Virus record (IMG/VR): IMGVR_UViG_3300030389_000498 | Coordinates: 1 to 32,618 of that record | DNA length: 32,618 bases | Strand: one strand, 5' to 3' | From: a virus | Shown here: positions 1 to 32,618 of the stretch, in pieces | How positions within the stretch are numbered: the stretch's first letter is position 1 | Layout: every line of letters begins with the position of its first letter | The notes under the pieces: generated by a model | Databases searched by the model: none | What the model was told of the DNA's origin: nothing | What the model saw: the letters and a program-made list of their open reading frames with translations, nothing else | Program-made: the position numbers and the translations under genes

Positions 1-276
1 CTTGGCGGTAGCTGCACATTCAATGTTGGCATCTATCAGACAGACGGAACTGTTGTAGACGAAGACTTCTTTGCAACGTCAGTTGCAGATGGAACTACAG
101 CGGTTGCGGATCTGAGGACAGAGGCAGCAGACATCAACACGATTGGTGCAAAACTCTTCACAAATGCTGGAGAGTCATCCGATCCAGGTGGGTATTACTA
201 CATAGCCGCAACATTCAATGCCACTGGTGGCACTGGCGGTGATATGTCGTTTATTATTCACTACGTTGTAAACTAA
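1..276 (+). CDS. Structural protein, C-terminal part (5' end cut by window)
   Basis: The frame is open from base 1 to a TAA at 274-276 and gives 91 residues without a start codon. Residues 1-54 are identical to the last 54 residues of the partial gene at the right end of the window (32249-32618). The rest is rich in Gly, Thr and aromatic residues, like a beta-structured virion surface protein. Joined in frame through the repeat, the two pieces make a 160-residue protein lying between the capsid gene and the tail-tube A gene. Its place suggests a head decoration or head-fibre protein. I do not recognise the family. The alternative is a second tandem paralogue of the right-end gene. Confidence 0.75.
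   Translation, partial: LGGSCTFNVGIYQTDGTVVDEDFFATSVADGTTAVADLRTEAADINTIGAKLFTNAGESSDPGGYYYIAATFNATGGTGGDMSFIIHYVVN
109..163. repeat. 55-bp exact repeat shared with the right end of the window
   Basis: These 55 bases are identical to 32564-32618. Upstream the similarity continues to the window edge (1-108 versus 32456-32563) with 16 differences by hand count, all synonymous. An exact 55-base overlap at a contig end is what a k=55 assembly graph leaves at a repeat or circular junction. Confidence 0.9.
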
Positions 277-284
277 GAATGTTT

Positions 285-321
285 GGGCAACTGACGCAAC
301 GCCAATCCTAGTTGGTTGCCC
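285..321 (+). other. Inverted repeat before the tail-tube A gene
   Basis: GGGCAAC at 285-291 pairs with GTTGCCC at 315-321, and CCAA/TTGG lies inside. It sits in the 73-bp gap between the structural gene and tail-tube A. No T-run follows it, so it may be an mRNA processing or partial-termination hairpin rather than a full terminator. The next gene's ribosome site (AAAAGG) follows about 20 bases later. Confidence 0.5.
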
Positions 322-349
322 ATTCACCTTATTGTAAAAGGTTTTTGCT

Positions 350-946
350 ATGGCATCAGTTGTAGATTTATGTAACAGAGCTTTGGATCTTCTGGGTGCT
401 GCAAACATCACATCTCTTACAGAAAACTCAAAAGAAGCTAGATTATGCAACGGCAACTTTGACGATGTCAGGGATGCTGTTTTACGCTCACATCCTTGGA
501 ATATAGCAATCACCAGAAGAGCGTTAGCAAAAGACACAGATACGCCAGCTTTCGGCTTTTCATTTCAATATTCTTTGCCTACAGATCCTTTCTGTTTGCG
601 TGTGCTATCCTTCTGGAATAGCAATGTAAACAACGATGTTGCAGCTTATGACAGCAACGTCATGTTCAAGATAGAGGGTCGCAAGGTTTTATCTAACGAA
701 GGCACTTGTAATATTATCTACATAGGTCGTGTAACAGACACAGAGCAGTATGACAGCCTTCTAAATAAGGCCATATCCGCAAGATTAGCAGCAGAGATAG
801 CCTACAACATTACAGGTAGTAACAGCGTATCTCAGGGCATGATAGCAATCTACGAAGACCGCTTGAAAGAGGCAAAGGGTGTTGACAGTATGGAAGGCTT
901 CCCAGAGCAGCCACAAGCAGATGACTTTACGAACATCAGGTTGTAA
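350..946 (+). CDS. Tail tubular protein A (T7 gp11-like)
   Basis: This 198-residue protein should form the ring that joins the portal to the tail nozzle in short-tailed phages. The N-terminal signature is clear: residues 5-20 read VDLCNRALDLLGAANI, followed by an ExxxARLC segment and a DAVLRSHPWNIA stretch near residues 42-53, typical of the gp11 adaptor family. The length fits T7 gp11 (196 residues). AAAAGG lies about 10 bases upstream of the ATG. It precedes tail-tube B by two bases, the usual order in T7-like virion operons. Function is inferred from family and order. Confidence 0.93.
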   Translation: MASVVDLCNRALDLLGAANITSLTENSKEARLCNGNFDDVRDAVLRSHPWNIAITRRALAKDTDTPAFGFSFQYSLPTDPFCLRVLSFWNSNVNNDVAAYDSNVMFKIEGRKVLSNEGTCNIIYIGRVTDTEQYDSLLNKAISARLAAEIAYNITGSNSVSQGMIAIYEDRLKEAKGVDSMEGFPEQPQADDFTNIRL

Positions 947-948
947 GC

Positions 949-3681
949 ATGGCAAGAGTTTCTACCATCATCACCAACTTTCGGGCTGGGGAGATATCGC
1001 CTAAACTTGAAGGTAGGATAGACCTTCAGAAATATAACGAGGCAGCACAAACAGTAAATAATATGATGGGCTTCCCTTCTGGTGGCGTGACTAGAAGGCC
1101 AGGTTCTTTCTTTGCTGGACGCTCAAAAGACGGTGGTAAGGTAAGGCTCATCAACTTTGAGTTCAGCGATGAGCAAGCCTATGTGCTTGAGTTTGGCGCA
1201 ACCTACATAAGATTTTATCAAAATGGTGGCTTGCTTACAGAAACAACCACCAACATTACTGCAATCACAAAAGCAAACCCAGCAGTTGTGACTGCAAACT
1301 CGCATGGCTTGAGTGATGGTGACAGGGTGTTCATCAAGTCTGTTGCTGGCATGACAGAGGTAAACAATCTTGAGTTTACTGTAGCAAACAAAACAACAAA
1401 TACCTTTGAGTTGTCAGGCATTAACAGCAGTGCGTTTACCACATACACAAGTGGCGGCACAGTTGGCAAGATAGTTGAAGTAACAACAACTTACAGCGTC
1501 ACAGATATATTTGAAATAACTCATGCTCAATCAGCAGACGTTTTGTTTCTTGCACATAAAAGCCATGAGCCAGCCAAGCTGACAAGAACAACTGCAACAA
1601 GTTTTACACTTGCTGACATAGATTTTACAGACGGCCCATACCTTGATGAAAACATAACTGACACAACTTTGTTTTCTTCTGCAAACACCGGCAGTGTAAC
1701 TATCACAGCATCAGCGGATTTGTTTTCTGCGTCAGATGTAGGAAGACTTATACGTTTTAGAGAGGTAATCGAGGTAGAGCATGACGCATGGGCAGCAAGC
1801 ACAAGTTATGCACAAAATGATTTGGTTCGTCAGGGTGACAATGTTTATAAAAAAACCAATTCTGGATCACAATCCAGTGGCACTAGCCCACCTGTACATT
1901 TATCTGGTTCAGAAACTTATGGCTCAATCACATGGGAGTTTCAGCACAGTGGGTCAGGGTTTGTAAAAATCACTGGGTTTACAAGTGCAACAGAGGTTAC
2001 AGCACTGTTTAAAAACGAAGATGGTGTGTTGCCAGCTAGTGTAGTTGGAGGCGGCAATACAACAACAAAGTGGTCATTAGGTGCTTTTGGTGGGGATCAA
2101 GGGTTTCCAAAGGCAGTCGGTTTCTACGAGCAGCGTCTATACTTTGCTGGTACTACAGGACAGCCACAGACAATATTTGGCTCAGTAAGTGCTGACTTTG
2201 AGAACCATACCCCAGGCACACTAGATGATTCAGCAGTAAATTTTACGATTGCATCTGAAAAAGTAAATGTAATTAGACATCTTTTGCCAGGTAGATTTCT
2301 GCAAATACTTACCACAAGTTCAGAGTTTACCTTGTCTGGTGGCACAGGCTCAACGCCTGTTTCACCTACAAACGTCAATGTGTTGCGAGAAACAACATTT
2401 GGCTGTTCTGAGGTGCGTCCTGTAAGGGCTGGCAACAGCACAATACTCATTCAAAAAGGTCAGGAGAAAGTAAAAGAGATTACCTTCAATCTTGATACAG
2501 ACGGACTGCTGGGCATTGATCTTACGATTCTTGCAGAACACATTACAAAAGGCGGCTTGACTGACATGGTGTGGCAGCAAGAACCAGAGCTAATACTTTG
2601 GTTTGTTCACACAGATGGACGTTTGATTGGCCTTACATACGATAGGGCTAACAATGCTGTTGGCTGGCATGACCACACTATAGGCGGCACAAGCGCACAC
2701 GCAACTGTTACAGTAAGCGACTTTGCCAATATAGCGGTAGGCACAACGCTTACATTTACCAAGAGTGATGGTACAACTGTGACATTTACATCAGAGGCGG
2801 TTGGTAGTTCAGCACCGTCCTCATCACTTGGATTTAGACCAAATACATCAAACAATGTAACAGCAGACAATATTTTTACAGCCATCAACGCACATGCAGA
2901 TTTTACAGTAGAAAATCCAGCAGCAGCAGTTGTGACAATCAAGGAAACATCCCCTACGGCTGGTGGGCTTTTGTCTGTTAAAAGCTCCGACACCACCAGG
3001 CTTACAACAACGAATCAAGCAGCGGCAATCGTTGAGAGCATAAGTGCAATACCTAGTGGCTCAGAAGACCAAGTGTATATGTCTGTCAAAAGAGAAATCA
3101 ATGGCAGCACTGTTAGGCACATAGAGTTTCTCAAGTCGATAGAGTTTGGAGAGGATGTTGCAGATGCTTTTTTCTTGGATAGTGGTTTGACTTACGACAG
3201 CACAGCAACAACATCAATAACAAGTCTAAATCATCTTGAAGGAGAGATTGTGTCTGTTTTAGCTGATGGTTCAACACATCCAGATAAGACAGTAACAAAT
3301 GGTGCAATCACACTAGATAGATCTGCCTCAAAGGTTCATATTGGGTTTGGTTATAGATCAACAATAGAAACACTTAGGCTAGAAGCTGGTGCAGAAGACG
3401 GTGTAGCACAAGGTAAAATAAAACGCATACATGGCGTTACAGCGAGGTTCTTCAACACGGTAGGGGCAGAGCTAGGGCCATCAGTGACAGATTTAGATAG
3501 ATTGCCTTTTAGAGATAGTAGCATGGCTATGGATGAAGCTGTGCCGCTGTTTAACGGCGATAAAGAAATAAGTTTTCCATCGGGATATGACAATGATGCA
3601 AAGGTGGTCATAAGACAATCACAGCCTTTGCCAATGACAGTGTTAGCAATAATGAGAAGGTCAAATACTTTTGATGCCTAA
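949..3681 (+). CDS. Tail tubular protein B (T7 gp12-like nozzle)
   Basis: A 910-residue protein expected to form the tail nozzle that the fibres attach to. The N-terminus carries the family hallmark: FRAGEISPKLEGRIDLQKY near residues 11-29, then a GGVTRRPGSFF segment near residue 45. Residues of roughly 105-165 form a module often seen in phage tail proteins (HGLSDGDRVFI, then GMTEVNNLEFTV, then TNTFELSG). A further Thr/Val/Ser-rich insertion lies around residues 580-680. It is longer than T7 gp12 (about 794), which the insertions explain. Its last 8 bases overlap the next gene. Confidence 0.93.
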   Translation: MARVSTIITNFRAGEISPKLEGRIDLQKYNEAAQTVNNMMGFPSGGVTRRPGSFFAGRSKDGGKVRLINFEFSDEQAYVLEFGATYIRFYQNGGLLTETTTNITAITKANPAVVTANSHGLSDGDRVFIKSVAGMTEVNNLEFTVANKTTNTFELSGINSSAFTTYTSGGTVGKIVEVTTTYSVTDIFEITHAQSADVLFLAHKSHEPAKLTRTTATSFTLADIDFTDGPYLDENITDTTLFSSANTGSVTITASADLFSASDVGRLIRFREVIEVEHDAWAASTSYAQNDLVRQGDNVYKKTNSGSQSSGTSPPVHLSGSETYGSITWEFQHSGSGFVKITGFTSATEVTALFKNEDGVLPASVVGGGNTTTKWSLGAFGGDQGFPKAVGFYEQRLYFAGTTGQPQTIFGSVSADFENHTPGTLDDSAVNFTIASEKVNVIRHLLPGRFLQILTTSSEFTLSGGTGSTPVSPTNVNVLRETTFGCSEVRPVRAGNSTILIQKGQEKVKEITFNLDTDGLLGIDLTILAEHITKGGLTDMVWQQEPELILWFVHTDGRLIGLTYDRANNAVGWHDHTIGGTSAHATVTVSDFANIAVGTTLTFTKSDGTTVTFTSEAVGSSAPSSSLGFRPNTSNNVTADNIFTAINAHADFTVENPAAAVVTIKETSPTAGGLLSVKSSDTTRLTTTNQAAAIVESISAIPSGSEDQVYMSVKREINGSTVRHIEFLKSIEFGEDVADAFFLDSGLTYDSTATTSITSLNHLEGEIVSVLADGSTHPDKTVTNGAITLDRSASKVHIGFGYRSTIETLRLEAGAEDGVAQGKIKRIHGVTARFFNTVGAELGPSVTDLDRLPFRDSSMAMDEAVPLFNGDKEISFPSGYDNDAKVVIRQSQPLPMTVLAIMRRSNTFDA

Positions 3682-4096
3682 GATAATACCATTCAAGAAA
3701 GAACATCTGTACAAAATCAACCTTCTGTTTGATATGACAAGCAGCGGCAAAGAATCTTTGGGTGCAAGTAAGGATGTAATTGGGTATACAGGCATGGATG
3801 GTGATGTAGTGTTGGCTACAGGCGGGGTGCATCCAATGTGGGAAGGCGTGGGGGAAGCATGGTTGTTAGTAGGAAAAGAGGGCTACAACAAGCCTAAGAC
3901 TGTTGCTAGATATACTGATATGCTGTTTCAGCACATACAGGAAGAGCATAAGTTGTATAGGATACAAGCAAGCGTGTCTGTATTAGACCTTACAGCAAAT
4001 AGATATGCACAGTGGCTTGGATTTGAAAAAGAGGGTATCATGAAAAAGTATGGGCCAGATGGCACAGACTATGTTCGTTATGCGAGGTTAATGTAA
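3674..4096 (+). CDS. GNAT-fold-like internal virion protein (T7 gp13 position)
   Basis: The product has 140 residues. The ATG at 3674 is preferred over the in-frame TTG just before it; AGAAGG lies upstream. The pattern GYTGMDGDVVLATGGVHPMW, then GEAWLL, and a C-terminal LGFEKEGIMKKYGPDGTDY is the GNAT-like fold found in small proteins between the nozzle and the ejection proteins in many podoviruses. In T7 the gp13 position is needed for virion assembly and the protein is not known to be an acetyltransferase. It overlaps tail-tube B by 8 bases and the next gene by one (TAATG). Whether it binds acetyl-CoA is unknown. Confidence 0.8.
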   Translation: MPKIIPFKKEHLYKINLLFDMTSSGKESLGASKDVIGYTGMDGDVVLATGGVHPMWEGVGEAWLLVGKEGYNKPKTVARYTDMLFQHIQEEHKLYRIQASVSVLDLTANRYAQWLGFEKEGIMKKYGPDGTDYVRYARLM

Positions 4097-4548
4097 TGGC
4101 TGATCCAGTAGCGGCAGGAGCATCTGTAGTTGCAGGAGTGATGGGCTTCAAGGGCAACATGGCTGCGGCTAAAAATGCTGAAGCTGTTGCTGAATATAAT
4201 GCACAAGTTGCAGAAAATGAAGCAATCGTATTGCAAAGAGCAAAGGTTGATGAAGAGGCCAATTTACGTCAACAATCAGATAGGCTTGTTGCTTCACAAA
4301 GATCAATGACAGCCGCCTCTGGCATTGAAATGTCTGGAAGCCCTTTGCAAGCACTGGCAGATGCTTATTTCAATACTGAGCAAGATGCCGCAAGAATTAG
4401 ATATGCTTCAAACATAGAGCAAGTACAAAAAGAATCTGAGGCCGCTTTGGTAAGAACAGAGGGTGCTGCAAGGTCAGCTGGTTTACGATACGCTGCTGTA
4501 GGTTCGTTATTGCAAGGTGGACAACAAGCATCAACTCTTATTTCTTAG
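4096..4548 (+). CDS. Internal virion protein B (T7 gp14-like)
   Basis: A 150-residue, Ala-rich, mostly helical protein. The N-terminus is a small hydrophobic Gly/Ala stretch (residues 5-17), followed by a long helix rich in Ala, Glu and Gln. The segment ASGIEMSGSPLQALADAYF near residues 74-92 matches the pattern of gp14-type ejection proteins, which insert into the outer membrane to begin the DNA channel. Start and previous stop share TAATG. Length is somewhat below T7 gp14 (196). The call rests on motif and gene order. Confidence 0.8.
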   Translation: MADPVAAGASVVAGVMGFKGNMAAAKNAEAVAEYNAQVAENEAIVLQRAKVDEEANLRQQSDRLVASQRSMTAASGIEMSGSPLQALADAYFNTEQDAARIRYASNIEQVQKESEAALVRTEGAARSAGLRYAAVGSLLQGGQQASTLIS

Positions 4549-4556
4549 GTGATTAA

Positions 4557-6950
4557 ATGCCCAGAATACCTTTATACAATCGAGGACAAGGACTGACAAC
4601 CAGAATGGCAACTGGTGCGTTGTCACCAAGAGCAAACGTAGGGGCGTTTACTGCACCTGGGCAAGCACAGGCAAGGTTAGCTTCACAAGCCGGTCAGATT
4701 GCATTTGACTTTGGCATGGCTCAAAAAAATGCAGAAACAAGAAGGGAGCAAGACGAATATTTTACTCAATTCAGTCGTGAGTTTGCTGAGTATAATAGAA
4801 ACGACAAACAAACAGACACTACAAAATATAGAGATGATTTCAAAAATTTTTCTGACCAAAAGCTGAAAACCATTGATGCCAGAACTGATCTTACAAACTC
4901 TCAGAAAAACAAAATAAAGCAATCGCTTTCATCTACAATATTATCTTATTCAAATTCTGGAGAAAACAAAGCCTTCAATAGAGGTCAAATAATAAGGACA
5001 GAGAAGGCGATTGGTTCTATTTCCGAAAAAATTAATCAAGCATCGTTATTTCCTAAAGATCACGCTGACAGAGTAAGGTTGCTAACAGAAATTGAGACAG
5101 ATCTATCAGGTTATAATTTAGATGGTCTGAGAACTGGGTACAGCATTCAGTCTATAAAAAAGGGTTTTGAAGCTTTAGATTTGGGCAAACAGATTGATGC
5201 TGCTAGAAGCGCAAGTCAGCTTGATGACATTGCACTAGAAGTTCCCAAGTCTACGCTCAACGCCAGCACTCAACAAAAGATAAAAAACAGAATTAAAACA
5301 AGAAAAAGTGAGATTAGAGCCAAGGCTTATGATGACAATGTGGGTATCATAAACCAATTGTCTGTAAACTTTGAAGACAAAGAACCTTTAGAAGATGCAA
5401 TTTTAAAGGGTGAAGTGCAGTCTTTTACAACAGATGAAGGTCAAACAGTTGTTGTAGATACATCAGAGTTGTCAAACACACAAAGATCTAATCTTGTGCG
5501 GTCTTATGTAAATCCTTTGTTTAAAGACTTAGTTGATAAAACTCAGCAAAATGCTGTTGATGAACTCAGCGAAGTTTCAAGTCAAGATTTGTTGAAAGCA
5601 GCCAACCGATTATTTACACCAGAATATCAAAGCGAAAACAACACAACATCCGAAAACATGGATGAAGCACTGACAGAATTTGCTGAACAACTCTCGCAAC
5701 AAGCAGCCAATGAAGCAACAAGCGGTAAGGGAGATGCGGAATCAATCTTGCAAAAAGTTGTTGATGCAGAAAATATTCTTCAAAGTTCCATAAGTCCAAA
5801 TGGAGTTTTGTCAGAGAGAGTTGGTGGTATTGGGGATAAAGCTGCAAGAACTTTGTCTAGGCTTGCTTCAGTCAGGGGTGCTGTAGCAAAGGGGATACAA
5901 GACAATTCAAAGATGGATGCCTTGAGGGATGCTGCAAAGGTTGGTAATTTAGCTAACGCTTCAATTCAAAAGGGTGTTACATCCGATGACATACAAATGG
6001 TTGTAAAGGAAAATCTGGTTGATCTTAAAGATAGCCCACAGGCACAACTCGATTTTTTGCAAAGAAACGGAGTGATATCAGAAGACTTTCAAACTACCTT
6101 ATTGAAGCATAAAGGAAGACTGTCTGACCCAAACAAAACAGATATTGACGATGAAGATAGATTTGCAATCACGTTGTTTAGAAACATGGAACTTAGAGAT
6201 GATTTGTTACACAAACATCTGGACAAAACAAGTTTAGCTTGGTGGCAAAGTTTTGAGACTTTATCAGACATTTATGGTGATGAAGGGGCTTTGCAACAAA
6301 TGCGATTGCAGAGAGACATCGATCCAGAAAAGTTTTCAAAAGAGTTAGATAACGCTCTGGATGTAACAGAGGCACAGCTTACAAAACAACCTTGGTACAA
6401 GTTTGATTTAGATGCCCCTCAAAACACTGGCTATCTAAAACAAGAAATACGAGATTTAGCTAAAGAGTATCTGAAACAAGGTGTGCAAGTAGGCCCAGCT
6501 TTGGAAAGGGCTGGGGATCAAATAGCTAAGAGACATATTTTAATAGGCTCTGTTTTGGTTCCTAAGTTGCCAGAGTTTGACCAAGGTGGAGAGCTGCAAA
6601 ATATCAAAGAAATATCAGAATTGGTCATAGATGATTTTTCACAAACATACTCTCAGCTTTTAGAAGACAGTGAGTTAGAAAAAGAAAACATTGGTCTGCT
6701 TAACATTGAGGGAACGGCAGATAGATTTTATGTCGTTAGAGATGGCGGTTTTCCAATACAAACCCCAGATGGCAAGTATGTATCTTTTACAAAGCAAGAA
6801 TTACTGAAACTCGATAAGCAAGCAAAAGCCAAACAAATTGAAGATGCAAGAAAACAGATTAATGAATTAATAAGACAAAATGCTTTGAAAAAACAACGGC
6901 AAGCAAATGTAGAAGATATAGATGCTTTTGAAATAGAAGTAATCAATTAA
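4557..6950 (+). CDS. Internal virion protein C (T7 gp15-like ejection protein)
   Basis: A 797-residue, hydrophilic, largely helical protein full of Lys, Glu, Asp and Gln, with no membrane segment. It starts after AGGTGA and sits between the gp14-like and gp16-like genes, the place of gp15, whose T7 homologue (747 residues) forms the periplasmic part of the DNA channel. The N-terminal 55 residues are Ala/Gly-rich, then long helices follow. I see no enzyme motif. Function is inferred from order, size and composition. It shares TAATG with the next gene. Confidence 0.78.
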   Translation: MPRIPLYNRGQGLTTRMATGALSPRANVGAFTAPGQAQARLASQAGQIAFDFGMAQKNAETRREQDEYFTQFSREFAEYNRNDKQTDTTKYRDDFKNFSDQKLKTIDARTDLTNSQKNKIKQSLSSTILSYSNSGENKAFNRGQIIRTEKAIGSISEKINQASLFPKDHADRVRLLTEIETDLSGYNLDGLRTGYSIQSIKKGFEALDLGKQIDAARSASQLDDIALEVPKSTLNASTQQKIKNRIKTRKSEIRAKAYDDNVGIINQLSVNFEDKEPLEDAILKGEVQSFTTDEGQTVVVDTSELSNTQRSNLVRSYVNPLFKDLVDKTQQNAVDELSEVSSQDLLKAANRLFTPEYQSENNTTSENMDEALTEFAEQLSQQAANEATSGKGDAESILQKVVDAENILQSSISPNGVLSERVGGIGDKAARTLSRLASVRGAVAKGIQDNSKMDALRDAAKVGNLANASIQKGVTSDDIQMVVKENLVDLKDSPQAQLDFLQRNGVISEDFQTTLLKHKGRLSDPNKTDIDDEDRFAITLFRNMELRDDLLHKHLDKTSLAWWQSFETLSDIYGDEGALQQMRLQRDIDPEKFSKELDNALDVTEAQLTKQPWYKFDLDAPQNTGYLKQEIRDLAKEYLKQGVQVGPALERAGDQIAKRHILIGSVLVPKLPEFDQGGELQNIKEISELVIDDFSQTYSQLLEDSELEKENIGLLNIEGTADRFYVVRDGGFPIQTPDGKYVSFTKQELLKLDKQAKAKQIEDARKQINELIRQNALKKQRQANVEDIDAFEIEVIN

Positions 6951-9900
6951 TGGCTGAAGACAAAACTTTTTTAACACCGTCAAAGTCTGCACCGATTGGA
7001 ACGCCAGAGTTCCAGGCTTTTCAAGAGGCAGAGCAACAGAGGACGTTAGAAGAACAGAATCCTCAAGCATCTTTTTCTGAGTTTATAGGCGCAAGTGTTG
7101 AAGAAGATTGGATGACCTCGTATGCTTTTCAAGGTAAAGAAGAGTTTGCACCTGATTTGAATTATCTTAGAGAGGGTTTGGATCAGGATCAGTTCAATGA
7201 ACTTACTGCTGACATACCAGAAAGATATCACAATTTTCTCGAAGAAACTGTAAGTTTTGATCACGCAAAACAGTTGCGTGAAAAAGTTTTGCAGTCTGTT
7301 GAAAACGAAAAAAAGATGCAGTCTTGGGGATGGGATGGGGTTGCATTGAGAATCGGTGTAAACATGGCTGACCCAGCGGCTATTGGTTTGACAGTTATGA
7401 CTGAGGGCGTTGCTGCTCCTTTGATTTGGGGCAACAAGCTTTCTAGGGTTGGGCGAATCATAAGAGGTGCTGTGGGTGGTGCGGCAACAAATGCTGCTGT
7501 AGAGGGCTACATTGCCTCTGAGAGCGTCACAAGGGATGAATATGATATTTTGTACGCTGGGGTAGCAGGAATGCTGCTAGGGGGCGGTATAGGCGCAATA
7601 AGCAGGGGTGTAGGAAATGAGCCAGAGTTGCGTCAGGCGCATGAAAACTTGCTTCAAGAAGTAGAAGGCGCACAAAAAGCAGAACTAGAAGCTAGGGCAA
7701 AACAAGATTTGCTAGGAGAAAAAAGTGTTGGCGCAGCAGAAAATCCTTACGATCCGCCTTTGCTGGAAAGAGATTTAAGAGATGTAGAGCAACAAGAAAA
7801 AATTATTGAAGATTTAGGGGAAATACAAAAGTCTGAATTTTCTGGGCTTAGATTTGACATGGCAAACTATCTTCTAAGCTCTGACAATCCCATAATCAAT
7901 GGTTTGGGTAGGCGTTTGGCGGAAGATGCACTTGGTAAGCGTGGTGATAATGTTATAGAATCAACTGCTGATCTTCTTAAAACAAACGCTTTCAAAGGTA
8001 AACTTGCTCGTTTTTATCAAACATACGGTGTAGAATATAAGGCTTGGGCTAAGGAAAATAATATTGGTTTTTTCCGTAGGTCGCAGTCAAAACAAAGAAC
8101 GTCTTTTGGAGAGCAAGTAGCAGATGCTATTGAAAATCCAAATGGCATACATTCTCCTGCTGTAAAGCGAATGGCTCAAAGAAATGCAGAATTGTATAGA
8201 GACATTTTGCGTGAAGCTAAAGAGGCAGGGGTAAAGGGTTTTGAGAACATCCCAGAAAATCTGACATATTTTACCCATAGATGGAATAAATATAAGTTTG
8301 ATGATTTAAGAAATAAGATTGGCGACAATGGGATTGAAGCGTTGCTCACACAAGGTCTTGTGAACGGTACAACAGACCTTACAGAAGAAGCTGCTGCACA
8401 AATAGCTAGAGCAATGAATATTAAAATCAAAAGCGATCTTGCTGGCATTGATTCAGGATTTTCACGTTTGTTTACATCCGACAGCAGAGAAACTCTAAAA
8501 CAAATAATGAAAGAGGAGCGTTTTGGCAAAGAGGTTGATGGAAGATTTAAAGAGTTTAGTGATGAAGAAATTGACAGTCTTCTAGGTTTGTTTGAGCAAA
8601 AACAAACAGGTGTGCCATCAAGAGCAAAATACAGACTAAGGTTTGATATGGAAACAAATCTTAGGGCTGTAAACAAAGAAACAGGAATTTTAGAAGAATT
8701 TTCTATAAAAGACTTGCAAGAGCGTGATGCAGAGCAAGTATTTACCCTTTATGCAAACGAAATGTCTGGACGTATAGCTCTTGCTAAGAAGGGCATCAAA
8801 TCAGAAACAGACTTTGAGCAATTAATTAATCAAGCGGCAAATTACGCTCAAAATCAGGGGGTTGGCAAAACAAGACAAAGAAATAGAAAAAGAATAAAAA
8901 AAGAAGAACAGGTGTTACGCACTTTACACAGCATGATTCTTGGAAGAAGGCCACCAGATTTTGTAGAGCCAGACGGATCTTTTATGAAGGTGTTGAGGCT
9001 CATACAAGATTTCAACTTCATCAGACTAATGAACCAAGTTGGTTTTGCACAGTTTGCCGAACTTGGGAACGCTGTTCAAGTTGGTGGCATACGAGGCTTG
9101 ATAAGAGTTATGCCTGAATTTAAAGCTATGATCAAACGTGCTGAAAATGGTGAATTGACTGATCCTGTTTTGCGTGACATTGAAGCGTTTTACGGCACAG
9201 GCGCAGATCGCATGACTAATCAAATGATCAATAGGCTTGACCAGCTTGAAACAAATTCTCCTTATGGGCGTGGTATATTGGATGGAATTCAAAGGACGGC
9301 AGATAGAGCCAAAAGAATAACTGCTGACATATCAGGAATGGCCCCGGTCACTTTGGGCTTAGAGCGTGGCACTTCTAGGATAGTTATGCAAACTCTTGCA
9401 GACATGGCTTTTTCTAACAAATCATTAAGTTTGAAAAGGATGCGTAGCCTTGGTTTAGGAGACGATGAAGCCAAACTTGTGTTTGATAACTTTAAAAAAC
9501 ACGCAAAGTTAGAGGCTTCCTATTTATTCAAAACAAAAAAATTAAGAGAAATAAACCTTCAAAATTGGGATCCAAAAGCAAGAGATGTTCTTGGAATAGC
9601 AGTAGCAAGGTGGACGAGAAGGGCTATACAACAAAACGACTTGGGCAATTTAGCTAAATTTATGACTCAAGAATATGGAAAAATTTTAGTTCAGTTTAGA
9701 ACTTTTATGATGGTGTCTCATGCAAAGCAACTTCTGCATAACATCAAAATGCGTGACATGAGAGCCTTTCAAGCTATGATGTATTCTTCTATTTCTGCTG
9801 GTTTAGCCTACACTGCACAGCAACAGATACAAATGATTGGCTTGAGCGAAAAAGAAAAGAAAGAAAGAAGAGAAGAAAGACTTTCGGCTTCTGCTATTGC

Positions 9901-10255
9901 GAAGGCCACTTTTGCAAGATCAAGTTATGCTGCATTTATTCCAGGCACTCTTGACACAGCGTTAGATTTTTATGGGCCAAATGACTATTTTGATGGCTTT
10001 GGAAGTTACAGAAGCAGTGGACTTGAAAGCAACTTTTTAACAGGTAACCCCAGTTACCAAATTGTGTTCGGTGCGTCTGGTATAGAATCTTCTTTGAAGT
10101 CCATATCTAGAGCTACTTTAAATCCTAATATACAGATGACACAGGGAAGGGCTAGATCGCTTTTGACTGCGCTGCCTTTCTCAAATGCTATTGGAGTTCA
10201 AAATGCTTTGAGAATAGCAACAGAGGACTTGCCTACAGAAAGTAGAGTTGACTAG
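6950..10255 (+). CDS. Internal virion protein D (T7 gp16-like ejection protein)
   Basis: A 1101-residue protein in the gp16 slot, the last gene before the tail fibre. A hydrophobic Gly/Ala region at about residues 125-220 (WGWDGVALRIGVN, then GRIIRGAVGGAATNAAVEG and GVAGMLLGGGIGAI) could enter the host inner membrane; the rest is helical and charged. T7 gp16 has 1318 residues and a lytic transglycosylase domain at its N-terminus. I do not see a clear SLT catalytic glutamate motif here, so peptidoglycan cutting may be missing or done elsewhere. The role is inferred from order, size and composition. Confidence 0.8.
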   Translation: MAEDKTFLTPSKSAPIGTPEFQAFQEAEQQRTLEEQNPQASFSEFIGASVEEDWMTSYAFQGKEEFAPDLNYLREGLDQDQFNELTADIPERYHNFLEETVSFDHAKQLREKVLQSVENEKKMQSWGWDGVALRIGVNMADPAAIGLTVMTEGVAAPLIWGNKLSRVGRIIRGAVGGAATNAAVEGYIASESVTRDEYDILYAGVAGMLLGGGIGAISRGVGNEPELRQAHENLLQEVEGAQKAELEARAKQDLLGEKSVGAAENPYDPPLLERDLRDVEQQEKIIEDLGEIQKSEFSGLRFDMANYLLSSDNPIINGLGRRLAEDALGKRGDNVIESTADLLKTNAFKGKLARFYQTYGVEYKAWAKENNIGFFRRSQSKQRTSFGEQVADAIENPNGIHSPAVKRMAQRNAELYRDILREAKEAGVKGFENIPENLTYFTHRWNKYKFDDLRNKIGDNGIEALLTQGLVNGTTDLTEEAAAQIARAMNIKIKSDLAGIDSGFSRLFTSDSRETLKQIMKEERFGKEVDGRFKEFSDEEIDSLLGLFEQKQTGVPSRAKYRLRFDMETNLRAVNKETGILEEFSIKDLQERDAEQVFTLYANEMSGRIALAKKGIKSETDFEQLINQAANYAQNQGVGKTRQRNRKRIKKEEQVLRTLHSMILGRRPPDFVEPDGSFMKVLRLIQDFNFIRLMNQVGFAQFAELGNAVQVGGIRGLIRVMPEFKAMIKRAENGELTDPVLRDIEAFYGTGADRMTNQMINRLDQLETNSPYGRGILDGIQRTADRAKRITADISGMAPVTLGLERGTSRIVMQTLADMAFSNKSLSLKRMRSLGLGDDEAKLVFDNFKKHAKLEASYLFKTKKLREINLQNWDPKARDVLGIAVARWTRRAIQQNDLGNLAKFMTQEYGKILVQFRTFMMVSHAKQLLHNIKMRDMRAFQAMMYSSISAGLAYTAQQQIQMIGLSEKEKKERREERLSASAIAKATFARSSYAAFIPGTLDTALDFYGPNDYFDGFGSYRSSGLESNFLTGNPSYQIVFGASGIESSLKSISRATLNPNIQMTQGRARSLLTALPFSNAIGVQNALRIATEDLPTESRVD

Positions 10256-10304
10256 CGTAAGCAGTTAAGAAATGGTAATATGCAAATAACTTGGAGACAA
10301 GAGC

Positions 10305-12110
10305 ATGACAGTAAGTAGCGCAACAACTAGAAACAGCTATAGCGGTAATGGCAGTACCGATGTTTTTGCTTATGGCTTTAAAATCTTTGATGATGATGAC
10401 ATCACTGTAATTATCAGAACTGATTCTACTGGTGCAGAAACAACCAAGACCAAGACAACTCATTACACAGTCTCAGGTGTTGGTAGCTCTAGTGGTGGAA
10501 ACGTAACCTTTACGTCAGGCAATATACCAGCAAGCGGTGAGACAGTGGTGTTGCTACGCACAACTGCAAGAACACAGCTTACAGATTATGTGCCTAACGA
10601 TCCATTCCCAGCAGCCACCCATGAAGATGCGCTAGACAAGCTGACTTTCATAGCGCAAGAGTTAGAAGAAGAAATTGGAAGATCGCTTAAAGTATCTCAG
10701 GCTAATGTTATTGCTACATCTGAGTTTACCGCTGATGCAACAGCCAGAGCAAATAAAATTTTAGGGTTTGATAGTTCTGGCAACATTTCAATAGTTCAAG
10801 AAATAGGTCAGTTTAAAGGTACTGATGCTACAGTCACAACAGTAGCCTATAATGCAAGAGACATTGTAAAATCAACAACATCTGCACAATTAAACAATGT
10901 TTACATTTGTGTGGCTGATTCTGTAGTAGGTGATTCGCTTACTGATACAGATCACTTTGCTTTGCTTGTAGATGCTGTTTCTGCGGCAACATCTGCTACC
11001 AATGCGGCGTCAAGCGCAACTGCTGCGGCAAGCTCCGCAACCACAGCAAGCACACAAGCATCAAATGCATCCACCTCTGCAAGCACAGCAAGCACACAGG
11101 CAACTAACGCAGCAAATAGCGCAACAGCAGCGGCAGCAAGTGCAGCGGCAGCAGCAGCAAGCGCAGATAATTTTGATGACGTTTATTTAGGCGCAAAGTC
11201 TAGTGAGCCGTCAACAGACAATGACGGTGATGCACTAAATGCTGGTGATTTATTTTTCGATACAACAGCTAACACAATTAAAGTTTATACAGGCTCTGCT
11301 TGGCAAGTAGTATCACAGGCATCTCTTACATCTGTTGCGTCTGATACAACACCACAACTGGGCGGCAATCTCGACACAAACAGTCATAACATTCTTATTG
11401 ATGATGCACACTTTATTGGCGATGAGAACAGCAATGAGCAAATTATATTTAAGACCACAAGTTCTGCTGTAAATCAATTTGACATTACAAACGCTGCCAC
11501 AGGCAACCCACCAAAGATATCTGCAACAGGTGATGATTCAAATATTGATTTAGATTTAGAGGCCAAAGGCACAGGTCATGTAACTGTGCGAGGCAACACT
11601 AACTCAGGCGCAATACAATTTAACTGTGAGGCCAACACACATGGTCAGATTGTAAAGGCGCAGCCACATTCAGCAGGTGTAACAAACGCTTTGACATTGC
11701 CAGCAGGAAGCGACCAAGAAATTGTTGGCACTTCTGCAACCCAAACTTTAACAAACAAAAGCATAGCAGCGTCACAGCTAACTGGTGCTTTGCCAGCGAT
11801 AAGCGGAGCTAGTCTGACTGCGTTGCCAGCAACCCTACCAGCATCATCTGCCGCAAACCTGACTAATATTCCAGCGGCAAACATCACTGGTACGTTACCA
11901 GCTATTGATGGCTCAAACCTTACAGGCATAGCGGCTGGTGGCGGTGCTACAGGTGGTGGCTCAGACGAGGTATTTTATGAAAATGACCAAGCTGTAACGA
12001 CAAACTACACGATAACAAATGGCAAGAACGCTATGTCTGCTGGCCCAATTACAATCAACAGCGGTGTGACTGTAACGGTTGGCAGCGGTGAAACATATAC
12101 GGTGGTGTAA
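10305..12110 (+). CDS. Tail fibre protein with T7 gp17-like N-terminal anchor
   Basis: A 601-residue protein. Residues 1-135 match the T7 fibre anchor type (SYSGNGSTDVFAYGFKIFDD, then DYVPNDPFPAATHEDALDKL near residues 93-112), which fixes the fibre to the nozzle. Residues of about 224-288 are an Ala/Ser/Thr coiled region of short repeats. The C-terminal third has repeats of the type LTGALPAISGASLT and ends in a beta-rich cap (TITNGKNAMSAGPITINSG). GGAG lies 8 bases before the ATG. The genes just downstream probably supply further tip or chaperone functions. Host range would depend on this module. Confidence 0.92.
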   Translation: MTVSSATTRNSYSGNGSTDVFAYGFKIFDDDDITVIIRTDSTGAETTKTKTTHYTVSGVGSSSGGNVTFTSGNIPASGETVVLLRTTARTQLTDYVPNDPFPAATHEDALDKLTFIAQELEEEIGRSLKVSQANVIATSEFTADATARANKILGFDSSGNISIVQEIGQFKGTDATVTTVAYNARDIVKSTTSAQLNNVYICVADSVVGDSLTDTDHFALLVDAVSAATSATNAASSATAAASSATTASTQASNASTSASTASTQATNAANSATAAAASAAAAAASADNFDDVYLGAKSSEPSTDNDGDALNAGDLFFDTTANTIKVYTGSAWQVVSQASLTSVASDTTPQLGGNLDTNSHNILIDDAHFIGDENSNEQIIFKTTSSAVNQFDITNAATGNPPKISATGDDSNIDLDLEAKGTGHVTVRGNTNSGAIQFNCEANTHGQIVKAQPHSAGVTNALTLPAGSDQEIVGTSATQTLTNKSIAASQLTGALPAISGASLTALPATLPASSAANLTNIPAANITGTLPAIDGSNLTGIAAGGGATGGGSDEVFYENDQAVTTNYTITNGKNAMSAGPITINSGVTVTVGSGETYTVV

Positions 12111-12482
12111 ATGAGTACCTTAAAAGCAGATACAATCGTAGCGTCAGACGGCACTAGCCCTGTCACGCTGACTAAGCAGAGTGCGGCAAAAGTTTTTATA
12201 TCCTTAACTGTAGCAGCTGCTATAGAGAGTAGCTTGAATGTAAGTTCGGTAACTGATGTTGGTACGGGAGAATTTGACCCACAGCTTACAAACAACATGA
12301 ATGATGCTCTTTACTGTTGTAACACTGGCGTAGATCTTACTGGTCATGCGGTTAGGTCAGGGGCTACCGAAGAAAGAACAACTTCTTCTTTTAAGGTAAT
12401 TAGTTATCTTACACACTCAACAGGTGCTAGTGAGTCAGCAATAGACGGATTGCACAACGCATCATTTGGAGACTTAGCATGA
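12111..12482 (+). CDS. Tip-like protein, paralogue 1 of 3
   Basis: A 123-residue protein starting right after the tail-fibre stop codon. It has the motif SLNVSSVTDVGTGEF near residues 40-55, followed by NNMNDALY, and ends in GDLA. The next two genes carry the same motif in the same order, so this is the first member of a tandem family. Similar motifs occur in the C-terminal tips of phage fibres. I infer a receptor-contact or fibre-cap role. It overlaps the next gene by 4 bases (ATGA). Confidence 0.7.
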   Translation: MSTLKADTIVASDGTSPVTLTKQSAAKVFISLTVAAAIESSLNVSSVTDVGTGEFDPQLTNNMNDALYCCNTGVDLTGHAVRSGATEERTTSSFKVISYLTHSTGASESAIDGLHNASFGDLA

Positions 12483-12877
12483 GTACAGTTAAAGTAAACA
12501 CGCTTACTGGTACAAGCACTGCTGGCTCAATTGCGGTTACAGGTGAGGGTAATAGCACAACAACTAATCTCCAGCAGGGGTTGGCAAAGGCTTGGGCAAA
12601 ATTTGATGCTGGCTCAACTCTAAATGACAGTTTTAACGTAAGCACTTTAACTGATTCTGGAACTGGAAAATTTGATTTAGCTTTTACAAACAACATGGGT
12701 AATGCAAATTATTCGGGGATAGGGCAAGGAAACAATAGTGGTTTTTGTAGTTATGCTAGCTCTGAAACAACTGGTGAAACCACAACTAGTAAAACTAGAC
12801 TGAACACTCGTAATTATGTGCATAATAATTTTGATGGCACTCTTAACAGGTTTATCGTACACGGAGACTTAGCATAA
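12479..12877 (+). CDS. Tip-like protein, paralogue 2 of 3
   Basis: A 132-residue protein with the shared motif SFNVSTLTDSGTGKFDLAFT and NNMGNANY in the middle and the ending GDLA, as in paralogue 1. The N-terminus (STVKVNTLTGTSTAGSI) resembles the lead-in sequences of marine phage fibre tips. Start and stop overlap both neighbours (ATGA before, TAATG after), so the three are translated together. The flanking parts differ strongly from the other two copies, as expected for receptor-binding modules under diversifying selection. Function is inferred. Confidence 0.7.
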   Translation: MSTVKVNTLTGTSTAGSIAVTGEGNSTTTNLQQGLAKAWAKFDAGSTLNDSFNVSTLTDSGTGKFDLAFTNNMGNANYSGIGQGNNSGFCSYASSETTGETTTSKTRLNTRNYVHNNFDGTLNRFIVHGDLA

Positions 12878-13278
12878 TGGCTGGAAAAATTGTAGCAGAC
12901 CAACTAGAACACAGCACCGCAGGCACGGTTGATACGCAGTTTGTTGTCAATGGCAGTGCAAAATCCTATCATAACTTTGTAGGTACTGGAACCGCTGCTT
13001 CAAATGATTCTTTAAATATTTCAGCTTTGACAGACAATGGGACAGGTGACTACACCTCTACATTTGTTAGTTCATTTGACAATGCTTTCTATGTATTTGG
13101 TGGGGGAACAATGGAAACTGGTTCTGGGGGAACAAACGAAAGTACGCTTGGCGCACACAGAAATACAAGTTATTCAACAAGCGTAACAACAAGTTCATTT
13201 ACAATGCAAGTTACTACTTCTAGTGGTTCACTTGCAGATAGAACAGTTTTTATTAGCTACACTGGAGAACTAACATAA
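12877..13278 (+). CDS. Tip-like protein, paralogue 3 of 3
   Basis: A 133-residue protein with the family core SLNISALTDNGTGDYTSTFV followed by FDNAFYVF. It begins MAGKIVADQLEHS, a common start of phage fibre-tip proteins, and ends in YTGELT rather than GDLA. The C-terminal half is Thr/Ser-rich and probably beta-structured. It shares TAATG with both neighbours. It is the most diverged member of the tandem set. Role in adhesion is inferred from position and motif. Confidence 0.7.
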   Translation: MAGKIVADQLEHSTAGTVDTQFVVNGSAKSYHNFVGTGTAASNDSLNISALTDNGTGDYTSTFVSSFDNAFYVFGGGTMETGSGGTNESTLGAHRNTSYSTSVTTSSFTMQVTTSSGSLADRTVFISYTGELT

Positions 13279-13730
13279 TGAACACACCAGAATTTAAAGG
13301 CACACACTTATGGGATAGACTGTGTTGGGCGAAGGAAAACCTAGAAGCCTATCAATCTGACTATCGTGTGGTATACGAAGACAGCATAGACGAGTGTGCT
13401 AAGATACTTGTGCCAGACCCTAATTGGATGGCCTGTGCATTGCAGGGCGGCATCCTACCGCCTGTATGGGTGTACTGGGAACTTGCCAAAGACGAGGCAG
13501 AACCAGACTTTAAGAAGCATACTCGTGGCTATCTGTTGCATCAGACAGAACCAATGCCAGCTATGAGCGAAGAAGAAGCAATCGAATATTTAATCCAAAA
13601 GGACATACCACAGTCCGTGTGGACAACCTGGGGTGAGGGCAACAGCCCAAAGATGGTTATCTGTCGCAAAGACCAGTTACCAGAAACCCGCGTTTGGCGA
13701 AACGCTTGGCGCATATCAAAGGCAGCATAG
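13278..13730 (+). CDS. Hypothetical protein next to the tail-fibre module
   Basis: A 150-residue soluble protein, rich in Trp and acidic residues, with a central DPNWMACALQGGILPPVWVYWEL segment (about residues 48-70) that looks like a conserved core. No membrane segment or catalytic motif is evident. It is translationally coupled (TAATG) to paralogue 3 of the tip family. Position suggests a tail-assembly helper or fibre-associated protein, but I do not recognise a function. Confidence 0.6.
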   Translation: MNTPEFKGTHLWDRLCWAKENLEAYQSDYRVVYEDSIDECAKILVPDPNWMACALQGGILPPVWVYWELAKDEAEPDFKKHTRGYLLHQTEPMPAMSEEEAIEYLIQKDIPQSVWTTWGEGNSPKMVICRKDQLPETRVWRNAWRISKAA

Positions 13731-13739
13731 GAGCAAGAC

Positions 13740-14117
13740 ATGGCTGTAACAACATACATCGTTGATAAAGACGGTAACCAGATAGACAAGGCAGAAGCTA
13801 CATCTATCCCCAGCAACCGTGATTTCAGAGGCGCATGGTCGCTGTCTGGCAAGGTAATTTCAGAGGACATGACTAAGGCAAAAGAGTTATTCAAGGATAA
13901 AATTCGTGAAGTTCGTGCGCCTCTGCTTGAAGCAGAAGACGTTGTGTATATGAAAGCACTTGAAGCTGGAGATAGTTCAGCACAAGCCGCCTCTGCTGAA
14001 AAGAAGAAATCTTTGCGAGACGCACCAGCAGCATCAGCCATTGATAGTGCTACCACAATAGCAAAGCTCAAGGCTGCTTGGGACAAAACTTTGCTAGGCG
14101 ATAGTCCTTACTCATAG
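13740..14117 (+). CDS. Tail-assembly-type small protein
   Basis: A 125-residue protein. The N-terminus (TYIVDKDGNQIDKAE, then SNRDFRGAWSLSGKVIS) resembles the short beta part of tail-fibre assembly proteins, and the C-terminal half is helical with KKSLRDAPAA and LKAAWDKTLLGDSPY, a pattern common in phage proteins placed after fibre genes. GGAGCAAGAC precedes the ATG. I infer a fibre or tail chaperone, at low certainty. Confidence 0.55.
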   Translation: MAVTTYIVDKDGNQIDKAEATSIPSNRDFRGAWSLSGKVISEDMTKAKELFKDKIREVRAPLLEAEDVVYMKALEAGDSSAQAASAEKKKSLRDAPAASAIDSATTIAKLKAAWDKTLLGDSPYS

Positions 14118-14125
14118 GATAAAAA

Positions 14126-14572
14126 ATGTTAGCCGAACTAGCGGCTGCTAATGCTGCCTTTGCAATAATAAAAAAGACTATCCAAAATACAGGTGACTTA
14201 ACAAGGTGCGGCAAAGCAATATCTGACCTGATTATTGCCAAAGAAGAACTCAAAAGAAAAGGTAATAAAAAAAGAAGGGGTAGCATAAGAAAGGGTGATC
14301 TAGAAGAGTTTATTGCCCTTGAAAAACTTAGACAGCAAGAGAATGATTTGCGTAGCTGGATGCAGCTTTATGGTCGTGCTGGTCTATACAGGGATTGGCA
14401 AGAGTTTCAAGCAAAGGCTCGCAAAGAACGCAGAGTGCAAGAGGAGCTTGCAAGACGCAGACGAGAAGAAATCATGGAGATGCTAGGGCTTGGGTTTCTT
14501 GTTGTAGTTATAGCCGGTATGATTGGCGGTTTGGTAGCTTGGGTTGCTTGGCTAAAAGGATGGTTCGAATGA
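14126..14572 (+). CDS. Membrane-anchored phage protein before the holin genes
   Basis: A 148-residue protein with an Ala-rich N-terminus (LAELAAANAAFAIIKKTIQN), a basic middle (about residues 42-58), a long charged helix, and a C-terminal membrane segment at about residues 118-142 (LGLGFLVVVIAGMIGGLVAWVAWL). It stands at the start of a run of membrane genes leading to the holin and lysozyme and overlaps the next by 4 bases. The one-anchor plus charged-helix layout would suit a spanin-like or virion-membrane role, but I do not recognise the family's function. Confidence 0.6.
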   Translation: MLAELAAANAAFAIIKKTIQNTGDLTRCGKAISDLIIAKEELKRKGNKKRRGSIRKGDLEEFIALEKLRQQENDLRSWMQLYGRAGLYRDWQEFQAKARKERRVQEELARRRREEIMEMLGLGFLVVVIAGMIGGLVAWVAWLKGWFE

Positions 14573-14775
14573 GTGCAGAAGAAGTTGCTAGAAAGTTATT
14601 AGAGTTAAAAATACTGCCACGTTTTATGATGCTGTGCATGACAGGCGTGTACATCAGATGCATTGAGTGGGCATTGTCACAGCCTGATCTTACTACACAA
14701 CAAGCAAGTTTGATATCTGTTGTCACAGGAGCTATGACAGGCAGTCTTGCAGTTTGGCTCAACTCCGAGAAGTAA
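14569..14775 (+). CDS. Small two-helix membrane protein, holin candidate
   Basis: The start is the ATG at 14569 that overlaps the previous stop (ATGA). The frame runs open far upstream, but that part has no protein-like sequence. The 68-residue product has hydrophobic helices at about 15-35 and 46-64 and ends VWLNSEK. Size and neighbours fit a small holin-type protein. A second holin-like gene follows at 15370, so one of the two may be an antiholin or do something else. Confidence 0.6.
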   Translation: MSAEEVARKLLELKILPRFMMLCMTGVYIRCIEWALSQPDLTTQQASLISVVTGAMTGSLAVWLNSEK

Positions 14776-15171
14776 ATGCCAAGAGTGAGCGAAAACACAG
14801 AAGTTGCGCTGCCTCTTAGAAATATAATTAGTATGCTAGGGGCGGTGGCTGTAGCTACCTGGGCATACTTCACGTTGACCTCAGAAATTAACAGGCTCAA
14901 CACATCTATCACGATAATGAAGACTGACTTGGAAAAGAACACCGAGTTTAGGATCAAGTGGCCCAGAGGAGAGATGGGTAGCTTGCCAGCCGATTCGGAG
15001 CAGTTCATGCTGATAGAGCATCTTGCCTTAGAGTTTGAGAAGTTGCAATCTCAGGTTGAGGATGGCAAAGCACCTTACGATCAACAGCAAAAGCTCACGT
15101 TAGAGTTTTACGAAAAACGAATTACAGCCATAGAAGAAAACATAGAGAAGTTGCGTAACGGAGATGATTGA
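14776..15171 (+). CDS. Single-anchor coiled-coil protein (spanin-like layout)
   Basis: A 131-residue protein that starts directly after the preceding TAA, with GAGAAG upstream. One membrane helix lies at about residues 16-35 (NIISMLGAVAVATWAYFTL), followed by a charged region with EFRIKWPRGEMGSLPADSEQ and a C-terminal coiled coil. This is the layout of an inner-membrane spanin, and the following small gene overlaps it by 8 bases as an outer spanin often does. No lipobox is visible in the neighbour, so the spanin reading is only a suggestion. Confidence 0.5.
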   Translation: MPRVSENTEVALPLRNIISMLGAVAVATWAYFTLTSEINRLNTSITIMKTDLEKNTEFRIKWPRGEMGSLPADSEQFMLIEHLALEFEKLQSQVEDGKAPYDQQQKLTLEFYEKRITAIEENIEKLRNGDD

Positions 15172-15373
15172 GCTTACATTTGTATTGTTGTTAGTTATGA
15201 ATGGGGAAAAGGTAGAATACACCCCACATGATTCGCTGTCTGAGTGTTTGGCAATTAGACGTAAAATTAAACGTAATGTCGGACATACTAACAACTTTGA
15301 CCAGAAGTGGTCATGTAAGCAGTTCAAAGTGATGATGCTTAACGGTGAGATATTGGAGTTTATAGAGGAATGA
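15164..15373 (+). CDS. Small protein with hydrophobic N-terminus, lysis region
   Basis: A 69-residue product beginning MIELTFVLLLVMNGEK, a short hydrophobic stretch that could be a secretion or membrane signal, followed by SLSECLAIRRKIKRN and one more cysteine (CKQF). Two cysteines suggest a secreted, disulfide-bearing small protein. It overlaps both neighbours (8 and 4 bases). Its role is unknown; membership of the lysis cluster is from context only. Confidence 0.55.
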   Translation: MIELTFVLLLVMNGEKVEYTPHDSLSECLAIRRKIKRNVGHTNNFDQKWSCKQFKVMMLNGEILEFIEE

Positions 15374-15747
15374 TACAGGCATTGATAGGCCCAATAGCCT
15401 CACTGGCTGGGTCATGGATGGAGTCCAAAGTAGAGCAAACAAAGGCCAAAGGTGCTGTTGCCAAGGCAAAGGCAGAGGCAGAAGCAGAGGTGATGAAGGT
15501 TGCTGCAACGCATGAGGCTGGCTGGGAAAAGATTATGGCACAGGCCAGTGACAATAGCTGGAAAGACGAAGCGTGGACAATTTTGTTTATTATAATCATA
15601 GCTATGTGCTTCATTCCGTTTACACAGCCTTATGTAGAGCAGGGGTTTGCAGCCTTAGAAAACACCCCACAGTGGTTTCAGTGGGCTATGTATGCTAGTA
15701 TTGGAGCAAGCTTTGGCATACGAGGTATAAAGGGTTTCAAGAAATGA
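15370..15747 (+). CDS. Holin-like membrane protein
   Basis: A 125-residue protein: an amphipathic N-terminus, an Ala/Lys/Glu helix at about 20-50, then two strong membrane helices at about 69-85 (WTILFIIIIAMCFIPF) and 102-119, with a basic C-terminus. This resembles the three-helix holin type found in phages and gene-transfer agents, where the N-terminal helix can also insert. It lies upstream of the lysozyme and would release it across the inner membrane. It overlaps the next gene by 4 bases (ATGA). Confidence 0.68.
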   Translation: MIQALIGPIASLAGSWMESKVEQTKAKGAVAKAKAEAEAEVMKVAATHEAGWEKIMAQASDNSWKDEAWTILFIIIIAMCFIPFTQPYVEQGFAALENTPQWFQWAMYASIGASFGIRGIKGFKK

Positions 15748-15929
15748 GCAAGAGAAAGTTTCCAAAAGTACCCAAGACCAAGGGCGGTGTGCCAAAGAAG
15801 TATGTGCGTGGCGCAAAGAACCCGAAGAAGCGTGAGGCAGAGATAAAGCGCACTGCCAAGCTCTACAGACAGGGCAAGCTCACACCAGCTATGATGGATC
15901 GGATAAGCAAGCAGAGGAGCAGAGGGTAA
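15744..15929 (+). CDS. Very basic small protein 1
   Basis: A 61-residue protein with about a third Lys/Arg residues (KRKFPKVPKTKGGVPKKYV at the start, then KNPKKREAEIKRTAKLY). No hydrophobic segment. First of six tiny basic proteins around the lysozyme gene. Coupled by overlaps on both sides. A nucleic-acid-binding or DNA-packing role is plausible from charge, but there is no direct evidence. Confidence 0.6.
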   Translation: MSKRKFPKVPKTKGGVPKKYVRGAKNPKKREAEIKRTAKLYRQGKLTPAMMDRISKQRSRG

Positions 15930-16177
15930 TGTCTAGGTTTGCAAGTATATCAGGAGCATCAAGGTTTTCTTCTGCAACTTTAAACAAGGTGTATAAACGT
16001 GGCCTTGGTGCATACTATGGCAGTGGTTCTAGGCCCAAGGTGTCAGCGCATCAGTGGGCTATGGGTCGCGTCCGAAGCTTCGTCAGTGGTAAAGGCGGTG
16101 CAAGAAAAGCAGATGCAGATTTACTCAGAGGCGGTAAGAAGAAAAAGAAAACAACCGCAAAGAAAAGGAAGAAGTAA
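15929..16177 (+). CDS. Very basic small protein 2
   Basis: An 82-residue protein. The first two thirds have a conserved-looking core (LNKVYKRGLGAYYGSGSRPKVSAHQWAM, split over residues 18-45), followed by a Lys-rich tail (KKKKKTTAKKRKK). The core resembles small basic proteins seen in many phages and large viruses, whose function is not established to my knowledge. Coupled by TAATG on both sides. Confidence 0.65.
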   Translation: MSRFASISGASRFSSATLNKVYKRGLGAYYGSGSRPKVSAHQWAMGRVRSFVSGKGGARKADADLLRGGKKKKKTTAKKRKK

Positions 16178-16353
16178 TGGGTAAAGGTGTAAAACATTAT
16201 TTTAGAGACGGCACTTTGCACAAGGGTGGCACACACAAAATGCCAAATGGTCAGTTACATTCTGGCAAATCACATGGCAAAACATCCAAGCGTTTGTTTC
16301 ACTTCAAAGACTTGTCTAAAACCGCACAGGCAAAAGCAAAGAAAAACAAATGA
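16177..16353 (+). CDS. Very basic small protein 3
   Basis: A 58-residue product starting MGKGVKHYFRDGTLHKGG and ending KAKAKKNK, rich in Lys, His and Gly. It begins inside the TAATG shared with protein 2 and overlaps the lysozyme start by 4 bases (ATGA). The tight overlaps at both ends and the same composition as its neighbours support it as a real gene. Function unknown. Confidence 0.62.
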   Translation: MGKGVKHYFRDGTLHKGGTHKMPNGQLHSGKSHGKTSKRLFHFKDLSKTAQAKAKKNK

Positions 16354-16802
16354 ACAAAGATAGATTACGAGAAGAGATAGCTGAAGACGAAGGCTGTAAG
16401 TACGAGATATACCTAGATCATTTAGGAATCTGTACAACAGGCGTGGGTCACATGATTACTGAGGTAGACGAAGAATATGGCAAGCCTGTAGGCACAGTTG
16501 TTGAACAAGAGCGTGTGCGCCAGTTGTTTGCTCTTGATATAGCTGTAACTCTTGATGAGTGTAAGGTTTTGTACCCAGACTTTGATGACTTGCCAGAGGA
16601 GTGTCAGCATATCATTGCAAACATGATGTTTAACATGGGCCGCCCTCGATTGAGTAAGTTCAAGGGCATGAAGGCTGGCGTTGATGCTAGAGATTGGGAC
16701 AAGGCCGCAGACGAAATGGTTGACTCAAAGTGGTACACACAAGTTCCTAATAGGGCCAGACGTTTAGTTGACCGTATGAGGGCGTTGGCAGATGGTAGCT
16801 AA
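16350..16802 (+). CDS. Endolysin, T4-type lysozyme (GH24)
   Basis: A 150-residue muramidase that would cut cell-wall glycan at the end of infection. The catalytic triad spacing of T4 lysozyme (Glu11, Asp20, Thr26) is reproduced by Glu14, Asp23 and Thr29 in the segment DEGCKYEIYLDHLGICTTG. The C-terminal part (FNMGRPRLSKF, then NRARRLVDRM) also fits the family. No signal peptide is visible, so release should need the holin upstream. It overlaps the genes on both sides. Confidence 0.95.
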   Translation: MNKDRLREEIAEDEGCKYEIYLDHLGICTTGVGHMITEVDEEYGKPVGTVVEQERVRQLFALDIAVTLDECKVLYPDFDDLPEECQHIIANMMFNMGRPRLSKFKGMKAGVDARDWDKAADEMVDSKWYTQVPNRARRLVDRMRALADGS

Positions 16803-17085
16803 AAGATTTCAAAATCCAAAGGGTGGGCTGAACAAGGCTGGCAGGGCTTTCTTTAGACGCACTACAGGATCTAATTTAAAGCCACCTGTAAAGAAGGGTG
16901 ATAACCCACGCAGGGCAAGTTTCCTAGCTAGAATGGGCAACATGAGAGGCCCAGAGTACAAGAACGGCAAGCCAACCAGATTGCTTCTATCCCTGAGACA
17001 ATGGGGTGCAAGCAGTAAAGCTGATGCAAGAAAAAAGGCAGCAGCTATATCCAAGCGCAACAAAGCGAAGAAGAGGAAAGCATAA
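16792..17085 (+). CDS. Very basic small protein 4
   Basis: A 97-residue protein overlapping the lysozyme end by 11 bases. It contains GGLNKAGRAFFRRTTGSNLKPPV, FLARMGNMRGPEY and a Lys/Ala tail (ADARKKAAAISKRNKAKKRK). The arrangement resembles a basic phage protein family with the core GGLNxxGR..F...GSNLKPPV; its function is not known to me. It shares TAATG with the next gene. Confidence 0.65.
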   Translation: MVAKRFQNPKGGLNKAGRAFFRRTTGSNLKPPVKKGDNPRRASFLARMGNMRGPEYKNGKPTRLLLSLRQWGASSKADARKKAAAISKRNKAKKRKA

Positions 17086-17213
17086 TGCCTGGAAAAAAGA
17101 TGAAGAAAGGTATGAAGAAGAACGGCAACGGTATGCTGACGGCAAAACAAAAGACTTTGCCAGCAGCACTACAAAAGCGAATCATAGCATCTAAAAAGAA
17201 GAGGATGAAATAA
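17085..17213 (+). CDS. Very basic small protein 5
   Basis: A 42-residue protein (start MPGKKMKKGMKKNGNG, end ASKKKRMK) too short for most gene callers. It is linked to both neighbours by TAATG overlaps, which is the main reason to accept it. About a third of its residues are Lys or Arg. Confidence 0.55.
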   Translation: MPGKKMKKGMKKNGNGMLTAKQKTLPAALQKRIIASKKKRMK

Positions 17214-17323
17214 TGTACGGAAAAAGATCAGGTGGCGGCATGAAGTCTGCCAAGATGAAGAAGCAAGCGGCTACAGCAATATCTATGAAGAAAGCTGGTA
17301 AGAAGCCAAAGAAAAAAAAGTAG
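17213..17323 (+). CDS. Very basic small protein 6
   Basis: A 36-residue protein (MYGKRSGGGMKSAKMKKQAA at the start, PKKKK at the end), the last gene before the shared terminator. It starts in a TAATG overlap and stops 3 bases before the terminator stem. It has the same extreme Lys content as proteins 1-5. Confidence 0.5.
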   Translation: MYGKRSGGGMKSAKMKKQAATAISMKKAGKKPKKKK

Positions 17324-17326
17324 CAT

Positions 17327-17351
17327 AAAGGGGGGTATTATGCCCCCCTTT
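17327..17351. terminator. Bidirectional terminator between converging operons
   Basis: A perfect 9-bp stem, AAAGGGGGG at 17327-17335 and CCCCCCTTT at 17343-17351, with a 7-base loop. The rightward late genes end at 17323 and the leftward operon's stop codon is at 17353-17355, so the hairpin lies exactly between both ends. The flanking A and T runs are short, but the stem is GC-rich and works in both directions. Confidence 0.88.
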
Positions 17352-17352
17352 A

Positions 17353-17613
17353 TTAGATTACAAACTCTCCACCATCATAGAGATACTGGGTGAGTTGGTC
17401 TATCATATACTCTTCAGTCCATATCCCCCCAGCCATTGTGCCATCTGGCAACATTCCCTTTCCTTTGGGATAGTAAGGCTCAATCCCATGAGCCTCACCG
17501 ATTCGGTACATACCCCAGCCAGAAACAGTAAGAAAGCGATAGTAAGCATCAGCGTGAACTCTCGCCTGATTCCATTTCTCTGTCTTTACGGTATTGAATG
17601 AAACAACAGTCAT
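17353..17613 (-). CDS. Hypothetical protein, last gene of the leftward operon
   Basis: An 86-residue protein with many aromatic residues (EKWNQARVHADAYYRFLTVSGWGMYRIGE) and a C-terminal EEYMIDQLTQYLYDGGEFVI. The ATG at 17613 has GGGG six bases upstream; an earlier in-frame ATG at 17625 is possible. It overlaps the zinc-ribbon gene by 65 bases, which is long for this compact operon, so one of the two frames may be used less. Function unknown. Confidence 0.55.
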   Translation of the reverse strand: MTVVSFNTVKTEKWNQARVHADAYYRFLTVSGWGMYRIGEAHGIEPYYPKGKGMLPDGTMAGGIWTEEYMIDQLTQYLYDGGEFVI

Positions 17614-17767
17614 CAGAAACCCCATTGTGACATAGAGGGATCTGGTTTCCGTTGTATACCCAATCCCCAGACATCACGTTGTGGATCTTGCCACAATACT
17701 CGCATTGCACAGTCCTTGCAGAAGTAACCATGCTTGACTTGTTTTGCTGCTTCTTTTTCGCAGTCAT
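17549..17767 (-). CDS. Small zinc-ribbon protein
   Basis: A 72-residue protein with a Lys/Gln-rich start, then Cys22-x2-Cys25 (CEYCGK) and Cys46, Cys54, Cys55 further on, a plausible zinc-binding set. The ATG at 17767 overlaps the previous stop (TGATG); an in-frame GTG sits one codon upstream. Such proteins bind nucleic acid or act as structural adaptors. The exact role is not visible. Confidence 0.6.
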   Translation of the reverse strand: MTAKKKQQNKSSMVTSARTVQCEYCGKIHNVMSGDWVYNGNQIPLCHNGVSDDCCFIQYRKDREMESGESSR

Positions 17768-17979
17768 CACAAATTATCTTGTCCATACAATTCTACCAAA
17801 GCTTTGCGTGGTATCAACCAAGTGCCACCAACACGCTCTGCCTCTAGCTTTCCTGATTTGAGCATCCTGTACATCAGGTTAAGCTTTGTTTTATCATCTG
17901 TGCCAAACAGGATAAGACACGCTTCTTTCGCTGTATATAACAGCTTGCCATCAGCACTTTTAAAATGGGATGTCATCAT
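17767..17979 (-). CDS. Excisionase-like HTH protein
   Basis: A 70-residue protein. The first of two adjacent ATGs is chosen because AAGGAA lies 7 bases upstream. Residues of about 10-60 (LYTAKEACLILFG, then KLNLMYRMLKSGKLEAERVGGTWLIPRKAL) follow the winged-helix layout of excisionase/MerR-type DNA-binding domains. Its first 20 bases overlap the coding sequence for the acidic tail of the SSB-like protein. No integrase is seen in the window, so it may act as a regulator rather than an excisionase. Confidence 0.65.
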   Translation of the reverse strand: MMTSHFKSADGKLLYTAKEACLILFGTDDKTKLNLMYRMLKSGKLEAERVGGTWLIPRKALVELYGQDNL

Positions 17980-18292
17980 CGTCCGTTTCCTTAACTGCTG
18001 GCTGATACTTCTGATTGATGGCATCCCCCACTGGCTTTAGACCACCCTGCGATATACCGTCAGCGATGTTGTCTTTTGATTCGTAATCTCTTACTTCAGA
18101 TATTGCTATGGACAAACTGTTGTCATCGTTTTCAAAGACTGCAACAGAATATCTTGAATCACCTCGCAAGTGTATGTCTGCTGGCGATCCATCTACAAAT
18201 GGTTTCCAGTTACCGTTGCCGTGTGTGCCTCGCTTATGGTCATCATTTGGAAACACTTTGATTGTGGTAACTTTGATATATCTTCTAGCCAT
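17960..18292 (-). CDS. SSB-like single-stranded-DNA-binding protein
   Basis: A 110-residue protein that ends in DDDDIPF, the acidic, Phe-terminated tail by which SSB proteins recruit partner enzymes. The body (VTTIKVFPNDD, then FVDGSPADIHLRGDSRYSVAVFENDDNSLSIAISEV) is beta-rich and could be a small OB-fold, though it is shorter than E. coli SSB (178). It lies directly after the ERF-type annealing gene with TAATG overlap and AAAGGAG upstream. Together they form a phage recombination pair. Confidence 0.68.
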   Translation of the reverse strand: MARRYIKVTTIKVFPNDDHKRGTHGNGNWKPFVDGSPADIHLRGDSRYSVAVFENDDNSLSIAISEVRDYESKDNIADGISQGGLKPVGDAINQKYQPAVKETDDDDIPF

Positions 18293-18963
18293 TACGCTTC
18301 TCCTTTTAGTTGTTTCATTTTCTTCTGTATTCTATCTACAGCCATCTTTGCCAAGTCAGGGTTGTGTTGCCTCATGTGGGCAATCCCGTTTTTTGTATGA
18401 TCAGTGTTACACCAAGCAATAAACTTACCTTTGTCAGTGACCTCGCCCACCTTTTTGTTTACCTCACCAAAAAAGTCTTGCGTCTTGCGTACCTCTGGAT
18501 CGTCATCACGCTTGGCTGGCACAGGGTTTTCTGGGTCAACCACAGGCTTATTCTCTGCTTCTGCCTGTGCTTCACGCTTGCGACCTACACCATCCATCTC
18601 ATTAGCAGATGCGTACTCACCACCAGCTAGGCCGATAGATGCAAGCGCACGGCCTACAGCAGATGTCTCACAATTTTCTAAGGCTGATGTTTGATTGACA
18701 TGGCCTTGTCCTCTTATCTCTTCAGCCATGCCAGCCCCAACAACTATGCCGTCAAGGTTTGTGATGGTGGCTTTGACAACCACACGCTGCCCATCATCGA
18801 CAAGGATCTGTGTGTCTACACCGTACTCCGTACCATAGAACCGCCGGAACGCTTCCATTCGATGCACAACCTGTGTGTACATCTTACCGCCACGCTGCTT
18901 CACGCCATGAGTTTTGTTTAACTCATGCACAAAGTCCATAACATTGCTAAAATTATTCTCCAT
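18292..18963 (-). CDS. erf: ERF-type single-strand annealing recombinase
   Basis: A 223-residue protein. The core SAVGRALASIG (residues 101-111) followed by LAGGEYASANEM is the hallmark of the ERF superfamily, which anneals complementary DNA strands during phage recombination and genome circularisation. Residues 1-100 form the DNA-binding core; residues of about 125-165 are a Pro/Glu/Asp-rich linker; the C-terminal segment is helical. GAGG lies 9 bases before the ATG, and it overlaps the preceding gene by 11 bases. Confidence 0.88.
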   Translation of the reverse strand: MENNFSNVMDFVHELNKTHGVKQRGGKMYTQVVHRMEAFRRFYGTEYGVDTQILVDDGQRVVVKATITNLDGIVVGAGMAEEIRGQGHVNQTSALENCETSAVGRALASIGLAGGEYASANEMDGVGRKREAQAEAENKPVVDPENPVPAKRDDDPEVRKTQDFFGEVNKKVGEVTDKGKFIAWCNTDHTKNGIAHMRQHNPDLAKMAVDRIQKKMKQLKGEA

Positions 18964-19372
18964 TTTTGATGTCCTCTTTATGTAAATAACCTAGTGATTC
19001 ATCTGCATATCCAAAAACAGGATTTGCAGGAACTCCAATAACTTCAACACCAAGCCATGCATCTTTGTTGCCAGCGTATTTCTTCTGAAACCAAGCTGAT
19101 ATATTTGGTATTATAGAACGAACAAAATCTTCATTGTCAGAGTGTTCAAAGTTACCCAATTCCTCATAAAAATCTCTTCCTTGAGGTTGCTTTCCGTAAC
19201 TATTGACATAAATAAAATATCGAATGTTCTCTGGCTCTGTTAAATGGTCAAGACGAAATGCTTCCTTCAAAGCCAATGCAGCTTCTTTGTCTGTCTTTGC
19301 CGATGGATCAAATGCTCTGCCAATATCTAATGCCTTTTTGGTAAGTTTGATCCGTGTGTTGTCTTCATCCAT
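18953..19372 (-). CDS. Hypothetical protein upstream of ERF
   Basis: A 139-residue protein. The ATG at 19372 is chosen because GGAG lies 7 bases upstream; the reading frame extends a few codons further but that part has no ribosome site. It is acidic and mixed helix and strand (RYFIYVNSYGKQPQGRDFYEELG near the middle). No motif recognised. It overlaps the small coiled-coil gene before it and ERF after it, so it is probably part of the recombination or replication set. Confidence 0.6.
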   Translation of the reverse strand: MDEDNTRIKLTKKALDIGRAFDPSAKTDKEAALALKEAFRLDHLTEPENIRYFIYVNSYGKQPQGRDFYEELGNFEHSDNEDFVRSIIPNISAWFQKKYAGNKDAWLGVEVIGVPANPVFGYADESLGYLHKEDIKNGE

Positions 19373-19514
19373 TCTTTTTCTCCAACAATTCTGCAATTAA
19401 CCGAACCGCAGTTGTAAATGCTCTTACTTGATCATCTACAATCTTTTCAAGCTCCTCGATCCTATCCCCCATTACATCAATCCGCTGATGTATTTCCATT
19501 TCTGATTCAGTCAT
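19365..19514 (-). CDS. Short coiled-coil protein (49 residues)
   Basis: A reading frame from the ATG at 19514, read leftward, to a TGA at 19365. The product MTESEMEIHQRIDVMGDRIE... is a single amphipathic helix with heptads of Ile, Met and Leu. GGGAG sits upstream, it overlaps the winged-helix gene by 8 bases, and its stop overlaps the next start (ATGGATGA). These couplings support a real gene. It may be an oligomerisation or adaptor peptide. Confidence 0.6.
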   Translation of the reverse strand: MTESEMEIHQRIDVMGDRIEELEKIVDDQVRAFTTAVRLIAELLEKKNG

Positions 19515-19836
19515 TTGCTTGCTCCCTATAAAAATCTTTGTGCCACATTATATGCTGCTGTCTGCCTGATTCGGCCTTCTGCTTGCGGTCATCAACGCAG
19601 ATGATACCTTTTTCCTTCAACTGCTTGTAACGTGCCGTAATTGTGCTATATCGTAGATGCGGCAGTGCATCTACTATCTGGTCAGATATTGCGCCTGTCG
19701 CACCAAACCTTGCAATCGTATCAGCAACAATCCTCTCCATGTCACTGACAGGTAATGACTCAGCAGCATCGTGGCTGGTGTCTGGGTCATTACTCCTAAC
19801 CAACTTAAAAGCTGGTGTGTCGAATAAATCATTCAT
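19507..19836 (-). CDS. Winged-helix DNA-binding protein
   Basis: A 109-residue protein. The start at 19836 is preferred because it overlaps the previous stop (ATGA) and has GGAG six bases upstream. The N-terminal motif SNDPDTSHDAAESL is frequent in phage replication or regulatory proteins. Residues of about 40-90 (VADTIARFGATGAISDQIVDALPHLRYSTITARYKQLKEKG) form a winged helix-turn-helix. It may act in initiation of replication or as an operon regulator. Confidence 0.65.
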   Translation of the reverse strand: MNDLFDTPAFKLVRSNDPDTSHDAAESLPVSDMERIVADTIARFGATGAISDQIVDALPHLRYSTITARYKQLKEKGIICVDDRKQKAESGRQQHIMWHKDFYREQAND

Positions 19837-20105
19837 CTGATTCTCCATACCTTGATTACCTCTTTGCCATTGTGCATAACAGAGCGTGTCATAACATCAC
19901 CTTGCTCTTTGCCTTTTCTGTGCCTTTTGATAAAGCCATAGATGCGTAAGGCTTGCTTTCTGTCTGGACAAATAACATAGTCATTTACATCCATGCTGTA
20001 TGCTATCTGTCTCGCCTCTGCCATAGATGGATGACGATCCATCGGGTAAGGAATTTGCCTTCCCTCTTTCACGCCCTTTAGTTTTCCCCAAAGAATTTCA
20101 AACAT
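19833..20105 (-). CDS. Hypothetical basic protein
   Basis: A 90-residue protein (MFEILWGKLKGVKEGRQIPY...) starting in a TAATG overlap with the nuclease-like gene, with GGAGAG upstream. It is rich in Lys and Arg in the second half (FIKRHRKGKEQGD), so nucleic-acid contact is possible. The SMAEARQIAYSMDVNDYVICP segment suggests a small globular fold. Not recognised. Confidence 0.55.
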   Translation of the reverse strand: MFEILWGKLKGVKEGRQIPYPMDRHPSMAEARQIAYSMDVNDYVICPDRKQALRIYGFIKRHRKGKEQGDVMTRSVMHNGKEVIKVWRIR

Positions 20106-20989
20106 TAGTCTCTCCAAAGTTGTCTTGCTAGTTCAAGGATGTTTGGGCCATGACGCCTTGCTATCTCATTGAAGTCTGGCTGCACCAGACCAGCAAGTGT
20201 GTGCCAGTTGCCCCTTGCAGCCCTCACAAGATTTTGTGTGGTTTTCCATGACCGGACTGCATGATTGTAAGCACGTTCAAGACTTTCATCTGTGAGTGCT
20301 TCACAATTCTGTGAATTTGCTATGTGATAGCCTGATGCTGTAACGTACAGCAGTGATGGTGATTGACCTGACGCTTTCCAATAAACAGCCATCTGCACAG
20401 TTTGATTCCATGACGGTGTAGTCTGTGGCTTTGGTATGCGCCAACTTCTTGTGCCATCTTTTTTGGGTGGATTACGTAACGGTAGCTGACATTTTGTATC
20501 AGCAAACTCACCGCCCGCATGGTAGTCTCTGTAATACATGATTGAAACATCTAGGCCATCTACTTTGTGCCAGCTTTGATGTTCACCTTCTAGAAGGTTA
20601 GCTTTTGCTGACCATTCTTTTACAGCCGCAACAGCGTTTGCAACCATTTCTGGGATATGCTCACGAAAGGCTTCATGTTCTTCAGCGTCTTTCTCTTCCC
20701 ATGTTCGAGGCTTGTATTCATCATAACGTGACATTGTGTGACGGATTGCTTCTGCTACAGGCATACCTTCTTGCTGCCCAATAAGCTCATTGTATTTATG
20801 AGTGCCGCAGATTAAATCAGCCCCACCTTGTATGCACGTTCCAGCGTTCATCCTAGCTGACCCAGGTGTACGCATATTGTGGACTTTTTGTAACCACTTC
20901 TTTAAAACCCACTCTGCTTTCTCTTGATTAGCCCCATAAGCACTATCGTATCCATATCCGAAGTCGTCATAATATTCTGGATTGTTCAT
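20105..20989 (-). CDS. PD-(D/E)XK nuclease-like protein
   Basis: A 294-residue protein. The ATG at 20989 is chosen; the upstream in-frame TTG at 21010 lies in the ribosome site itself (GGAGAGAGG). The segment VDGLDVSIMYYRDY...GGEFADTKCQLP (Asp147, Asp164, Lys166) fits the core of RecB/Cas4-type PD-(D/E)XK nucleases, and residues 97-137 are a long acidic helix as often precedes it. Next to an ERF-type protein it would resect DNA ends for annealing. The first acidic catalytic residue is not certain, so a nuclease-derived role is possible. Confidence 0.62.
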   Translation of the reverse strand: MNNPEYYDDFGYGYDSAYGANQEKAEWVLKKWLQKVHNMRTPGSARMNAGTCIQGGADLICGTHKYNELIGQQEGMPVAEAIRHTMSRYDEYKPRTWEEKDAEEHEAFREHIPEMVANAVAAVKEWSAKANLLEGEHQSWHKVDGLDVSIMYYRDYHAGGEFADTKCQLPLRNPPKKDGTRSWRIPKPQTTPSWNQTVQMAVYWKASGQSPSLLYVTASGYHIANSQNCEALTDESLERAYNHAVRSWKTTQNLVRAARGNWHTLAGLVQPDFNEIARRHGPNILELARQLWRD

Positions 20990-21210
20990 TGTTTTTTTAC
21001 CTCTCTCCAATGGGTGACATCACCAGTTAGCCAACCACCTTCATCACCTACGAAAACGTGCATACCACGCCACTCTTTGCCTTCTGAATCTACATAGTAA
21101 CCTTCAAAAGTTCCGTGTTCTTGGATTACAAAGTCAGGTCTTGGAGCAAAGTAATACTCAACTCTTTGCCCTATCTCTGGCATACGGTCATCAACACTGA
21201 TCCATTTCAT
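20986..21210 (-). CDS. Small DUF551-like protein
   Basis: A 74-residue protein beginning MKWISVDDRMPEIGQRVEYY and ending VTHWREVKK. The Trp-Ile-Ser-Val-xx-RMPE start and the VTHW ending match the small DUF551 family, common in phages, with no defined function. ATGA overlaps link it to both neighbours, and AAAGGTTGG lies upstream. Confidence 0.72.
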   Translation of the reverse strand: MKWISVDDRMPEIGQRVEYYFAPRPDFVIQEHGTFEGYYVDSEGKEWRGMHVFVGDEGGWLTGDVTHWREVKKQ

Positions 21211-21497
21211 TCAAACCAACCTTTCTCTGCCAAATGTGTAAAAATTTTAGTAAACCTTTCAGCCTCACCACCCTCTGGCTTTTGTGGCTTATCCCTCAAA
21301 GCATAAAAAATATCAGGGCCATGCTTATCAAATAACCGTAAAAGCATATTGCATGACCCATTTGGCTTATAACGCCCAGACTCCCACCTTTTGATAGTGG
21401 TTGCCCCAATTCCAATGACAGCAGCAAACGCCTCTGCCGAACGAAAGCCATGCCTTTTTCTCATGTTTACAATTTTTATTGGCGTGTAGATATTCAT
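21207..21497 (-). CDS. HTH regulator, first gene of the leftward operon
   Basis: A 96-residue protein with a helix-turn-helix at about residues 20-45 (SAEAFAAVIGIGATTIKRWESGRYKP), as in XRE or MqsA-type regulators, followed by LLRLFDKHGPDIFYAL and a polar tail. It is divergent from the HTH gene at 21582; the 84-bp gap holds a palindrome overlapping the -35 boxes. I infer the early-lytic (Cro-side) or repressor member of a two-repressor switch. Which role it has is not decided by the sequence. Confidence 0.75.
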   Translation of the reverse strand: MNIYTPIKIVNMRKRHGFRSAEAFAAVIGIGATTIKRWESGRYKPNGSCNMLLRLFDKHGPDIFYALRDKPQKPEGGEAERFTKIFTHLAEKGWFE

Positions 21498-21531
21498 GTT
21501 TATTTATTCCAATTCGTGTAATATAATGTAA

Positions 21532-21560
21532 GAAATAATAATGTATTGACCAGTTGTCAA
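21532..21560 (-). promoter_or_regulatory. Leftward promoter candidate of the switch region
   Basis: On the minus strand a perfect TTGACA (21560-21555) is followed after 17 bases by TATTTC (21537-21532), a weak -10. The -35 lies inside the palindrome at 21546-21560. A repressor bound there would block it. A second A/T-rich box (TATATT, 21525-21520) is another -10 choice with a poor -35. Confidence 0.5.
21546..21560. promoter_or_regulatory. Operator-like palindrome TTGAC-N5-GTCAA
   Basis: A perfect 5-bp inverted repeat with 5-bp centre. Its two arms are the -35 boxes of the two opposing promoter candidates, so polymerase could probably occupy only one at a time and a dimeric HTH protein bound here would touch both. 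The 7-base string TTGTCAA recurs in the promoter at 26207-26212. Confidence 0.62.
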
Positions 21561-21575
21561 TAGTTATTTTAAGAT
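21546..21575 (+). promoter_or_regulatory. Rightward promoter candidate of the switch region
   Basis: TTGACC (21546-21551), an 18-base spacer, then TAAGAT (21570-21575). Transcription would begin at about 21582, the A of the HTH start codon, giving a leaderless message. No Shine-Dalgarno is visible before that ATG, which fits. The -35 is the left arm of the palindrome. Confidence 0.5.
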
Positions 21576-21581
21576 AAAAGC

Positions 21582-21770
21582 ATGAAGTTAAAACAATACA
21601 TACGTCAGGCAAGAATGACACAAACTCAGTTTGCAAAACAAACTGGCTTGTCTCTGTCTTCCGTTAGCCGCATCATCAGCGGTGACAGACAGCCAAGCTT
21701 GAAGGTTATGCAGATAATCTACAGGGCAACAGATGGAAAGGTGAAAGCTGATGACTTCTTTACAGACTGA
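21582..21770 (+). CDS. Small HTH repressor-like protein (Cro/C1 type)
   Basis: A 62-residue protein, one helix-turn-helix domain: RMTQTQFAKQTGLSLSSVSRIISGDRQPSLKVMQII, typical XRE fold. No ribosome site is visible before the ATG, and the promoter candidate would start transcription at the ATG itself, as lambda cI does from PRM. It lies opposite the other HTH gene and overlaps the zinc-ribbon gene by 20 bases. Confidence 0.82.
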   Translation: MKLKQYIRQARMTQTQFAKQTGLSLSSVSRIISGDRQPSLKVMQIIYRATDGKVKADDFFTD

Positions 21771-21939
21771 TTGTTTTAAATGTCAGGGCAAGGGCTGGGT
21801 CTATGTGCGTAACAACTTTGATCCAACTGGCGGTGATGTAGTGCCTGATTCCTGCTGGGATTGTGACGGGACAGGTAAAGAGCCTGTAAAAGATCAAAAA
21901 ACTTTGGAGTTAATTAACAATGCAGGAGCAATCAAATGA
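21751..21939 (+). CDS. DnaJ-type zinc-ribbon small protein
   Basis: A 62-residue protein with Cys8-x2-Cys11-x-Gly-x-Gly (CFKCQGKG) and Cys35-x2-Cys38-Asp-Gly-Thr-Gly, one zinc site of the DnaJ cysteine-rich type. Such mini-proteins are common in phages. The gene overlaps the HTH gene by 20 bases and has GGTGAAAG before its ATG. Function unknown. Confidence 0.7.
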   Translation: MTSLQTDCFKCQGKGWVYVRNNFDPTGGDVVPDSCWDCDGTGKEPVKDQKTLELINNAGAIK

Positions 21940-22567
21940 GAGTAAGTTTCCGATGCTTTGTCGTTACTCGCATAAAGATAACCCTATACCTACTGGCTGG
22001 AAGTTTACTCTATTACATGGTCATCATGGCTACAATGGGTATGGTGTTTTGACTAGACAAAAAGATGACTTTTATCCTACGCCAAAAGAGGCCGTAGAAG
22101 CCCTCATACGGGCTGAAAAGCTGCCAAAAGATATCTGGGAGCCAGCTTGCGGTGACGGGTCTATCAGTGAGACATTAAAAACTGCTGGTCACAATGTCAT
22201 ATCAACAGACTTGAACGATTGGAATTACGGGACAACAGGCGTGGACTTTCTCATGGAGCTGAAACCTCTTGCGTCAGCCGTTGTGACTAACCCACCTTAC
22301 AAGTTGGCTAACGAGTTTGTAATTAAGTGCTTGGACATGAAGCTGCCATACTTTGCCATGCTGTTAAGGCTAGCTTTCTTGGAAGGCAAGCAGCGCAGAC
22401 AAGAGATATACAACAGGCAACCACCAGCAAGAGTTCACGTTTTCTCTGAGCGTTTGACGATGTGGAGAGGCGATGAAGAGCAACCGGAAGGATCAACAGG
22501 TTTCATAGCTTTTGCGTGGTATATATGGCAACAGGGCAATACAGATACTAAACTGAGGTGGCTATAA
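21920..22567 (+). CDS. DNA N6-adenine methyltransferase
   Basis: A 215-residue protein. DFYPTPKEAVEALI starts the fold at residue 50; motif I is EPACGDG (74-80), followed by STDL (95-98), and the catalytic motif IV is NPPY (124-127), typical of N6-adenine methylases. No separate recognition domain is seen and no restriction partner lies nearby, so it is a solitary methylase that may protect phage DNA or mark sites. The ATG at 21920 (GGAG ten bases before) is one option; the segment before residue 50 is not needed for the fold. The target is unknown. Confidence 0.85.
   Translation: MQEQSNESKFPMLCRYSHKDNPIPTGWKFTLLHGHHGYNGYGVLTRQKDDFYPTPKEAVEALIRAEKLPKDIWEPACGDGSISETLKTAGHNVISTDLNDWNYGTTGVDFLMELKPLASAVVTNPPYKLANEFVIKCLDMKLPYFAMLLRLAFLEGKQRRQEIYNRQPPARVHVFSERLTMWRGDEEQPEGSTGFIAFAWYIWQQGNTDTKLRWL
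21936..22052 (+). CDS. Out-of-frame hydrophobic 38-residue ORF inside the methyltransferase gene
   Basis: An ATG at 21936 with AGGAG eight bases upstream, and in ATGA overlap with the zinc-ribbon stop, opens a second frame of 38 codons. The product starts MRVSFRCFVVTRIKITL, then a hydrophobic segment LYLLAGSLLYYMVIMATMGMVF with no charge. The start signals are better than those of the methyltransferase itself. It could be a small membrane peptide or a start-region coincidence. Confidence 0.3.
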   Translation: MRVSFRCFVVTRIKITLYLLAGSLLYYMVIMATMGMVF

Positions 22568-22980
22568 TGGGCAAGAAAAGCAGGGATAAAGGTGCAGCCT
22601 TTGAGCGTTGGTTATGCAATGAAATAGACCAGCATCTAGGATTCAAGCCAAAGCGCAACCTCTCTCAATACCAAACCAAAGGACAATCAGACATTATAAT
22701 CCCTGGCTTTTCTATTGAGTGTAAGGCTTATGCTAATCGTGGCGGCTGGACACATAAAAAAGACTGGTGGGTGCAAGCTTGTGAACAAGCTGGGGATAAT
22801 GAACCTGTCCTTGTGTATAAGTTTGATTACCAAGAACCAAGGGCAGTCATTTCTCTTTCAGTTATCAACATCGATTACGACTATACAGGCATGACTTGCA
22901 CCCTTTCTCTTTCAGATCTTTGGTACATTATCCGTGAAAAATTATCTGAACAGGGGCTTGGCGAAAGCAAAAATATATGA
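22567..22980 (+). CDS. Holliday-junction-resolvase-like PD-(D/E)XK nuclease
   Basis: A 137-residue protein. The ATG at 22567 overlaps the methyltransferase stop (TAATG) with GAGGTGG before it; an in-frame GTG at 22558 is less likely. Glu13, Asp42 and Glu51-x-Lys53 (SDIIIPGFSIECKAY) form a complete PD-(D/E)XK core in the short form used by Hjc-like resolvases. It would resolve branched DNA before packaging and so completes the ERF/SSB/nuclease set. A site-specific endonuclease is the alternative. Confidence 0.75.
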   Translation: MGKKSRDKGAAFERWLCNEIDQHLGFKPKRNLSQYQTKGQSDIIIPGFSIECKAYANRGGWTHKKDWWVQACEQAGDNEPVLVYKFDYQEPRAVISLSVINIDYDYTGMTCTLSLSDLWYIIREKLSEQGLGESKNI

Positions 22981-22998
22981 TATTTATATTTCTCTTTA

Positions 22999-23056
22999 CA
23001 TTGCTGTGCGGCAGAACTGCAAGGCAATGCTCCCTTTCTCTTCCTCTTTTTTATAA
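22999..23056 (+). terminator. Terminator candidate after the rightward early operon
   Basis: CATTGC (22999-23004) pairs with GCAATG (23024-23029), with GCAG/CTGC inside (23011-23020), and a pyrimidine-rich stretch ending in a run of Ts follows. It starts 18 bases after the resolvase-like gene. The stem is short, so confidence is moderate. Confidence 0.45.
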
Positions 23057-23096
23057 ATAAAAAAAGCAATGCTCTACATCATTGCAAAGCATTGCT
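23050..23096 (-). terminator. Terminator of the leftward small-gene block
   Basis: AGCAATGCT at 23065-23073 pairs perfectly with AGCATTGCT at 23088-23096 (9 bp, 14-base loop). Read leftward it is followed by TTTTTTATTTATAA, a classical intrinsic terminator. It lies 31 bases past the stop of the last gene of the block. Confidence 0.78.
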
Positions 23097-23126
23097 CTTA
23101 TGCCGTGCGGCATTGATCTTTCTCTG

Positions 23127-23318
23127 CTAGTCTACGACTGCGTGTTTTTTGTACAGCAGCACTAAAAGCTGTATTGGCTTGGGTATCTTTCTCTGCCCGT
23201 GTTCATAATAGAAAATTGCTCTTTCTGATACGCCCAATAGCTGACCAAATTGTTTAGCTGTAATTTTTAGCCTCTCTCTTTCGGCCTTAAATTCTGCTGG
23301 CGTCATTTCTTTATTCAT
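23127..23318 (-). CDS. XRE-family HTH protein, last gene of the small-gene block
   Basis: A 63-residue protein consisting of one HTH domain: RLKITAKQFGQLLGVSERAIFYYEHGQRKIPKPIQLLVLL. AAAGGGATAAC precedes the ATG. Its leader contains a hairpin with the block's GGATCAAG string in the loop. It may control the block in which it lies or the rightward genes opposite. The regulator role is a family-level inference. Confidence 0.72.
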   Translation of the reverse strand: MNKEMTPAEFKAERERLKITAKQFGQLLGVSERAIFYYEHGQRKIPKPIQLLVLLYKKHAVVD

Positions 23319-23361
23319 GTTATCCCTTTCCCATAGGCCTTGATCCGCCTATGTTTGCTAG
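23319..23361 (-). promoter_or_regulatory. Repeat leader, copy 9 (hairpin form)
   Basis: Contains CTAGCAAAC and GGATCAAGG like the other leaders, but here GGATCAAG is the loop of a perfect 7-bp hairpin (CATAGGC 23332-23338 with GCCTATG 23347-23353). A second ribosome site, AAAGGGA, follows before the ATG. Confidence 0.6.
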
Positions 23362-23362
23362 T

Positions 23363-23399
23363 AAAGGGCAGTTATGAATCCAACGCATAGCTGCCCTTT
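23363..23399 (-). other. Long hairpin after the gene at 23405
   Basis: AAAGGGCAG (23363-23371) pairs with CTGCCCTTT (23391-23399), continued by a T-G wobble and TATG/CATA, making about 14 pairs with a 9-base loop. No T-run follows in either direction, so it may stabilise or process mRNA rather than end it. Confidence 0.7.
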
Positions 23400-23404
23400 C
23401 TCTT

Positions 23405-23785
23405 TTAGCTTGCACGTTTCTCAACTAGTGCAGTTATGTTTGTTACATTCACAGCAAGATAAGTTTTGCCTGTTTGATCTGTGATATATGACAAGCCAAT
23501 CAGATCACCTGTTTGGGCTTTTCTCTTTAAGCCTGATATGCTGATCCTTTTGTCGCCTCTTGTTTTGGCCCTGTAAAAAGTGACATCACAGGCCGTGCCA
23601 TCGTGCCAAACGCCTTTAACAGTGATTTTTTGGCCCCTCTCTATCTGGCTATAATCAACGTCAAACAAGGCAGCTAGTTTTTGCGTGTCCTTTTTTGCGT
23701 CCATGATGTATTTATTGATCATGGTATCGGTAAGCCTGATCTGTGCTACTTGTGGCGATAGCGATTTAATTACTTTCTTTTCCAT
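23405..23785 (-). CDS. Hypothetical protein with beta-rich C-terminus
   Basis: A 126-residue protein; the ATG at 23785 follows the repeat leader (GAAAGGGCAAACA), and the longer frame upstream lacks one. Residues of about 55-115 (QKITVKGVWHDGTACDVTFYRAKTRGDKRISISGLKR, then GDLIGLSYITDQTGKTYLAVNV) are an alternating strand pattern with Arg-rich turns. This faintly resembles B3-like DNA-binding barrels of restriction enzymes such as the EcoRII N-terminal domain. That is a guess; the family is not recognised. Confidence 0.62.
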   Translation of the reverse strand: MEKKVIKSLSPQVAQIRLTDTMINKYIMDAKKDTQKLAALFDVDYSQIERGQKITVKGVWHDGTACDVTFYRAKTRGDKRISISGLKRKAQTGDLIGLSYITDQTGKTYLAVNVTNITALVEKRAS

Positions 23786-23806
23786 TGTTTGCCCTTTCTC
23801 TTTTAC
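23786..23806 (-). promoter_or_regulatory. Repeat leader, copy 8
   Basis: GTAAAAGAGAAAGGGCAAACA before the ATG. It lacks the TAGC part and has GGGCAA in place of GGATCAA. The TAA stop of the gene before it lies within this leader. Confidence 0.6.
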
Positions 23807-24090
23807 TGTGTAATTTTTATGTATTGTTGCCAAGTTATTGAACAGACAACAGCCCATTCATCACTGGCGAGATCCCATATCATGGCTGCATGATAAGGCT
23901 GATCTAAAATTTTAAATGCTGTTAAAGCTTCAAGCCGCGATTCATAAAACATCATCATGGCTTGATCATCACTCAAAACATTTTTAGATTCTTTGTGAAT
24001 TTCAAAGCGATCTTTTTGCTCTGAATAAAAATTTTTACAGGCTGTATGAGATAGATCTAAAGCATCCTGTATTGAATATTGAACAATCAT
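23803..24090 (-). CDS. Hypothetical protein of the small-gene block
   Basis: A 95-residue soluble, helix-rich protein (MIVQYSIQDALDLSHTACKN..., then DEWAVVCSITWQQYIKITQ). No motif is recognised. It starts after repeat leader copy 7 and its TAA lies inside leader copy 8. The arrangement of start signal and leader supports it as real. Confidence 0.6.
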   Translation of the reverse strand: MIVQYSIQDALDLSHTACKNFYSEQKDRFEIHKESKNVLSDDQAMMMFYESRLEALTAFKILDQPYHAAMIWDLASDEWAVVCSITWQQYIKITQ

Positions 24091-24112
24091 TGTTTGATCC
24101 TTTCTTTGCTAG
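24091..24112 (-). promoter_or_regulatory. Repeat leader, copy 7
   Basis: CTAGCAAAGAAAGGATCAAACA before the ATG: the consensus form. Its TAG is the stop codon of the gene upstream, so leader and stop are fused. Confidence 0.7.
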
Positions 24113-24345
24113 TCTTTGAAATGTTCAGGATAAAGATCAATAAACATTGATCGGCCTTGCCCATCTCTCATTCCTATCTCATAGGAATATTTGCCATTGT
24201 CATTTAATTCTTGTTCAATGCAATCTGACTCATTTATTTCTGAGGCAATTCCATCCGCTAATAAGTAAGAACCTTTTGGGGTTTTGTCCTTATTTTCATC
24301 GATCCATTTCTGGATCTCAAAAACTCCATCAACATTTACAAACAT
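24109..24345 (-). CDS. Hypothetical acidic protein of the small-gene block
   Basis: A 78-residue acidic protein (MFVNVDGVFEIQKWIDENKD..., then YEIGMRDGQGRSMFIDLYPEHFKD). It follows leader copy 6 and ends in a TAG that begins leader copy 7. No family recognised. Confidence 0.6.
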   Translation of the reverse strand: MFVNVDGVFEIQKWIDENKDKTPKGSYLLADGIASEINESDCIEQELNDNGKYSYEIGMRDGQGRSMFIDLYPEHFKD

Positions 24346-24369
24346 TGTTTGACCCTTTCTGTTTGCTAG
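24346..24369 (-). promoter_or_regulatory. Repeat leader, copy 6
   Basis: CTAGCAAACAGAAAGGGTCAAACA, directly before the ATG. One base differs from GGATCAA. The upstream gap carries three hairpins (24374-24446). Confidence 0.7.
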
Positions 24370-24373
24370 TTAT

Positions 24374-24446
24374 GCCATTAGTGGCGATTTAAACGCAGTA
24401 CAGCGTTTATCACTGCCCTGCTGGTAGGTGAGTACCAAACAGGGCA
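24374..24446 (-). other. Cluster of three hairpins in an intergenic gap
   Basis: GCCA-TTAG-TGGC (24374-24385), TAAACGC with GCGTTTA (24390-24409, 6-base loop) and TGCCCTG with CAGGGCA (24414-24446, with an inner TGGTA/TACCA pair). They fill the gap between the small membrane ORF and the next leader. No coding frame fits here. Confidence 0.68.
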
Positions 24447-24466
24447 GACATAAAGGCTGTAGGGCT

Positions 24467-24571
24467 TTAAATCATCATTAAAACTGTAAAGCCCCATATT
24501 GTAGCCATAAAGACAAAGCCAGCTAGTAGATTCTCATGCTTGATCAGAAAGTTGTTTATCTTTTTGAACAT
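24467..24571 (-). CDS. 34-residue single-span membrane peptide
   Basis: Reading leftward from the ATG at 24571 to TAA at 24467. The product starts MFKKINNFLIKHENLLAG and continues as one hydrophobic helix ending TVLMMI: two positive charges near the start, then a membrane span, the usual N-in topology. GAGGGAG lies about 10 bases upstream, within the end of the preceding gene, whose stop is 2 bases before the ATG. It is the only gene of the block without the repeat leader. Confidence 0.5.
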   Translation of the reverse strand: MFKKINNFLIKHENLLAGFVFMATIWGFTVLMMI

Positions 24572-24573
24572 GA

Positions 24574-24885
24574 TCAAAACTCCCTCACAAGATAGCCAGC
24601 ACCAACTGGAATAATTCTTGTGGCTTGCTCTAAAGCCTCAATAAAGTTTTCTGGATCATGATTTTCATCTAGTAAATGATCAAAGTCATTCATCATCTCA
24701 TCAAGATCCCCGTACTCATGCCACTCACATCTAAAGGCAACGGGATCAAAGTCTATCGGCTCGCCTTGATCATCGCTCAATTCTTCATAGTAATTATAGA
24801 GCTTGATCGCTGCTTGATAGCTAAATGAATCTCTAATCACTTGATTACCAGTGAAGTCTGATTGTGTTATTTCTTGCGTAATCAT
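24574..24885 (-). CDS. Small strongly acidic protein
   Basis: A 103-residue protein with about 26 Asp/Glu against about 5 Lys/Arg. The stretch YEELSDDQGEPIDFDPVAFRCEWHEYGDLDEM resembles a signature of small acidic proteins found in many phages and plasmids (a two-helix start, then FDPVAxRCxW-EY). Their role is not settled to my knowledge; the charge would suit a DNA-mimic or anti-restriction protein. That is inference only. Confidence 0.65.
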   Translation of the reverse strand: MITQEITQSDFTGNQVIRDSFSYQAAIKLYNYYEELSDDQGEPIDFDPVAFRCEWHEYGDLDEMMNDFDHLLDENHDPENFIEALEQATRIIPVGAGYLVREF

Positions 24886-24903
24886 TACCTTAATCCTTTC
24901 TTA
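24886..24903 (-). promoter_or_regulatory. Repeat leader, copy 5
   Basis: TAAGAAAGGATTAAGGTA before the ATG. It is shorter, has GGATTAA in place of GGATCAA and lacks TAGCAAA. The TAA is the stop of the previous gene. Confidence 0.55.
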
Positions 24904-25167
24904 ATTCAGATTGACCAAAGCAATATTCCCAGCCTTGATCTCTTTTTCAGTTTGCTTTTTATCCATGCCTAAAAACTGGTTTCTATACTTTCCAGTTGTA
25001 GTTGAATAATCCCAGTAATATTGATCCAACTTAACAACGCCTGATGAAATATGACGCTGTGCAATCACTGAATCATATGATTGAAAATACTCAAACTCTC
25101 CATCAATTGCGATAAACTGGTTAGCAATCTTGTTGCCATTGCGTGACGTAATGTTTTTAACTTTCAT
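24901..25167 (-). CDS. Conserved small phage protein (QSYDSVIA / TTGKYRNQFLG type)
   Basis: An 88-residue protein. The sequence NQFIAIDGEFEYFQSYDS, then the VVKLDQYYWDYSTTTGKYRN and FLG segment with a C-terminal KAGNIALVNLN, matches a small family I have seen in many phages; I know no function for it. It follows repeat leader copy 4. Confidence 0.72.
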   Translation of the reverse strand: MKVKNITSRNGNKIANQFIAIDGEFEYFQSYDSVIAQRHISSGVVKLDQYYWDYSTTTGKYRNQFLGMDKKQTEKEIKAGNIALVNLN

Positions 25168-25192
25168 AGCCTTGATCCTTTCTTTGCTTGCT
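25168..25192 (-). promoter_or_regulatory. Repeat leader, copy 4
   Basis: AGCAAGCAAAGAAAGGATCAAGGCT before the ATG. Full GAAAGGATCAAG core. Confidence 0.7.
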
Positions 25193-25196
25193 ATGC

Positions 25197-25270
25197 TGGC
25201 ATTGTTGCCAAGTAATAACCAAGCATTGCCTGATTATTACTAGGCAAGGCTGGCAAGGCCAGCCAAGCCT
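25197..25270 (-). other. Cluster of three hairpins in an intergenic gap
   Basis: TGGCA-TTGT-TGCCA (25197-25210), AGTAATAA with TTATTACT (25211-25241, 15-base loop) and GGCTGG with CCAGCC (25248-25264, outer AGGC/GCCT). They are abutting and cover nearly the whole gap. No coding frame is apparent. Confidence 0.7.
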
Positions 25271-25277
25271 GTTTTAT

Positions 25278-25469
25278 TCAATCATAGTAAAATGATTCTG
25301 GCCTTTCTATTAGCTGGCCTTGTTTGTTTGTTAATCCTACACAATCACCATTGCAGCGCGATATAATGAAATACTGGCCTAGGCTATCCTTGATCACCCT
25401 GTAATTGTCATTTTTCCAGAATACCTTGCGGCCTATTTTTAACGCGAATTGAATATTTGATAATGTCAT
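25278..25469 (-). CDS. Conserved small phage protein (FWKNDNYRVIKD type)
   Basis: A 63-residue protein from the ATG at 25469, right after the repeat leader; the longer frame has no such signal. GRKVFWKNDNYRVIKDSLGQYFIISRCNGDCVGLTNKQG is a pattern I recognise from small phage proteins of unknown function. It is beta-rich and lacks membrane segments. Confidence 0.68.
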   Translation of the reverse strand: MTLSNIQFALKIGRKVFWKNDNYRVIKDSLGQYFIISRCNGDCVGLTNKQGQLIERPESFYYD

Positions 25470-25492
25470 AGCTTGATCCTTTTCTGTTTGCT
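25470..25492 (-). promoter_or_regulatory. Repeat leader, copy 3
   Basis: AGCAAACAGAAAAGGATCAAGCT before the ATG, an almost consensus copy with one more A in the GAAAAGG part. Confidence 0.7.
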
Positions 25493-25494
25493 GT

Positions 25495-25564
25495 TGGCGT
25501 TTTTGCCATTTCAACACCTCTTTTGAGATATTGAAAAGGCAAGGCAGCATTACACTGCCTAGCC
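25495..25564 (-). other. Cluster of three hairpins in an intergenic gap
   Basis: TGGC/GCCA (25495-25508), TTTCAA/TTGAAA with CTC/GAG inside (25509-25536), and AGGCAG/CTGCCT (25542-25560) extended by GGC/GCC to 25538-25564. They follow the stop of the upstream gene. The layout repeats that of the other two hairpin gaps. Confidence 0.68.
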
Positions 25565-25570
25565 ATTAAG

Positions 25571-25930
25571 TTAACTGTATTCTCTGACAGTAATGCCATA
25601 AGATTCAATGTGCTGTTTCATTTTGCGTGATAGGCGATCAAAATATTTGCCGCCTCTGACTATGCTTGGCGTGTCATTCCAATGGCCTTCACGATAATCA
25701 ATTGAAGCTCTGTTGTCTAAATCCCTGTAGAATGTCCACATTGTGTCAATGTCTACCATTGTTGAAGGCTTTATATTTCCAGATAGTAATTCATCTAAAA
25801 AGGTGATGTATATTTTACGATCTGATTCACAAGCAATCCCGTCAGAGCATTCAATAAAGTTTGATACCTCAGAGTAATTGTACATTGAATTGTGATTGAA
25901 TCTGAATCCAAAAGGTATTTTATTTGTCAT
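25571..25930 (-). CDS. Hypothetical protein of the small-gene block
   Basis: A 119-residue protein (IPFGFRFNHNSMYNYSEVSNFIECSDGIACESD..., then MWTFYRDLDNRASIDYREGHWND). No motif recognised. It follows the repeat leader copy 2, which at the same time codes the end of the upstream gene (ATGA overlap). Confidence 0.6.
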   Translation of the reverse strand: MTNKIPFGFRFNHNSMYNYSEVSNFIECSDGIACESDRKIYITFLDELLSGNIKPSTMVDIDTMWTFYRDLDNRASIDYREGHWNDTPSIVRGGKYFDRLSRKMKQHIESYGITVREYS

Positions 25931-26148
25931 AGCTTGATCCTTTCGTTTGCTATTTGATTTTTAGGCTTGTTAGAATCATCCTGGTTGATCACTACTTCAA
26001 AGCAATATGTTTTACTAAGTAATGATAAGGCAGCTTCGTCAAATGTTTTGCGCTTGGCAAGAATTGCAAGGCTGCGAGTGCCTTCACAGTCTGGATAGAA
26101 TAGCGTTTGACCGTAGACTGTTTTAGGTGTGAAGAATAATTTAGTCAT
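25927..26148 (-). CDS. Hypothetical protein, first gene of the small-gene block
   Basis: A 73-residue protein from the ATG at 26148; GAGGATCAAAACA, leader copy 1, lies directly upstream, and the longer TTG start has no signal. Its last codons (Asn-Glu-Arg-Ile-Lys-Leu-stop) are encoded by leader copy 2, so the leader is read as protein here. Ser/Thr/Lys-rich, soluble. Function unknown. The promoter at 26184-26212 serves it. Confidence 0.6.
   Translation of the reverse strand: MTKLFFTPKTVYGQTLFYPDCEGTRSLAILAKRKTFDEAALSLLSKTYCFEVVINQDDSNKPKNQIANERIKL
25931..25951 (-). promoter_or_regulatory. Repeat leader, copy 2 (coding)
   Basis: AGCAAACGAAAGGATCAAGCT before the ATG; the stretch also codes for the last residues of the gene at 25927-26148. 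Confidence 0.7.
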
Positions 26149-26175
26149 TGTTTTGATCCTCAATATTTGTTTGCT
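26149..26175 (-). promoter_or_regulatory. Repeat leader, copy 1
   Basis: AGCAAACAAATATTGAGG, then ATCAAAACA, before the ATG. Here GAGGATCAA replaces GAAAGGATCAA. It lies directly downstream of the promoter, so it is the 5' leader of the block's transcript. Confidence 0.65.
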
Positions 26176-26183
26176 ATAATCTT

Positions 26184-26212
26184 AATATATGACCATCGTG
26201 CAGGCTTGTCAA
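26184..26212 (-). promoter_or_regulatory. Sigma-70-type promoter of the leftward small-gene block
   Basis: On the minus strand: TTGACA (26212-26207), 17-base spacer, TATATT (26189-26184). The -35 matches 6/6 and the -10 5/6. Transcription would start near 26177, about 29 bases before the first gene. The -35 is embedded in the small palindrome GCTTG-T-CAAGC, which could be an operator. Confidence 0.72.
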
Positions 26213-26537
26213 GCACAAAAATATATGATATTAAATATTGCATACATTGATCAGCAAACATTGCTTACAATGTCAGGCAAACATTACTCACATTACATGG
26301 CAGACATTGCAGACTGGATCAGTCAGATTTATTTTGATTGGTTGATGTTGGATTTTCACAAAACTTTTACAGACAAACGCACATTGCTTCACACGGCATT
26401 GCATAGCCGTCAGCACTGCTTGTCATGTTGCCATGCGGGGGCCTTGCAAAATGGCGCCACACCCAAAACCGCGCACCACTCTACATATGTGTTAAATACT
26501 ACATTTACACACACAGTCTGAATGACTATGTTGAGGC
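26213..26537. other. Intergenic control region before the terminase genes
   Basis: About 325 bases with no convincing gene. It holds repeats of ACATTGC/ACATTAC (five or more between 26250 and 26400), ACATTG-CTTA-CAATGT (26258-26273), ACGGC/GCCGT (26393-26410), GCCAT/ATGGC (26430-26455) and the palindrome ACATATGT (near 26484). The position before the terminase small subunit fits a packaging site, and the iteron-like repeats fit a replication origin. A late promoter should lie here, but I see no clear one. Confidence 0.5.
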
Positions 26538-26924
26538 ATGGCAAAGCTTACAAAGACACGGATTGATGACTTGGTTGGCATGATTATGGAAGGTCATAGT
26601 CTTGCTCGTTCTTGTGCTGAGTTGAGTATAAGTAGGCGTAACATTTACAGCCGTATGGGTAAGGATGCTGAGTTAGAGCGTAGGATCAGAACGGCCCAGC
26701 AGCAGAGTGCTGAGAAGGCTGTTGAGGAGTTGGATGAGTTATACCAGCAGAGGTTGAGGGGTGAGAAAGATTATGACCCTAATGTGCTGCGAGATTATGC
26801 TACTCATGTAAGGTGGAAGGTTGGAAAGTTATTGCCTGACAGGTATGGTGAGCAGAAGAAAAAGGCTGGTGTTGAGATAGGTGATGGCACTGTTCGGATA
26901 GTCTGGGAAACAGATGCAGGTTAA
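26538..26924 (+). CDS. terS: Terminase small subunit-like DNA-binding protein
   Basis: A 128-residue protein. The N-terminal helix-turn-helix (DDLVGMIMEGHSLARSCAELSISRRNIYSRMGKD, split over residues 10-43) and a following helical RIRTAQQQSAEKAVEELDELY resemble small terminase subunits, which recognise phage DNA and regulate the motor. GAGG lies before the ATG. It overlaps the large subunit by 11 bases. Confidence 0.8.
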   Translation: MAKLTKTRIDDLVGMIMEGHSLARSCAELSISRRNIYSRMGKDAELERRIRTAQQQSAEKAVEELDELYQQRLRGEKDYDPNVLRDYATHVRWKVGKLLPDRYGEQKKKAGVEIGDGTVRIVWETDAG

Positions 26925-28200
26925 GATACCTTACAAGCCTAGAGTATTACAGGCTGAGATGCATGAGAGTTTGAAGCGTTGGAATGTGCTTGTGATGCAC
27001 AGGCGTTTCGGTAAGACGGTCTGGGCTGTAAATCATTTAATCAGACATTGTTTGACTTGCGAGTTACCAAGGCCAAGGGTTGCTTTTGTAGCCCCTACCT
27101 TTACACAGGCTAAGAGAATAGCTTGGGATTATGTAAAGTATTATGCCAGTGTAATACCAGGCGTTAGTTTCAATGAGACAGAGCTGCGTGTGGACTTTCC
27201 GAATGGGGGGCGGTTGATGCTGTTGTCGGCTGAGAATCCCGACAGCTTACGTGGTATTTATTTAGACTTATGTGTATTTGATGAATATGGGATGCAGAAC
27301 CCTAGAGTATGGGGGGAAGTGGTGAGGCCAGCCCTGTCAGATAGAGAGGGTGCGGCTGTATTTCTAGGCACACCAGCAGGACATAATCATTTTTACGATT
27401 TGCTAGAGACTGCCAAAACAGAAACACAGAACGGCTCTGACCAGTGGTACTGGAAAATAGTCAAGGCATCTGAAAGCAATCTTGTTAAAGAAGAAGAGTT
27501 GGAAGCTGCCAGCAATCAAATGACGCTGGAGCAGTATGAGCAAGAGTATGAGTGTTCGTTTACAGCGGCTATCATAGGTGCATACTATGGGCGGTTGCTG
27601 ACAGAGGCAGAAGATAACGGCAGAGTAACAAGAGTGCCGTATGATCCTGCATACCCTGTACATACCGCATGGGATCTGGGTATAAATGATAGCACAGCTA
27701 TTTGGTTTGCACAGATATTTAGAAGTGGAGCAGTAAATGTCATTGATTATTACGAAAGCTCTGGAGTGGGCCTCGAACACTACGCAGAGATTTTGCGGCA
27801 AAAAGACTATCACTGGGGAGATCATCTCGCCCCCCACGACATCGAAGTCAGAGAACTCGGTTCGGGCAAAAGCCGCCTCGAAACGGCGTTCAGCCTCGGC
27901 ATCAGGTTCAAAGTCATCCCGAAAATGAAAGTAGCTGACGGTATCAATGCAGCACGGTTATTGATACCCAAGTGTCATTTTGACCGTGACAGATGCGCTG
28001 AAGGCGTAGAAATGCTCAAGCAATACAGGCAAGAGTGGGATGAACGTAAAAAAATATTTAGGGATCATCCAAGGCATGATTTCACAAGCCATGCTGCGGA
28101 TGCGTTTAGGTATCTGGCTGTTGGGCTGGAGAATAGACAAAGTTATACTAAACCCCCTCAACAAGTCGCAGTTAATGAGTATAATCCGTTTACTTTGTAA
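26914..28200 (+). CDS. terL: Terminase large subunit (packaging ATPase and nuclease)
   Basis: A 428-residue motor protein. Walker A HRRFGKT at residues 29-35, the adenine-binding VAPTFTQAKRIAW near residues 61-73, Walker B LDLCVFDE at 119-126. The nuclease half starts with the HTAWDLGINDSTAIWF segment (Asp near 254) and ends with HDFTSHAADAFRYLA near 388-402, the acidic cluster of the RNase-H-like fold. The length fits short terminases of podoviruses. It cuts and pumps DNA into the head through the portal. Confidence 0.95.
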   Translation: MQVKIPYKPRVLQAEMHESLKRWNVLVMHRRFGKTVWAVNHLIRHCLTCELPRPRVAFVAPTFTQAKRIAWDYVKYYASVIPGVSFNETELRVDFPNGGRLMLLSAENPDSLRGIYLDLCVFDEYGMQNPRVWGEVVRPALSDREGAAVFLGTPAGHNHFYDLLETAKTETQNGSDQWYWKIVKASESNLVKEEELEAASNQMTLEQYEQEYECSFTAAIIGAYYGRLLTEAEDNGRVTRVPYDPAYPVHTAWDLGINDSTAIWFAQIFRSGAVNVIDYYESSGVGLEHYAEILRQKDYHWGDHLAPHDIEVRELGSGKSRLETAFSLGIRFKVIPKMKVADGINAARLLIPKCHFDRDRCAEGVEMLKQYRQEWDERKKIFRDHPRHDFTSHAADAFRYLAVGLENRQSYTKPPQQVAVNEYNPFTL

Positions 28201-28222
28201 AAAGTTGAAAAGATGATACTAT
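28195..28222 (+). promoter_or_regulatory. Weak promoter candidate before the portal operon
   Basis: TTGTAA (28195-28200), 16 bases, then TACTAT (28217-28222) with a TG at the extended -10 place. It would serve 28247 onward. Both boxes match only 4/6, so this is only a possibility. Confidence 0.25.
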
Positions 28223-28246
28223 GGCATCAAACAAGGAGATACAGCC

Positions 28247-28474
28247 ATGTCATTCCTAAGACCTAAAACAGTTGTGCCGCCACCCCCACCTCCTCCGCCT
28301 CCTCCACCTATGCAGATGGATGACGAAGATACAATTCGTGCAGAGGCTATGGCTGAAGAAGCCAAAGCTGCACAAAGCAAAAGAAAAGGGCCGAAGTCCA
28401 CTATTGTTGCTGGGGGTTTGGTGTCTGGTGGCAGCACACCAACATACGGCGGCACTCCAACCATACTGGGATAA
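28247..28474 (+). CDS. Small proline-rich phage protein
   Basis: A 75-residue protein: a run of eleven prolines (residues 11-21), then MQMDDEDTIRAEAMAEEAKAA, and a C-terminal RKGPKSTIVAGGL and GGTPTILG. The last two motifs resemble those of small proteins often found next to the portal gene in phages. AAGGAG precedes the ATG. Its role is not established to my knowledge; it may be a minor virion or portal-associated protein. Confidence 0.65.
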   Translation: MSFLRPKTVVPPPPPPPPPPPMQMDDEDTIRAEAMAEEAKAAQSKRKGPKSTIVAGGLVSGGSTPTYGGTPTILG

Positions 28475-28477
28475 GTT

Positions 28478-30070
28478 ATGGACAAAAACTTTACCAAGGC
28501 TCTTGTCAGCAGATATGAGCATGTCAAAACGCAAAGAGACAACTGGAACAGCCACTATCAAGAGTTGGCTGACTATATGCTTCCCAGAAAAGCTGACGTT
28601 GTTAAAAGTCGTTCCAAGGGCGACAAGCGCATGGAACTTATCTTTGACAGCACAGCACTACAAGCCGTAGACCTGTTGTCATCTAGCTTACACGGTATGT
28701 TGACCAGTGGGGCTATGCCTTGGTTTCACCTTGACCTTAAAGAAGAAAATTTAGGCAGGGATGATGATGTAAAAGAATGGCTGCAAGATACCAGTATGCG
28801 TATGATGAGAGCCTTCAATCAGTCAAACTTTGGTACTGAAGTGCATGAGATGTATGTTGACCTTGTTGTGTTTGGCACAGGTTGTATGTTTGTTGAGATG
28901 GAAGAAGATGCTTTACGTTTTAGCACCAGACATATCTCAGAGTTTTATGTACAGGAAAATCAGTTTGGCATAGTTGACACAGTATTTAGATCATACAAAA
29001 GCCCAGCACGACAGGTTGTGCAAAGGTTTGGGCAGGAGAATGTTACTGAATACATTATGAAGAAGTTTCAAGACAAACCAGATGAAGACATTGAGTTGCT
29101 TCATATTGTTATGCCTAGAGAGGATAGAGATTCAGAAAAGATAGACAATAAGAATATGCCTTTCGCATCTATTTACATAGATATGGAATCATCTTCTATG
29201 TTGTCAGAGAGTGGCTTTCAAGAGTTCCCTTACATTGTCCCACGGTTTCTAAAGGCAACAGGTGAGATAATGGGGCGTTCCCCTGCTATGGTGGCGTTGC
29301 CTGACGTAAAGATGTTAAATCTTATGTCTAAAACCATCATACAAGCTGCTCAGAAACAAATAGATCCCCCTCTACTTGTGCCTGATGACGGATTTCTCCT
29401 CCCGATCCGAACACAGCCAGGGGGATTGAACTTCTTCAGAAGTGGTACAAGAGATACCATTACACCGCTGAACACAGGCGCAAACATCCCTATCGGTTTG
29501 AATATGGAGCAACAGCGCAGAGAAGCAATTAGATCAGCGTTTTATGTAGACCAGCTTCTTACAGGCGGTGGGCCAAACATGACTGCAACAGAAGTAGTGC
29601 AGCGTCAGCAAGAACAGATGAGAGTAATAGGCCCAGCCTTAGACCGCCTCAAGAATGAAATGCTACGTCCACTTATAGACCGTGTGTTTTCGCTAATGCT
29701 GAGAGCAGATATGCTGCAACAAGCACCAGAGATATTACAGGGGCGTGATGTGGATATAGAATATGTATCACCACTGGCTCGCGCACAGAAGTCAAGCGGT
29801 CTGAACAGTACCATGAAGGCGTTGGAAATACTTATGCCACTGGCACAATCACTTCCTGTTGGAGATCACATAGACCCAGACGGATTAGTAAGGCACGTTA
29901 CAGAAGCCCTTGGCGTTCCAAAAACAACACTAAAGTCAGAGGCAGAAATACAACAAACAAGGCAGGCAAGAGCAGAAGAGCAAGCAAGACAGGCAGAGGC
30001 CATGCAAGATTCTGAAGATGTTCAAAATGTAGCACAGCTTGCACAGGCCAGCAGAATGATAAGCAAGTGA
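28478..30070 (+). CDS. Portal protein (T7 gp8-like head-tail connector)
   Basis: A 530-residue protein that should form the twelve-subunit ring through which DNA enters and leaves. Near the N-terminus: RDNWNSHYQELADYMLPRKAD, then LLSSSLHGMLTSGAMPWFHL. Further on VFGTGCMFVE, FPYIVPRFLKATGEIMGRSP and GGPNMTATEVVQRQQEQ are typical of gp8. The length is close to T7 gp8 (536). A charged helical C-terminal region (residues about 485-530) follows. Confidence 0.95.
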   Translation: MDKNFTKALVSRYEHVKTQRDNWNSHYQELADYMLPRKADVVKSRSKGDKRMELIFDSTALQAVDLLSSSLHGMLTSGAMPWFHLDLKEENLGRDDDVKEWLQDTSMRMMRAFNQSNFGTEVHEMYVDLVVFGTGCMFVEMEEDALRFSTRHISEFYVQENQFGIVDTVFRSYKSPARQVVQRFGQENVTEYIMKKFQDKPDEDIELLHIVMPREDRDSEKIDNKNMPFASIYIDMESSSMLSESGFQEFPYIVPRFLKATGEIMGRSPAMVALPDVKMLNLMSKTIIQAAQKQIDPPLLVPDDGFLLPIRTQPGGLNFFRSGTRDTITPLNTGANIPIGLNMEQQRREAIRSAFYVDQLLTGGGPNMTATEVVQRQQEQMRVIGPALDRLKNEMLRPLIDRVFSLMLRADMLQQAPEILQGRDVDIEYVSPLARAQKSSGLNSTMKALEILMPLAQSLPVGDHIDPDGLVRHVTEALGVPKTTLKSEAEIQQTRQARAEEQARQAEAMQDSEDVQNVAQLAQASRMISK

Positions 30071-30273
30071 ACCAACAGATAGACAAACTAAAAGACTTGT
30101 ACAAACAAACATTTAATACAGACAGCGGAAGTAAAGTCTTAGCTGATCTGGAAGCTAGGTGTAATTTTAGAACGCCTAGTTATGTTGCTGGCGATGCCAA
30201 CGCAACAGCTTATGAAGAGGGCAAAAGAGCAGTCATTCTTCACGTTTACAACATGATGAGAGAGGAGCAATAA
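30067..30273 (+). CDS. Small protein between portal and scaffold
   Basis: A 68-residue protein that appears to start with GTG at 30067 in a GTGA overlap with the portal stop; no other start lies upstream of its core. The sequence (KVLADLEARCNFRTPSYVAGDANATAYEEGKRAVILHVYNMM) resembles the small Bbp19-type phage proteins. It is probably a structural or assembly factor. Confidence 0.65.
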   Translation: MNQQIDKLKDLYKQTFNTDSGSKVLADLEARCNFRTPSYVAGDANATAYEEGKRAVILHVYNMMREEQ

Positions 30274-31118
30274 TGTCATTAGAAAACGCCGAACAGGTAG
30301 CCCAGCCAGAGGCAACCCCTGCACCAGCGGTAGAAACGCCAGCAGAGGTAGCGTCAGGGGGGTCTGGTAACGAGTTTTTGAACATGATACCAGAGGACTT
30401 GCGAGAGCATCCAAGTCTTTCACCTATCAAAGATGTGCCAAACTTAGCAAGGTCATACGTCAATCAGTCCAAGCTACTGGGGGCAGACAAGTTGCCACTG
30501 CCAGCTAATCCTACAGATGAAGACTTGGACAGGATTGCTGACAGACTTGGCAGACCAGAAGCGGCAACAGGATACGAAATACCTGTGGATGGTCAGATAG
30601 TTACAGAAGACGTAGCAAAAGAGTTTTCAGAAATAGCTCACAAAAATCGTCTGACTCCATCTGCTGCTAATGCAATCCTTGAATATTACAAAGGTGCTGT
30701 TGAAAAGTCTGTGAAAGCAGATGCAGATGCAAAGCATCAGGCGCAAGTAGATTCGGTTGCAGCACTTAAAGCTGAGTGGGGTTCTGCTTATGATCAGAAT
30801 GTGGAGAGAGCAAAAGCTATAGCCAAAGAGTTTTCTGACGTTGAATCTATTACAAATATTGCTTTGGCAGATGGCACAAATTTGGGAGATCATCCAGAGT
30901 TTATCAAGACATTTGCAAAGTTTGCAGAGTTCAAACAATCTGTGACAAGTGAAGACACAGTTAAAGAAAGCTCACAGGTAAATCACATGACAAAGCAAAC
31001 AGCGCAAGCTGAAGTAGATGCAATCATGCGAGGCCCAGATTACACTAGCAGAGATGCTATTGCCAGAGACAGGGCGGTTAATCGAGTGCAAGAGTTGATG
31101 GAAATCATACATGGATGA
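30273..31118 (+). CDS. Scaffolding protein (T7 gp9-like)
   Basis: A 281-residue acidic protein. The N-terminus is Pro/Ala-rich and disordered (residues 1-30), followed by a segment DLREHPSLSPIKDVPNLARSYVNQSKLLGADKLPLP typical of podovirus scaffolds, then long helices. It would shape the procapsid and leave before DNA fills it. TAATG links it to the gene before; it ends 7 bases into the next gene. Confidence 0.88.
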   Translation: MSLENAEQVAQPEATPAPAVETPAEVASGGSGNEFLNMIPEDLREHPSLSPIKDVPNLARSYVNQSKLLGADKLPLPANPTDEDLDRIADRLGRPEAATGYEIPVDGQIVTEDVAKEFSEIAHKNRLTPSAANAILEYYKGAVEKSVKADADAKHQAQVDSVAALKAEWGSAYDQNVERAKAIAKEFSDVESITNIALADGTNLGDHPEFIKTFAKFAEFKQSVTSEDTVKESSQVNHMTKQTAQAEVDAIMRGPDYTSRDAIARDRAVNRVQELMEIIHG

Positions 31119-31329
31119 AGGTTTGACAAAAAAAGAAATTAGGTTGGAGTGTTTAAGACTTGCTGTTGAAAATGGTAAAAGTCGTGATATACTTCAACCA
31201 CACCTACTCGCAGACTTGTACTATGAGTGGGTAATGCAGGGTAGCGATCATAGTCGTCCTGCTGACAATCGGAAAGACGAAGGCCACAAGAAGGCCAAAA
31301 ATTCTAGGAGTGTCCGAGCTATCGGGTAG
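31111..31329 (+). CDS. Small hypothetical protein between scaffold and capsid
   Basis: A 72-residue protein with a helical N-terminal half (KKEIRLECLRLAVENGKSRDILQPHLLADLYYEWV) and a basic, disordered tail. No motif recognised. It overlaps the scaffold gene by 8 bases. Such genes are frequent at this place in podoviruses; perhaps an assembly cofactor. Confidence 0.6.
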   Translation: MDEGLTKKEIRLECLRLAVENGKSRDILQPHLLADLYYEWVMQGSDHSRPADNRKDEGHKKAKNSRSVRAIG

Positions 31330-31371
31330 CAATCTGCAAAATCAAATGTAACTTGGTAAAAGGAGACAGAG

Positions 31372-32235
31372 ATGTCTATCGAAGTAACCACGGCATTTGT
31401 CCAGCAATACTCTGCAAACGTGCAGATGCTATCACAGCAAAAAGGTTCTCTTTTGCGTGATGCTGTGCGTGTGGAGAGCATGCAGGGCAAAAATGCCTTC
31501 TTTGATCAGGTGGGCAAGGCAACAGCGCAGAAGCGTACAACTAGACATGCCGACACTCCCCAGATCGACACACCCCATGCAAGGCGGCGTGTGACCCTTG
31601 TAGACTACGAATATGCTGATCTAATCGATGAGCAGGATAAAGTTCGTATGTTGATTGACCCGACATCGGCTTATGCACAGGCGGCTGCTTTTGCATTGGG
31701 AAGGGCCATGGACGATGAAATCATCTCAGCAGCTTTAGGCACAGCATTTACTGGTGAGACAGGCAGCACATCAACTGCGCTTCCTGCTGGTCAGCAAATT
31801 GCTAACGGTGGTGCTGACTTGACTGTTGCAAAACTAAGGACTGCAAAGAAGACCTTAGACCTTGCGTCAGTTGATCCGTCAATCCCACGCTATATCGCTG
31901 TTGGCCCAGATCAGATTGAAGCACTGTTAGGTGACACAAACGTCACAAGCAGCGACTTCAACACGGTCAAAGCGTTAGTCCAAGGTGAGGTAAATCAGTT
32001 CATGGGCTTTACCTTCATTGTATCAAATCGTTTGTCAAAAGCTGGCAACATCCGTTCATGCTTTGCATGGGCAGAGGATGGTCTTGCTCTGGCGATTGGT
32101 AAAGATGTAATGGCAAGAATAGACGAGCGTTCCGACAAAGGTTACGCAACACAAGTCTACTATTGCATGAGCATCGGCTCTACTCGCATGGAAGAAGAAA
32201 AAGTTGTCCAGATTGACTGTGACGAATCAGCATAA
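31372..32235 (+). CDS. Major capsid protein
   Basis: A 287-residue protein of the phage capsid type: VTTAFVQQYSANVQMLSQQKGSLLRD at the start, TRHADTPQIDTPHARRRVTLVDYEYADLIDEQDK in the N-arm and E-loop part, then PRYIAVGPDQIEALLG, GFTFIVSNRL and CFAWAEDGLALAIGKD in the A and P domains. AAAGGAG lies 6 bases before the ATG, stronger than most genes here, as expected for the most abundant protein. Confidence 0.9.
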   Translation: MSIEVTTAFVQQYSANVQMLSQQKGSLLRDAVRVESMQGKNAFFDQVGKATAQKRTTRHADTPQIDTPHARRRVTLVDYEYADLIDEQDKVRMLIDPTSAYAQAAAFALGRAMDDEIISAALGTAFTGETGSTSTALPAGQQIANGGADLTVAKLRTAKKTLDLASVDPSIPRYIAVGPDQIEALLGDTNVTSSDFNTVKALVQGEVNQFMGFTFIVSNRLSKAGNIRSCFAWAEDGLALAIGKDVMARIDERSDKGYATQVYYCMSIGSTRMEEEKVVQIDCDESA

Positions 32236-32248
32236 GGAGTGGTAAATT

Positions 32249-32618
32249 ATGACTACGAAAAATTCAGATCTTGTAGCTAATTTTGAAGCCTCTCCACAGG
32301 TTGCCAACGATAGTCAAGAACTACACGGTGTTTTGCGTGTTGCTCAAGGTACTATAGCGTTAGCTGCTGGTGACAGCACAGACAATGATATTGTCATGCT
32401 AGCACCTATCCCAAGTAACGCATCTATTACAGCCATACAGGTTGCAGCAGATGCTTTGGGTGGTAGCTGTACGTTTAATGTTGGCATCTATCAGACAGAC
32501 GGTACTGTTGTTGACGAAGACTTCTTTGCAACATCAGTAGCAGACGGCACAACAGCCGTAGCTGATCTGAGGACAGAGGCAGCAGACATCAACACGATTG
32601 GTGCAAAACTCTTCACAA
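32249..32618 (+). CDS. Structural protein, N-terminal part (3' end cut by window)
   Basis: From the ATG at 32249 (AAGGAG upstream) the frame is open to the window end, 123 residues. It reads MTTKNSDLVANFEASPQV..., then a repeated DNDIVMLAPIPSNASITAIQVAADALG part and CTFNVGIYQTDGTVVDED. The final 54 residues equal the first 54 of the left-end partial gene (1-276). Joined there it would be 160 residues long. A capsid decoration or head-fibre role fits its position. No family name recognised. Confidence 0.75.
   Translation, partial: MTTKNSDLVANFEASPQVANDSQELHGVLRVAQGTIALAAGDSTDNDIVMLAPIPSNASITAIQVAADALGGSCTFNVGIYQTDGTVVDEDFFATSVADGTTAVADLRTEAADINTIGAKLFT
32564..32618. repeat. 55-bp exact repeat shared with the left end of the window
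   Basis: Identical to 109-163. It is the right-hand arm of the end repeat; see the entry at 109-163. Confidence 0.9.

Follow-up and report, generated by a model that had tools for sequence, protein, structure and literature searches.

The window analysed here is a stretch of 32,618 nucleotides from IMGVR_UViG_3300030389_000498, and the array of ten small genes described below comes from a marine virus infecting bacteria. We read it as a leftward early array that is probably transcribed from a single promoter, with one terminator-like hairpin at its end (Table 1). A sequence check found all nine gene starts of the earlier note on the minus strand, and its claim of nine leader variants before nine of the ten genes holds: six are full, two are partial and one is rebuilt as a hairpin. 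The full leaders stand at the starts at 26148, 25930, 25469, 25167, 24345 and 24090. The partial leader at 24885, GAAAGGATTAAGGTA, lacks TAGCAAA, and that at 23785, GAGAAAGGGCAAACA, lacks both TAGCAAA and ATC. At 23318, TAGCAAA is followed by a hairpin whose loop holds GGATCAA and then by GGAAAGGGATAACATG; no leader precedes the tenth gene (24571). This hairpin form had been overlooked previously, as had a degenerate leader (23129-23111) that follows the last gene.

The full form, AGCA..AGG[AG]T[CT]A..ATG (defined as AGCA[AG], 0-14 nt, A[AG]GG[AG]T[CT]A, 1-6 nt, ATG), precedes 6/10 array genes. These six occurrences on the minus strand of the cluster compare with 0.005 expected by chance, from 1000 dinucleotide shuffles (maximum 2), and the form is found neither on the plus strand of the cluster nor in the other 59 kb, counted over both strands. 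AGG[AG]TCA is likewise present at 0 of 30 late (+) and 0 of 9 middle (-) starts of the window, in agreement with the earlier observation that other genes do not use the leader. It stands before array genes only, at the Shine-Dalgarno (SD) position. Taken alone as a motif, with no start-codon constraint, GAAAGGATCAA is unremarkable (20 occurrences at up to 2 mismatches, 13.3 expected). When the whole collection was scanned for exact AGCAAA..GAAAGGRTCAA, 61 of the 71 matches examined in unrelated contigs had no adjoining start codon, whereas 11 of the 13 examined in family contigs head an ORF; the motif by itself is therefore no signature. The genes are packed, 53/78 leaders having the upstream stop within 34 nt. 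As had been noted, the upstream stop falls inside some leaders (leader 8, for example), and one leader, that of 25930, codes for the C terminus of the first protein (..QIANERIKL, then stop).

Table 1. Features of the leftward array and their positions in the window
Feature	Position	Strand	Remark
Sigma-70-like promoter TTGACA-17-TATATT, head of array	26184..26212	-	sequence; TTGAC at same place in relatives
Leader 1, slot-1 form TAGCAAACAAATATTGAGGATCAAAACA	26149..26176	-	slot-1 5' half common to different first genes
Cassette gene 1, 73 aa	25927..26148	-	no family match; end encoded by leader 2
Leader 2 TAGCAAACGAAAGGATCAAGCT	25931..25952	-	
Cassette gene 2, 119 aa	25571..25930	-	weak phrog_21004
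Leader 3 AGCAAACAGAAAAGGATCAAGCT	25470..25492	-	
Cassette gene 3, 63 aa	25278..25469	-	phrog_35422
Leader 4 TAGCAAGCAAAGAAAGGATCAAGGCT	25168..25193	-	
Cassette gene 4, 88 aa	24901..25167	-	phrog_21575
Leader 5, partial, GAAAGGATTAAGGTA	24886..24900	-	
Cassette gene 5, 103 aa	24574..24885	-	phrog_9974
Gene 6, 34 aa	24467..24571	-	kept in near relatives; leaderless in window
Leader 7 TAGCAAACAGAAAGGGTCAAACA	24346..24368	-	
Cassette gene 7, 78 aa	24109..24345	-	family F3
Leader 8 TAGCAAAGAAAGGATCAAACA	24091..24111	-	its TAG is the gene 7 stop
Cassette gene 8, 95 aa	23803..24090	-	F6
Leader 9, partial, GTAAAAGAGAAAGGGCAAACA	23786..23806	-	
Cassette gene 9, 126 aa	23405..23785	-	F7
Hairpin 1 GGGCAGCTATG-CGTTGGATT-CATAACTGCCC	23366..23396	-	after AAAGAGAAAGG joint; also within short ORF
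Leader of constant last gene: TAGCAAA, hairpin, GGAAAGGGATAAC	23319..23360	-	
Hairpin 2 CATAGGC-GGATCAAG-GCCTATG	23332..23353	-	leader core in loop; fold z -3.70; covariation
Constant last gene F1, 63 aa	23127..23318	-	helix-turn-helix (HTH_3)
Empty joint: degenerate leader TAGCAGAGAAAGATCAATG, no gene	23111..23129	-	one gene here in relatives
Terminator-like hairpin and T run closing array	23059..23097	-	sequence

Leader conservation across lineages

The comparison set comprised about 45 related viral contigs. The bases upstream of AAAGGA, on whose conservation the earlier note had made its reading depend, are conserved in these relatives, TAGCA among them, and both flanks of the SD core are kept. 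ATCA follows GG in nearly all of the relatives' anchored leaders, a figure that the anchoring makes partly circular; the unanchored C is present in 98 of 106 leaders and the A after ATCA in 92 of 106. AGAAAGGA is predicted to pair with UCCUUUCU of alphaproteobacterial 16S rRNA. A search for the host in genome contigs returned one distant MAG match, with no 16S match. A well-supported reading is that the leader is the start-associated sequence (SAS) of the array, made up of an extended SD and a conserved ATCA that is not predicted to pair with 16S rRNA. The same leader was looked for in the isolated relative HTVC010P (terL 51%) and is absent there.

The leader core goes with the lineage of the virus and not with the gene it precedes. 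Gene families common to several lineages carry the local leader version (67/86 vs 2/48, Fisher p 4e-18), and this holds even where the proteins reach 78-81% identity between lineages, backbone early genes being about 45-65% identical. Placed on the terL tree, leader type changes 2 times, against 11.2 for shuffled labels. A single genome can have its own form: GGGATCA occurs in 5/5 typed leaders of contig L203 and in 1 of 55 in its near relatives.

Cassette joints and gene exchange

The leader marks the joints where one near relative has gained, lost or replaced a gene compared with another, as would be expected of the repeated cassette joint, and of the exchange of genes as units, that had been proposed from the window alone. 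Among 140 distinct ends of homologous blocks, 103 lie at -45 to +12 of a start codon (27.9 expected) and 84 at -5 to +12 (8.7 expected). The last slot is empty in the window and in L206 and L189, and it holds four different genes in L205, L139, L192 and L203. L006 lacks gene 7, the gap running exactly from leader to leader. In the slot-1 gene of L189, the 5' half of the leader comes from the slot and the 3' half is the gene's own; chimeric leader halves give a weak signal in exact-string counts. Two points count against our interpretation of these joints. Breakpoints at gene boundaries are also expected if selection purges recombinants inside genes, and repeated leaders force BLAST blocks to end at the ATG whatever the crossover point.

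We propose a model in which the leader is the short homology used for recombination, probably by an annealing-type recombinase of the phage itself, so that each incoming gene would receive a working start site. A candidate recombinase is encoded at 18292-18963. Its predicted fold resembles Erf, SAK3, Rad52 and RecT-labelled viral models, in a structure model of low confidence (pLDDT 69.7) with no significant PDB match; by sequence, it has no Pfam, NCBIfam or PDB match. The leader bears on the way in which phages take up foreign early genes and express them immediately, and sequences that bound modular exchange have seldom been found. In this array, one short sequence is joint, start signal and candidate regulator site at once.

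The hairpin and a possible regulator

Hairpin 2 precedes the constant gene F1 in nearly every array of the GATCA lineages and is missing where leaders lack GATCA; in L045 its stem is broken. Across the alignment 95% of cells are paired, 4 of 7 pairs have changed on both sides, and all slid registers are much worse. The loop matches the leaders of its own lineage: GGATCAA is found in 68/77 leaders of lineages A and B and in their loop, GGATCAG in 27/46 leaders of lineage C and in its loop. Rfam contained nothing relevant. A covarying hairpin that displays the lineage's own core is the best hint of an RNA-level partner. Lying immediately ahead of the constant HTH gene's SD, the hairpin is placed as a translational operator or sensor would be.

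The earlier note had suggested that a translational or mRNA-level regulator might bind the leader. Such a regulator has indirect support from the lineage-matched cores and the covarying core-loop hairpin; no protein or RNA was identified for the role, and CsrA is not encoded in the record. In our mechanism the bases left out of the rRNA pairing would be read, GGATCA as a unit, by a trans-acting partner at the RNA level, a less certain step than the others. A more speculative extension, which we advance tentatively, is that the array forms an RNA regulon whose recognition word is specific to the lineage: a trans-acting factor of a kind not yet described would read GGAUCA in all leaders and in the loop of a sensor hairpin ahead of the constant gene, leader and reader would co-evolve, and the same word would serve as recombination joint. 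If this were true, an imported gene would come at once under the phage's own control through the shared word.

Competing readings and known systems

The leader might be no more than a strong, uniform ribosome-binding site, its copies kept alike by selection for fast early translation, with genes swapped through illegitimate recombination and selection for intact genes. The possible 16S pairing of AGAAAGGA with UCCUUUCU, the somewhat greater openness of leaders relative to late starts (0.62 vs 0.51 unpaired) and the breakpoints expected under such selection are all compatible with it. We nevertheless consider it unlikely: TCA and TAGCAAA are conserved though they do not extend the pairing, lineage-specific cores precede unrelated genes, genome-specific shifts such as GGGATCA bring no better pairing, and the core turns up again in a hairpin loop outside the SD. 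A translational regulon is possible, if on balance doubtful. Here an RNA-binding protein or small RNA, encoded by phage or host, would recognise GGAUCA in all leaders and in the constant gene's hairpin, imposing coordinate control with feedback and leaving cassette exchange as a by-product. Such a regulon would account for the loop core and for the strand and start-codon specificity of the leader; however, a candidate binder was not found, F1 is HTH-like and such proteins normally bind DNA, and lineages D, E and H have repeated leaders with no such hairpin.

The core also contains GATC, and a DNA-level signal, with the leader conserved as part of a GATC-dense early region (a methylation or repair mark), deserves consideration. 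Of all 256 tetramers, GATC is the most over-represented in the coding sequence of the array, with z scores of 13.5 and 9.0 for lineages A and B. It reaches 11.7/kb against 4.4/kb for the same gene families elsewhere, and is depleted in the window's late genes. Yet lineage C keeps GGATCA leaders with no GATC enrichment in coding sequence, leaders of lineage D (AGGAATCAA) recur with no GATC, and leaders are oriented and spaced relative to the start codon; we judge this reading improbable. Least credible of all is recent duplication with leaders copied along with genes. Leaders are near-identical within genomes, but the pattern persists between lineages that share only 57-62% identity in the small terminase subunit, and the array proteins belong to many unrelated families rather than being paralogues, which largely refutes gene-plus-leader duplication. 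The reading we prefer, at a probability of roughly 0.7, is that the leader is the SAS of a single-promoter early array and also its cassette joint, with a core that follows lineage and possibly an RNA-level partner.

GGA in hairpin loops overlapping SDs is typical of CsrA/RsmE sites. The GGA core of the leaders and hairpin loop is similar, whereas the conserved unit here is GGATCA and the leaders are unstructured, in a record that does not encode CsrA. A closer parallel is provided by the SAS of cluster K mycobacteriophages, where 17-bp imperfect inverted repeats (ESAS) sit upstream of about half of the SAS, vary in consensus between subclusters and have been argued not to form RNA hairpins (PMC3203893). 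SAS-type elements are also described in Microbacterium cluster EF (PMC7302621) and Citrobacter phage Mordin (PMC4611695). Like the cluster K element, the leader is repeated and asymmetric, lies at the ribosome-binding position near the starts of many non-structural genes in one orientation, is absent from structural genes, sometimes contains the upstream stop, and joins an SD to conserved unpaired bases, with conservation beyond SD pairing. It differs in host and in sequence: the leaders do not read as the 13-bp consensus GGGATAGGAGCCC but as TAGCAAA..AAAGGATCAA, which places them in the same class, not the same family. No ESAS-like 17-bp inverted repeats were seen upstream of the nine leaders; the one hairpin, before F1 only, covaries as an RNA hairpin, in contrast to what has been argued for the ESAS repeats. 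The array leader thus appears to be a further SAS-class element, distinguished from those described by its mapped cassette breakpoints and by a hairpin displaying its core. The many natural variants of the leader, the slots with and without a gene and the versions particular to each lineage allow direct tests of boundary-driven exchange and of what SAS do, a question standing since 2011.

Other elements recur between phage genes. The PeSL promoter-terminator cassettes of T4-type phages, as outlined in PMC4503421 (citing Arbiol 2010 and Comeau 2014), combine early promoters with stem-loops. As far as that outline goes, they resemble the leader in being short regulatory elements between genes that mediate module shuffling, and homology breakpoints likewise place the leader at gene-shuffling sites between relatives. 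They differ in that the present repeated unit is a translation-start element; on our reading of the sequence, a promoter and terminator do not recur at each joint, the array having one promoter at its head and one terminator-like hairpin at its end. For phage mosaics, short conserved boundary sequences have also been put forward as sites of recombination, and they are said to be missing at most boundaries (PMC3029335). The leader offers the same short homology at gene joints and, unlike most mosaic boundaries, is plainly present at almost every one.

Start-associated leaders in the early array

The virus record (32.6 kb) is distant kin of HTVC010P-type pelagiphages, with terL identity of about 51% and portal identity of 57-59%. 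Its array of small genes lies upstream of the divergent terS-terL operon and runs leftward. As read from the sequence, it is headed by a promoter-like TTGACA-17-TATATT and ends in a terminator-like hairpin. Almost none of its ten genes (34-126 aa) has a known function. An earlier note counted nine variants of one leader before these genes. The count stands with a qualification, since six are full and two partial, and the one before the last gene is rearranged. Six copies of the full pattern lie in the array, where chance would give 0.005, and the rest of the window has none. The note's restriction of the leader to this array also holds, as it precedes 0/30 late and 0/9 middle genes among the window starts compared; these genes favor GGAG sites.

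The leader is a start-associated sequence (SAS), judged by where it lies, its strand, the class of gene it precedes and its conservation beyond the Shine-Dalgarno sequence. Cluster K mycobacteriophages gave the first description of such sequences (PMC3203893); Microbacterium cluster EF phages (PMC7302621) and Citrobacter phage Mordin (PMC4611695) followed, and the role of SAS is unknown in all three phage groups. Our leader is of the same class as the cluster K SAS but differs in sequence, and is thus a new member by class, not descent. Mapped cassette joints, behavior that follows lineage rather than gene, and a loop-displayed core are new relative to known SAS. As PMC4503421 cites them, the PeSL elements known from T4-type phages work alike, with a promoter where our leader has a translation start.

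Coordinates of features discussed (window unless a contig is named)
Feature	Position	Remark
Conserved protein, putative annealing type	18292-18963	
Adenine-type DNA methyltransferase	21920-22567	phrog_799, NPPY motif
GATC-rich region	23090-26210	35 GATC sites
F1, last array gene	23127-23318	constant HTH protein
Second hairpin before F1	23366-23396	
terL	26914-28200	
Extra gene after F1	L203:3580-3900	position approximate

Cassette joints and gene turnover

Searches with the terL, RusA-like and terS proteins gathered many relatives with the same array position, all metagenomic contigs with mechanical gene calls. Contigs with 96-99% identical terL carry differing small-gene sets from one common pool. 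In near relatives, pool genes loosely keep their order, each with a leader before it, and only the 34-aa gene and F1 are near-constant. The array is accessory and turns over fast, with the rest of the genome conserved. The window's terL groups with contigs L015-L024; the array, terS and the RusA-like gene are closer to lineage B, which marks a mosaic junction near terS/terL.

The proposal that the leader is a cassette joint, with genes exchanged as units, is supported by breakpoints at leaders, by empty and filled slots, and by the absence of family F3 from contig L006. Across 11 near relatives, 103 of 140 distinct ends of homologous blocks (BLAST-based breakpoints) fall at -45 to +12 of a start codon (27.9 +/- 4.8 expected) and 84/140 at -5 to +12 (8.7 +/- 2.9 expected); 32 of 96 block starts lie in a leader (11.6 expected). 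F3 and F6 stand behind two leaders in the window. L006 has F6 alone behind a single leader; the flanks there are those of the window's first unit, and the leader is that of its second. In the window, L206 and L189, F1 is followed by a degenerate leader with no gene, then the terminator region. The slot is filled in L205, L139, L192 and L203 by four different genes, set between the leader and the downstream sequence that the empty-slot genomes also have. Slot 1 of L189 holds a 292-aa gene whose leader has the slot's 5' half (TAGCAAACAAATAT) and the gene's own 3' half (AAAGGATCAAAGGCT); an exact-string test for chimeric halves over all leaders gave a weak signal in the same direction. The extra gene that follows F1 in L203 closes with the C-terminal codons of F1 (KHAVVD), and the same joint comes next, so that a direct repeat flanks the insert.

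Cassette exchange would be powered by recombination proteins that the phage itself encodes. One candidate is a conserved protein (TSALENCETSAVGRALASIGL) without a Pfam match, whose model (pLDDT 69.7) is similar in fold to viral proteins labelled Erf, SAK3, Rad52 and RecT; the phage also encodes a RusA-like resolvase. We infer that this pair is the likely engine here. Rad52-like recombinases drive phage mosaics via short, diverged homologies (PMC3945230).

Leader type, lineage and GATC content

More distant relatives often retain the 5' word CTAGCAA, with the core altered as a set, reading AGGAATCAAACA in L016 and kin, AAAAGGAA.TAAACA in L021-L024 and GAAAGGATCAG in lineage C. For gene families present in both lineage kinds, GG[AG]T[CT]A leaders number 67/86 in GATCA lineages versus 2/48 in others (p 4e-18), the lineage grouping being informed by leader type. 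On the terL tree, built without leaders, leader type changes 2 times versus 11.2 with shuffled labels. Across lineages whose backbone early genes share about 45-65% identity, several families reach 76-81% and still carry the local leader. Cores also shift in parallel within single genomes: GGGATCA is found in 5/5 typed leaders of L203 versus 1/55 in near relatives (p 1e-6), and GGAAGGATCA in 3/5 leaders of L206 (p 0.003). Leaders thus evolve in concert, via leader-leader recombination or a shared reader. F1, with 35-60% identity between lineages, diverges in parallel with the leader and is a candidate partner.

The leader core contains GATC, which is present at 11/kb in the window's array region versus 2.8/kb in the rest. 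In array coding sequence of lineages A and B (11.6 per kb), GATC ranks first among the 256 tetramers for over-representation when tested by synonymous shuffling (z about 12), a control that leaves codon-pair context free. Coding enrichment is strong in A (z 13.5) and B (9.0), weaker in H (z 3.2) and none in C, D and E; the same gene families have 11.7 per kb versus 4.4 in other lineages (p 5e-4). Late genes of the window are depleted (z -3.1). The enrichment is symmetric around the palindrome, which makes a DNA-level cause the likelier one. In lineage C the leader persists without GATC enrichment, so enrichment alone does not explain the leader. The methyltransferase, which could be relevant to the enrichment, is present in lineages A and B, with versions at 54-57% in L016, L017 and L019; the contigs checked from E, H and C yielded none.

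Hairpins before F1

The F1 leader is split, in the order TAGCAAA, hairpin, GAGAAAGG..ATG. GGATCAA is the loop in lineages A and B, on stems CATAGGC, CATGGGT, CACGGGT, CATGGCT, CAGGGC and GCGGT. These covary, with 95% of cells paired and both-side changes in 9 cells versus 3.2 after shuffling; slid registers pair far worse. For the window hairpin the folding energy is -11.8 kcal/mol (z -3.70), and the lineage C hairpin has a 10-11-bp stem displaying AAAGGATCAGCAAA. Each loop is its own lineage's core (GGATCAA in 68/77 A/B leaders, GGATCAG in 27/46 C leaders). The hairpin precedes F1 in nearly every array with GATCA leaders and is absent there in lineages without them. That the loop is conserved and its stem covaries argues for recognition at the RNA level, where the reader may be a protein, an RNA or the ribosome. 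CsrA is not encoded in the virus record. A second hairpin before F1 reads GGGCAGCTATG-CGTTGGATT-CATAACTGCCC; in relatives, its stems vary around the loop GUUGGAUU, with related loops GGGGCAUCC in L029 and L045.
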